A DNA stretch of 64,000 nucleotides from Owenia fusiformis (taxonomy: Eukaryota; Annelida; Polychaeta; Sabellida; Oweniidae): contig CAIIXF020000011.1 of the NCBI GenBank assembly GCA_903813345.2, positions 11,380,842-11,444,841 on the forward strand. The letters are read 5' to 3'. The notes beneath the pieces are model-generated. The model worked only from the letters and a program-made list of their open reading frames with translations, was not told where the DNA came from and ran no database searches. A program made the translations under genes and the position numbers. This document shows positions 1 through 64,000 of this stretch, one piece after another. Position 1 is the stretch's first letter, and the number at the start of each line of letters is the position of its first letter.

Positions 1-337
1 CAAGAACCCACCCGAGGTCATTCGTTGACTTGTTGTCAAAGTGACAACTTGACTCTATAGATTGAAACTGATGCTTTGCCAACTTGACCCTTGCAAAATG
101 TTTCATTGAAAATATGTACTTTTAGTGATTTCGTATCTTTTAGGTGATTTCGTAGAAATGATTTTGCATTGAAAAGAATTTAAGCGCAAGACTCCATACA
201 TTGTTGTTTATTCATTCAACGCAGGCGTTGTTTCCTAAACTTCACACTCGATGCTGCTTACCTCGTGCAAAGGTTTTTGAGGAATGATTCAGTCCACATT
301 GCACTGAGTTTAGGGTTTAAAAGTATACATGCACATC
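1..337. other. no feature seen
   Basis: AT-rich, non-coding sequence with no open frame, repeat or splice-site pair that I can support. Confidence 0.5.
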
Positions 338-806
338 ACTGGCGTTCAACGTAACCCGGACATACTACTTCGTGACTTAAAGATCATGGTACATGTTTAT
401 CTATGGGGGTTGGTATATTTTTAAGATCATTAATTTGATATATTTGTCAACCAAAAATGGTGTGAGTGGGCTTTTATTATTCATATTGAAGATAGGGAAA
501 ATATAATATTATAAAGGTTTGTTAAAAGATTATTTTGTATCGGGTATCTTCTCTGAGGTAGGTGTTACGTTATCATGATGCTTTTGTTACGTAGAAGTAA
601 AACAGTTTGACAAATCGACTGAAATCTTCTAACAAAACTTTCACATTTTACCAATCTCCAATTATGAATAAAATCCCACTCACACCATTTGTGGTTGACA
701 AATATATCAAATTAATGATCTAAAGAATTTACCAAGCCCCCATAGATATACATGTATCATGATCTTGATGTTACGGAGTAGTTTGTCCGGGTTACTTTAA
801 ACGCCA
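338..806. mobile_element. foldback MITE with ~150-bp inverted arms
   Basis: The left arm (about 338-495) is the imperfect reverse complement of the right arm (about 645-806). Both outer ends read ACTGGCGTT inward, followed by a shared block containing AACCCGGAC and, further in, a run with TTGATATATTTGTCAACC. The arms enclose about 150 bp of AT-rich loop with no open frame. This is the layout of a non-autonomous DNA transposon. I could not identify the target-site duplication or the superfamily. Confidence 0.7.
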
Positions 807-972
807 GTGCACTTGTTATTGCTATATAAATGCTACATGTATATTTAGTCTTAACTCTCCGTTTAATTTCTGTCTCCTTTAAATTATTGGTTGAAGTGAA
901 ATCAAAATAGCATAATCAATGTACCAACAGTCAAAAATAAATAAATGACATCGGTTGATTTTTTTAATCATA

Positions 973-3025
973 AGCAGTGGCGTAGCCAGGATTTGGTGAC
1001 CAGGGGTTCATTTTTTTTATATTATCCACAAATCTCCACCTTCATTGGGGTATTTTTGTAATTTTCTTACATACAATTTACACCCCTTCCAAAAGTGTGT
1101 CAACCGTAAACTCCCCCATGGAGTGTTTAAGCCTCCTTATGTTTGAATTATTATTCGTATAATATGTACAATGTAAAGGAAAAAACTGTTTTAGTGCTGG
1201 AAAAAATAAATTGACATCATGTCCGATACCTCCATTTTGTTTTGGCAAGATACAATTGAATTTGAAAAAGTTAGACAATTTGATCTATGTTAAAATAATG
1301 GTGAATTTTTTACTCAATAGATATCCTGAAATCTGAAGGCAAGGTCATGATTTTAATATTACATTTGTTTAATAAAATTCAAATCAAGAGTTTACATCAT
1401 TCTGATACTCAGACCATCTCTGCTATGCACAAGAATAGAAGGAAACGGAGAGAAGGCTGTGATATCTCACGATGAGTTAACATATATTTAGCTAAGTTTA
1501 AGGGCAAATCTTAACACATCTTTAAGGAACATATGCATCTTTTTAAAACGAGCTACTTTAGGGAGATACTTTACATCTTGCTTCATCAAGCTTCGAACCC
1601 ATCCTCACCTCGGGATAGAACGTAGTGATTGAGCGTGGGAACCGACGATCCAAAGTTCACACAAAGATGTCAAATTCTGAAACATGCGATTCCCACAATT
1701 TAATACTGAGATTATGATTTTTCTAAAAAACTCCAAATCAAAATATTTTATTTGGTATATAATTTTATAATAGAGGAGTGTTCATTCATAATGACCTTAA
1801 ATTTAGTTACTGAATTGAAGAATTATTAATAGTACAAAAAAGTCTTTAGAGCTACTTGAATACTCTTTGACGATAGAAGCGGCAGTTGATAATTAGTTTT
1901 GTAAAAAATGAAACATAGGCTGAAATTCCAAACTGACCAAATTGAAATAACACGATATCTATGGTCTCCGTAGGCTCTAAAATTAAACCTCTTTGAAATT
2001 GCAATGCCTTACAACAAAAGCACTATAGTGCTGAAAATACCCATTTGTTCTTTCTTTGAATTGAAAATATAAAATTCAAAATTCAAATTCAAGTCCAAGT
2101 ACAGGTGACCCCAAAAACGTCACCCCTTAATTTGGGAATAACTATATCTCCGTTTTAAAGGACTTTTCATGATTTTTTGTGTAGATAGAGAGTTAAATGC
2201 ATAAATCATTGGAATTTACCTTATAAGCAGTCAGTGCATCATATTTGACGAGTGTTGAATTGTTTAAAGGGTAGATTGTACATTCTATTGATAATATGTA
2301 TGAAAGCAATCCAGAAATGGCTCAAATAATGGCTAAGACAGAAATCTCAACTTCAGAAAATTGCATTTTCAATATTTTTGGACAATATCACTAGACCATA
2401 CCTGGATGGAAAATGTGATCATTTTAAAACTTGGAATTTAAACAGTCTACATACGCAGATTAATTAAAAAATCATGTTTGAGTTTATATTAAAATGAGAG
2501 GGTAATTTTTCTGGGTCAACCTGTATATGGAGGTGCACACGTGAATTGGGGAGCACGAGCGTTACAAATGTCCATTGAAATTCAGCAAAAGTAGAACTCT
2601 TTTGAGAAATCTTGGCTATGGCCTAAGTATATATAGCAGTCACATCACAAAAGAAATCGAAGTGATGGTTGCTTGAAAAAGATTTAAAGAGTAAATCGAA
2701 ATATTGCAAAACTAAATCAATTTGTTAGTATTGAGACATTTGGTTTATTTCACCGGATATGAAGCAGCTTTTAAGTTGTGCGAAATTATTGTTATTTCTT
2801 TGCATAATGTCATGATGATCCGGGGTCTTCTCAAAATTAGACAATCCCAACCCTTGCCTAAGGTTGCCAAACTTTTGGAGAGAATTGTACAACTTTATTA
2901 TGTTTTTATTTACTGGTCATATAAATTAAATTTAATGTTTCTGGTTTTCCACAAATATTTTTGGGGGAAACCCTGACCGGGGGTTCGTCCAAACCCACGG
3001 AACCCCCGGTCCCTACGGCTATGAT
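973..3025. mobile_element. possible decayed DNA transposon with GTAGCC-type ends
   Basis: The left end (about 973-1010) reads AGTGGCGTAGCCAGGATTTG and goes on to CAGGGGTTC. The right end (about 2970-3025), read inward on the other strand, gives ATAGCCGTAGGGACCGGGGG followed by TTC. The two ends are therefore degenerate inverted repeats about 2 kb apart. The interior has only short chance open frames and no recognisable transposase. The ends may instead belong to two unrelated elements. Confidence 0.3.
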
Positions 3026-3462
3026 AAGTACACTTTACTTCATAAAAATCATAAATGAATTTACATCTTAATCACGGCGTAATCGCCCAAAAAGGGCATT
3101 TCTACTGCCGCTTTAAGTGAATTTAAATCACAATATAATTACATTTAGTCATTGTTAGTATAAGAAAAATCTAGTTTAAATACAATCTGGTTTTTACCTG
3201 TCTGTACCCCCATTGGTGTCCTAAATTTGAATTATTGTTATCGCATGTTTAATTGTGTTTAATGAAATTTAAAACTGCCTTAAACATTTTGGAATTGTTT
3301 TCATTTTCCTGGCGATCCTTGTCGCCAAAAATTTGTCTTTTTTCTAATGTTTTGTATTTAGTTACATCTAAGTTTGGTTCACGTTTAACCACCGCTAGCG
3401 CATTCGTTTCTCTCAGAGGGCAGGACAAGAGTTTATGTTCTGCTGTCTCTCGAACTCCAAAG

Positions 3463-3723
3463 TCACAATATGGATTTTTTCATAATAAAAATACTTTCAG
3501 ATGATGTTATTTCAATAGGTAATGAATTCCAAATTGATGGTGCAGTAAAAGATATCAAAGCTTTACCATAATTTGTTCGAATTTTGGGTTTGTCATAGTT
3601 TACCCTATTTCGGGTGTTGTAAACATCTCTCTCTCTCTTGGATGGTACTGAAGAGGTTTGCAAAAATTTTATGATAATTAAATAGGGGAAGGGAATGTGC
3701 TCTGTAGTTACTGTTTGTTGCAA
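3463..3723 (-). pseudogene. LINE reverse transcriptase C-terminal fragment
   Basis: The minus-strand frame contains the C-terminal tail signature of many non-LTR retrotransposon ORF2 proteins: YNTRN, then an R-T-N-Y-G-K block, then a block containing SIWNSLP and a Lys-rich end. Only this tail is present. There is no reverse transcriptase core or endonuclease and no ATG start, so it is a 5'-truncated dead copy. The clade is uncertain; the tail pattern occurs in several LINE clades. Confidence 0.65.
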
Positions 3724-4385
3724 TACGTGTAAATTTTTTCTGCAAAATATGAAGGGAGTTTAACAAACCACTACATGATCATGATCACTCGTGGAAAGCA
3801 ACCCATAATTTGATTAATAAAATTAATGGCATCCTTGTATCAAATTACTGAACATCCACACTACTTACTCAGATGGAGATGTGGTGTTTAGGTGATTTCA
3901 TAAATGCTATGCAGTCTGCGCGCAGAATTTAGTTATAAACTAACAATGTAGTTTAGTCTACCATTCAATTGTAAGTTCAACATATAAGTATTCTTCTTTT
4001 TACGAGTTTCCATAAATGTAAACTATTAAACGAAAAACCATTCGTCAATTAATATTTCAATTATGTTTAGGCATACAATCTTTTAAAATCCCTTGAAAGA
4101 GTCAAATAAACTTAAAAAGTGATAGCAACCTTTGAACCTTTATCACATTTATCATAATTTCGTTAACCACGGATAGATATCAAAGCTACTTTCGCGACCT
4201 CCTGATCCTTGGTTGAACCCATGAAAGCAAAGGCATATCATGTTTGGATGTGCTTTATGGGGTTGGTAGATTTTAAGAAAAATAAAGCGACATTACTAAT
4301 CTTAGTAACAATACCAAAGATCTTTGCATCACATTTTGCTTTAATAAACTGTTTTGGAAATGATTTCCGCAATTCTATTTGATTG
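3724..4385. other. no feature seen
   Basis: AT-rich sequence without a supportable gene or repeat. If the SLC22 exon to the right belongs to a live gene, this stretch would be intron 1, but no second exon with flanking splice sites was found here. Confidence 0.4.
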
Positions 4386-5109
4386 AAAGGAGCACGTAGG
4401 TTATCGCAAACAATTTCAAACGATTCTAACTTGAATTATGAATATTTCCTGATCACGCACATGGAACATGGGTGTATCTTTTAGATCCATTCATTATCAA
4501 GAAAAGTATATATAATGATTATTTAATTAATCAGACCTAAGTGATATTAAAGGGGCAATGGACCAATCAACATACTTTTTCAAAACTGTTGACATCATTT
4601 TCACCAAAAATGCAACCTTTTATATATATTGTTGAATGCATAATTAGAATGTGCTTTGAGACATGTTCGATTTCCTAAAAGGAAAAGTTGATTGCTCCAG
4701 GGACTTTTAAGATACTGAATTTGGATGACCAAAATAAACTGAAACCAATGGATAGAATGAGATTTTTCAATGGAGACATAACATGGGGAACACTTATCTT
4801 AAAGCAATTAAGTTTTTCTTTCAATAACTATTTGATCCATCAAAATAAAGAATAGTAATATGCATTAAACATTGTAAAAAATGATTGCATTTTTGGTGAA
4901 AATGGGGTCAACATCTTTGAAAAAATGTGATGATGGGTTGATTGCTAGTTAAATATCTCCATGTCCGTTTGACTTTATTATTACGGTATATAATTTTCTT
5001 TGAGATGATAAATTGATCTAAAAAATAAACCTGTCTTCATTGTCAGAAAATAGTCGTAATCCAAGATATAACCTTCTGAAATTGTTTGCGATAACCTACA
5101 TGCTCCTTT
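4386..5109. mobile_element. outer MITE of a nested pair
   Basis: Terminal inverted repeats of about 35 bp face each other at 4386-4420 and 5075-5109. Both begin AAAGGAGCA and share GTAGGTTATCGCAAACAATT with few mismatches. The interior is interrupted by a second MITE (4547-4952). Without that insertion the element would be roughly 320 bp. No coding capacity is present. Confidence 0.75.
4547..4952. mobile_element. inner MITE flanked by TTAA
   Basis: Imperfect inverted arms of about 75 bp (4551-4625 and 4875-4948) share CAATCAAC, CTTTTTCAAA-like and TTTTCACCAAAAATGCAA blocks. TTAA occurs at both outer edges (4547-4550, 4949-4952), as expected for a piggyBac-type target duplication. The left edge TTAAAGGGGCAAT recurs at 6707 and, inverted, at 53540. 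It lies inside the MITE at 4386-5109 and is therefore the younger insertion. Confidence 0.6.
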
Positions 5110-5251
5110 AAAATTTTAAAGTTTTGGCTCAATTATTTTCAGTATAGCTACCCCCTGTGGCCTCTACATGCATCTCAGAGTCTCCCTGGAAAAATTCCTT
5201 TCATTATGTAATCTTATTTTCACACATTCTTCTACCCGTAGGGAACCTTAC

Positions 5252-5635
5252 CTCAGAGACCAAGCTAGTTTTGTAGACAGATGTGTCATACATCCACTGT
5301 TTACATGCGATGGCATCAACATTGCTATTGTTGTTTTGTAACCAGTTTTGAACATCATCATCAGTAACATCAGTATAATTGCGATCATACATTTCGCAAT
5401 TCGAATATTTTTTCCCATCGTGTGGTATAGAGATGTTCAGGTAAATATCCTGTGATAATGAGAGATTCTGTAGCGCAGAGGTTAGGCAGTAGTGGTCTGG
5501 AACAGCCGCCAGAAATACAATCCCCATAGTGTTGAAGGTGCCCCATATCCAGAACCAAGATAGCCAAAATAAAAGCCACACTTGATAGGGCCCTATTTCT
5601 CCTATATATTCTTGGAGTAGTTTGTCAAACTCCAT
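5252..5635 (-). CDS. SLC22-family organic ion transporter, first coding exon (partial)
   Basis: This exon encodes the N-terminal 128 residues of a major-facilitator transporter of the SLC22 (OCT/OAT) family, which moves organic cations, anions or carnitine across the plasma membrane. The start is the ATG at 5635: the protein opens MEFDKLLQEYIGEIGPYQ, the family's usual N-terminus. TM1 spans about residues 19-44, then a large extracellular loop has cysteines at 50, 80 and 111 and sequons at N57, N67, N86 and N102. It ends with the family block YDTSVYKTSLVSE and a donor (gag|gtaagg) at 5252/5251, phase 0, which matches the usual length of the first coding exon. No second exon was found in the 5 kb downstream, so the rest lies beyond base 1 or is lost. 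The substrate cannot be predicted. Confidence 0.85.
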
Positions 5636-5656
5636 AAGATGAGCTTTGTTGTCATA

Positions 5657-5686
5657 CACGTGGTAAAACGAGTACTCGTATATATA
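5657..5686 (-). promoter_or_regulatory. TATA-like box and E-box upstream of SLC22 ATG
   Basis: TATATATA (5679-5686) lies 44 bp upstream of the ATG at 5635, and the palindromic E-box CACGTG is at 5657-5662. The spacing would give a very short 5' leader. The alternative is that the real promoter lies further upstream with a leader intron. Position and motif are the only evidence. Confidence 0.25.
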
Positions 5687-6051
5687 CTAAAGTATCTTGT
5701 AAGTATAATCTAAAATAAGCACGGCTTATACTTTTTATGTTGCTGGCGTTCAGATGCCATGGACACTCGAGGCTCGGATTAGGTTATAGTATAACTAGTT
5801 GACTCATAACAACTTATATATTTGGCGGCAAACCATAAATATGATATATAATTAAACAAGGCACAAGGTGAATAATATCGTACATAAAATATAGCAGCGT
5901 GTGCTTGTTGTCCCAGAAAGCAAGATGGCCCCCAAAAAGTTATGAAAATGGCCACCTGGAAGCAGGATGGCCGCCAAAAAATGAATCGGCTCTTATCCCC
6001 GGGATCTTACCATGTGACATGTGTAAAAGTTTTAGTAGGCTATAGCTAATT

Positions 6052-6185
6052 ACTCAGATGCGAGTAGGTAGTTTCGCCACCAGGTGGCTGATTAGGGGGA
6101 GGTAACATGGCAGGGTATTACAAAATTCCATTAAACTTGAATATTCATCAGCTTTACTGGTTCACTTTTCATATTACCCTTCTCA
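6052..6185 (+). mobile_element. fragment of CTCAGATGCGAGTAG-ended MITE
   Basis: About 130 bp starting ACTCAGATGCGAGTAG closely match the left part of the complete element at 30236-30665, including a CGCCACCAGGTGGCTGATT block and TTCACTTTTCATATTACCC. The right half is missing here. Confidence 0.7.
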
Positions 6186-6706
6186 GCGTATCAAGATGTC
6201 CTCTTTCTTGTTATGCCACAATCGCAACCCCCTGACTGTATAGTTATATTTCCTTAAATAATAATCTTTATCTTTCAAATGAAATAAAATCCAGATAATA
6301 GCTTTGCAGAACCGAAGTTGTACTTCATGTACTTTCAAGGATAGGATGTATCGCCAAAACTCAATGAAATCAAATCAATGGAACGCGACATTAAATAATC
6401 AACAATTTCAAGTTGTTTTTGTCTTTAACATTCATATTTCAAGAAGAAATATCAATAACAATAAGTGATTCGGTAAGAAAATAGATAAATGTTGTCCAAG
6501 CATCACGGAACATGCACAAAAAATTGCGAGATTCATCCATGTCATCAGGTAGAAGAAAAAAATTTTTTTCTCTCGAATTCGTATAAGAGAACGCGATTAA
6601 CGAATATTTGGCGAAATTGTAGTATACTTCATAAGATAGTCAATAGTGTCTTGATTTTTATGAAATAAAGCATGTTGGAATGGGAATTCAATCTGTTCAA
6701 AGATTA

Positions 6707-6950
6707 TTTAAAGGGGCAATAAGGACTGTAGAGAAAATAGGAAAGGTTTTTCATTTTTTCTGAGCTATCAAGGCAACATTTGGTTTAACATCTTCTTTGA
6801 CATACCTATTTTCTTAAAATGTATGGATAAATTATCAATTTCAGCATTAAGAAGTTTAAATTCAGTCCAAAGCTTCAAAAAGGGGACTTCCACTTTTATA
6901 TATATTTTTTTTAAGATCCACCATGTTTCAAGAGAAATACTATTGATTGA
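6707..6950 (+). repeat. dispersed repeat with TTAAAGGGGCAAT edge, copy 1
   Basis: This stretch is the reverse complement of 53320-53540 with high identity over about 220 bp. Its outer edge is TTAAAGGGGCAATAAGGACT, like the inner MITE at 4547. The open frames in it are not shared as intact proteins between copies, so it is not coding. Confidence 0.7.
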
Positions 6951-6952
6951 AA

Positions 6953-7575
6953 CGTAATTTGACTTTAATTCCAATACCTCCAAATTTTCTAAACAAAATT
7001 TCCTCAATTACAATAGGTCGAAAATTGATGATGAATTTGATGAATTTTGGAAAATCGACATTCCCATGTTAACCAATGGGAAATAGTAGGTTTGCCGCAA
7101 TTCATATGACAGAATATCGATCCATCCGAGTCCTTGCAAAAATACGAGTTAGGCAGGCAATTGAATTTGCTAACTTTATTTAACAAAAAATTGATATGTT
7201 TCTTCAGGTTCAACAAAGTTATAGGGCTTTAAAGTCAAAATTGTTTTCCAAAAAACCTCTCCCATTGAAATAACACAAGAGGCGAAAAATTATTTTCAAA
7301 AATGACTTTGAAGCGCTGTATCTTTAATATTCATCATTCGAAAAAGTTGGACAATTTAATTTTCTATATAAAAATATTTTTTGCTGAATCTTTTACTGAA
7401 AAGATATCCTGATTTCTGATTTGCACGGAACCCTCCATTTCCCATTGGATTAAATGGGAATGACGATTTTCAAAAATTCATCAAATTTATCATCAATTTT
7501 CCACCTATTGTAATTGAGGAAAAAAATTGAGAAAATTTGGAGGTATTGGAAATAAAGTCAAGTTACGTTTCCATC
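6953..7575. mobile_element. foldback element, family of 8007-9059 (partial)
   Basis: Arms 6953-7095 and 7425-7575 are reverse complements; both carry CCATTTCCCATTGG-type and CAATTACAATAGGT-type blocks and an ACGTAA..GACTTTA outer part. The middle (7060-7250) is directly repeated at 8463-8700. The outermost ends seen in the 8007-9059 copy are missing here on the left. Confidence 0.6.
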
Positions 7576-7677
7576 AATATTATAATTAGTTATTTCATCG
7601 CCGGTTAAGTAAATAAAAATCCAAACGTAAAGAGGCTCTAAAACGTAGTTCAATGGGGAAAAAAGGTTGTATATTTA

Positions 7678-8006
7678 GTGCGTGACCATTGAAAGCTGAC
7701 AACTATGTATCTCGTAGAGACATACAGAAGCTGATTGTGATAAGGATCTAATAGATATATTCAGTGATCATTGGAAGCTGACAATCATGGATCACATAGA
7801 CATAAACAGAAGCTTATACATGAATCTCAATAAAATTCACTGGACGCTGTAAAGGATGGATGATGGATCGACATATACAGTGATAATTTGGAGCTGACAA
7901 CTATGGATCTCAAACAGCTGATCCTGCCTGATAAGGATCTCATAGATATATTTTGATCAATGGAGCATGACAACTATGGATCTCATAGGCACATACAAGA
8001 GCTTAC
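7678..8006 (+). repeat. CTATGGATCTCAT dispersed tandem repeat, block 1
   Basis: Degenerate copies of a ~60-bp unit containing AGTGATCATTGGAAGCTGAC and AACTATGGATCTCATAGAC. The same unit recurs at 9060-9220 and 11680-12370. The block is interrupted at 8007 by a foldback element. Confidence 0.65.
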
Positions 8007-9059
8007 ACTCCCCTCCATAGGTTTGGCAACCTTAGCTCCTCCATTGAACTACGTGTTGAAGCCCCATTACCTTTGATTTTTTATTTACTTATCCCGCGAT
8101 GAAAATATTTCCAATACCTCCAATTTTTTTTCAATATTTTCCCCCAATTTAATTGCAATACGTCGAAAATTGATGATAAAGAGCTACGTAAGATATGGCA
8201 AGCATTTTCGAAGGCCTATATCTTTAGTTCCAAGAATACTTTTACCATAAAAATAAATGGTTATGTTAGATCCATGTCTTATATTCAATAAATAACATTA
8301 GGATAATAATCAAGTTGATTGGATTATCTCTTAAGCTGTCCCTAATCCACCCATCTTCACACACTTTCCCTAATTCTGACGCAATTTTCACCAAAAATGC
8401 AGCATTTTATTTCAGCTTTTATGACAAAATTACAATTTATTGTAAGGAATGATTTACCTCTAAAACATTCCCATGTTAACCAATGGGAAATGATGGGTTT
8501 GCCGCAAGTCATATGGCAGAATATCCATCCATCCGAGTCCTTGCAAAGAATACAAGCTAGGTAGGCAATTGAATTTGCTTACTTTATTTAACAAAAAATT
8601 AATACGTTTTACCAGGTTCAACAAAGTTATAGGTCTTTAAAGTCAAAATTGTTTTTCAAAAAAACTCTCCCATTGAAATAAAGCAAGAGGGAAAAAATGA
8701 TTTTCAAAAACGACTTTAGTATTTATCAAGTAAATTAAACACTTAGTGTACAAAAAAAAGTTAGACAACTCAATTTTTTATATAAAAATATATTCTGCCG
8801 AATCTTTTGCTGAATAGATATTCTGATTTCTGATTTACCTCGAACCCACCATTTCCCATTGGCTTCATCAATTTTAGACCTATTGCAATTGAGGAAAACA
8901 ATTAGGAAAATATGGATTTACTGGAAATATAGTCAAGTTACGTTTCCATCCATAGCATAAGTATTTTCATCGCAGGTTAAGTAAAAAATTCAAAGGTAAA
9001 GGAACTTTAACACGTAGTTTAATGGGGGAGCTAAGGTTGCCAAACTTATGGAGGGGAGT
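8007..9059. mobile_element. 1.05-kb foldback element inserted in repeat
   Basis: The outer ends are inverted: ACTCCCCTCCATAGGTTTGG on the left and its counterpart on the right at 9040-9059, followed inward by GGCAACCTTAGCTCC and an ACTACGTG block. Second-tier inverted blocks at about 8100-8180 and 8870-8950 continue the fold. It splits an array of the CTATGGATCTCAT repeat: the left flank stops at AGAGCTTAC and the right flank resumes at ACATGGATCTCAT. No open frame of note. Confidence 0.7.
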
Positions 9060-9221
9060 ATACATGGATCTCATTAAAATTCACTGATCATTTGAAGCTG
9101 AGAAATATGAATGATGGATACCATAGACAATAGGCTATACAGTGATAATTTTGAGCTGACAACTATGGATCTCAAACATATTCAGTGATCATTTGAAGCT
9201 GATAACTATGGATCTCATAGA
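9060..9221 (+). repeat. CTATGGATCTCAT dispersed tandem repeat, block 2
   Basis: Continuation of the 7678-8006 array after the inserted foldback; units again contain AGCTGACAACTATGGATCTC. Confidence 0.65.
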
Positions 9222-9335
9222 CGGGGTCCACGCATTATACCGAAACCCATTATACCGACGCGCATGGTACCGAAAGGCGTTATACCGAATGCCATAATAC
9301 CGATGCGCGTTGTACCGAAAAGTTTTCTTGCGTGA
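9222..9335 (+). repeat. ~16-bp TTATACCGAA minisatellite
   Basis: Six to seven diverged units of the form CGC(A/G)TTATACCGAA follow each other, alternating GCATTATACCGA, GCATGGTACCGA, GCGTTATACCGA and GCGTTGTACCGA. On the minus strand this reads as an Arg-Tyr-Asn-rich peptide, which is a by-product of the repeat rather than a gene. A related shred (GATTTTCGGTACGATGCGCAT) is near 11611. Confidence 0.7.
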
Positions 9336-9947
9336 GTTGTAACGTATATGTCTGCTTGTAACCTTTACACCCAGGTATAGCCTGACAACGGTAAAGTCAG
9401 ATACCGTTGTCACAAACGGCGGACATATCCGGTGTGCTTTAAGAGCATGGGCATTGATAGAGCCCATGTTTAAGAGCAAGCACAAAGTTATTGAAAGACA
9501 AAGCAGCGAACACACATTTAAAGTTTATTTGGAGTAAAATACGATTAGACAGTTTTCAAGTTTTTATACATGATATTCATTTTTAATCCTTACAAACGGG
9601 AGAACATCAATTTTGAGACTAAAACAACCTGTCATCGTTTCCACTTGATTCCCAGAGATAAAAACCCACCCGTTCCGTTGGTTTGTTTGTTTGTCCGCCT
9701 TTTCGGAAAACAACTGACTACAGCTGTATCTTATAGGAATACGCGTAATGACAAAAGGACGTCTGATTTAGAAGTGTCTTCGAAAATGGAAGTCATTTAA
9801 TAAAAAGTTGTCACATTTCAACTTTTATTCCATGTCTTCCAGCATAGGTTCAATGATCCATTTTCGAGGGCAGAGAATTGGGATAGAAATGTTACATTTT
9901 AGCAGACTAACAACATGAACCTGAAGGTACGCTATGATATGATACAT
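9336..9947. other. no feature seen
   Basis: No supportable gene. A short open frame at 9570-9800 shows no family pattern. Confidence 0.4.
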
Positions 9948-10136
9948 ATAGGTTATTTACTGGGAGGGATTGAATATGGGTTTTATTCCGAGGGACAATA
10001 TGATATTGACCGAAGGGTAATATGATATTGACCGAGGGAGCGCAGCGACCGAGTGTCAATATCATATAACCCAAGGTCAATATCATATTTTCCGAGGAAT
10101 AAAACCCATATTCAATCCCGACCAGAAATAACCTAT
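9948..10136. mobile_element. palindromic foldback, part A
   Basis: A 189-bp imperfect palindrome centred near 10042. The left arm runs ATAGGTTATTTACTGGGAGG, then TGAATATGGGTTTTATTCCG and CAATATGATATTGACC; the right arm is its reverse complement. The loop reads GAGGGAGCGCAGCGACCGAG. The same plan with a different stem sequence occurs at 58936-59074, and a left half at 47572-47660. It abuts a second inverted-repeat module at 10136. Confidence 0.75.
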
Positions 10137-10390
10137 TTATTCCATAATACACCCCTCTAAAATGCTACATTTGGATAATGCAAAAAACGGGAAAAAATAA
10201 CCGGGAAACCGAAAATAGGTTAATATGCTCCGATACGATTTTTTTCCCGGGGACAATACGATTTTTTCATGTAATACGCTCTAATACGATTTTTTTCCCG
10301 GGGACAATACGATTTTTTCATGTAATACGATTCAATACAATTTTTATTCCTTCATATTTCCCTGGGAAAACAGTAGTATTATGGAATAAA
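10136..10390. mobile_element. palindromic foldback, part B
   Basis: A 15-bp perfect inverted pair, TTTATTCCATAATAC (10136-10150) and its complement (10376-10390), bounds this module. Inside are two copies of a 51-bp direct repeat (about 10229-10332) carrying TACGATTTTTTTCCCGGGG and GACAATACGATTTTTTCATG. The open frame through the module follows from the duplication and is not a gene. Confidence 0.65.
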
Positions 10391-10417
10391 GTGATAATAT
10401 ATTACTTCTTAGTCCCT

Positions 10418-11346
10418 GAAAGGATGAGTCTGGGAATGAGTCTGGGTATCGACTTAGAGAATATTGAAAATTGTAATGTCTAAAAAACCAACTCAATCAC
10501 ACATATTATTAAACTTCGATATCTTCTTCTTCTTCTGAGATTACAAAAATATCAATTTGTATCACAATTGATGAAGAATATTGGCATCAAAGAGAGTGCA
10601 TATCACTTTATCAGAATTCAAAAAAAAATCAATGGCAAATATTAAATGAATTATTTATGCAAAAAGTTTGAAACATATCTTCCAAAACATTGGTTACTTT
10701 CTTTCTATAGACATTGAATGGTATTTCTGGATAAGTGAATTGGTGTTTATCTTGGTAATCAAGGGATTATAGTCACTAAAAGTTACTGAGCCTCCAGTTT
10801 TGAGACTTCAATTGTGTTGGTGATGTTACACATATTTCAGTCAAATTCATGCTGAGCACAACATTTTGGTTTCAATTTTATAATCTCTATACATGACCCT
10901 GGTGATGAAGAGTCAGAATCAGTCAAATAAAAACCGAAACCGGAAAACTGTGCTCATTGTGAAAACTAAAAGTGAAGCAACTTTTTTCTGATATTTCTTA
11001 CATCAAATGGCAGCCATCTTGTTTTCCCCCCTTCAAATTAAACTGGCGGGAAATTCAAAGATTTGAAAAAAATTTAATTCTTGAATATTTTTCAAAAATA
11101 TGATTTTCTTTTTAATTCTTCATGGGTCTGAAGTTATTTCTTCTTTGCATGTCATACATGTTGCCATTGGTGTTTTTTTCTATGATAGTGACTATTTTTT
11201 TGTTAAGATACTTATTCTGACTCTCATCAAAACTCATGAAAAAGTAAATATACTTATCAAATATAACTAGGACAGTAATAAAAAAAATATTTAACATTCA
11301 TTTGACTGAGGGACCAAAAGGGCATATACCCAGACACATCCTTTTG
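10418..11346 (+). mobile_element. ~0.93-kb MITE-like element, copy 1
   Basis: The whole stretch is present in inverted orientation at 59950-60902, inside a rhomboid intron. The two ends of each copy are short degenerate inverted repeats, AAAGGATGAGTCTGGG on the left and AAAGGATGTGTCTGGG read inward from the right. There is no open frame of significant length, so it is non-autonomous. Superfamily unknown. Confidence 0.75.
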
Positions 11347-11679
11347 AGATCTAACTGAAGCTACATGCCAATCTGTTTCATTAACCTAGATGCTCGACCT
11401 GGGCTTTGATTTTACGCGGTTTGGAGTTTTGAATAACCATTCCTTGATAACGCCTATGTTATCTAGTATTCTGTTGCTATTTCTTGCCTGATTTTCCTGG
11501 TTAAATGAAGATGATTTTCAACAATAACTTATATTATCACACTGTTCTACTCTTATCATACATCTTCCATTACAATCCTTTTTACATCAAAATATGGTGT
11601 ACGTATACAGATTTTCGGTACGATGCGCATCGATATAATAAGGTGATGCCTCAAAGATACATAATGTACATAAGCCTAC

Positions 11680-12370
11680 ATGGATCTCATAGATATATTT
11701 AGTGATCATTGGAAGCTGACAACTATGGATCTCATAGACACATGCAGGAGCTGACATGGATCTCATAGGTATATTAAGTGACCATTGAAAGCTGACAACT
11801 ATGGATCTCATAGACACATACAGGAGCTAACATGAATCTCATAGACGTATTCAGTGACCATTGGAAGCAGACACCTATGGATCTCATGGACACATACAGG
11901 AGCTGACATGGATCTCATAGGTATATTTAGTGACCATTGCAAGCTGACAACTATGGATCTCATAGACACATACAGGAGCTAACATGAATCTCATAGATAT
12001 ATTCAGTGACCATTGGAAGCAGACACCTATGGATCTCATGGATAGTTTGATCACTTTTTGTGCTTTGAATTTTTTGTTAGGAAATAATAGAGATAGAACC
12101 CTATGAGCCAAGCCTTCTTACGCAGTCCTTAAATATACTCCACGATCATTGGTAGCGGACAACTGGATCTCATAGACATTTTAAGCGTTTATTTGAGTAT
12201 GACTGAGTGCCATAATGTACACAATGATATTTCGGAGATAACAACTATGGATCTCATGGACATATACAGTGATGTTTTGGAGCGGACAACTATGGATATC
12301 ATAGTCATGTACAGTGATCATTGGAACTATGGATATCATAGACATATTCAGTGATCATTGAAAGCTGATA
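11680..12370 (+). repeat. CTATGGATCTCAT dispersed tandem repeat, block 3
   Basis: At least ten copies of a ~60- to 65-bp unit: ATGGATCTCATAGACACATA, then CAGGAGCTGAC, and a sub-unit with AGTGACCATTGGAAGC. A higher-order duplication of about 180 bp is visible (11720-11900 against 11900-12050). The short open frames here are by-products. Confidence 0.75.
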
Positions 12371-12525
12371 GCTATGGATCTCATGGACCTATACAGTGAT
12401 GATTTGGAGCGGACAACTATGGATCTCACAGACATATACAGTGATGATTTGGAGCGGACAACTATGGATCTCACAGACATATACAGTGATGATTTGGAGC
12501 TGTCAACTATGGATCTCATAGACAG
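12371..12525 (+). repeat. 45-bp minisatellite, 3.5 copies
   Basis: Units start at 12374, 12419, 12464 and 12509, each beginning ATGGATCTCA and carrying ATACAGTGATGATTTGGAGC. Because 45 is a multiple of three, both strands stay open and give 15-residue periodic peptides (plus strand MDLTDIYSDDLERTT). It is a local expansion of the surrounding repeat rather than a coding region. Confidence 0.75.
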
Positions 12526-12990
12526 TGATAATTTGGTACAAACAACTAAGGAACTCATTGAAACAGATATTTTTTTATCTTTGTTTCATTTGATCACTAT
12601 GGACGGTTTGCTTGTTGAAGTCTAGTTCTTAATGAGGTTTGAATTGTTAACTATTAAAAACTTTTTTTTATCTATTTGATGCCATATTCGAGTTCTGTTG
12701 CACTAACATTTATTTGCATTTATTTTTCCATATTCAACTTTGTCAGGGTAAATCCTAATTGACACAGCACATCTTTAAAACTTCATAAAATTTATTCTCT
12801 AAGGTATCAGACTTTAAATGTGAAATCATAATAGGCATTCCAACATTACCATCTAGTTGCATGCCAATTGGATATATTGATAAATCAAGAAATAAAGGGA
12901 CCCTTTTCTTTTTTTCCATATCATAAACAGTAATCTTGCTTCACCAAAACCTCTTATGCCATCTTTTTACAGTAAAACATGTATATAACC
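12526..12990. other. no feature seen
   Basis: AT-rich, no supportable gene. Confidence 0.4.
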
Positions 12991-14584
12991 AGAACAATGG
13001 CAACACCAAAGCGTAGCGAATCCCATCGAACAGAAATGGCTGGCATTTTTACAAACGAAATATATAGCAAATATCATGAAATAACACACATAAGAAAGGC
13101 CAACATTTTCAAAATGGTTGCTCACTAGCCAAGTTGTTATCAGAAGAAGTAATATGCTTTTTTTAGTATTCACATACCAAATATGCACAAAATCGCTTCA
13201 CTACTTTTCGAGTAAAATACTTTAAAATGGTGGCCATTTTTTAAAATGGCCACCTTCTACCAAAAGTGTCATTAGACGGTGTGCCGTGCTTATAGTATTT
13301 ACATACCAAATATGAACAAAATCGCTCAACCACTTTTCCAATTACAGTAAAATACGTTAAAATGGCGGTCATTTTTTAAAATGGCCACCTTCTACCAAAA
13401 GTGTCATTAGACAGTGCGCCATGCTTATATCTTATATTATTCACATACCAAATATGAACAAAATCGCTCCACTACTTTTCGAGTTATAGTAAAATACGTT
13501 AATATGGCGGCCATTTTTCAAAATGGCCACCTTCTACCAAAAGTGTCATAAGACAGTGTGTCATGCTAATAGTATTCGAATACCAAATATGAACAAAATC
13601 GCTCCACTACTTTTCAAGTTACAGCAAAAATCGTAAAATAACGAGTAAAGGCCGAGTAAAATATGTTTAAATGGCGGCCATTTTTCAAATTCCATTTTTT
13701 GTCACCAGAAGAAGTAATATGCTTTTTTTATAGTATTCACATGGCAAATATGAACAAAATCGCTCCACTACTTTTCGAATTACAGTAAAATACTTTAAAA
13801 TGGTGGCCATTTTTCAAAATGGCCGCCTTCTACCAAAAGTGTCATTAGACGACAGTGTGCCATGCTTATATTATTCACATACCAAATATGAACAAAATCA
13901 CTCCACTACTTTTCGAGTTATAGTAAAATACGTTAGAATGGCGGCCATTTTTCAAAATGGCCGCCTTCTACCAAAAATGTCATTAGACAGTGTGCCATGC
14001 TTATAGTATTCACAAACCAAATATGAACAAAATCGCTCCACTACTTTTTGAGTTAAAGTAAAATATGTTAAAATGGCGACCATTTTTCAAAATGGCGGCA
14101 AATTTTCAAAATGGCCTCCTCCTACCAAAAGTGTCATTAGACAGTGAGCCATGCTTATAGTATTCACATACCAAATATGAACAAAATCGCTCCAATACTT
14201 CTTGAGTTACAGCAAAAATCGTAAGATAACGAGTAAAGGCCGCCATTTTTCAAGATGGCTGCCATGTGCTATTTTAATTTCTACATTTCTAGCTTCATCA
14301 ATGTCCTTATATTTTTTTTACATTTAAAACATAATGCTATCACAGTTTTACATATTGCACCTAAATTACTGTAAAATCGGCACTTAAATGGCCGCCATTT
14401 TTAAATGAGCGGCCATTTTGAAAATCGGCTTTTTAGCAGAACTTCTACCCCCATAGGGTATATGTGTACAAAATATGAACAAAATCGGGCCAACGGTATT
14501 TGAGTTATTGCTCGGACGGACAGACAGACGGACGGACGGACGGAGGCGTTCCCTATATCCCTCCGAACTTCGTTCGATGGGATA
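12991..14584 (+). mobile_element. satellite-carrying transposon, copy A
   Basis: The left end reads AGAACAATGGCAACACCAAA then GCGTAGCGAATCCCATCGAA; the right end reads CTCCGAACTTCGTTCGATGG then GATA. ATCCCATCGAAC is shared in inverted orientation by both ends. The interior is about seven copies of a ~136-bp unit containing ACCAAATATGAACAAAATCG, CTCCACTACTTTTCGAGTTA, palindromic GGCGGCCATTTT/AAAATGGCCGCC and GTGTCATTAGACAGTGTGCC. A (GGAC)n microsatellite at 14511-14545 precedes the right end. No transposase is present. Confidence 0.8.
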
Positions 14585-14689
14585 AAAATGGTAAACAAAA
14601 GTACAGTGGTCAATATTAAATCATGATTTTTGTACATGGCAATTATATGTTAAATCATAATTTGTCCAACACAGAATATAAAATTGCAG

Positions 14690-15370
14690 TCCATAACTAA
14701 GTTCCACCATCATTACAGTGAGCTAAGTCATTAGTGGTGCCACAGAAGAGTATGATAATGTTGTTTTCTCCAAGGTAAGAATTGCATAGAATATGTAATG
14801 GCCAGTCGATAACTAAGTTGTATCATCCATACAGTCTGTGTAACAGTCAACAGGATATGATGAAGCTGTTCTCTCCAAGGTAAGGTATGCACACAATACG
14901 TAATAGCAGTCCATAACTAAGTTTCATCATTACAGTCTGGTGACAGAGTCATTAATGTTGCCACAACAGAGTATGATAATGTTACTAAGTTCCACCACCA
15001 TTGTAGTCTAGGTTATAAATGCATTAGTGTTGCCACAACATAGTATGATAATGTTGTTCTCTCGAAGATAAGGATAACACACAATTTTACTAAGTTCCAC
15101 CACCATTGTAGTCTAGGTTATAAATGCATTAGTGTTGCCACAACATAGTATGATAATGTTGTTCTCTTGAAGATAAGGATAACACACAATTTTACTAAGT
15201 TCCACCACCATTGTAGTCTAGGTTATAAAGGTATTAGTAGTGCCACAAGAGAGTATGATAATGTTGTTCTCTCCAAGGTAATGATTGCGCACAATATGTA
15301 AAAGCAGTCGATAAGTAAGTTTCATCATCATTACAGTCTGGAAACAGCGTTATTAGTGGTGTCACAAGAG
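14690..15370 (+). repeat. ~110-bp tandem repeat, about seven copies
   Basis: Units contain ACTAAGTTCCACCACCATT, GTAGTCTAGG, GTTGCCACAACA and GAGTATGATAATGTTGTTCT. The copies at about 14995-15105 and 15095-15210 are almost identical (period about 113 bp); the outer ones are more diverged. No open frame. Confidence 0.75.
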
Positions 15371-15580
15371 ACTTTGATAATGTGAGTTGCTCTTCTTCCA
15401 GTGAGTTGCTCATCTTCCAACGGGTGAATTATCTTCGAGCAGGTGGATCATCTTCCAGTGGTTGGATCATCTTCTAGCAGTTTGATCATCTTCAAGGTTG
15501 CCATCTTCCACCAGATAGAACATCTTCAACTGGGAACTTGGCTTTCCAATGGGTGACTTGTCTTGCAGTGTGTGGCTTAC
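15371..15580 (+). repeat. stub of the 4.6-kb tandem unit (unit 0)
   Basis: This matches the end of the 19-bp array and its flank in unit 1 (about 18690-18833) up to TTGCAGTGTGTGGCTT, then jumps straight to ATGCTTTGTAGATACAAACA, which in the full units lies about 1.4 kb further on. It is therefore a deletion derivative of an earlier copy. Confidence 0.75.
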
Positions 15581-18060
15581 ATGCTTTGTAGATACAAACA
15601 CTGCAAACAGCTGAGCCAAATCATTGATCCACTCCAAAACATCACAACCAGGGTAGAAATTGTTATGACCTGAAAGTACTAAAAAAAGGAAAAAAGTCAG
15701 CAATGATTTGACTTTTTTCCTTAAAAGAAATGAGTAAATATACCCATCTCACTGAAATGGCCATTTTCAGATATGAGTACATTTACATATTACTTTTAAG
15801 AGAATGCATGAACATGCAATATGTCACCACTGGCCATGTGTTAAAGATGCATTTAGTTCCAGTAAGCCGAACACTAACTGATTACTGCCATCAAGAAGTT
15901 TCGTCCACTCACCAGTGTGAGAATATAACAATATGTCAACACTTCTGTAGTGACATAAAAGTCAAATCATTGCCCAGTAAGTACAGTTGATTAAAAACTA
16001 TAAACAAAAATCATAGCATTACTGAATTAATGGTCAAATTGTTGCTTTAAAAGCTAGCATTATAATATTCAAATGATCAAGACCAAATTGATAGAACTAG
16101 AAATATTTTGTTGGTATAAGTCCCGGGTATAAGTCTCAGAATGAAAATTACCAAACACATGCAAACAGAACCATTGTTCCCTGTGTTGCACCCAAGAACC
16201 TGCTTTGCTGGAAATACAAAAAATATGCTGTAATACTTGTTAAACTTAATATAACAATTTACATAAATTGCCCAAAATTAAAATCGAACAGAATGGGAGG
16301 GATGGAGTAAGGTAGTAATATATCTTAACTAAGTAATAAAATATTGCTTCCAGCTGTTCCCTGTGTGGCTGCTACCAAGGTCATTCTTCTGGTGGACGTG
16401 TGATTCTGTGCAAGGAGAAAATTCATTTATGAGTAACTCCTGCATGAAACAGTAGTAGTTGTAGTCCAGAACATTAGTAGTCTTTTATCTTCTTCACAAC
16501 ACCTACATTGAGAAAATGATTTAATTGACTACCTTAACTCCAAAGCATGCAAGGGATTATCATTTATTGCAAAAAAATAACCTTAAAAATCTGAACAAGT
16601 CACCTTTGTCAATCAGAGTCTAGATCATAAATACCTAGACGGTTGATTGCTTTTTGGACCAAAACATGGTCGCATTTACACTGACCTCAAAGCAAGAAAA
16701 AACAAGTTAAATTGAAAAATTGATGAAAGTGAAGATCATCTACCAACTCGCACCAAAAAAGAGAATGGAAGTCGAAAACTGAGATTAACATACTAAGGTA
16801 TGTTAAGTCTCAGGTGAAAATGAGTTTACAAAAAAAAAATATGAAGACAATATTTTCCAAATATGGCACACATTTCTTCCATTTTGATATAAACCAGGTG
16901 GATTCCATTATTCTTTCATTTCAGAACATAGAATCTGTTAGGAAGCTTTCAGGCCAACACACCTTAACAAAGGATCAAACAATGGGTGACCATCCCTTCG
17001 CTCATGTCGTATGCTGTCTAGAGAGATTAAGAAGAATAACAAGAATGACATCCTCGGCCATGCATAATTAGGATACATCACATTAAAAAGATGAAATACA
17101 AGACCATACCACTATCAATTCCCAATAGTATCTTTACTGTAACACTGATAAGCAATGTCTACCTACCTAAAGAGTGCAAGGTAACATGTATCAACCCCGA
17201 GGCCATTCCGTACAGATCCAAGTGGAATCTTGCTGCGTCCTCACAAGATCTCTGGATCACACTATATTCGTCATAGCCAACTACTAACATTACAATACCA
17301 GTAAGTAAAAAAGAGTGGACCTTCACCAGAGATCGACAATACCCCTCCAGAACGACCCAATGCATGCCGGCACCACAGCATGCATTGAAGAAAGAAAATT
17401 CAGAATACCTCCTCCTGGTGGGTGCAAGACCCATCATTTTCACTCACTAGTAAAGAATGTTTTCGCCAGCCATCAGAATATAGGCGAAACAAAGAACCAA
17501 GCTCAACAATAAGAATCCAACATGGAAACTGTTGGTCGGGACTTACAAGGAATCGATACCTGAAACCCATGCATCCAGAGATTGATAGACACTGATCATC
17601 AGAATCACAGTGGAGGTACTACGAGGAACATCAAACGGTATGACAGAGTAAACCACTGCTCTCAATGCAATGGATCAGAATGACCCATGCTCAACAATGC
17701 CATTCTTAGATATTCCTCAAAATCAATCGGGACAACATAAAACATGAACAATGGAAGGCCTCCCAACACTTGATCCAGTGTTAAGACATGCTTAGCAATC
17801 CAGCCTCATAGCAGATTCCAGGTTCCTTCACTCCAGAATAATGGGTTGGCCAACAAAATCCACTGGTTCAATCAAAATGGAAGGTGTCCCACTAAACCAG
17901 AAGAATCGGCCGCTCCTAAATATCATAGAAAACCATAGATGGAAAACATGTCTAGCTGGCAGATGACCCCATATGGAATGACTAATAGGATAACTCAATA
18001 AATTTACTTAACTTGGTGACAGGATCATCGCGATGAAGCTCATCTTTAGGTAGTGGATTC

Positions 18061-18735
18061 AAGGAGGTGACTCATCTTCCAGTGGGAGGCTCCTCTTCCA
18101 TGGGATAGCTCATCTTCCAGCGCCCAACGGGTGGCTTATCTTCCAGCGAGTTGCTCCTCTTCCAGCGAGTTGCTCCTCTTCCAGCGAGTTGCTCCTATTC
18201 CAGCGAGTTGCTCCTATTCCAGCGAGTTGCTCCTATTCCAGTGAGTTGCTCCTCTTCCAGCGAGTTGCTCCTCTTCTAGTGGGTTGTTCATCTTCCAGTG
18301 GGTTGTTCATCTTCCAGTGGGTTGTTCATCTTCCAGTGGGTTGTTCATCTTCCAGTGGGTTGTTCATCTTCCAGTGAGTTGCTCATCTTCCAGTGAGTTA
18401 TTCATCTTCCAGTGAGTTGCTCCTCTTCCAGTGAGTTGCTCCTCTTCCAAGTGAGTTGCTCCTCTTCCAGTGAGTTGCTTCTCTTCCAGTGAGTTGCTCA
18501 TCTTCCAGTGAGTTGCTCATCTTCCAGTGGGTTGCTCCTCTTCCAGTGGGTTGTTCATCTTCCAGTGGGTTGCTCATCTTCCAGTGGGTTGCTCATCTTC
18601 CAGTGAGTTACTCATCTTCCAGTGAGTTGCTCATCTTCCAGTGAGTTGCTCATCTTCCAGATAGTTGCTCATCTTCCAGTGGGTCGCTCATCTTCCAGCG
18701 GATGAATTATCTTCCAGCGGGTGGATCATCTTCTA
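18061..18735 (+). repeat. 19-bp minisatellite in unit 1
   Basis: About 35 copies of CTTCCAGTGGGTTGTTCAT and variants (GAGTTGCTC, GCGAGTTGCTC, CTATTCCAG), with period 19. Each unit contains a pyrimidine run plus CAG, resembling a 3' splice site. Confidence 0.9.
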
Positions 18736-18936
18736 GAAGTTTGATCATCTTCAAGGTTGCCATCTTCCACCAGATAGAACATCTTCAACTGGGAACTTGG
18801 CTTTCCAATGGGTGACTTGTCTTGCAGTGTGTGGCTTCCAGTGTGTGGCTCAGGTGCTAGTGGGCTGATCACCTCCAAGCTAAAGGTAAATCTGGAAGAA
18901 ATATTGTACATTAGGAAATAAAAATACTGTACTTAC

Positions 18937-19123
18937 TTGAACCCCACATCCTAGAGATATATCTTCCATCACAGACAGTGCTTCTTCAGCAACACACAGA
19001 TATCACCAGAATAACAATATCCTATGAAGATACAGACGCTGCAGGCAGATGGTGTATATTGTAGCTACTCTCATAAACTCCTCGGAAAAACAGAAGCTTA
19101 TCTTCAGGGGAAGAGGAGTGCAT
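18937..19123 (-). other. exon-like block A in unit 1 (non-coding)
   Basis: Minus-strand acceptor TACTTTCAG at 19124-19132 and donor GTAAGTAC at 18936 bound 187 bp. All frames contain stops, so if it is transcribed it is an untranslated or lncRNA exon. Its paralogue lies 0.69 kb away (19626-19811), and both recur in units 2 and 3. Confidence 0.35.
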
Positions 19124-19625
19124 CTGAAAGTACATACAAAATAGGAAAAGCTTAGCAGTGGTTTCAATTTTCAACAAGGTTTCAGTGATCAAGACACTAA
19201 AATAACAGGTGGAGGAGGGAATACGAATCTCCAGTGAGATCATCTTTCAGCAGGTTGATCATCTTCCACCAGGTGGATCATCTTCCAGCTGATGGGTCAT
19301 CTTTCAGGGAGTAGCTTGTCTTCAGATGAGTGGCTTGACTTTCAGCAGATGGCTTGTAATCTGGTAGAATGCTCGTATTCCAGGAGCTGGCTAATATTCT
19401 AGTGGGTGCCTCATCTTCCAGTGGATGGCTGGTCTTCAAATGATTTTTTATCTTTTTGAGGGTGGTTCCTCTTCCAGAGGATGGATAATCTTCCAGACGG
19501 CATTTTCTGTTCCAGTTGGTTACTTGGCTTCCAGTTTGTGGCTTAGATTCTAGTGGGCTGATCACCCCCATGCTAAAGGCAAATCTGAAATACTCTAAAT
19601 TTGGAAATAAAACTTCTGTACTTAC

Positions 19626-19811
19626 TTGAGCAGGATCCTAGAGACTTTTCTCATCTTGAACAAAGCCACTGCAGTCGCACAATGACATCACCAGAATAAC
19701 AACATTTTATGTAGGTACAGGTGCTACAGACACAAGGTCCTTATTGTAGATACGCTTTGAACCATCTCAGAAAGGGTAGACATTTCTACCTCCAGGGTAA
19801 GAGAAGTGCAT
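19626..19811 (-). other. exon-like block B in unit 1 (non-coding)
   Basis: Minus-strand acceptor TACTTACAG and donor GTAAGTAC bound 186 bp, with sequence related to block A (shared GTTATTCTGGTGATGTCA-like stretch, ATGCACT start, CTCTAGGAT near the end). Stops occur in all frames. Confidence 0.35.
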
Positions 19812-20240
19812 CTGTAAGTACCTGTAAAATATGAAGTCAGCAATGATTTAAATTTTGATTTGTAGTTACAATGCCAAAATGATCGAGCCACTTAACAGGC
19901 GGAGGAGGGAATGCAAGGCATTCCTTTTATTGATCCTAGTAAATATCTCTTGGCCTTGTACCCCTCCCGGCTTAAGATTTACATCATCAAATCAACTAAC
20001 TGCCTGAACTGCCTGAAGTATCTCTGTAGAACATGAATTAAAATTATGTTTTTGAATATTGAATTGCCCCCACCCCCAAGACCAATATAATGAATAGTTT
20101 TATTTATCTTTTGATATTTAAAGCCAACATACACATTATCTCCACATTTGCTCTACACTATAGCTACCCTCGTCCACATGGGTGTAACGTTCCTGTTGTT
20201 TCTTTAGTTGCAGACACCTATTAGTACAAGCAATAGCAAC

Positions 20241-23200
20241 ATGCTTTGTAGATACAAACACTGCAAACAGCTGACCCAAATCATTGATCCACTCCAAAAC
20301 ATCACAACCAGGGTAGAAATTGTTATGACCTGAAAGTACTAAAAAAAGGAAAAAAGTCAGCAATGATTTGACTTTTTTCCTTAAAAGAAATGAGTAAATA
20401 TACCCATCTCACTGAAATGGCCATTTTCAGATATGAGTACATTTACATATTACTTTTAAGAGAATGCATGAACATGCAATATGTCACCACTGGCCATGTG
20501 TTAAAGACGCATTTAGTTCCAGTAAGCCGAACACTAACTGATTACTGCCATCAAGAAGTTTCGTCCACTCACCAGTGTGAGAATATAACAATATGTCAAT
20601 ACTTCTGTAGTGACATAAAAGTCAAATCATTGCCCAGTAAGTACAGTTGATTAAAAACTATAAACAAAAATCACAGCATTACTGAATTAATGGTCAAATT
20701 GTTGCTTTAAAAGCTAGCATTATAATATTCAAATGATCAAGACCAAATTGATAGAACTAGAAATATTTTGTTGGTATAAGTCCCGGGTATAAGTCTCAGA
20801 ATGAAAATTACCAAACACATGCAAACAGAACCATTGTTCCCTGTGTTGCACCCAAGAACCTGCTTTGCTGGAAATACAAAAAATATGCTGTAATACTTGT
20901 TAAACTTAATATAACAATTTACATAAATTGCCCAAAATTAAAATCGAACAGAATGGGAGGGATGGAGTAAGGTAGTAATATATCTTAACTAAGTAATAAA
21001 ATATTGCTTCCAGCTGTTCCCTGTGTGGCTGCTACCAAGGTCATTCTTCTGGTGGACGTGTGATTCTGTGCAAGGAGAAAATTCATTTATGAGTAACTTC
21101 TGCATGAAACAGTAGTAGTTGTAGTCCAGAACATTAGAAATCTTTTATCTTCTTCACAACACCTACATTGAGAAAATGATTTAATTGACTACCTTAACTC
21201 CAAAGCATGCAAGGGATTATCATTTATTGCAAAAAAATTACCTTAAAAATCTGAACAAGTCACCTTTGTCAATCAGAGTCTAGATCATAAATACCTAGAC
21301 GGTTGATTGCTTTTTGGACCAAAACATGGTCGCATTTACACTGACCTCAAAACAAGAAAAAAACAAGTTAAATTGAAAATTGATGAAAGTGAAGATCATC
21401 TACCAACTCGCACCAAAAAAAGAGAATGGAAGTCGAAAACTGAGATTAACATACTAAGGTATGTTAAGTCTCAGGTGAAAATGAGTTTACAAAAAAAATA
21501 TGAAGACAATATTTTCCAAATATGGCACACATTTCTTCCATTTTGATATAAACCAGGTGGATTCCATTATTCTTTCATTTCAGAACATAGAATCTGTTAG
21601 GAAGCTTTCAGGCCAACACACCTTAACAAAGGATCAAACAATGGGTGACCATCCCTTCGCTCATGTCGTATGCTGTCTAGAGAGATTAAGAAGAATAACA
21701 AGAATGACATCCTCGGCCATGCATAATTAGGATACATCACATTAAAAAGATGAAATACAAGACCATACCACTATCAATTCCCAATAGTATCTTTACTGTA
21801 ACACTGATAAGCAATGTCTACCTACCTAAAGAGTGCAAGGTAACATGTATCAACCCCGAGGCCATTCCGTACAGATCCAAGTGGAATCTTGCTGCGTCCT
21901 CACAAGATCTCTGGATCACACTATATCCGTCATAGCCAACTACTAACATTACAATACCAGTAAGTAAAAATGAGTGGACCTTCACCAGAGATCGACAATA
22001 CCCCTCCAGAACGACCCAATGCATGCCGGCACCACAGCATGCATTGAAGAAAGAAAATTCAGAATACCTCCTCCTGGTGGGTGCAAGACCCATCATTTTC
22101 ACTCACAAGTAAAGAATGTTTTCGCCAGCCATCAGAATATAGGCGAAACAAAGAACCAAGCTCAACAATAAGAATCCAACATGGAAACTGTTGGTCGGGA
22201 CTTACAAGGAATCGATACCTGAAACCCATGCATCCAGAGATTGATAGACACTGATCATCAGAATCACAGTGGAGGTACTACGAGGAACATCAAACGGTAT
22301 GACCGAGTAAACCAGAGCTCTCAATGCAATGGATCAGAATGACCCATGCTCAACAATGCCATTCTTAGATATTCCTCAAAATCAATCGGGACAACATAAA
22401 ACATGAACAATGGAAGGCCTCCCAACACTTGATCCAGTGTTAAGACATGTTTAGCAATCCAGCCTCATAGCAGATTCCAGGTTCCTTCACTCCAGAATAA
22501 TGGGTTGGCCAACAAAATCCACTGGTTCAATCAAAATGGAAGGTGTCCCACTAAACCAGAAGAATCGGCCGCTCCTAAATAACATAGAAAACCATAGATG
22601 GAAAACATGTCTAGCTGGCAGATGACCCCATATGGAATGACTAATAGGATAACTCAATAGATTTACTTAACTTAGGTGACAGGATCATTGCGATGAAGCT
22701 CATCTTTAGGTAGTGGATTCAAGGAGGTGACTCATCTTCCAGTGGATGGCTCCTCTTCCAGTGGGAGGCTCCTCTTCCATGGGATAGCTCATCTTCCAGC
22801 GCCCAACGGGTGGCTTATCTTCCAGCGAGTTGCTCCTCTTCCAGCGAGTTGCTCCTATTCCAGTGAGTTGCTCCTATTCCAGCGAGTTGCTCCTCTTCCA
22901 GCGAGTTGCTCCTCTTCCAGCGAGTTGCTCCTCTTCCAGTGGGTTGTTCATCTTCCAGTGGGTTTTTCATCTTCCAGTGGGTTGTTCATCTTCCAGTGGG
23001 TTGTTCATCTTCCAGTGAGTTGCTCATCTTCCAGTGAGTTGTTCATCTACCAGTGAGTTGCTCCTCTTCCAGTGAGTTGCTCCTCTTCCAAGTGAGTTGC
23101 TCCTCTTCCAGTGAGTTGCTTCTCTTCCAGTGAGTTGCTCATCTTCCAGTGAGTTGCTCATCTTCCAGTGGGTTGCTCCTCTTCCAGTGGGTTATTCATC

Positions 23201-24854
23201 TTCCAGTGGGTTGCTCATCTTCCAGTGGGTTGCTCATCTTCCAGTGAGTTACTCATCTTCCAGTGAGTTGCTCATCTTCCAGATAGTTGCTCATCTTCCA
23301 GTGGGTCGCTCATCTTCCAGCGGATGAATTATCTTCCAGCGGGTGGATCATCTTCTAGAAGTTTGATCATCTTCAAGGTTGCCATCTTCCACCAGATAGA
23401 ACATCTTCAACTGGGAACTTGGCTTTCCAATGGGTGACTTGTCTTGCAGTGTGTGGCTTCCAGTGTGTGGCTCAGGTGCTAGTGGGCTGATCACCTCCAA
23501 GCTAAAGGTAAATCTGGAAGAAATATTGTACATTAGGAAATAAAAATACTGTACTTACTTGAACCCCACATCCTAGAGATATATCTTCCATCACAGACAG
23601 TGCTTCTTCAGCAACACACAGATATCACCAGAATAACAATATCCTATGAAGATACAGACGCTGCAGGCAGATGGTGTATATTGTAGCTACTCTCATAAAC
23701 TCCTCGGAAAAACAGAAGCTTATCTTCAGGGGAAGAGGAGTGCATCTGAAAGTACATACAAAATAGGAAAAGCTTAGCAGTGGTTTCAATTTTCAACAAG
23801 GTTTCAGTGATCAAGACACTATAATAACAGGTGGAGGAGGGAATACGAATCTCCAGTGAGATCATCTTTCAGCAGGTTGATCATCTTCCACCAGGTGGAT
23901 CATCTTCCAGCTGATGCGTCATCTTTCAGGGAGTAGCTTGTCTTCAGATGAGTGGCTTGACTTTCAGCAGATGGCTTGTAATCTGGTAGAATGCTCGTAT
24001 TCCAGGAGCTGGCTAATATTCTAGTGGGTGCCTCACCTTCCAGTGGATGGCTGGTCTTCAAATGATTTTTTTATCTTTTTGAGGGTGGTTCCTCTTCCAG
24101 AGGATGGATAATCTTCCAGACGGCATTTTCTGTTCCAGTTGGTTACTTGGCTTCCAGTTTGTGGCTTAGATTCTAGTGGGCTGATCACCCCCATGCTAAA
24201 GGCAAATCTGAAATACTCTAAATTTGGAAATAAAACTTCTGTACTTACTTGAGCAGGATCCTAGAGACTTTTCTCATCTTGAACAAAGCCACTGCAGTCG
24301 CACAATGACATCACCAGAATAACAACATTTTATGTAGGTACAGGTGCTACAGACACAAGGTCCTTATTGTAGATACGCTTTGAACCATCTCAGAAAGGGT
24401 AGACGTTTCTACCTCCAGGGTAAGAGAAGTGCATCTGTAAGTACCTGTAAAATATGAAGTCAGCAATGATTTAAATTTTGATTTGTAGTTACAATGCCAA
24501 AATGATCGAGCCACTTAACAGGCGGAGGAGGGAATGCAAGGCATTCCTTTTATTGATCCTAGTAAATATCTCTTGGCCTTGTACCCCTCCCGGCTTAAGA
24601 TTTACATCATCAAATCAACTAACTGCCTGAACTGCCTGAAGTATCTCTGTATATAAATTATGTTTTTGAATATTGAATTGCCCCCACCCCCAAGACCAAT
24701 ATAATGAATAGTTTTATTTATCTTTTGATATTTAAAGCCAACATACACATTATCTCCACATTTGCTCTACACTATAGCTACCCTCGTCCACGTGGGTGTA
24801 ACGTTCCTGTTGTTTCTTTAGTTGCAGACACCTATTAGTACAAGCAATAGCAAC
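20241..24854 (+). repeat. 4.6-kb tandem unit, copy 2
   Basis: A 4614-bp copy with the same order as unit 1. Spacing to unit 3 is exactly 4614 bp over several kilobases (for example 21307 and 25921). Differences from unit 1 are single substitutions, short indels and a different array length. Confidence 0.85.
22728..23350 (+). repeat. 19-bp minisatellite in unit 2
   Basis: About 33 units of the CTTCCAGTGAGTTGCTCAT type, with the same variant order at both edges as in unit 1 and internal copy-number differences. Confidence 0.9.
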
Positions 24855-27341
24855 ATGCTTTGTAGATACAAACACTGCAAACAGCTGACCCAAATCATTG
24901 ATCCATTCCAAAACATCACAACCAGGGTAGAAATTGTTATGACCTGAAAGTACTAAAAAAAGGAAAAAAGTCAGCAATGATTTGACTTTTTTCCTTAAAA
25001 GAAATGAGTAAATATACCCATCTCACTGAAATGGCCATTTTCAGATATGAGTACATTTACATATTACTTTTAAGAGAATGCATGAACATGCAATATGTCA
25101 CCACTGGCCATGTGTTAAAGATGCATTTAGTTCCAGTAAGCCGAACACTAACTGATTACTGCCATCAAGAAGTTTCGTCCACTCACCAGTGTGAGAATAT
25201 AACAATTTGTCAACACTTCTGTAGTGACATAAAAGTCAAATCATTGCCCAGTAAGTACAGTTGATTAAAAACTATAAACAAAAATCACAGCATTACTGAA
25301 TTAATGGTCAAATTGTTGCTTTAAAAGCTAGCATTATAATATTCAAATGATCAAGACCAAATTGATAGAACTAGAAATATTTTGTTGGTATAAGTCCCGG
25401 GTATAAGTCTCAGAATGAAAATTACCAAACACATGCAAACAGAACCATTGTTCCCTGTGTTGCACCCAAGAACCTGCTTTGCTGGAAATACAAAAAATAT
25501 GCTGTAATACTTGTTAAACTTAATATAACAATTTACATAAATTGCCCAAAATTAAAATCGAACAGAATGGGAGGGATGGAGTAAGGTAGTAATATATCTT
25601 AACTAAGTAATAAAATATTGCTTCCAGCTGTTCCCTGTGTGGCTGCTACCAAGGTCATTCTTCTGGTGGACGTGTGATTCTATGCAAGGAGAAAATTCAT
25701 TTATGAGTAACTTCTGCATGAAACAGTAGTAGTTGTAGTCCAGAACATTAGTAGTCTTTTATCTTCTTCACAACACCTACATTGAGAAAATGATTTAATT
25801 GACTACCTTAACTCCAAAGCATGCAAGGGATTATCATTTATTGCAAAAAAATAACCTTAAAAATCTGAACAAGTCACCTTTGTCAATCAGAGTCTAGATC
25901 ATAAATACCTAGACGGTTGATTGCTTTTTGGACCAAAACATGGTCGCATTTACACTGACCTCAAAACAAGAAAAAAACAAGTTAAATTGAAAATTGATGA
26001 AAGTGAAGATCATCTACCAACTCGCACCAAAAAAAGAGAATGGAAGTCGAAAACTGAGATTAACATACTAAGGTATGTTAAGTCTCAGGTGAAAGTGAGT
26101 TTACAAAAAAAATATGAAGACAATATTTTCCAAATATGGCACACATTTCTTCCATTTTGATATAAACCAGGTGGATTCCATTATTCTTTCATTTCAGAAC
26201 ATAGAATCTGTTAGGAAGCTTTCAGGCCAACACACCTTAACAAAGGATCAAACAATGGGTGACCATCCCTTCGCTCATGTCGTATGCTGTCTAGAGAGAT
26301 TAAGAAGAATAACAAGAATGACATCCTCGGCCATGCATAATTAGGATACATCACATTAAAAAGATGAAATACAAGACCATACCACTATCAATTCCCAATA
26401 GTATCTTTACTGTAACACTGATAAGCAATGTCTACCTACCTCAAGAGTGCAAGGTAACATGTATCAACCCCGAGGCCATTCCGTACAGATCCAAGTGAAA
26501 TCTTGCTGCGTCCTCACAAGATCTCTGGATCACACTATATCCGTCATAGCCAACTACTAACATTACAATACCAGTAAGTAAAAATGAGTGGACCTTCACC
26601 AGAGATCGACAATACCCCTCCAGAACGACCCAATGCATGCCGGCACCACAGCATGCATTGAAGAAAGAAAATTCAGAATACCTCCTCCTGGTGGGTGCAA
26701 GACCCATCATTTTCACTCACAAGTAAAGAATGTTTTCGCCAGCCATCAGAATATAGGCGAAACAAAGAACCAAGCTCAACAATAAGAATCCAACATGGAA
26801 ACTGTTGGTCGGGACTTACAAGGAATCGATACCTGAAACCCATGCATCCAGAGATTGATAGACACTGATCATCAGAATCACAGTGGAGGTACTACGAGGA
26901 ACATCAAACGGTATGACCGAGTAAACCAGAGCTCTCAATGCAATGGATCAGAATGACCCATGCTCAACAATGCCATTCTTAGATATTCCTCAAAATCAAT
27001 CGGGACAACATAAAACATGAACAATGGAAGGCCTCCCAACACTTGATCCAGTGTTAAGACATGTTTAGCAATCCAGCCTCATAGCAGATTCCAGGTTCCT
27101 TCACTCCAGAATAATGGGTTGGCCAACAAAATCCACTGGTTCAATCAAAATGGAAGGTGTCCCACTAAACCAGAAGAATCGGCCGCTCCTAAATAACATA
27201 GAAAACCATAGATGGAAAACATGTCTAGCTGGCAGATGACCCCATATGGAATGACTAATAGGATAACTCAATAGATTTACTTAACTTAGGTGACAGGATC
27301 ATTGCGATGAAGCTCATCTTTAGGTAGTGGATTCAAGGAGG

Positions 27342-28145
27342 TGACTCATCTTCCAGTGGATGGCTCCTCTTCCAGTTGGTGGCTCCTCTTCCAGGGGATT
27401 GCTCATCTTCTCGCAGGTGGCTTATCTTCCAGCTGGTGGGTTATCTTCTTGCTGGTGGCTCATCTTCCAGTGGGTGGCTTATCTTCCAGGGGTGGATCAT
27501 CTTCCAGCAGGTTGCTCATTTTCCAGCAGGTGGATCATCTTTCAGTGGGTTGTTCATTTTCAAGCGGGTCACGTTGAATTATCTTCCATTTGGTTGCTCA
27601 TCTTTCAGTTGGTTGCTCTTCTTCGCGTTGGTTGCTCTTCTTCCAGTTGGTTGCTCTTCTTTCATTTGGTTGCTCTTCTTTCAGTTGGTTGCTCTTCTTC
27701 CAGCTCTTCTTCCAGTTGGTTGCTCTTCTTCCAGGTGTTTGCTCTTCTTCCAGTGGGTTGTTCTTCTTCCAGTGGGTTGTTCATCTTCCAGTGGGTTGTT
27801 CATCTTCCAGTGGGTTGTTCTTCTTCCAGTGGGTTGTTCATCTTCCAGTGGGTTGTTCATCTTCCAGTGGGTTGTTCATCTTCCAGTGGGTTGTTCATCT
27901 TCCAGTGGGTTGTTCATCTTCCAGTGGGTTGTTCATCTTCCAGTGGGTTGATCATCTTCCAGTGAGTTGCTCATCTTCCAGTGGGTTGATCATCTTCCAG
28001 TGAGTTGCTCATCTTCCAGTGAGTTGCTCATCTTCCAGTGGGTTGCTCATCTTCCAGTGGGTTGCTCATCTTCCAGCGGGTGAATTAGCTTACAGCGGTT
28101 GAATTATCTTTCAGTGGGTGGATCATCTTCTAGCAGTTGGATCAT
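27342..28145 (+). repeat. 19-bp minisatellite in unit 3, open in three frames
   Basis: About 42 units. A homogenised core (about 27740-27960) repeats CTTCCAGTGGGTTGTTCAT almost perfectly. Since 19 is not a multiple of three and the unit lacks a stop in any forward frame, all three plus frames stay open for 400-600 bp and give the same 19-residue periodic, Ser/Phe/Leu/Val-rich peptide in staggered register. The minus strand has stops. Confidence 0.9.
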
Positions 28146-29125
28146 CTTTAAGGTTGCCATCTCCCACCAGATAGATCACCTTCAACTGGGAACTTGGCTT
28201 TCCAATGGGTGACTTGGCTTGCAGTGTGTGGCTTCCAGTGTGTGGCTTCCAGTGTGTGGCCTCCAGCGTGTGGCTCAGGTGCTAGTTGGCTGATCACCTC
28301 CAAGCTAAAGGTAAATCTGGAAGAAATATTGTACATTAGGAAATAAAAATACTGTACTTACTTGAACCCCACATCCTAGAGATAATCTTCCATCCTGGGC
28401 AATGCTTCTTCAGTAACACACAGACATCACCAGAATAACAATATCCTATAGAGATACAGGCGTTGCAGGCAGATGGTGCATATTGGTGCATAAACTCCTC
28501 GGAAAGGACAGAAACTTATCTTCAGGGGAAGAGGAGTGCATCTGAAAGTATATACAAAATAGGAAAAGCTTAGCAGTGGTTTCAATTTTCAATTTTTCAA
28601 CAAGGCTTCAGTGATCAAGACACTTCCATAACAGGAGGAGGAGGGAATGCAAATCTCCAGTGAGATCATCTTTCAGCAGGTTGATCATCTCCCACCAGGT
28701 GGATCATCCTCCAGCAGATGGGTCATCTTTCAGAGAGCAGCTTGTCTTCAGATGAGTGGCTTGACTTTCAGCAGATGGCTCGTAGTCTGGTAGATGGCCC
28801 ATATTCCAGGAGCTGGCTAATATTCTAATGGGTGCCTCATCTTCCAGTAGATGGCTCGTCTTCAAATGATTCTGCATCTATATGATGGTGGTTCCTCTTC
28901 CAGGGGATGGATGATCTTCCAGACAGCATTTTCTGTTCCAGTTGGTGACTTGGCTTTCAGTTTGTGGCTGAGATTCTAGTGGGCTGATCACCCCCATGGT
29001 AAAGGTAAAATACTGCAAATTTGGAAAGAAAACTGCAGTACTTACTTGAACAGGATCCTGGAGACTTCTCTCATCCTGAACAAAGCTAAATAAATGCAGT
29101 TGCACAAGGATATCACCAGAATAAC

Positions 29126-29935
29126 TTGACAACAGCAACTCCAAGGCGTAGAAAATCCCATCGAACAGCCATGGCTGGCATATTTACAAAGAAAGTATAC
29201 AGCAAAAATGGCTGCAATTTTTCAAAATGGCCACCTTCTACCAAAAGTGTCATTAGACAGTGTGCCATGCTTATAGTATTCACATACCAAATATGAACAA
29301 AATCGCTCCACTACTTTTCGAGTTATAGTAAAATACGTTAAAATGGCAGCTATTTTTCAAAATGGCCACCTTCTACCAAAAGTGTCATTAGGCAGTGTGC
29401 CATGCTTATAACTTATTCACATACCAAATATGAACAAAATCTATATAATTTCTTTTCATTGAAAACATATTGCTATTACAGTTTTACATATTGCACCTAA
29501 ATTACTGTAAAATCAGCACTAAAATGGCCGCCATTTTTAAATGAGCGGCCATTTTGAAAATCGGCTTTGGAGCAGAACTTCTACCCCCATAGGGTATAGG
29601 GCCAACAGTATTTGAAATATTGCCCGGACGTCATTTGTTGTTGCTGCATTAGTGTCTTCATTCATTGTCTTCTTTCTTTGTCTTGATTTGAATGTGATGT
29701 TAGTTATCTTTCTTCAGGGTCCACCGACTTGAGACTGCGTATAGGTGGGTTAAACGTTTTGATACGGCTGGAAAACTCTCCCCTCCCCCTTACTGATGTT
29801 CTTATGTTGATTTGTCTTCTTAGTTTACCCTCTTTGCGGAGAATATACTGTTTCGTTTGAACTTGTTAATAACTCTTCTCATTAATTTTCCAGTGCTTTA
29901 TGAATGATGATATTCTCCTGCGGACGTATGGGATA
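29126..29935 (+). mobile_element. satellite-carrying transposon, copy B (in unit 3)
   Basis: The left end TTGACAACAGCAACTCCAAG, two 136-bp units and the block CTTCTACCCCCATAGGGTAT are present, but the right part from about 29632 is unrelated sequence ending GGACGTATGGG. Compared with unit 1 (19690-19705), the insertion sits in AGAATAACAACAT and duplicates ATAAC (left at 29120-29125, right at 29936-29940). Confidence 0.7.
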
Positions 29936-30235
29936 ACAACATTATATGTAGATACAGGTGCTACGGTAACAAAGGTGCTTATTGTAGTTACGATTTGAAA
30001 CATCTACGAAAGGGTGTAAGTTTTTACCTCCAGGGTAAGAGGAGTGCATCTGTAAGTACATGTAAAATAGGAAGTCAGCAATGATTTAAATTTTGATTTG
30101 TTGTTACAATGCCAAAATGATTGAGCCACTTAACAGGCGGAGGAGGGAATGCAAGACATTCCTTTTATTGATTCTAGTAAATCTGTCATGGCCTTTCACC
30201 CCTCCTGGCTCAAGATTTACATCATCAAATCAATC

Positions 30236-30665
30236 ACTCAGATGCGAGTAGGTAGTTACCAGTTTCGCCACCAGGTGGCTGATTCGGGGGAATTAACATG
30301 ACCAGGGTATTACAAAATTCCCTTAAACTTGAAAATGCATCAGTTTTAGTGGTTCACTTTTCATATTACCCTTTTGTATCTGATAGTTATACAAATTGAA
30401 ATATTCCAGTAAAAGAAAATATTATCTGCCCAACACAAGAAAAGATATTTCACTTTTTGTGGTTTTACAACATGGGGTCTATGGGGAATCTCCCCGACCT
30501 AGAAGTCACATTTTAAAGAAAATTAAATTTTCAAAGTTGATAAACTCTTTTCAAAACCACATTTCTAAATGTAATTTTAAATGTGGATTCCAAATATGAC
30601 ATCAGTTTGACTGAATTGTGAGTTTTTAATGACGTAAATCAAGGTTATTTCTACTCGCATCTGGG
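30236..30665. mobile_element. complete MITE with CTCAGATGCGAGTAG ends (in unit 3)
   Basis: Ends CTCAGATGCGAGTAG (30237) and CTACTCGCATCTG (30651) are inverted. The element is absent at the matching place in units 1 and 2 (ATCAAATCAACTAACTGCCT), which proves insertion. The interior 30418-30570 matches 48740-48767 plus 49412-49550. It includes a short open frame (30396-30599) without known domains. Confidence 0.75.
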
Positions 30666-31129
30666 ATATTGACTGCCTGAACAGAAGTATCTCTGTAGAA
30701 GTGAATTGTAGTCTATATATTTTTAGAACATATGAATTAAAATTTTGTTTTTGAATATTGAATTACCCCCCATCCCACCCCCTAGCCCAATATAATGAAT
30801 AGTTTTATTCATTTTTTTATATGTAAAGCCAACATACACACAAGAGAGGTTAAGCTACACGTATTTAAAAAAACTTGAACGTGAACTTCAATGGGCGTGC
30901 AGATAAATGATGTCAGATTTGTTTATATTCTGAGGGCCAGCGAGAAGTTAACAGGTTTTACATGAGATTATCATATTGGTGTAATTTACTAATGCATCTT
31001 CAACAAAGCACGAATGTGGACTTCAATGCGCGTGCAATAGAATGACATCAGATTAGTCTACTTCGTACAAGTAAGCGTGAAAGATGAGCTATTACGCATC
31101 GCTCATTAAGTGATTGATTTTAGCTATAG

Positions 31130-31308
31130 ATCCACCCACTGATTGTGATAATAAACAGCCAAGTGATGCACCACTTCCAGTTACACAAGTGCAATCACCT
31201 GGTAAAATTAAACCTGACATTAGTGTGTGTCCTACTGACAGTAAACCAGTCACACGTGCCAGTAGAGGCCTTATAATAAAAAGACCTGCAAGATATTGTA
31301 GTGATTAG
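31130..31308 (+). pseudogene. LTR-retrotransposon pol C-terminal tail
   Basis: The frame ends in a Pro/Lys/Thr-rich tail, TRASRGLIIKRPARYCSD then stop. The TR.S.G....RPARY pattern is typical of the extreme C-terminus of gypsy-type integrases. It is followed 80 bp later by a polypurine tract and a TGT, the order expected at a retrotransposon 3' end. No upstream pol sequence survives. Confidence 0.5.
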
Positions 31309-31391
31309 AAACAGATTTATTTGATTAATACAGTGATATAATATTAACACTTACTTGAAACGTTTTAAACTTAAAATGATTGTTCATTTTT

Positions 31392-31581
31392 GGAAAAAAA
31401 GGAAGATGTCATAATATATAGTCTTAACAATTATGTAAGCATTCATCAGACTGTACCATGTGCTTTTGTTGTTATGATTATTATGTAAATAGGTCACGTG
31501 ACCAGATATGATGCACAATATAAATCGATACTTAGAAGTCACTGATCTATGAGTTCAGTTCACGCCCAAAAGTTAATCATC
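31392..31581 (+). mobile_element. polypurine tract and truncated 3' LTR
   Basis: The purine run GGAAAAAAAGGAAGA (31392-31406) precedes TGTCATAATATATAG, a plausible LTR start at 31407. A TATA-like CAATATAAATCG follows at about 31517. The sequence breaks off at 31581 where a foldback MITE begins, so the LTR's right edge is not defined. Confidence 0.5.
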
Positions 31582-33305
31582 TCTAGAGTCCATTTCACTG
31601 CTTCATTTCGTCAGTAGAACGGCAAAAATAAGAAATTGGGAGACCATTGTGCAATAATATATGGAAAAGTATATTCATAATGTACATGAATGACATTTGT
31701 ATATTTCAGATTTTTTAGTTTTTTGTGCAATAAGCCTGTGCCGTCTTGTAATTTGAAGAATTTCAGCCATGTTAATCTTATTGAAAACCAGAACAACGGC
31801 AACGCCAAAGCGTAGCGAATCCCATCAAACAGAAATAACTGACATTTTTACAAACGAAATATATAGCAAATATCATAAAATAACACACATTAGAAAGTTG
31901 TCATCAGAAGAAGTAATATGCTTTTTTATAGTATTCACATGCCAAATATGAACAAAATCGCTCCACTACTTTTCGAGTTATAGTAAAATACTTTAAAATG
32001 GTGGCCATTTTTCAAAATGGCCGCCTTCTACCAAAAGTGTCATAAGACAGTGTGCCATGCTAATAGTATTCGAATACCAAATATGAACAAAATCGCTCCA
32101 CTACTTTCCAAGTTACAGCAAAAATCGTAAAATAACGAGTAAAGGCCGAGTAAAATACGTTTAAATGGCGGCCATTTTTCAAATTCCATTTTTTGTCATC
32201 AGAAGAAGTAATATGCTTTTTTATAGTATTCACATGGCAAATATGAACAAAATTGCTCCACTACTTTTCGAGTTACAGTAAAATACTTTAAAATGGTGGC
32301 CATTTTCAAAATGGCCGCCTTCTACCAAAAGTGTCATTAAACAGTGTGCCATGCTTATATTATTCACATACCAAATATGAACAAAATCGCTCCACTACTT
32401 TTCGAGTTATAGTAAAATACGTTAGAATGGCGGCCATTTTACAAAATGGCCGCCATCTACCAAAAATGTCATTAGACAGTGTGCCATGCTTATAGTATTC
32501 ACAAACCAAATATGAACAAAATCGCTCCACTACTTTTTGAGTTAAAGTAAAATATGTTAAAATGGCGACCATTTTTTAAAATGGCGGCAAATTTTCAAAA
32601 TGGCCTCCTCCTACCAAAAGTGTTATTAGACAATGAGCCATGCTTATAGTATTCACATACCAAATATGAACAAAATTGCTCCAATACTTCTTGAGTTACA
32701 GCAAAAATCGTAAAATAACGAGTAAAGGCCGCCATTTTTCAAGATGGCTGCCATGTGCTATTTTAATTTCTACATTTCTAGCTTTATCAATGTCCTATAT
32801 AATTTTTTTTACATTTAAAACATAATGCTATCACAGTTTTACATATTGCACCTAAATTACTGTAAAATCGGCACTAAAATGGCCGCCATTTTTAAATGAG
32901 TGGCCATTTTGAAAATCGGCTTTTTAGCAGAACTTCTACCCCAATAGGGTATATGTGTACAAAATATGAACAAAATCGGGACAACGGTATTTGAGTTATT
33001 GCCCGGACGGACGGTAAGACGGACGGACAGACAGACGGCACACGTACGTACGTACGGACGGACGGACGGAGGCGTTCCCTATATCCCTCCGAACTTCGTT
33101 CGATGGGATAATAACATGGCAGAGAAACATCCAAATATAAGAGGCCAACCACTTTATAAGCCAAACTAGAAGCAATCAAAGATATACAAATGTCATTCAT
33201 GTACATTATGAATATACTTTTCCATATATTATTGCACAATGGTCACCCAATTTCTTATTTTTGCCGTTCTACTGACGAAATGAAGCAGTGAAATGGACTC
33301 TAGAA
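31582..33305. mobile_element. foldback MITE split by a nested transposon
   Basis: Arms 31582-31708 and 33180-33305 are near-perfect reverse complements, starting TCTAGAGTCCATTTCACTGC and containing AATATATGGAAAAGTATATT and AATGACATTTGTATAT. The same family is intact at 36442-36845. Between the arms lies satellite transposon copy C. Confidence 0.8.
31789..33110 (+). mobile_element. satellite-carrying transposon, copy C
   Basis: Both ends are present (AGAACAACGGCAACGCCAAA and TTCGTTCGATGGGATA), with six ~136-bp units inside and a (GGAC)n/(GTAC)n microsatellite at 33003-33075. It is very similar to copy A, including a unit starting ATCAGAAGAAGTAATATGC. It is inserted in the MITE at 31582-33305. 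Confidence 0.8.
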
Positions 33306-33716
33306 CTTGATATCCTCTATCATGTGTGTAAATTTGGAGACAATCCGACAAGTGGTTTTCCGGAAATGTTGATGACAAGATTTTTCAAAAAACCTTCAAA
33401 ATGGCCACCAGAAAACCAGATGGCCACCCAAAAGTTTATGAGTTCTAGAACTTGATATCATGTGTGCGAATTTGGAAAAAATCGATGAGTGGTTTTCCTG
33501 AAATAGCGATGACAAGATTTTCCGAAAAAACCTTCAAAATGGCTTCCAGAAAACAAGATGGCCACCTTAAAGTTAGTCAGCTCTAGAACTCGATATCCTC
33601 TATCATGTGTGCAAATTTGGAGAAAATCTGATGAGCGGTTTTCCTGAAATGGCGATGACAAAAAAAGATCGAGGGACGAGGGACTATGACGACTATATCC
33701 CACAAATGGTGTGATA
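33306..33716 (+). repeat. ~140-bp tandem repeat, three copies
   Basis: Units contain TCTAGAACTTGATATCCTCT, CAAATTTGGAGAAAATC, GTGGTTTTCCTGAAATGGCG and CTTCAAAATGGCCACCAGAA. The block ends with ACTATATCCCACAAATGGTG, so it may be a second satellite-carrying transposon family. A related shred is at about 5915-5985. Confidence 0.65.
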
Positions 33717-33769
33717 AAACTACATGTATCTAGAATAGGCCCCATTGACCATGTTTAAATACATAATTA

Positions 33770-34494
33770 GACAACAGCAACGCCAAAGTATGGCAAATCC
33801 CATCGAACAGTCAAATTGGCTGGCATTTTTACAAAGTATATAGAAAAAATGGCAGCCATTTTTCAAAATGGCAACCTTCTATCAAAAGTGTCAGTAGACA
33901 GTGTGTCATGCTTAAACATATATATATTTTTCTTGTAGTATTTACATACCAAATATGAATAAAATCGCTCCACTACTTTTCGAGTTATAGTAAAATATGT
34001 TAAAATGGTGGCCATTTTTCAAAATGGCCGCCTTCTACCAAATGTGTCATTGGATAGGGTGCCATGCTTGTAGTATTCACATACCGAAATATGAACAAAA
34101 TCGCTCCACTACTTTTCGAGTTACAGCAAAAATCATAAAATAACGAGTAAATGCTGCCATTTTTCAAGATGGCTGCCATGTGCTTCTTTAATATCTACAT
34201 TTCTAGCTTAATAATGTCCTATATAATTTTTTTACATTTAAAACATATTGCTATTACAGTTTTACATATTGCATCTAAATTACTGTAAAATCGGCACTAA
34301 AATGGCCGCCATTTTTAAATCAGTGTCCATTTTGAAAATCGGATTTCAAGCAGTGCATGTGTACAAAATATCAACAAAATCAGGCCAATGATATTTGAGT
34401 TATTGCTTAGACGCACGGACAGATGGATGGACGGACCTACGTACGGACAGACAGAGGCGTTCCCTATATCCCTCCGAACTTTGTTTGATGGGAT
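33770..34494 (+). mobile_element. satellite-carrying transposon, copy D (short)
   Basis: It starts ACAACAGCAACGCCAAAG and ends CTCCGAACTTTGTTTGATGG then GATA. Only two to three 136-bp units are present, and a microsatellite lies at 34409-34455. Flanks ATAATTAG (left) and ATAATAAG (right) resemble an 8-bp target duplication with one mismatch. Confidence 0.75.
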
Positions 34495-35750
34495 AATAAG
34501 TTGTCAAATAAGCTAGCAAACACATCAAATTGTCAAATAATATGTGCCCTTGAGTGTTGTGAACTATTATAATGGTCATGTGAATTGAGTGATCTCAAAC
34601 ATACCCTAAACATGATGATTGTTATGCTTCATTAGATTAGTGACTGTTTTTTCAAATATCCCGAGGAAAATTGATTTTGTCCCTTTAGTTCATTTTTAAC
34701 ATTTAACATATTCAGACTACAAACAGGGTGTAATTTTGTTGATACCTTAGCCATACATTTGTTTTAGATCATGTATAGTCTGACCAAAGGATCTTACAAA
34801 CTTAACATAACCTTTTATCAGTATTTTTTAATAGTTTAGGCACTTAACAACAAGTTATTCAAGTTAACATTTTAATGTGTTTGGTAATTTATGAGAGTTT
34901 ATTATGTGTGTTAAGCCCAGGGTGCATGTTCGGAATTTTTCTGCATTCCTCAAATCTTCATTTCGCGGTTCGCTCATGAATCGAGAAGGTACGAAAATAT
35001 GTACTTAAAAAGCCCCCAAAAAGGACGAAATTTGATATGTCGATATTTTATCATGATGCATTTCGCGTAGCTATTTGAGTAACCCTGATTACGCAATTTT
35101 GTTTTTACACCTGGACGCTAAATAAAACAGTGATACCAGCAGCTGTATTGTTCTTTTTCACTTTTTAACAGCCACTATACTGGGTATAATCAATAAAGGC
35201 TTGTATAATGATCAAAAATATTCGGACACTGCACCAATTGACCAAGATAATAGCGACACGTCTTCTTCAGTCAAAGTTTGTTGATTTTCAAAGAAACTCT
35301 ATAAATGTAATTTGAAGAGGATTACTTTTATTCAATTGTTGCATTGATATTGCAGTTCGTAGTGCGGTTAAGATGGAATGAAAGGGTGGAAAGTTGAATG
35401 AAATTATTTTTTCCAATATGGCAACTAGTCAACTGATCACATGACCTTCTCTATCGGAAAATATTCCCTCTCTTCACACGTTGTTTTCACAACGATGTGA
35501 GTAAATACAATGATAAAAATGTCTGCTATGTTAAGGATATGAAAAGACCAATTGTTTATGATACTATTTTTGTCTATTTTGGATGGAGATTTAATAGAAC
35601 ATAGCGATTGAAAAATAGGTGTGTAAATCCACATGCTTAACCAATGAGGAAAAAACAAGGAAGTAGGAATTTGTTCCCTGCGAATTGCATCATGGGTATT
35701 ATTTTGTCCATATAAGGAAAAACTTCCTTGATTGAAGAGCGAATCGCGAA
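34495..35750. other. no feature seen
   Basis: AT-rich sequence without a gene I can support; the short minus-strand frame at 35437-35658 has no family pattern. Confidence 0.4.
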
Positions 35751-35752
35751 TG

Positions 35753-36092
35753 GGAGAATTGAGTCACATGTTATTTTTCAAATTTGAATCACTTCTTCCC
35801 CATATTGTCTACATCTTCCAGTGGTGCACAAAGAGTGCACTTACGTACCTAGAAAAGACTGGTAAGAAGATTTTTTTGTAAAATGTATAAAAAATGAGAA
35901 AATTCTGTGAAAACATTTTCTGAAAATTTTCTGATTTTTTTCACTGGATTTTCTTGTTTTTTCTACATTTTATCAAAACATTCTTCTTCACATTCTTTTC
36001 TAGGTACTCATTGTGCAAAAGTGAGAGATGTAGACAATGTGTGGAAGGAATGATTCAAATTTGAAAAATAACATGTGGCTCAATTGAGAAAT
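35753..36092. mobile_element. foldback MITE with ~145-bp arms
   Basis: The left arm (35753-35900) and right arm (35945-36092) are reverse complements, sharing CACATGTTATTTTTCAAATT, TGTCTACATCT, GCACAAAGAGTGCAC-like and ACCTAGAAAAGA blocks. The loop is only about 45 bp, so the transcript would form one long hairpin. Confidence 0.75.
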
Positions 36093-36441
36093 GCAGATGT
36101 CAATGCGGTAGCCTGACAGTCGCCTCAGGGTATTTCAACATAAAGGGACTTCCTAGTACAGGGGCCAACCAGGAAGGTTCCTTTCAATTTTAAAATGAGT
36201 TGTAAACCATAGATCTATTTTTAAATGTTAAGGTTTTAAATAATATTCTGTTCAAATTCTATCACTGATAAATTATATATCTGCTTTATATGGGCTTATT
36301 AGCCTTTTGCAGATTATTGACATAGACATAGACATAGAGAACTTTATGATCAACCCTCGTATAGCACTATAAAAATCATAGAATCTGTTTAATTTATTCA
36401 TTACTATAATAATTTAGGTGCATTCATGTCCTGTTTGCATA

Positions 36442-36845
36442 CAGTCTGTTACACTGCTTCAAAGCAACCAGTTGAACCTAAAAAAGAAATCTTAAGATTA
36501 TTATATTCTGCAATAGTATCAGGAAAATATATTCATATTGCACACATCTTGGATTGCTTGTGAATTGGCTTATAAAGTTTTTATCCTGTTATATGTTGGT
36601 GCTTCTCTGCCATGTCAATTCTGAAAAAATAACATGAGGGATAGACCTAAAATTACAAGAGGGCATAGGCTTATTGCACTAAACACTAAATAATCTGAAA
36701 TATACAAATGTCATTTGTGTGCAGTATGAAATAATGAATATGTTTTTCCATATATTATAGCACAATAACTCAATAATCTTTAGGTTCTTATTTTTTAGAT
36801 TCAACTGGTTGCTTTGAAGTTGAAGCAGTGTAACAGATCGACTGT
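36442..36845. mobile_element. foldback MITE, family of 31582-33305, unsplit
   Basis: The 404-bp element has arms of about 130 bp starting CAGTCTGTTACACTGCTTC and meeting the complement near 36845. Inner blocks (ATATATTATAGCACAATAA, AATATACAAATGTCATTTGT, AGGCTTATTGCA) match the split copy at 31.6-33.3 kb and show what that copy looked like before its insertion. Confidence 0.75.
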
Positions 36846-38120
36846 AACTGAAGATGTAGACCATCAAACGATATGATTTGTACCTGAATATAACATTATA
36901 ATATATACCTGAATATAACATTCTTTCCAATCGAGTCTTTAGTCTGGTCTAAGTTAGATCAAAATGTGTCTGAGTTCCCAGTCAAAGCACATGTCCAGTA
37001 ATTTCCACTCAATATTTTTCCTTGAGCTATAAGCTGCTTTTCTGACTGTGGTGCAAGTGAAATTGATACGGTTGTGTATTATTCAATTGTTTTACATAGT
37101 GGTATTTCGCACATACTATTGTTGTATAACCACGATCTAGCTAATTTTTAGGATTAAAATCTTGCCAAGGAAGCCAATTGACCTCTGAAAATAACATTCT
37201 TTCCAATCAACTCCTATATTGTATCACAATGTGTCCTTCGTTGCATCTGAGTAACCAATCAAAGTACATGTCTTCACATTCACTATTTTTCCTTAACTTG
37301 AAATATTAGCTACAACAAACCAGCATTGACCTCTTACATAGTTACATATTATACCTTATAATAGGATAGTTTCTAAATATAGCAGAAAAAGCAATGAAAT
37401 CTAGTGCTGCCATCTTTTATTCAGCTTTCAACTTGGGCTAGAGTTCCATTCACTTACATGCTAAAATCTTCACCCTTGGTATACGCAGCTAACGAAAATT
37501 GACCGGTACGGGTCAAAAGCTGGACCAGTACGGGTTAACGGTTTTATTTGAATTTAAAACAGCCATAACTTGCTCAATATTGACTTCCTCGTGTCTAATT
37601 TGAAATATATGATGCCTCCCGATGCTTTTAAGTACCCCAATTTTTTACAGATTTTTAAACGTACCAAAACTCTCTAAATGCGCATTTATGCTCTTTTCTC
37701 TCGAGAACGACTGTCTCATTTTCACGATAACTTTTATTTAGTACTTCTAACATATAAGATCTATTTTTCCCCATCAAGGTATGATGTAAATGACATGCTA
37801 TTTACATCTTGTGAGTTCCAACTTTGTTTGATAACCAGATCCAAAAATTAGGTCATTCTGACCTTTATATTTCAAAATATAGGTCATTCTATCAGTCTAC
37901 GATTTCGTCTGTCGCACCTCGCCAAATGTGGAAATGAAACTGCTGAGGCGAAAATGAGCTAAAACAACTTGCAAACGTGTCTAGAACAAAAGACCATTAT
38001 TGTGGCGACTATAGTATCAATACTTACTTGAAATATCCCAACCATTGAACGAAATAAACCACCCGTTCGTGACTCGAACTCCCGATTTGTTTTCATAATT
38101 TTTTTACATTACGCGGGTCG
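36846..38120. other. no feature seen
   Basis: Contains a short direct repeat (GACCGGTACGGGTCAAAAGC and GGACCAGTACGGGTTAACG at 37501-37545) and a diverged ~300-bp direct duplication with ACATTCTTTCCAATC and AATCAAAGTACATGTC (36925-37030 against 37190-37290). No gene is visible. Confidence 0.4.
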
Positions 38121-38130
38121 GTTCAATTCA

Positions 38131-38403
38131 ATGCTTCAATTATTAGACCCCCTCTGCGCCGGTTTCTCTCTCTTGATTGGTTCAGATTCAAAATACGCAT
38201 GCGCACTTGAAAAGTATTGTCAAACTTTTCTTTTGCGCAAGCATGAAGATCTGAAATTAAAAACGAACCTGTTGCAGATTGCCCTTCGTGTACTAAGTTC
38301 GATGGCGGGATTTCAAAAACTTTTCCCAATTTTGGGGAAAAGGAAGGTGGCCCCCGGGTTAAGTATGATTCCATTACATCAGAGACATATTTTCCTTGCA
38401 TAA
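38131..38403. promoter_or_regulatory. CCAAT/NRF1-like patch open on both strands
   Basis: About 270 bp, richer in CpG than its surroundings, is open on both strands (90 and 92 codons, with ATG starts). It contains an inverted CCAAT box (ATTGG, 38176-38180), an NRF1-type ACGCATGCGCAC (38195-38206) and a YY1/Kozak-like GATGGCGGGA (38300). That combination is typical of TATA-less animal promoters. The predicted peptides match nothing I recognise. It could be the first exon or promoter of an unseen gene, or a promoter carried by a mobile element. Confidence 0.3.
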
Positions 38404-38644
38404 TTTAACCACATGTCTTTGATTCTTCCAGTAACATTTCAGTAATTTGTCCCATAAAGATCCTTTTGAGGTATTATTTTCAATTCAAATTAATTTCAAA
38501 GGGAAATTAAAAAGCCAGCACCAGATGGCGGGAGCTAGCCCCGGGACTCCCGGAAGCCAGATCAAATGAAATGATCAACACTTCTGATTTTTTAGCTTAT
38601 ATCTTTTGAACTGAGCTGATGGAATAGCATTTTTTTGTTGTATT

Positions 38645-38970
38645 TTGTTTATTGTATTTTGTTTACCACCAATGAAGGTGAGCAATACCTCTTGGGTATG
38701 TCCCGTATACGGTCGTAATTTACGTAATTAATATGGACGATAGACCCAGAAACCCCTTCTTGAAGGAGCCCTGTGTTCTTTTATGTGCACTTATACATAG
38801 ACATACAAGTACACACCACAGCTTTTTGTACGAGTTGTGGACCACTCAGTCAAACACCCTGAAGTACTTCACGCAAACAAGCAAATTTAGTCTTGCCTGA
38901 ACCAGGGATCGAATCCGGGACCTATTGCGTAAGAGGTACCTGCGCTACCGCTGAGCTACACGGGTGGACT
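38645..38970 (-). mobile_element. tRNA-derived SINE
   Basis: On the minus strand, from 38970 downward, the head reads GTGTAGCTCAGCGGTAGCGC (RNA polymerase III A box) and GGATTCGATCCCTGG (B box) about 35 bp later. A ~250-bp body follows, ending near 38645 in an AC/AAAT tail (ACAAAATACAATAAACAAAA). The D and anticodon stems do not pair well enough for a functional tRNA, so this is a SINE head. Confidence 0.75.
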
Positions 38971-39130
38971 ATTTTATGTGTCGTGTCTCCGTTTAATTTA
39001 TGTGTCATTTCCTGCCCAAAACAGGACTAGTACAAATTTCATATGGCGAGAACTAATAATTTTTAATAGTCACTCTTGGCAAGTATGAGTTGAAAGCGAA
39101 ATCGTAGACTGTTTTATTAACATGTATAAA

Positions 39131-40702
39131 CACGCCTAACCATCGCGTAAGCAGGCGTCACCGTACAGCGTCAAAAAATACAGTAGTACAGTTTTCTGTA
39201 CGATGACGAAAATTAACTGAGTTGAAGCAAAAACTATAATGGGGGTTTTAAAAAATTAATTAGATGAAAATAAATACGATTTCGAGTGTAATAAAAACAG
39301 CATTCTCTTAGGAATGGTTTTAACTTTCTAATTATGATAAAAGTTTTTCGAGCACTGCTCGGATTTTTTCTGACTGGATCGGCCCACATAATCGACTCGA
39401 GAGAAAAATGTTGTTTTTTTCACTTTTCTTTTGGTTATTATTTTCCCTGTCGTCTGAGAGTATGGATTATTTTTATGAGAATATGTATTTGTTATCTACA
39501 CATTTTAGAACAGATGAATATTCGGCAAATAATCATTCAGTGTATTTATTTTAAAAAGATCAGATCTGTACGGTGACGCATCTGCTGTACGGTGACGTTT
39601 CCTTAGATTTCATGAAGTGTAATATATGACCTCAGTATTAACTTAAGATTCCATAAGTTTTTGTGTGGAAATTCAAATGTTGTATCCCATTCAACATTGA
39701 AAAGATCAATTCTTATGTCTGATAACAAGTATTAAATACTGAAACACAAAGAAGCGTCACATCTACATTATCACTGGTAAGTATCAAGCGAAGGTTACAG
39801 CCGTCACCTTAGCATTTAAGATGGCGGACAGGAAGTATTAATTTCGATATTTTTAGTTTTCATGGAATTAACTATTTGAAAGTTGACGCAATGCTTTGAT
39901 ATCATTTGAAATACAGACCAGGCTTTTCTCATATGACTAACAAAGATAGCCTACATAGCCATCTTTACCCCATGCAAGATATTGCATATTTCATCCTAAA
40001 AGTCACACGTGCAAGATGAGATTTACTTGTGACATCCCTTGTTTTAAAACAATAATAACATAGCAACAAATATACTGAGTTTTTGGTTTCATGATCCCTA
40101 CCGTATCACACATTTCCAGTAACCTTCCATTAAGCGATAGAAGATATCGTTGAATTTGGCGTCCATGCACTATATACGAACAAATGATCATACTCCAGAG
40201 TTTCCATTTCATATAAGCCTAGTCTCATTTAGTTCATCAAAGCATAACGCCAACTATAAAGAATTCGATGAAAACTAAAAATATGGAGATCGACACTTCC
40301 TGTCCGCCATCTTAAATGCAAAAGTGACTGCAGTAACTTTCACTGATCATTTTGACAACATGTATACGAGGGATACTTGATTGGATCAACATTTTCTCCA
40401 CACCAAAACTTATGCGATTTGAAGTAATAAATAATGAATTCTTTATACTACTTCTCACAAATTATAATGAATCGTCAACGTACAGCTGATGCGTCACCGT
40501 ACAAATTTGATATTTTTTAAATATACATAATGAATGGTTGTTTGTTGAATCTTCGCCCGTTCTAAAATGTGTAGTCGACAAATACATATTCTCATAAAAA
40601 TAATCCATACTCTCAGATGGCAGGGAAAATAATAACCAAACAAAATGTGAAAAAACAACCTTTTTTCACTCTGGTAGATTACCTACGCGATGGTTAGGCG
40701 TG
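39131..40702. mobile_element. 1.57-kb giant foldback
   Basis: Outer ends CACGCCTAACCATCGCGTA (39131) and the complement (40684-40702) begin two arms. Matching inverted blocks follow inward: GAGTATGGATTATTTTTATG, CACATTTTAGAAC, GTACGGTGACGCATC, CATTTAAGATGGCGGACAGG and ATGCTTTGATGA-like. The arms meet near 40068 with a loop of about 200 bp. The left arm carries about 220 extra bases (39150-39400). ACGTAC/CACCGTACA-rich segments repeat within the arms. No transposase is present. Confidence 0.8.
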
Positions 40703-42130
40703 ATAAAATGACCTTTTCAAGGAAAATCACTTTTTTCATATCATTATTGTCACTGTTTCTATTTATTATCAAAATAATCATTATTTTCAGTCATTTAAGA
40801 CTTTTTAATTGATCCTCTTGGTATTATCTTACATAATAGTGACAAAGCATAATGAGCAACATTCGAAAACATATAAAATATAACAAGTCAAAAAAAAAAA
40901 ATATTGAATAGTGATATTCTTTATACTTCTTGAGATCAATTGTCTAGAAAAAAGTTTGCAAAACTATGTCAGAAAAGAATATTGAGTTTTTTTAATGAGA
41001 AAGAACAAGAAGCAACATTAAAAAACACATGAAGAAATTAACAATTCAAAAATGCATATCAATCAATTATATATTGATCTGCTTCCTTGAGATCAATTGC
41101 TCATATACGGTTCGGGCAATAAAATACTGAATTTTTTATTTCATATCACAGTGAGGAAGCACAAGATGCAACATTTGAAAACACATAAAATATAATAATT
41201 TCTAAAAAGTTACTCTGGATTTGATGAGCACATTCATGTGTTTGTTCATTATAATAAGAGATTCTATGAGCTATCTCCATCTTCTTCAGATGGCAACATT
41301 TAGACATAAATAAAATAAAATTAAAATGTCAAACTTTGTGGATTTCTTTTTGCTTTTATACCCCTAGTGCCTAAAACCCTACTACCAACTGGGCATGTAC
41401 AACACCATTTTTTTAACAATGTTGGTATATTTCCCATCGACTTGAAGATGGTCATCTGTGTATCGTTTAGATTGGTTGGCTTGATCTCAAAAGACTCCAC
41501 TACGATTTAGATGTATTCTTCTGTCACCATACAGGGGTACTGGGAGCTTGCAGTTCACTCATACAGTTCCCTTTGCTTTGGGAATTTAATTAGCAAATGA
41601 CGTTTTCCCGCCTGATGATTGTGAATTACATTATATTTCTTCTGCATAATAAAGTTGAACTGGATTTCTAAATATGAACATTGGTATGATCAGCCAGTGA
41701 ACTGTGAAATTATTCATTGACAAAAATGTCACATGAAGATAAAATGATTGTACAACAATCATCTCATATGAATGTTATTATGTTGCTTAGAACCATGGCA
41801 AAGATATATGTTTCCCAAGAGGTCATGCTCCAGTGCAAGCATACATATTAGTTCATGAAAAGATCATATGAATAAAGAAAAGTCAAGTTACCTTAGTAAC
41901 CCTTATTTTTTACCAAACTAATAAGAGATGCTGATATTATAAGAATCGATCAGAAAGTATTTTTCATACATTGTGTGGAAATTTCATCAAAAAATATCAA
42001 AGACCTTTGAAATGAGACCATTTTTCAATTCAGGGAACTTATTGAACGACCTGGTATACTCAAATGTATAAAACACAACTGTCACAAGATTTTTACATAT
42101 CTCAAGAAGTACCTTAAGCACTGTATACAC
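40703..42130. other. no feature seen
   Basis: AT-rich. A diverged ~300-bp direct duplication carries ACAT(A)AAATATAA and TTGAGATCAATTG (40840-40960 against 41080-41210). No gene. Confidence 0.4.
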
Positions 42131-42137
42131 TGTAAAT

Positions 42138-42590
42138 AGTGTTTCAATCGTTTCAATTGTTTCAATCGTTTCAATCAATTCAGTGGTTTCAATGCTTGCA
42201 TCATTTCCTACGTTTCAATGCTTACGTCATTTTGAGCATTTCAATCATTTCAATCGATTCGCCTTTGAAATTAATTTAAAGTTTCACTGTTGTTTCAAGC
42301 ATATCAATAATACAACCAATTCATGAAGAAAGGGGCGAAACAATTGAAAAGAAAAACGAACATGCACGTTTTTCGTTTCAAGCATTTCGCCGGGGCTTTT
42401 CAAACGTTTCAATCATTTCAATCAATACGTCTCGAAACATAAAATTACTGTTTCGCTGCTTTCGCCTGTTTCGCCGTTTCAAGCATTTCAATCAATTCGC
42501 CTAAACTGTTTCACATTCTCTTTCATTTCAAGCATTTCAAGCATTTCGGCCTTTTCGCCCCCCGTTTCAACCATTTCGCCTGCCAGTGTA
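42138..42590 (+). repeat. GTTTCAATC minisatellite
   Basis: Repeated 9- to 12-bp units of the form GTTTCAATC, ATTTCAATC, ATTTCAAGC and GTTTCGCC, dense at 42140-42260 and 42380-42590 and interrupted by about 130 bp. The periodic minus-strand Ile-Glu-Thr peptide is a by-product. Confidence 0.75.
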
Positions 42591-43050
42591 TACACCCCTT
42601 TAGAAGTACACTATTCCCTTACTACATATAACTTTCTAGGTAAGAACCAGGCGTTATATGAACAAAGCAAGAGTTTATCATGACCTTCCTCTCTCTTAAA
42701 ATAAGTAGGTCAACACAATTGCAAACATAACTAATCCCTACTCAATGACTATTGAACTATGACTATATATGTGTACAAAATATTAATCCAATGAGTGTAT
42801 AGAGTGACACAATCAAACAATGGGACATCTGCCAAGTTGGGTTTATACATTCTGGAGACATTTTCTGAGACTGATAAAAAATTCACATTTTCACAGGAAG
42901 TGATACATACCTCCAAAATCAACCAAATTATACTTATATCAGTAATCTTGAATGCTTTTTATTGCTATTTCTTGAAAATATACATATTTATCTACAATTT
43001 GATCCTACATTCAAGGATATTTATGACATTGGCACAACCCTCACCATGTT
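42591..43050. other. no feature seen
   Basis: No supportable feature. Confidence 0.35.
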
Positions 43051-43059
43051 ATGAAGTTA

Positions 43060-44040
43060 TCCTGAAAGCCTGGTATAACCGTGACAATGCTATATTATAT
43101 TACAATTTACAAGGCCTGTCATGACCATGGTAGGGTTAAGGTAAAGCTGGAAAATAACATTTTGGTAAAAAATGCTTTACCTGCACATGTTATTTTCTGT
43201 TACAAAATAAAGTATGAAGGCATGTGTCAATTTCCCTGCTTTTTTCAGGAAAATATTATTACATTGTCTTCTTTTAGTAATTACCAAAATGAGTGTTTCC
43301 GAGGCTTCATAGCAGCGTATGCATTTGTCACGAGTTTGAGCTGAAATTTCGCCTTAAATGAAGTAAGGGTAATCTCCGCCAGGTTTATTGTGGTTAGCTT
43401 TTAAAAGGTTTAAGTGCTCAGAAGCAAATAATTCATGTGCGCAAAATAATCAAATAATCTTATTGGTTTAAACTTTAATGCACATGTGCGCGATGTGTGC
43501 CATTTTTGTCGTTTCGTGGAGTTTGTGTTTCAGTGTAATTTTCGCAAAAATGGTGGACCAATGACAGAATTAACAGGTAAAATCACTTCGAGATTTAAGA
43601 TAACTTTTTACCTATAATAGCAAAACTTTTGTTTTATTTGTGCATTCTATCTATCAGATAAAAGTCTCAGGGGTATGTAGGCAAATCCATTTTGATAGGA
43701 GCACTCTTTTTATTATTTTGTATCAGCACTATAGCAATTTTTACCAAAATGTTACTTTCCAGCTGAACCTTAAAGCCTGATATGACCGTGACAATGCTAC
43801 TGTGAAAAAAAAATTTCACGGGGGAGCATACCCCCGGACCCCCAGCGATGCACGGCCTTCGGCAACGCAATGCAATCAGGCATCCCCGAGTGCGCGTATC
43901 AACTCAAAATATAGCCCTACGCCCATGTGTGCTATACTATATTGCAAGGCCTGTCACACTGTGGTAATGTTAAAGCCTTGATATGACCGTGACAATGATT
44001 GCAAGGCCTGTCATGACCGTGGTAATGTTAGTGATCACAA
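43060..44040. repeat. foldback region with ACCGTGACAATG motif
   Basis: Segment 43073-43175 (CCTGGTATAACCGTGACAATG region through CTGGAAAATAACATTTTGGT) is inverted at about 43720-43800. ATGACCGTGACAATG and GCCTGTCATGACCGTGGTAA recur at 43930-44030. A G/C-rich block at 43810-43870 (GGGGGAGCATACCCCCGGAC) is unlike its surroundings. Together this suggests a compound mobile element. Confidence 0.45.
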
Positions 44041-44060
44041 TAATTTGAGCGGGGGAGTGG

Positions 44061-44169
44061 TACCCCCATAAATGTGGGGTTATTTTGAGGTTTTTTGATA
44101 TTTAGGACTCTTGAGAAACAAATGTCCATATCAAAAAAAACTCAAAATAACCCCACATTTATGGGGGTA
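44061..44169. repeat. near-perfect 41-bp-arm hairpin
   Basis: TACCCCCATAAATGTGGGGT onward (44061-44101) is the reverse complement of 44128-44169 with one single-base length difference. The loop is 26 nt. Transcription of either strand would give a ~109-nt stem-loop. Confidence 0.8.
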
Positions 44170-45289
44170 GGGGAGTGGCTTCTCCCTCCGCTCCACCCCT
44201 CCCTCCCCCCTCTAGTGTTCAAATTCAGCAAACTGTGCCAAAAAATTCAGGTGTCTTTGAATCAATCTGAGGACAATCTGACTGTAGGGTAGTTCCCGTA
44301 GGCCATGACCCTGGGCTTTCAATTAGAAGGGTATGCAACTCTGTGTAATAACACGAGACCTTCAAAATGAGCAATGCCATGCTTCCCTGCCTCGGTTGGT
44401 AATAAAAAACTAGGACTTACTCAACATGAAAACTTGTAAAATATATAAGAGCATAGTTACCTCCGTATGTGCAATCGAGTTCAATGTACCATTTAACATC
44501 ACCATTTGGCCTCGAACCAGTCGTAATATCTGATATAACCGTTCCCAAATTTGGAAAAATTATTACGTCTTCCAAAATAAAATTTCACAATTGAAGAGCG
44601 GCGCGAAATTGACATGTGACTACAGTCTCAAGTGACTATGAAAATGGAAACAGTAATAGCCTATAATAAATTGATAAGGTTACAAAAAACCATAAGTATA
44701 CTAACGCAATAATAAAATAAATAAATTATAACGTAGGTGAATAGGGATAAAAGGCTGAAAAACAAGAGTAATAAGTAAAAGAAATTAAAACGAAAACGGG
44801 ATTTTGCGAGATTATCTTGCTAGCACACGATTTTAGAGACTGACCCATGATATGAATGCCCGATGAACTATGAATGTACCAGAAGTGCTCTCAATGCACA
44901 TACAGTCAAATGCAGGATTTGGTCTGGTACAACCGTGGCAATTTAACGAATTCGAGTGGAGGAATCGGGCGCAACCTTGGCACAATTTTCTGGCACAACC
45001 GTCACACGGGAACAAACATCCCCCTCCCACTCACTAGGCTATGTATTCTAGAAAATACCTTTTTCTTACAGCTCTTACATTAACAATGAGTGGGGCGATT
45101 TAAATCTTCTTTCTGGGTCTGTGGGCACAACCGTAGCTCATGTTATGTACTATACAGTGTTATATTATTTATCATTGTTACAGTTGCTACATAATGCTTT
45201 ACCATTGTCACAAAATATCAGCCGATGAGCCGCGTTATTGAATAAACATTGCCCATGTATTGTTACAGATAGTGTGATAACAGTTACAA

Positions 45290-45640
45290 TGTTTGGTAAT
45301 GTAACAATGCCTGATACAACCGTCACAATGTTAAAAAATTATAACTTTCTGTAACAAGCGTTACAATGTTTAGTAATGTAACAATGTCTGGTACATCCGT
45401 GACAATGTTAAATAATGTAAAAATGTCAAGCACAAGCGTTACAATGTTACAAATTGTAACACGTTCTGTAACAACACATACAATGTTAAATAATGTAACA
45501 ATGTCTGGTACCACAGTGACAATGTTCAAAATTGTTACATATTCTGTAAGAAGAGATGCAATTTTCAATAATATAACAATGTCTGGTGCAACTGTGACAA
45601 TGTTAGATAATGTTAAAATTGGTACGAGGTTTTTATACAT
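45290..45640 (+). repeat. ACAATG-rich minisatellite
   Basis: Degenerate ~60-bp units of the form GTAACAATGTCTGGTACAACC, GTGACAATGTTAAATAATGT. The long open frames on both strands (92 and 105 codons, periodic Val-Thr-Met and Ile-Val-Thr) come from the periodicity. The same motif appears singly at 44930-45010. Confidence 0.7.
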
Positions 45641-45782
45641 TTAGCCAATATTGTCTTTTGTTTTTGCCTTTAAAACACAAAAATCCTTTAAACAGTGGAA
45701 ATTTTGACAATAGTAGTATTAACAAATTTTCTAATATAAATAAAACAAATAATATGTTGTTCATTATTTCTTCTTAAAACAG

Positions 45783-45907
45783 GGATGATGACCAGATGTC
45801 TTAGACTCAGTCTAGGAGGTGCCAATGACAGTCCAACTGCCTATGAGGTGATGCATATATTGGCAAATATGAAGGCAACTGAATCACAAGCTGTACCCTT
45901 ATGTTAA
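45783..45907 (+). other. short exon-like frame, unknown
   Basis: A good acceptor (TTCTTCTTAAAACAG) at 45768-45782 is followed by an open frame of 40 codons beginning MMTRCLRLSLGGANDSP and ending at TAA (45905). Composition looks coding, but I do not recognise the family and no partner exon was found. Most likely a transposon-derived fragment. Confidence 0.25.
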
Positions 45908-46471
45908 CATAAGGACCAATGCTTTGGGCCAAGTCAATGACAACACAACACTTCCACGGAGACCAAATGAAAGATGAATGAAAGACCCATTATACGATGT
46001 CATGGTTGTATACTAAACAAATGTTATCAAATGTTCGGAAATGGCTTTTCCATGAATCTCAATGTCCAATAATATGAATATATAGTAATAATGTGTACAG
46101 TACAGTTCTAATAATAATAGATTAATAATGATAATGAAAACAGTAATACTTCAGTGAGTTGAATATAACTTGAAATAACTGTTGCTCGCTGTGTACTGGC
46201 TTAGAATGCAACTGACCCTAATCTGCGCTACCTAGGTCTGGGACCGCAGACAACCACGTGATTCAGGATCCACCTACTTAATATTCATTATTCATATAAG
46301 GCAAGCGATACGGTCGTCCCACAAAACACTTTATGATGCATAAAAAATATTTGTGTCTCTTCCCTTGATCCGCTCAGTTGCTAATTATAACGGAACATAA
46401 TACATTCATGTTGGTGAAATTAATTTATTTAATATAAAATAATAATATCATTAGCAAGTTGGGTAGTCATT

Positions 46472-46686
46472 TATTGAGCATATAAAACTTTAAAATAAAA
46501 CCAGCAGTGTAGGCAATAATTGTGAACTTTAACATACGTGCAAGCTACTCTACTAGGAGAAGGTGTATCATTGTCACTTTTCATTTTTATACTTTGTTTT
46601 TGACGAACTTCTCGTAAATATTCATCAATTTTACACAATTATTGCCTACACTGCTGGTTTTATTTTAAAGTTTTATATGCTCAATA
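46472..46686. mobile_element. MITE with perfect 53-bp inverted repeats
   Basis: 46472-46524 and 46634-46686 are exact reverse complements (outer end TATTGAGCATATAAAACTTT, inner end GGCAATAATTGTG), with a 109-bp loop. The perfect match implies recent activity or conversion. A transposase remnant starts 26 bp to the right. Confidence 0.85.
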
Positions 46687-46711
46687 AAATGTTTTTATTA
46701 TTTCGAGTTAC

Positions 46712-47110
46712 ATGACAGATATCTGTATGGCCATATTGCCAAGCAGAAGCCTATTACTTCTCCCCTCATGTACGACAATGACGATTGGAATGCGAAATCA
46801 ATGCGTCTTTCAATGTGTCTTTCAACAGGACAACGCTCCTATTCATACTGCGAATCAGGTGGAAGGGCGATTCTTTCAAAGCAGCGTTAACCAAATGAGA
46901 TGGCCACCATATTCCGCAGACCAATCACTTATCGAAAATATGTAGTATTATGTTAATTATCAGATACACAACCTCCCAATACACAACCTCCGCGAGCTAG
47001 AAATTGCAGTTCAAAGAACATGGGTTAATATCCCTGGGCGACTCTCATCAGGAGACTCTTTGAAAGCATACCCGGCCAGCTAGAGTTCGTACTCTTATCC
47101 TAAATCGCAG
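46712..47110 (+). pseudogene. mariner/Tc1-type transposase remnant
   Basis: The frame from 46712 contains FQQDNAPIHTA (the second catalytic Asp region) and WPPYSADQSLIEN (the SPDLNPIEN region with the last acidic residue), then a stop at 46942. After a frame change the C-terminal block resumes (LRELEIAVQRTW, then LIRRLFESIPGQLE). The N-terminal DNA-binding domain and first Asp are absent. It is a dead fragment of the DDE transposase family and may or may not be related to the MITE beside it. Confidence 0.75.
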
Positions 47111-47571
47111 TTATCCCATTAGATATTGATGATGAACTTGTTGACTTCATATTAGGATCATCTTTATTACATTTCAGCTTATTTAAACTAGGTTTACACC
47201 ACGAGTGCAATCCCATGCTAAATTTCGACAGATTTTCATATTTTGCCTATTTTCGGCAAAGTTAAGCATACAAAATGTATCATGATAATGGACAACAAAA
47301 CAGCAATATGGCAATCATGAATTCAATATGTTATGTTTTATGTTTGCAAAACTCGCAAATATTTTTTGATAATATGTAAAACAAAAAAATAGAATCAATC
47401 GACAGATTTCCACACTAAAATAATGAACTGAATGGAGTATTTTGAATTTTTTATTTTCTTATTCATTAAGTGTAGCAATTTTTAGAACAGTTGCAGCAGA
47501 GAGTTAACTGTGCTGCACATACACATCTACATACAGTCATGCATAATATAGAGAAAATATAGAGTTATTTA

Positions 47572-47660
47572 ATGGGAGGGATGGAATATGAATTTTATTT
47601 CGAGGGAAAATATAATATTGACCAAGGAAATAATATATTGACAGAGGGCGACAAATTCGA
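47572..47660 (+). mobile_element. left half of the two-part palindromic foldback
   Basis: TGGGAGGGATGGAATATGAA, TTTTATTTCGAGGGAAAATA and TAATATTGACC follow the left arm at 9957-10010. The right arm and module B are missing; instead GGGCGACAAATTCGATCACC and CG-rich sequence follow. Confidence 0.6.
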
Positions 47661-47884
47661 TCACCCAAGGGAAAGATCAATACCCGGTGATTTCAGCGGG
47701 AAGTGGCGTTTCGTTCAGTGGATGAGCTGCGCGCGCACGCATAAATGTGATTATCCAATAGAGGGCGCTATCACAAACAAGTACTGCACGAACCGATAAA
47801 TTCCCGGGTATTGTAACGCCCTTGGATCACCACCATCAATAACCTAATTACGGTATAATGATCTCAAATAAAACATCACTGATG

Positions 47885-48700
47885 CCCCCAGCAGGGCCGT
47901 CAGATGGGGGGGGGGGTGCGATGGGTGCGACCGCACCCCCCTTGACACCCCCCATAGTCTCATACACTTTTAAAGTGCCCAGAAAGCACCAAATAGCATC
48001 TTAGAATTGTAAAATTTTCTAGAGGGAGTGGGCAACCCCTAACAGCCACCTCAATTCAATGGAAAAGTTCTGAATTTATTTTATGTATTGTCTCAGACAC
48101 TTTTAAAGTGCTCAAGTGCCCAGACATAATCACATAGCTCCTTGATATAGTCAATGTTTCTGGGGGACTAACACTTGCTTTCCTTCGGGAAATTGTGATT
48201 TTTTTTCAATTTTGTAATTGACTCATACACATCCAAAGTGCCAAGAAAGCACCAAAATAGTGTTTTAAAATTGTAAAATTTTCTAGGGGAATGGGCCACA
48301 CCTCACACCCAAAACAAAACAATTGAAAAGTTCTGAATTTATTTTATGTATCGTCTCTTGACATCCCCCAAAATATTGTGATTTTTTCAAATTTTTTATT
48401 GAATCATACAATTCGAAAGTGCCCTGAAAGCACCAAATAGCATTTTAAAATTGTAAAATTTTCTAGGGAAGTAGGCCACCCCTCACATCCCCCACAAAAC
48501 AATTGACAAAAATTCTGAATTTATTTCATGCATTGTCTCAGACACTTTTAAAGTGCCCAGACTTCATCAAATAGCACCTTGATATGGTCAATGTTTCTGG
48601 GGGACAGGTATGGGGGACAAACACTTGCTCTCCCTCTGGCACCCTAATCCCACCTCGCCCTCTTGCACCCCCCTTTGACACCCCCCAAGAATTGAAAAAA
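47885..48700 (+). repeat. ~190-bp tandem repeat, about four copies
   Basis: Units contain CACTTTTAAAGTGCCCAGA, AGCACCAAATAGCAT, TTGTAAAATTTTCTAGGG and AAGTTCTGAATTTATTTTAT. The left edge AGCAGGGCCGTCAGATGGGG, poly-G and CACCCCCC runs suggest the end of a mobile element. No coding frame. Confidence 0.65.
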
Positions 48701-48739
48701 TGTAATTGTTTTTCAATTTTTTTTCGATTGACTCATAGG

Positions 48740-49555
48740 CAAATATTATCTGCCCAACACATGTATACAAGGTGTCCCGAAAGTATGGGGCCCCCCTAGG
48801 AAGATATATTCCAGTGTCCTCATTGTATGTGTCATATATCATTTTAAAGCTTATCCAAAGTTACATTGATTTGCCAAGTATCATGGTTTAACTCCAAAAT
48901 GGGAAAAAGTTACAGTCATTTTAAAAGTTAGTGTTTTGTCAAAATAAAGTTCAATTTTACACCACATAACTTGTCAATGTGTCCCCCCTTGGCCATGTTA
49001 ACAGCAGCAATTATTTTCAGATATGACCTTAAAAGCCCTTCAAATAGGGTTGTGGAATTTTATAACCCTCTTAAAACATGTTAAGGGACTTTAGAAGAGT
49101 TTGCTTAGAGTTTCTACCCTCACCATTCTCTTTTTGCAACTCAATATCCATCCAACCCGAAAAGAATTGCTGCTGTTAAGATGGCCCGGGAGGACACATT
49201 GACAAGTGATTTGGTGTAAAATTGAACTTAATTTTGACCAAACACTAAATTTTAAAATGCCTGTAATTTTTTCACATTTGAGAGTTGAGCCATGATACTT
49301 GGCAAATCAATGTAACTTTGGATAAGCTTTAAAATGATATATGACATATACTATGATGACACTGGTATATGTCTGCCTAGGGGGGGGGGGGCATACTTTC
49401 GGGAAACCCTGTACACAATATATTTCCATTTTTGTGATTTAACAACACGGGGTCTATGGGGAATCTCCACGACCTAGAAGTCACATTTTCAAAGAAAATT
49501 AAAGTTTCAAAGTTGATAAACTCTTCAAAACCACATTTCAAAGACTGAAGAAACA
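48740..49555 (+). mobile_element. second copy of the 30.4-kb repeat, split by a MITE
   Basis: 48740-48765 (AATATTATCTGCCCAACACA) and 49414-49555 (GGGGTCTATGGGGAATCTCC, GACCTAGAAGTCACATTTT) together match 30418-30570, the interior of the MITE at 30236. Confidence 0.75.
48768..49411. mobile_element. mariner-type MITE with TA duplication
   Basis: Ends CAAGGTGTCCCGAAAGTATG and (inward from the right) CAGGGTTTCCCGAAAGTATG are inverted, with arms running about 290 bp. TA flanks both sides (48766-48767, 49412-49413). The uninterrupted relative at 30418-30570 lacks the element. TA target sites and the ends fit the Tc1/mariner superfamily; no transposase is inside. Confidence 0.85.
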
Positions 49556-49989
49556 AATATCAGATGTTGACGTATTCATTGCTTTTTGTGAGAAACATGA
49601 AAATTAATATAGTGATATTCTCACAAAATGAGTCGCAAGATGAATTGAATTTTGAATTTTGTTCAGATTTTTTTGGGGAAATTAAAGCATTGATATACTT
49701 TATTTATGTTCATATTGTAGAAAATAAACCGTGGTTTATCGATGTGCATATTACTTTTGAATGCAAAACCTTGCGAAAATTCAAAATGGCCGTCAAAAAC
49801 ATTCCTCAATGACGTGTACATGAACATGAACATAAAATATAATAAACATTATAAACAGGTATATTGCTTCTATCGGTAGTCTTATAGCGCAGTATAATAT
49901 AATTAAATGCATCGTGGGAGTCTTTAGTAAACAGCCTTGAAAACGTGTCACACTGGACTGATACCTTGTGTACCTAGGTACAAATTTCA

Positions 49990-50690
49990 ATTTTAGGTAC
50001 CATTTGATGGAGATCTCGGATGGGACACTCCACATTTAAAACAAAAGGTGGAATGTGCTAGATTGTTCATTAAACCGAAGTCCATGAATCAGAATAGGCT
50101 GAATTTTAAAATACATGAATGGTCCATTAAGCGGAAAAGCATTTGGGACTTTAAAGTTAATTCAATGTTAAATACATGTGATATAAATATCACTGGTCAT
50201 ACCAAGGACATTTTAAAACAGTTTACTAACTCTTCGAAATTCTGATAAATCTATCCATAACACTATGGGATGATAGAAATAATGAAATTAATGCAATAAA
50301 TTTAGGCAATATAGACTGAACAAATATGGTGTTTGCAAGGAAGCATCACCGTAGGTCACTTGCGAGATTCAGAACTGGTACTTTTCCCTTTAGCAATTGA
50401 AACGGGGCGCTACACAGGTATACCATTACACGAAAGGAAATGCTTATTATGTGACATGGATTGTGTAGAAGATGAAAAGCATTTCTTATTAGAATGTAGC
50501 CATTATGGTGATCTAAGATGTAATTTTATGAAAATGTTAAACAGAAATTGCTTTATTTAGATGTAACATCAGCCAATTCTACACTTCTTTTTGTCTCCAT
50601 TATCTCAGCCATTATGAATTGTACTTCACTCCAAAGACCATTAGGAGCTTTAGTTTACAATATGTGCAATAAGAGATCTCTTAATATTGA
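49990..50690 (+). pseudogene. LINE ORF2 C-terminal remnant
   Basis: Pieces in shifting frames match the C-terminal region of non-LTR retrotransposon ORF2: G-D-L-G-W and ARLFIK (about 50003-50075), then RRSLARFRTGT, then after a one-base shift PLAIETGRYTGIPLHERKCL, with a zinc-knuckle-like C-x2-C...H...C (CLLC..D....HFLLEC). Stops near 50243 and the frameshift near 50380 show it is dead. Confidence 0.75.
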
Positions 50691-50889
50691 TAGGCTATAA
50701 AGGCTAGGCACTAAATGAGTATGCATGTCACCTAAGATTCTTTTATAAAATATTTATTTAAAATGTATCTAGTCAGAAGCTCATTGGTTTTATGATGCCT
50801 CTCTTTAGTGCTTCGAGCTATCGACCTTGGGGAAGATGGTCTCAAACACTACTACAGAGGTGTATATTAACTATGGGGTTCTTGTTTTA

Positions 50890-51660
50890 TTTATTCACTC
50901 ATGCAAATCACATTTAGTGCAACATATGTATTTATTGCAATATTTGACAACTTGCAACTCACATTTAGTGCAATATATGTATTTATTATGCAATATCCAT
51001 CTCACATTTAGTGCAATATATGTATTTATTGTAATATTTGTCTTCAACCATATGCATTATGTATTTCACATTTAGTGCAATATTCATATTTTTTGTAATA
51101 TTTGACCATATGCAACATGCTACTCACATTTAGTGCAATATATGTATTTATTATGCAAGATGCACCTCACCTTTAGTGCAATATACGTATTTATTGTAAT
51201 ATTTGTCTTCAACCATATGCATTGTGTATTTCACATTTAGTGCAATATTCATATTTTTTGTAATATTTGACCATATGCAACATGCTACTCACATTTAGTG
51301 CAATATATGTATTTATTGTAATATTTATTTTATTTATTTATTCAGAACTACGCTTTTGTATCAGCGGCACACTTTCAAAGGTGCGTCTTTACAATAAAAC
51401 ATAATATATCTAAAACTGAGTCTTAAGAATCTTTAAGATTGCACTAAAACTTTAATGGTTAAAATAGGTTTCCTATGAGACTAAAATACTAAATAACTAA
51501 TACATCTTAAGTAAAAACATTTTAGATACTGTGTCAAATGTTGAACCTAAATCTTGTCCCCCAAGTCTAAAAATATCTGTCTTCTACCATATGCATTATA
51601 AATTCACATTTAGTGCAATATATGTATTTATTAGGCAATATCCATCTCGAACTGCTTATT
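50890..51660 (+). repeat. CATTTAGTGCAATAT tandem repeat
   Basis: At least eight copies of CACATTTAGTGCAATATATG then TATTTATT, in a higher-order repeat of about 180 bp (50975-51130 against 51155-51310). The run is interrupted at 51325-51590 by sequence resembling a LINE 3' tail (CAGAACTACGCTTTTGTATC). No gene. Confidence 0.7.
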
Positions 51661-53319
51661 TATGCCAAACTGATTAATCAGAGTTGTGAATTGATATCAT
51701 TGGTTATTAATGTATAAATCTTTACCAGAGACATTATATGTCTCTGTCTTTATGAGTGTTGACCCAAGCTGCCCATTGGGGGTAGTAGTGGGTGACACTC
51801 AGATATAATGTATACTGTGTCTCGTAAGTCGGCACCGGCTGGTGATGTTACAAAATGTTGTTTTTATTATGTATTTTATATGTATATTGTAATATCAGTG
51901 ACACAAAAATAAACTATTTTAAACTTAAAACACTGTGTTCTGAAATTGCTAATAATCCGCTTATTTCAGGATGTTTTTATTGGAAACATTTTGCGCAATT
52001 CAAACATTATTTAACACTTATATGTGACATTTATAATCATAAGATCCTCAAATTGCCGTGACGACGATGACCGCTAAATGATCGCATTTTGGGGTGGTAT
52101 ATTCGATATCGTCTCTCAGATTTATGAAACTAGCATTATAAAACAAACCTGCCTGTGCTCAATAGTGTCATTCAGTCATTATAGTTGATGTTGTATTGGA
52201 TATTAGACATCCATATTTTGTGAACATACATGCTGATAACTACCACGTTCAAAATTCGTGTCAACGAGGACACGTCAAGAGGGCACATTTACTCAAGAGA
52301 GTATATCGTAGTCTTAAAAATCTGAATTCACTTTAAACATGCCTCTTCGTTTGTAAAATCATTATTTGAAATGACATGGACACACAAAATAAATTTGTGA
52401 AAAGGCGCAGTGTTGGTACAAACATTAACATTCCCTTATGGTCCAGGTGACACATCCTAGTTTTGAGCATTTTAGTCGTCTTAAGAGAGATTTTAGAAAA
52501 TAAAGAGATCTCACATAAATAAAGAGAGTCCACATGTGGACGTAATATTTTTACTGTGGATAAGTGTTTATGAGATACACTTTTAAAATTTAGATTAACA
52601 TGTAAAGCTGTCATTTCCACCCAGTCTTTCCGATGACCAATCATATACATGTATACACCTTGATAGGTGACACTCACTTTGTATCAATGAAACACTCCCC
52701 CATTGGTCAGATCTTGGAATAAAACGGTTTAGTATTCCCAGGTCAGATATTCCTAACCAAAAACTCTCTTTTTTATACAAGTCAGTTTTATGGTCATTTA
52801 AAAAATATCCCTTTGCCTTTGCACTTAGCTAGAAGTCACTGTATCTGATTGAACTGTACCCAAAACTAAATGAGAATATTACAAAGGCCTTCCTTACAAA
52901 ACGTAGACAGAAGTCGCTTTGCTACTGAAATTCTATAAGTAATACCATTACTTCAACTTGTGTAAAAATTTGAAGATGAAAAGAATAAGATGAGCATTTT
53001 TCACTGGGTCTCAAAGTATTACATGTATTACGTATTAAACTGCAGCGAGATAGCATGCCACCAGGTAGCAGATTTGTGTACGATATTTTGTTTTCTGTAT
53101 TTAAACCCAGCATTCCCATCATTATAATAGTTATACGGTGGCTCTACGGTCTGTACAAAAATTGGATACTTAAAAGTGCAATAATTAGTGCAGAGGGGTC
53201 ATTCAACGATCATGGACCAGTGTCACAATATATTTAAGTTTGGATATTTCATCAAAACTAACATCTATTTTTATTATCTACAAAGAAACCCCCTAGATAA
53301 ACATTATTTTAGCTGATAT
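51661..53319. other. no supportable gene
   Basis: Several short open frames (longest minus 52333-52677) show no family pattern, no splice context and no repeat copies in the window. I would not annotate them. Confidence 0.4.
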
Positions 53320-53540
53320 TCCTCTTGAAACATGGTGGATCTTAAAAATATAAAAGTGGAAGTCCCCTTTTTGAAGCTTTGAACTGAATTTACACTTCTT
53401 AATGCTGAAATTGATAATTTATCCATACATTTTAAGAAAATAAGTATGTCAAAGAAGACGTTAAACCAAATGTTGCCTTGATAGCTTAGAAAAAATTGAA
53501 AAACGTTCCTATTTTCTCTACAGTCCTTATTGCCCCTTTA
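53320..53540 (-). repeat. dispersed repeat with TTAAAGGGGCAAT edge, copy 2
   Basis: Reverse complement of 6707-6950, ending in TTAA at 53537-53540. Confidence 0.7.
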
Positions 53541-55100
53541 ATTCGTACCGAGGCGTTAAAACGACCGTAGATTCTACAGTTGCCTTACGAATTTAGCGAT
53601 TTCATGGAAGTAATCTACGGTCGACGTACAGTCGCCGTTGAGCAGATGTGACTGGGCCTTTAGTGACAATCAAGTCTGAGAAATTATATTGAAAATTACA
53701 ACGAAAAGTTTTCGCCCTTACGTTACGAACGAAAGGACCGACGGGACGAATGGGCGGACAGACGAAGGAAAGGATGGCTTCTCTATATCCCTTATTTGCT
53801 TGTGCTTTTGCGGTACAGGATTATTCAGTTTGTAATAATAACCTTTCATTTTGATGTTTTTTGCACCTCATCATTAAATGTTCTTCATTATCTACTATAG
53901 TATTACAATCGACAGAGTCTTTCCTCAATTGGGCTTTTCTTCAGTTTTGTATATCGCTCTTGTTCGATTTGGAGCATTCTCATAATAATTGCTGTGGATG
54001 TTTTAACTCAATATTGCAACTACTCTAGACAGTCAGCAATAATATCACAATGAACATTGTAAACCTCATCTATTCCCGATTGTTAGGAAACTATTAGGTG
54101 AGGTCTGGTACAATGTTCAGCTAGAAAATGGCAATTCCACAGAGTAGCAAATCCCACAAAAAATTATTCATCAGTCACTAATAATATGTCAGTATAATAT
54201 AGTCATACTTGAAGAGATCTCTTAATTATTGAGAATTCTTGCATTAGGTGGCCATTGTTGATATTGTGAAGCGTGAAAGGCAATAGACTTGCCCAAGTCG
54301 TCATTACCTTTTATTAATCTCGATTTATTGAAAAAAAATAAAAAAATAAAAAAACGGACTTAGACGAGGTAAGAAAGGCAAATGATAGTGATTTAGATTT
54401 ACTCCAAAAATATCTTTGATTTGAGTATAGTATAGCCATAGTTTGAAGAAATCTCAAAATACTGCTGATTTCAAAATCAGGTTGCTACATAATTCTCGGA
54501 GTTTCAAATCAGAAAAACAATACAATTTACTCTAAAAATGGCTTTCATTTGTCAATGAGTATAATAAAGTCATATATTACACATAAGAGATATCTAAATT
54601 TTTTGAAAAAAAGTTCATGTTTTATAAAGTGAATACACGCCCCATGGGGGGTCAACCCGAAAACAACAGAACATATGTCAAAAATATATATTTTCTGACT
54701 GTGCCTATATTCAAGAAAAATTGCACATAAAGTGTAATATGCAAATGCTTGCAATCTACTCTAAAATGTTCATCATTTGAATTGAATAATTTTTTTAATT
54801 TCAATTCATTTCTTATATATAATATACACTTTAAAATCATGCCGCTAGCCTTCAAATGGCCATATGTTGCGGTGTAACAGAAATTAACTTTTCAACTACA
54901 TATAGACTACATTTAAAAGAAAGCACTTATATTTTGTTAAATAAAAATGGTATTTACAATTAAATTTAAGATGTAGGCCAAAAATGCCAAAGTTAGAGCA
55001 GTTTTAGTGAAAAATTCTGTGACAGATATATCTGTCGCTCTGGGTTCCAAATGGATTTTATTTGTGACAGATATATCCGTCATTCTGGGTATTCAAGAGG
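53541..55100. other. AT-rich intergenic sequence
   Basis: No gene is visible. Near the right edge, the palindrome GACAGATATATCTGTC (55023-55038) and a diverged second copy (55065-55080) lie next to TTAA (55101-55104) followed on the minus strand by CCTCTTGAATACCC, reminiscent of a piggyBac-type end. The opposite end was not found. Confidence 0.4.
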
Positions 55101-55116
55101 TTAATCCCTAACAAAG

Positions 55117-55122
55117 TTTATT
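55117..55122 (-). promoter_or_regulatory. AATAAA polyadenylation signal of the rhomboid gene
   Basis: AATAAA on the minus strand, 38 bases past the stop codon, implies a very short 3' untranslated region. Confidence 0.55.
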
Positions 55123-55160
55123 AAAGATAAATGGGAAAACAGTTTGCTAGACCATAGTTA

Positions 55161-55336
55161 TCATGTGATAGGACAACATGGCCGCCAATCCTGGTCAGGG
55201 AATCCTGGGTAAAATCCATTCCAGCAAATGCAGAAGATTATGAGAATACAGTAGATTATAGTGGAGATCCACCATAACACAGTCTCCCAAGGTTTCTTAT
55301 CTATATTCTTCAAAACAGATATCCCTAAAAGGAGCC
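55161..55336 (-). CDS. rhomboid terminal exon
   Basis: 176 bp, phase 1 in, acceptor GCTTTTCAG. Carries the end of TM6, a KNIDKKPWET loop, TM7 and a short Cys-containing tail ending at TGA (55161-55163). Confidence 0.9.
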
Positions 55337-58300
55337 CTGAAAAGCATAAGAAAAACAGTAATAAATATCTTGTGCTACATACACTGTGTACATCAGTTTG
55401 TTTGTTACAGATATGTACAGGTAATGTGCTTTGTAAAATGAGTTTATGATAAAAATGACATCCTAACCAGAACAACGGCAACGCCAAAGCGTAGCGAATC
55501 CCATCGAACATTTTTCAAAAGGGGCACCTTCCACCAAAAGTGTCATTAGACAGTGTGCCATGCTTATAATATTCACATACCAAATATGAACAAAATCGCT
55601 CTACTACTTTTCGAGTTATAGTAAAATACGTTAAAATGGTGGCCATTTTGAAAAATGGCCGCCTTCTACCAAAAGTCTCATTAGACAATGTGCCATGCTT
55701 ATAGTATTCACATACAAAATATGAACAAAATCGCTCCACTACTTTTCGAGTTATAATAAAATACGTTAAAATGGCGACCATATTGAAAAATGGCCGCCTT
55801 CTACCAAAAGTGTCATTAGACAGTGTGCCATGCTTATACGTATTCACGTACCAAATATGAACAAAATCGCTCCACTACTTTTCCAGTTATAGTAAAATAT
55901 GTTAAAATGGCGGCCATTTTGAAAAATGACCGCCCTCTACCAAAAGTACCATTAGGCAGTGTGCCATGCTTATACGTATTCACATACCAAATATGAACAA
56001 AATCGCTCCACTACTTTTCGAGTTTTAGTAAAATAAGTTAAAAATGGCGGCCATTTTTCAAAATGTCCACCATTTTAGACAGTGTGCCATGCTTATAATA
56101 TTCACATACCAAATATGAACAAAATCGCTCTACTACTTTTCGAGTTATAGTAAAATACGTTAAAATGGTGGCCATTTTTCAAAATGTCCGCCATTTTTCA
56201 AAATGGCCACCTTCTACCAAAAGTGTCATTAGACAGTGTGCCATGCTTACAGTATTCACACACCGAATATGAACAAAATCGCTCCACTACTTTTCGAGTT
56301 ATAGTAAAATATGTTAAAATGGCGGCCATTTTGAAAAATGACCGCCCTCTACCAAAAGTACCATTAGGCAGTGTGCCATGCTTATACGTATTCACATACC
56401 AAATATGAACAAAATCGCTCCACTACTTTTCGAGTTTTAGTAAAATAAGTTAAAAATGGCGGCCATTTTTCAAAATGTCCACCATTTTTCAAAATGGCCG
56501 CATTCTACCAAAAGTGTCATTAGACAGTGTGCCATGCTTATAGTATTCACATACCAAATATGAACAAAATCGCTCCACTACTTTTCGAGTTACAGCAAAT
56601 ATCGTAAAATAACGAGTAAAGGCCGCCATTTTTCAAGATGGCTGCCATGTGCTTTTTTAATATCTTCATTTCTAGCTTTATTAATGTCCTATATAATTTT
56701 TTTACATTCAAAACATATTGCTATTACAGTTTTACATATTGCACCTAAATTACTGTAAAATCGGCACTAAAATGGTCGCCATTTTGAAAATCGGCTTTCA
56801 AGCAGAACTTCTACCCCCATAGGGTATATGTGTACAAAATATAAATAAAATCGGGCCAACGGTATTTGAGTTATTGCCCGGACGGACGGACGGACGGAAG
56901 TACGTACGGATGTACGTACGGAAGTACGTACGGACGGACGGACGGAGGCGTTCCCTATATCCCTCTGAACTTCGTTCGATGGGATAATTATAAGATAAAA
57001 ACTGTGCAGTGGCTTGTATAGCATTTTTATATGTCATCACCAAACCAAGATTCCAAGACCTGTCATACAATTCATAGCTCCTGTAAGGGGGGGGGGGGTG
57101 GAGAATTGCTAATGGGGCAGGGACTTTTAAATTTCTAGCATGATCTAGCAATGAGAGTTACACGTTAAAGAGTATAAACATAAAGAGTTACCTGCTAAAA
57201 AGCCTCCAAAATGTGCAGCAAAACCTACACTCCCCTTGGAATCCCCTGTAAACCTCTGATATATAGCAAGCCCTGTATCAGCCCCACCTGTAGAAGAACA
57301 ATAAGAACCTGTTGATTTAAATCAACTAAGATACATCTATCAAATCAGTTTGGTTAGGAATGAGTGAAAGTTAGAATAGTGAGAGGCCAAGAAGGATGGG
57401 AATTGTTTTATGAATTCATGTTTGTAATTATCCAAAAAGAATAAACATGTTATCCTTTATGTGTAGTGAAATGTTATATTGGCTTACCTAGGACCAGGAT
57501 GAGTGTCAATCTTACTGGAGCACTGCTGATAAATTCCACCACTCCATCTTGGCATCCTCGTGTCATCTCCTTCCAATTCTGAAAGTAATAATCAATTAAC
57601 TACAGCTTTTGGGAGCACACTGTAATGATGATTTTGCCATACAAAATTAGGGAGTTGAATGTTACCTTGATCTGATATGTGTCCAGTTAATTCCATTACA
57701 ACTACTACTTTCCAGTGAATAACACCAGGGAATGTGTTTGATATTTCAAAAATCATATTAGTCCTCTCAATCCTGGTCACAAAATAGTATTTATCTGGAT
57801 TCACTTCATCAATGAATTGGAAGCGATGGATTTTGACTGGTAAAGAGAAAAATGTGTTCAATTTAGTTCAATCCTTTTTTGCTTCTTCTAATTAACTTAT
57901 CTTATTAACATTTTTTGTCTTTACCATAATTACAGCTGCTAATTGTGCCCCTATGAGGGCATAACAGCCTCCACTGGCACCAGCCAACATAGTTGTTGTA
58001 TCAACTACAGAATGGCCCAGAGACCCTATAATAGCCATGCAACATATTAACTGTATTAGTTATATTATCTATAGAGAGACTAAGAAAGTCACAACAGGCA
58101 GTCAAGATAACAATGAATCAACTATAGGTTAGTCAAGAATCTGCAAACCAGCAAAGAAATATATATATACAGGTGTGGCCAAAAACTCAATATTCCAGTA
58201 TTTGACTGTGTAAAAGGTTTACAGTCATAGGGATGTGAATGCAAACATTTCAAGGAAATATTTGATGGTACGATTTTACATTTTAGATATGCCCTCTATA

Positions 58301-61300
58301 TTGGAAGCAGATGGACATTTGAAACAGTCTATCAGATGGTGCCTACACTGTTGTAAATATATTTTTTATTACAGATAAGCCTATCAGAGATCTCTAAATA
58401 TATGTTCATGTTCTGGTAACCATATTTTGTGACTGTTTCATTGTTTCAGATCTTATTCAATAACTATTACTTACCTCAAATGTTTTAACTGCTCATAAGT
58501 CTATACATTATGATTTTAAAATGTTTACACTATAATCCATACTCAAGATAAAAATTGAAGCAGATGGGAGATAAAGTAAATTATAAATCTGAGTCCCAAT
58601 GAACATTGAAAAAACAAAATCTTTAATTTATGGTCTTAATCTAGCACATTACTGATCTTCCTAACCAAAAGTAAAATCTGTGAAAAATCCAATGTATGGT
58701 ATAGGAAGATTTTCTAATTTTTTCCTTAATGCTGAATTAGCTTTTCTTCCTCTTATGTATTTTGATATTTCTGATATTCTATTTTTTGCCTGGAAATAAT
58801 TTCAGAATATACATCCTAATCTATATGTCTCTGACAGACTGTTTCAGATATCAATCTGGTACTACTATTTGAGACTAAATATCAGTGTAAAATTGATGCT
58901 ATGAATATTATCCTGAGAAATGTATATACATAAGGGTTATGTACTGGGAGGTTTTGGATATGGGGTTTATCCAGAGGGAGATATGCATATCTACCTGAGG
59001 GACCGTAGGGACCGAAGGTAGATGTGCATATCTCATGAGGGATGAACCCAATATCCAAACCGACCATACATAACTGCTTTATCCTATACCAAGTAGAATT
59101 TCCTAATTTTCTTTCAATTTTTTTTTAATATTTCAATTTTTTAATTTTTTTTCAATTTTTTAATATTTTTTTTCTTTTTTCAATTTTTTCTTATTTTTTC
59201 AAACTTTTTCTTCTTAGCGGGAAGATATGCCCTGGGGCGGGAGATATGAGGGGAGATATGGAGGTTCAGGATATGGAAACCTCAAAATCAGGATACAGGA
59301 TATATCTTACCAACTTATCTCCCTAAAACTCTACTTGGCATAGGATAAATGTATATATATTACATGTACATCTACTTTACTTCAGCCCCCAAGTGTCAGT
59401 GTCTGGTATAACCTTTCTTATCAAGAAATCCTTCAAGAGCCGTCATCCCATTTCAGCAACAATTACAAAAGTGACTTCTGCACCTCCATCAAATATATTT
59501 TTAAATCAAAGTCATTGTGAAATAATAAAAAATATTGATGTTTATGGCCACCCTGTTCGTGCACATTTGGGTCAACCTGCACAAACAATTTGGACAGATA
59601 TAATTAAGGGATATGGAATATCATTGCACATACAGAAACAACCCTGGTAACTTAAGAAATAATTCATATTATTGTAAAACTTCAACCATTAGAAAAAATT
59701 CATGCAGTACTAATCTTGTAAAATAAATTACAAAACATGCCTTATTGAACAAAACATGGCTGAATTCCTCATTAAAAATCAGCATAACTATATACAAGCA
59801 AAACAGGAAAGATGAGTTATGCATAAATCAGTGCTTCCTCAGAATTCTTTTCCAATGTTTGTAGATATTGTAATTTTATCTTTTTTGACTCAGACATTTC
59901 GGAACGTTTTCAAATTCTGCATGTGAGAAGATTTAATCTGTGCAATTTTGAAAAGGATGTGTCCGGGTATATGCCCTTTTGGTCCCTCAGTCAAATGTAT
60001 GTTAAATATGTTTTTTATTACTGTCCTAGTTATATTTGATAAGTATATTTACTTTTTCACGAGTTTTGATGCAAAATTAACCCCCTGCTGAGAGTCAGAA
60101 TAAGTATCTTAACCAAAAATAAATAGTCATTATCATAGAATAAAAACCTCAATGGCAACATGTATGACTTGCAAAGAAGAAATAACTTAAGACCCATGAA
60201 GAATTTAAAAGAAAATCATAATTTTGAAATATATTTAAGGATTAAATTTTTTTTCAAATTTTTGAATTTCCCGCCAGTTTAATTTGAAGGGGGAAAAACA
60301 AGATGGCTGCCATTTGATGTAAGAAATATCAGGAAAAAAGTTGCTTCACTTTTAGTTTTCACAATGAGCACAGTTTTCCGGTTTAGGTTTTTTGACTGAT
60401 TCTGACTCTTCATCACCAGGGTCATGTATAGAGATTATAAAATTGAAACCGGAATGTTGTGCTCAGCATGAATTTGACTGAAATATGTGTAACTTCACCA
60501 ACTCAATTGAAGTCTCAAAACTGGATGCTCGGTAACTTTGAGTGACTATAATCCCTTGATTACCCAGATAAACACCAATTCACTTATCCAGAAATGCCAT
60601 TCAATGTCTATACAAAGAAAGTAAGCAATGTTTTGGAGGATATGTTTCAAACCTTTTGTATAAATATTTCATTTAATATTTGCCATTGATTTTTTTTCAA
60701 TTCTGACAAAGTGATATGCACTGTCTTTGATGCCAATATTCTTCATTAATTGTGATACAAATTGATATTTTTGTACTCTCAGAAGAAGGATAAGATATTG
60801 AAGTTTAATAATATGTGTGATTGAGTTGGTTTTTCAGACATTACAATTTTCAATATTTTCTAAGTCGATACCCAGACTCATTCCCAGACTCATCCTTTCA
60901 AATCCTAATATGAAACTTTTGAATTAATTCTTAAATTCTCTACATTAAAGTTATATGATCATTCCTTGGAGTAATTCACCTCTACTAGAATCATACAAAA
61001 TTCCTAGTTTAGTATTTCTCTTCATAATGGGTCTCCAGTTTATCAGCATACACATGCAACTGTTTAGACTATTCATTTAATAAGAGACATGTTTTATATG
61101 TCTCTGCTTTAATATTTCTCCAAAACGTTTTGCTAAATGTAAAATGTTGAGATATTTAATGGACTGATCTTACATTGCATGAGTTTACTTATTATTATAC
61201 ATGTATGATGGAACTGTTTCAATAGTTTAGAATCATATGGTTATGTTGAACTCACCTGCTACCACTCCAAGGGAATAAACAAATCCCACCCTCCACCACT

Positions 61301-63848
61301 TGTGGACCATCTCCAAAGGCAAGCCCAGCATTAGCTGCATTATCAAGTTGAACACTAAATGAAGATAGCTGAAATTGAAAGTTCAGATGAAAATGGAATG
61401 GAATAGACAAGAAGAGATAACAATGAATATGTTCATGAACACAAGGTGAACACTCATGAACACAAGGTGAACACTCATGAACACAAGGTAAACACTCATG
61501 AACACAAGGTGAACACAGCTGAGATAGTCTACGCTACACAGAGATAGAAAGAAATCGAAAGCATTATTACTGTAGTCCAGCACTCTCAAGGCTTTGATCC
61601 ACTACTGATAGAATGTTATGTAAAGATTCAAAATAGCATGGAACAGAAAAGATTATCTATGAAAACATTCACCCTGTACCAAGCTAACCAACAATTGAGC
61701 ACATGCTGTTGTCCTCTCCCACGATGAGTCCAACATTGTTGTTATCACTTACCCTACATGTATGAACATATAAGTGAGGAAGCGCCAGGCCTCATATCTT
61801 CTCTGTGGCTTGTATATAAGTGGACTGTACCAGGGGAAACCTGAGGAGGCAGTAGTTTCAACCCCCATCCCTTTTAATTCTATTGCATAGAACACAAATA
61901 CACCTATCTGAAAACATTGAGAGAAAATTGAATAGAATTGAATAATTTGTTTTGTATTTCGAATTAGGTAGTTATATCCCAAGAGGCCTAAAATAACTTT
62001 TATCTTTAAACTAAAAAAGCTCGCTGCAACCAACCTCATCTAAAAAATCAAAAAATTGGCTGATTGCACCCTATAGTCATCCAGTTCCCTCTATATAATT
62101 CCCAGGTTCGCTGGCCATTTTTGCTTCATGCGAATCAGTCAGTACATGTTGCAGTAAGAAGTTAACATAATTAATAGACTAAAAATCTAAGATATATTTT
62201 CTTACCTCTGCCAGACTTATAAAGATCATAAACAATGGTGGAGGGCAGCAGTTATAGTGATCAAGATAATACTCCATCCTTTTCTTCTGTGCATTTCTTG
62301 GGATAACTCCATTAAGTGAGATTTTTAGCAGTTTCTGAAATGCAGTAAGCTGACGATCTCCTGTTTCTGCAGTCATCTACAAAATATTTACAAATTTACC
62401 TTACAGGCAGAATCAGATCTACAGGGATCGGTGACAAAATTGCAAGCAACATGCACAATTGACCAACTAATATATTCCTTTCAATCTCAAATATGATATA
62501 TCCTGATAGTTCATGACATGTTATTATGCATTGGAGAAGTGATTAAGGATTTTAAGTGCCAAAATAGAGAAAAAATTGTGAATTACTCCAAAATAATAAA
62601 AATGGGAATCATACTTCTAAACAAATACATGTAAATGCATTATTATAAGAATTCAATATTTAGAAAATAAGACATGACAAGGAATGATATTCAAAATATT
62701 CTAAAATTGAAGTAATCATTTGTCATTACTACTAATAATGTAAGAATGAATGAATATGATCAGAATTAAGAGAACCCATTTTATTACCACTTTAAGAATT
62801 ACATTTAAGGTTGAGTCCTAGACATATCCTTTGCAAATTTTCATATTCTCATTATATGGAAGATAGCATAGTTAAAGCATTTTTATATAAATGCATGCTA
62901 TTATTGTATACTAAGACACTTACAATTCTGATGAATTCACCAAATTCCAGCTTCCCATCTTGATATTCATCCGCACGTCTTAAGAGCAGCTCCATCTTTC
63001 CTCTAGGCAATTTGCTACCACCAACTTCCTCCATTTCTTGCCGCAGACTCTTCAGTGGCACCCCTCCTTCATGTTCATGCTGCAAACCAGAATATGCAAA
63101 CAAACTAATTCACATTCATTAATCTTTATATGTCACAACAAAATGATATGCAGATAATAAAAAAAAAGCTCATCATGTGAGCTAAAAACAGACATTGGAG
63201 ATCAGAATTTTCACCAATTTAAGCAATTGGGTGACCATTTAGGAGTATCAATGGCACAAATCATAAAGACAGTACAATACTTCTGTAGTATAATATAACC
63301 ATACTTTGAGGATATTTCTAAGCGACTTCCCCCTTTAAGGCAGCCATTATGAATTATCTGAGGCACAAGTCAGAAAAACATAATAAAGCTATACTTTAGA
63401 CAGACCTCAAAATTAACAAAAATCCCTGCTTTCCTAAAAAACATGGAATTATGTGAAATAGATAGATGTTGTGAATACAAATACAGTGTCTACATGTATG
63501 ATATGGATCTTACGATACAATATGAATGATAGGACACTACAATACAGCCTGAATAATAAAACTTATTCACATTCTTAATTATGACATCAAGGAAGAATTG
63601 TTTCAGGACCAAATCTGACCTGGTTCTTTAATTTTACACATCTAGAACTTGAAATTATAAAAATGTACTTTTATTCTGTCCATGTTGAAAGTGTTTCCTT
63701 AATTTTTAACATTATTTATATATCAGATGTTCATCTTTGAATTGATAAAGCTTGTATCCTGACATAATTAAATTAATTGAGCGCTCATGTAGTAGATATT
63801 ATCAGATGGAAAATATATACTTACCCTATCAAAGATTGGCTTGTATCT
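55161..63848 (-). CDS. rhomboid-like intramembrane serine protease with EF-hand (3' part, nine exons)
   Basis: The gene encodes a secretase-type rhomboid, which cleaves membrane proteins (such as EGF-family ligands) within the membrane. Coding exons in order: 63825-63848, 62924-63079, 62206-62376, 61753-61907, 61256-61368, 57925-58025, 57488-57578, 57192-57287 and 55161-55336. All junctions are GT-AG and the phases agree, giving 360 residues. Domains: an EF-hand region (residues 1-60, loop DEYQDGKLEFGE), TM1 at about 108-125, the WRFLTY loop, H172/N176 oxyanion residues (HLVFN), catalytic Ser224 in GASGG and His296 in AAHFGG, and a seventh TM near the C-terminus. All catalytic residues are intact. 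EF-hands place it with the RHBDL1/RHBDL3-like group, though orthology is not certain. The start lies beyond 64000. Confidence 0.93.
55468..56986 (+). mobile_element. satellite-carrying transposon, copy E (in rhomboid intron)
   Basis: Left end AGAACAACGGCAACGCCAAA, right end CTTCGTTCGATGGGATA, about eight 136-bp units and a (GGAC)n/(GTAC)n microsatellite at 56876-56946. It lies antisense in the last rhomboid intron. The periodic minus-strand frames seen here are repeat by-products. Confidence 0.8.
57192..57287 (-). CDS. rhomboid exon: catalytic histidine
   Basis: 96 bp, phase 1 in and 1 out. Carries GFAAHFGGFLA with the catalytic histidine of TM6. Confidence 0.93.
57488..57578 (-). CDS. rhomboid exon: L4-TM5
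   Basis: 91 bp, phase 0 in and 1 out, NWKEMTRGC onward and ending RLTLILVL. Confidence 0.9.
57666..57836 (-). pseudogene. DOCK-like exon in rhomboid intron
   Basis: In the 346-bp intron between the catalytic-Ser exon and the next, a sense-strand open frame has a strong acceptor (TTTTTCTCTTTACCAG) and a donor (CAAG|GTAAC). The 171-bp block is phase 1 on both sides. The peptide contains IHRFQFIDEVNPDKYYF, then RIERTNMIF and NTFPGVIHW, which resembles the ..IERT......LPG..RW.EV pattern of the DHR2 (GEF) domain of DOCK proteins. Its phase does not fit the surrounding rhomboid exons, so in-frame inclusion is not possible. The assignment rests on my reading of the motif. Confidence 0.4.
57925..58025 (-). 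CDS. rhomboid exon: catalytic serine
   Basis: 101 bp, phase 1 in and 0 out. Carries AGASGGCYALIGAQLA with the nucleophilic serine. The preceding intron is 3.2 kb and holds several repeats. Confidence 0.94.
58936..59074. mobile_element. palindromic foldback, part A, second copy
   Basis: A 139-bp palindrome, left arm GTTATGTACTGGGAGG then TTGGATATGGGGTTTATCC and GAGATATGCATATCTACC, loop GAGGGACCGTAGGGACCGAA. Same plan as 9948-10136 but with a changed stem sequence, still self-complementary. Confidence 0.75.
59078..59349. mobile_element. palindromic foldback, part B, second copy
   Basis: Inverted ends TTTATCCTATACCAAGTAGA (59078) and the complement (ending 59349) bound a pyrimidine-rich run (59097-59216) and a purine-rich stretch (GGCGGGAGATATGAGGGGAG). 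The module starts directly after part A, as at 10136. Confidence 0.65.
59386..59646 (+). other. exon-like open frame of unknown origin
   Basis: Antisense to the rhomboid gene, in its 3.2-kb intron. An acceptor (TCTACTTTACTTCAG) and donor (CCCTG|GTAACTT) bound 261 bp that is open throughout and symmetric in phase (2-2). The peptide includes FKSRHPISATITKVTSAPPS and VYGHPVRAHLGQPAQTIW. I do not recognise it. It may be a captured exon or part of a dead transposon protein. Confidence 0.3.
59950..60902 (-). mobile_element. ~0.95-kb MITE-like element, copy 2 (in rhomboid intron)
   Basis: Inverted copy of 10418-11346 with the same AAAGGATG.GTCTGGG ends; small indels only. It lies within the 3.2-kb rhomboid intron. 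Confidence 0.75.
61256..61368 (-). CDS. rhomboid exon: TM2-TM3, oxyanion residues
   Basis: 113 bp, phase 2 in and 1 out. Carries HLVFNLIMQLMLGLPLEMVH, holding the conserved His and Asn of the oxyanion hole. Confidence 0.93.
61400..61520 (+). repeat. 19-bp GAACACAAGGTGAACACTC microsatellite
   Basis: Four units of ATGAACACAAGGTGAACACTC-type sequence (with period about 20) inside a rhomboid intron; not coding. Confidence 0.6.
61753..61907 (-). CDS. rhomboid exon: TM1 end and L1 loop
   Basis: 155 bp, phase 0 in and 2 out. Carries the end of TM1 and the RYEAWRFLTYMFIH block (the WR motif of loop 1). Confidence 0.92.
62206..62376 (-). CDS. rhomboid exon: linker and TM1 start
   Basis: 57 codons, phase 0-0. 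The ATG at its first base is internal, not a start, because the frame runs on from the EF-hand exon. It ends in CPPPLFMIFISLAE, the family's entry into TM1. Confidence 0.9.
62924..63079 (-). CDS. rhomboid exon: EF-hand
   Basis: 52 codons, phase 0-0, acceptor TTTGCAG and donor GTAAGTG. Carries the 12-residue loop DEYQDGKLEFGE; positions 1, 5, 6 and 12 are canonical, while Tyr at position 3 is unusual and may weaken calcium binding. Confidence 0.9.
63825..63848 (-). CDS. rhomboid microexon (24 nt)
   Basis: Acceptor TATTTTTTGTAG and donor GTAAG bound eight codons, RYKPIFDR, phase 0-0. They join in frame to the next exon so that FDR/HEHEGG forms a continuous EF-hand-like first loop. The size makes it easy to miss; the evidence is splice sites, phase and fit to the family's PIF.KHD-type sequence. 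Confidence 0.6.
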
Positions 63849-64000
63849 CTACAAAAAATAAAAATACAAAAATCAAGACACATTGTAAACTTGGAACACC
63901 ATGAAATTACAAATTCCACCAAACAAAACCTGTTTGTATCAATTTTTCTTTATTTTGAACCATAAATTACAGGAATCACAAAAGAGTATATTGTATTTGC

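Follow-up and report, generated by a model that had tools for sequence, protein, structure and literature searches.

Among described mobile elements, the HINE and DINE-1 elements come closest to the layout reported here. In the available part of their description, mite HINEs (HINE-Mo) have a palindrome of 5-10 bp and a 3′ repeat located 38-60 bp from the 3′ end, and are without an IR (PMC4067079), and the accessible text on oyster HINEs (Cg_HINE) gives 11-12 bp subTIRs, an IR, tandem repeats, and a 3′ palindrome (PMC7492417). The Fusarium Helitron2-type elements offer another point of comparison, as their 5′ ends (FoHeli1/2) are C-GAA-G hairpins in the available portion of that report (PMC5148889). 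G-A pairing in folded DNA also occurs in other settings: For the early-promoter hairpins of phage N4, the accessible part of a review traces the difference between the two strands to a triloop that is closed by C-G and contains a sheared G:A pair (PMC4496689), and the AGCGA/GGGAGCG tetrahelical DNAs show G-A pairing as well, as far as the available text on them goes (PMC5442326, PMC4275592).

The element that we describe has in common with HINE/DINE-1, in the portions of the sources at hand, inverted repeats of 11-15 bp (here 15 nt in copy 1, and 24 nt at 92% in copy 2), central tandem repeats, and a palindrome after the 3′ repeat; copy 1 has, in addition, a possible IR close to its 5′ repeat. 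In that group, tandem repeats or a microsatellite occupy the center in some copies, and the short IR, complementary to the 5′ repeat, is a trait of DINE-1 and the oyster HINEs. Unlike the mite HINE as described there, its palindrome measures 141-185 nt, which is more than 10 times longer, and its 3′ repeat lies too far from the end; unlike HINE/DINE-1 as a whole, it shows regular GA/GA steps and carries the repeat motif inside the palindrome as well. With FoHeli1/2, going by the available text, it shares asymmetric inverted repeats and a terminal hairpin (with a C-GAA-G loop there), but FoHeli elements have a short hairpin at either end, whereas here one very long hairpin occupies one end (PMC5148889). 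The N4 hairpins, as covered in the accessible part of the review, likewise combine a C-G closed triloop with sheared G:A pairing and have one strand that is more stable and protein-recognizable, yet they are short phage promoter elements and no transposon (PMC4496689). The words GGGAGCG and AGCGA are also shared with tetrahelical DNA, which, in the text available, needs several word repeats, while there is one apex per element here (PMC5442326, PMC4275592).

The original prediction recognized no described family with this layout. Since the minus-strand order of the parts matches that of HINE/DINE-1/Helentron elements in the available parts of two reports (PMC4067079, PMC7492417), this statement holds for the size of the palindrome and not for the order. 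No Helentron-type palindrome of such size appeared among the literature titles and abstract openings listed (subscription papers and repeat databases were outside the scope), nor did these titles and openings describe an element matching the apex words. The words "hairpin" and "foldback" are absent from the accessible part of a review of bivalve transposons (PMC10294476).

RESULTS

A long hairpin abuts a pair of inverted repeats

The window, i.e., the whole 64-kb stretch of DNA analyzed (G+C 35.7%), has the appearance of animal DNA and contains the unit as two full copies and one broken copy (Table 1). In both full copies, a long hairpin (part A) is followed, after one base in copy 1 and two bases in copy 2, by a pair of inverted repeats (part B). 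This two-part plan had been predicted for the first locus, and it was borne out by the fold and by a B pair that is 100% complementary over 15 nt. The predicted loop, GAGGGAGCGCAGCGACCGAG, was found at the apex; part A proved to be a hairpin of 185 nt instead of the 189 bp claimed; and the same A-then-B plan was recovered at the second locus.

With DNA parameters, the copy 1 hairpin folds at −65.9 kcal/mol on the plus strand and −64.0 kcal/mol on the minus strand (z = −15.0 and −17.3), and the copy 2 hairpin at −41.6 versus −35.9 kcal/mol (z = −10.7 and −9.9), with 0 of 200 shuffles as good on each strand of either copy. RNA parameters gave −119.9 (plus) versus −108.9 (minus) for copy 1 and −88.1 versus −69.3 for copy 2, so that the plus strand is the better-folding strand in both copies with RNA and DNA parameters alike; it contains one G.T pair in copy 1 and three in copy 2. 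The whole A+B units reached RNA-fold z scores of −12.7 (copy 1) and −8.7 (copy 2), unmatched by any of 100 shuffles each. Judged by an alignment of the two hairpins over 77 nt (79% identity, E = 1.3e-11), copies 1 and 2 are homologous, diverged relatives. The "different stem" attributed to the second locus is, accordingly, correct as regards differences, but the stems are not unrelated. A block of ~22 nt is present in both arms of the copy 1 hairpin. The extra inverted copy of the terminal repeat in copy 1 has P = 0.005 against random 62-mers, and copy 2 has no such match (P = 0.66).

A third, broken copy, which was missing from the original prediction, retains the left arm of hairpin A (77.5% identity to copy 1 over 129 nt by BLAST, E = 3.3e-20). 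Most of its right arm is replaced by ~175 nt of other sequence (47655-47829) that has its own inverted repeats (47678-47693/47798-47813; 16 nt, 88%). An 8-base inverted search from the possible B start (47830-47900) to 49500 found no B pair for this copy, yielding just two scattered words at 49276 and 49387; A adjoins B, then, in two of the three copies of A within the window.

Parts A and B also have a word in common. TTTATTCC occurs eight times in the 64 kb, counting both strands, and five of these occurrences fall within copy 1; TTTATCC likewise occurs eight times in the window, with three within copy 2, where the right stem has TTCATCC at the matching word. The word changes in step between the stem and the B ends, as would be expected of a protein-binding site from the sequence pattern.

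Just upstream of copy 1, an imperfect hairpin (9787-9870, by eye) holds another TTTATTCCAT word at 9824. We considered a larger element extending left to TTTATTCCATG at 9824 and dropped it, because by eye the word lies within this other imperfect hairpin; the inverted-pair search found no counterpart of such a leftward extension for copy 2.

Table 1. Positions of the hairpin (A), the inverted-repeat pair (B), and associated features in the three copies.
Feature	Position	Strand	Details
Copy 1, part A, long hairpin	9950-10134	+	185 nt; DNA fold
Copy 1, part A, left arm	9950-10041
Copy 1, part A, triloop	10042-10044		GCA
Copy 1, part A, right arm	10045-10134
Copy 1, apex GAGGGAGCGCAGCGACCGAG	10034-10053	+	GA/GA, GG/CC, GA/GA, GC/GC, GCA triloop
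Copy 1, GA/GA site 1	9964-9965, partner 10120-10121	+	RNA-parameter fold
Copy 1, GA/GA site 2	9990-9991, partner 10094-10095	+	RNA-parameter fold; 3x2 loop with DNA parameters
Copy 1, apex GA/GA sites	10034-35/10051-52 and 10038-39/10047-48	+	RNA-parameter fold
Copy 1, part B, left inverted repeat TTTATTCCATAATAC	10136-10150	+	3′ subTIR if element read on − strand
Copy 1, part B, right inverted repeat	10376-10390	−	5′ subTIR if element read on − strand
Copy 1, core tandem repeat	10221-10350		Period 51, 2.5 copies; TRF score 209
Copy 1, extra inverted copy of terminal repeat	10343-10356	+	14 nt, 86%; 20 nt from right B end; like DINE-1 "IR"
Copy 1, TTTATTCC	9982, 10096, 10136, 10343, 10383		Left stem, right stem, B left, inner IR, B right
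Copy 2, part A, hairpin	58935-59075	+	141 nt; fold; GTA triloop 59005-59007
Copy 2, GA/GA sites	58948-49/59062-63, 58997-98/59014-15, 59001-02/59010-11	+	RNA-parameter fold
Copy 2, part B, left inverted repeat	59078-59101	+	24 nt
Copy 2, part B, right inverted repeat	59326-59349	−	24 nt, 92% complementary to 59078-59101
Copy 2, core tandem repeat	59104-59215		Low-complexity, T-rich; TRF rows
Copy 2, TTTATCC	58966, 59078, 59343		Left stem, B left, B right
Copy 3, part A, left arm only	47563-47654	+	nhmmer E = 6.6e-21
Copy 3, right-arm base, probable remnant CCACCATCAATAACCT	47830-47845	+	Read by eye

The predicted 2x2 internal loops of the hairpins are GA facing GA

Tandem GA/GA beside GNA loops is a known pattern of sheared G.A pairs, and triloops of the C-GNA-G type are known above all for their stability in DNA. 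In the RNA-parameter folds of the two hairpins, all seven 2x2 internal loops (four in copy 1 and three in copy 2) consist of 5′-GA-3′ facing 5′-GA-3′. In copy 2, the middle site belongs to a larger internal loop; the pair alignment shows it as GA/GA. Both copies have the apex GA-GG-GA-NN-GNA-NN-GA-CC-GA. Its closing NN/NN bases are GC/GC and CC/GG in copies 1 and 2, respectively, and a C-G pair closes the loop (GCA or GTA) in both. Allowing up to three mismatches, this apex pattern matched twice in the 64-kb window, versus 0.05 matches expected. The GA/GA pattern exists on the plus strand only; the minus strand shows TC facing TC and folds less well. On the modeled folds, the GA/GA loops and the C-GNA-G triloop would fit sheared G.A pairs on the plus strand.

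As a control, we took 24 other inverted-repeat pairs of the window with 1724 pair columns, which are the 25 listed of the 58 pairs found, minus the one (I18) that is copy 2 itself. Among the 31 two-base mismatches of this control, 4 were GA/GA or TC/TC, and all 4 were TC/TC from one tandem array near 56 kb. Fisher's test, for which the four sites aligned in both copies were used, gave P = 0.0013 with this array and P = 3e-5 without it. By eye, the left arm of copy 3 still has GA at three of its four corresponding sites.

The isolated 27-nt apex did not stand out in the same way. In the DNA model, it folded at −0.5 kcal/mol (plus) and 0 kcal/mol (minus) for copy 1, where 194 of 200 plus-strand shuffles were as good, and at −3.0 (plus) and −1.7 kcal/mol (minus) for copy 2, where 76 of 200 were; no stability of the isolated apex beyond that of shuffles was predicted with DNA parameters on either strand. 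Because the DNA model finds almost no apex stability, which speaks against a stable apex, this notion rests on what is known of GNA loops and sheared pairs, which the model may leave unscored.

Some stem differences between the copies are paired

A pair-level alignment of copies 1 and 2 contains 54 pairs formed in both, of which 45 are identical, 5 differ on both sides, and 4 differ on one side; the latter four still pair, G.T counted. All five changes in the 5′ arm coincide with a change in the 3′ arm (13 3′-arm changes over 66 aligned columns), with a hypergeometric P of 1.4e-4 that is optimistic, as the alignment leans to pairing by construction. When the arms were aligned by sequence only, we found 26 and 23 changed columns of 76, with 9 changed on both arms, i.e., no excess (P = 0.37), an alignment that we judged to have misaligned the arms. 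By eye, the exchanges in the outer stem are T-A to G-C, G-C to T-A, A-T to T-A, and A-T to G-C, and both arms of the outer stem are shortened to match. The pair of words offered as an example of such change, AATATGGGTTTTATTCC versus GATATGGGGTTTATCC, is correct, and the opposite arms follow the change apart from a single T.G wobble, a single G.A mismatch, and a bulge. The statistical case for paired change, from two copies, is modest. The question originally raised, whether selection for a folded form or conversion between the arms is at work, leans toward the folded form on the pair alignment and on the persistence of the GA/GA sites, with two full copies and a sequence-only P of 0.37 to set beside it. 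Simple arm-to-arm conversion would tend toward Watson-Crick pairs at the GA/GA sites, and their persistence hence argues against it. Together, the GA/GA and triloop pattern and the shared word suggest that A and B form one unit under structural selection.

Apex-like sequences in other genomes, and the surroundings in the window

For the apex GAGGGA-NN-GNA-NN-GACCGA in bacterial and archaeal genome contigs (at least 120 stretches with 131 distinct contexts, some genomes contributing several), the closing bases were complementary in 92 of 134 among the matches listed, compared to 1 in 16 by chance. In viral contigs scanned with the seven inner bases left free (98 matches, 82 distinct contexts), complementary closing was found in 13 of 20 GNA-loop contexts versus 5 of 62 contexts with other loops (Fisher P = 9e-7). 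These three counts are unbiased, whereas a further count of 177 complementary closing pairs in 232 is biased because one closing pair had been fixed in the pattern. Stems outside the apex were just slightly more common than with shuffled partners (7.3% of 177 had a stem score of 7 or higher, versus 3.0%). These sequence matches suggest that the prokaryotic and viral apex reflects convergence on a stable hairpin with sheared G.A steps, not descent. Ranked by flank palindromy, the best 30 of the 104 IMG/VR stretches with the apex pattern included none like the present element; GGTTATNTACTGGGAGG matched 3 IMG/VR stretches, in which ~270 nt of each lacked a matching hairpin (by eye); and a scan of IMG/VR with GGGAGGGATNGAATATG matched 21 stretches. 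In the stretches read, no second genome carrying the element turned up.

Several other features of the window were noted. Repeats around CATACCAAATATGAACAAAATCGCTCCACTAC with AAAATGGCGGCCATTTT palindromes occupy 55500-56500 and also occur at 13300-14000 and 32200-32900; those near 56 kb have TC/TC two-base mismatches in three of the inverted pairs examined (four sites). A 29-nt word of a satellite in the window had no matches in IMG/VR. A perfect 55-nt inverted repeat, with 109 nt between its arms, starts at 46470 and ends at 46688, directly beside a possible Tc1-like DDE fragment. Between 15470 and 28000, open reading frames (ORFs) with near-identical translations (at 15712, 20372, and 24986 on the plus strand and 17162, 21821, and 26444 on the minus strand), along with SSSS/LPVG-like tandem repeats, hint at segmental duplication. 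The minus-strand ORF at 5207-5686 is similar to SLC22 transporters of animals (in phmmer, 20 distinct sequences matched up to E = 0.1, the best being an OCT2 chain with E = 1.5e-05), and a Pfam search with this ORF returned no families at E = 0.001 or 0.01.

DISCUSSION

We read the unit as a non-autonomous rolling-circle-type transposon (Helentron/Helitron2 type) with an enlarged, structurally constrained terminal hairpin, a reading to which we give about an even chance of being right. On the minus strand, the parts follow one another as a 5′ inverted repeat starting with TTT, an inverted copy 20 nt inward (in copy 1), the tandem core, the 3′ inverted repeat, and the palindrome, which lies directly beyond the 3′ inverted repeat in both full copies. 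This is the HINE/DINE-1 order, which supports the Helentron-type reading. The shared word, the GA/GA loops, the better fold of the plus strand in both copies, and the C-GAA-G hairpins at the Fusarium Helitron2-type 5′ ends also count in its favor. With such a layout the element probably works much as a non-autonomous Helentron does, and we describe it as Helentron-like rather than as a member of that group. Against this reading, at least 142 nt in copy 2 and 185 nt in copy 1 separate the 3′ repeat from the end. Outside the element, the flanks of copies 1 and 2 are alike (left, P = 0.005-0.013; right, P = 0.016-0.032). The true ends may therefore be situated beyond the positions given here, and insertion into TT without target-site duplication, as in Helentrons, could not be demonstrated; the left flank of copy 3 resembles neither (P = 0.29-0.80). 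The direct repeats flanking each element are weak (P = 0.02-0.08), and Helentrons should be without them. No Rep/helicase was found among the 10 ORFs scanned of the 118 stop-to-stop ORFs of at least 70 codons in the window. In the Helentron reading, the GA-bearing strand would be the bottom one. Given this conflict, either the bottom strand matters, or the orientation based on anatomy is mistaken, or a different kind of constraint is at work.

These same data can be read differently. B could be a cut-and-paste MITE or fold-back element of another superfamily, with terminal inverted repeats (TIRs) and a DDE transposase, and A either an accessory hairpin or a fold-back end that evolved on its own. 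The matched inverted repeats of B, the weak direct repeats around the whole unit, the 58 inverted pairs (≥30 nt, within 1 kb) in the window, and the possible Tc1-like DDE fragment at 46688-46942 (DDE_3, E = 0.004, under the Pfam cut-off) would all fit. We nevertheless consider this rather unlikely, because TIR elements end in their TIRs, whereas A lies outside B and directly abuts it in both full copies, and because the motif common to A and B changes jointly. The symmetry might also have arisen without selection, by arm-to-arm conversion or hairpin-templated copying, with neutral differences between copies. Copying between arms could explain the ~22-nt block repeated in both arms of copy 1, and the full copies number just two, with no excess of paired change in the sequence-only alignment; yet conversion would create pairing precisely where all seven 2x2 loops are GA/GA and where the left arm of copy 3 has kept GA at most matching sites, which makes a neutral origin improbable.

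Selection at the RNA level, where a plus-strand transcript forms a long hairpin as a small-RNA precursor or as a signal for RNA-level transposition, appears distinctly improbable to us. The plus strand does fold better as RNA, with a strand gap that is larger with RNA than with DNA parameters, it has the G.T pairs described above, and the region 9900-10450 gave weak Rfam matches to miRNA precursors (best MIR2630, 58.7 bits, E = 4.8e-11). However, all 11 Rfam matches are far under their gathering scores (the best with 58.7 versus 144 bits), leaving none at the gathering score in the whole window, and the two best families match both strands, as any long hairpin would. We rejected a microRNA precursor as a candidate, as we judged these subthreshold matches to reflect the hairpin shape alone. 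The C-GNA-G triloops, with their reputation as DNA loops, also speak against an RNA-level signal. The N4 hairpins, in the available part of the review, may be compared (PMC4496689).

Returning to the rolling-circle reading, what the sequence itself shows is the anatomy, the motif common to A and B, the pattern of GA/GA loops and GNA triloop, and the paired differences between copies. The enzyme, the strand, and the route we infer, as follows. As single-stranded DNA, the plus strand of the hairpin, with its Watson-Crick segments, tandem G.A joints, and C-GNA-G cap, would form one rigid rod. The hairpin may form in the single-stranded DNA made during rolling-circle transposition, where a partner Rep/helicase would bind the TTTAT(T)CC sites of both the ends and the hairpin stem and would read the folded hairpin as a signal for stopping or for the end of the element. 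Without the fold, a source would go uncopied, and the arms and repeats would then change together in active lineages. The pattern suggests a role for the folded strand itself in the movement or copying of the element.

A broader proposal, which we regard as quite unlikely, is that the transposon end is recognized by DNA shape, namely, as a single-stranded, G.A-jointed rod whose sequence drifts freely while fold and joints stay, and that the recurrence of its apex module in bacteria, archaea, and phages points to a common DNA hairpin on whose use single-strand enzymes have converged.

Should the GA/GA and GNA architecture prove consistent across many copies, this would be a mobile-element end that is selected as folded single-stranded DNA with non-Watson-Crick joints, and covariance between the stem and the inverted repeats would also indicate the transposase binding site. 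Related elements could then be sought by a signature that depends little on sequence, and the strand used in rolling-circle transposition could be tested directly.
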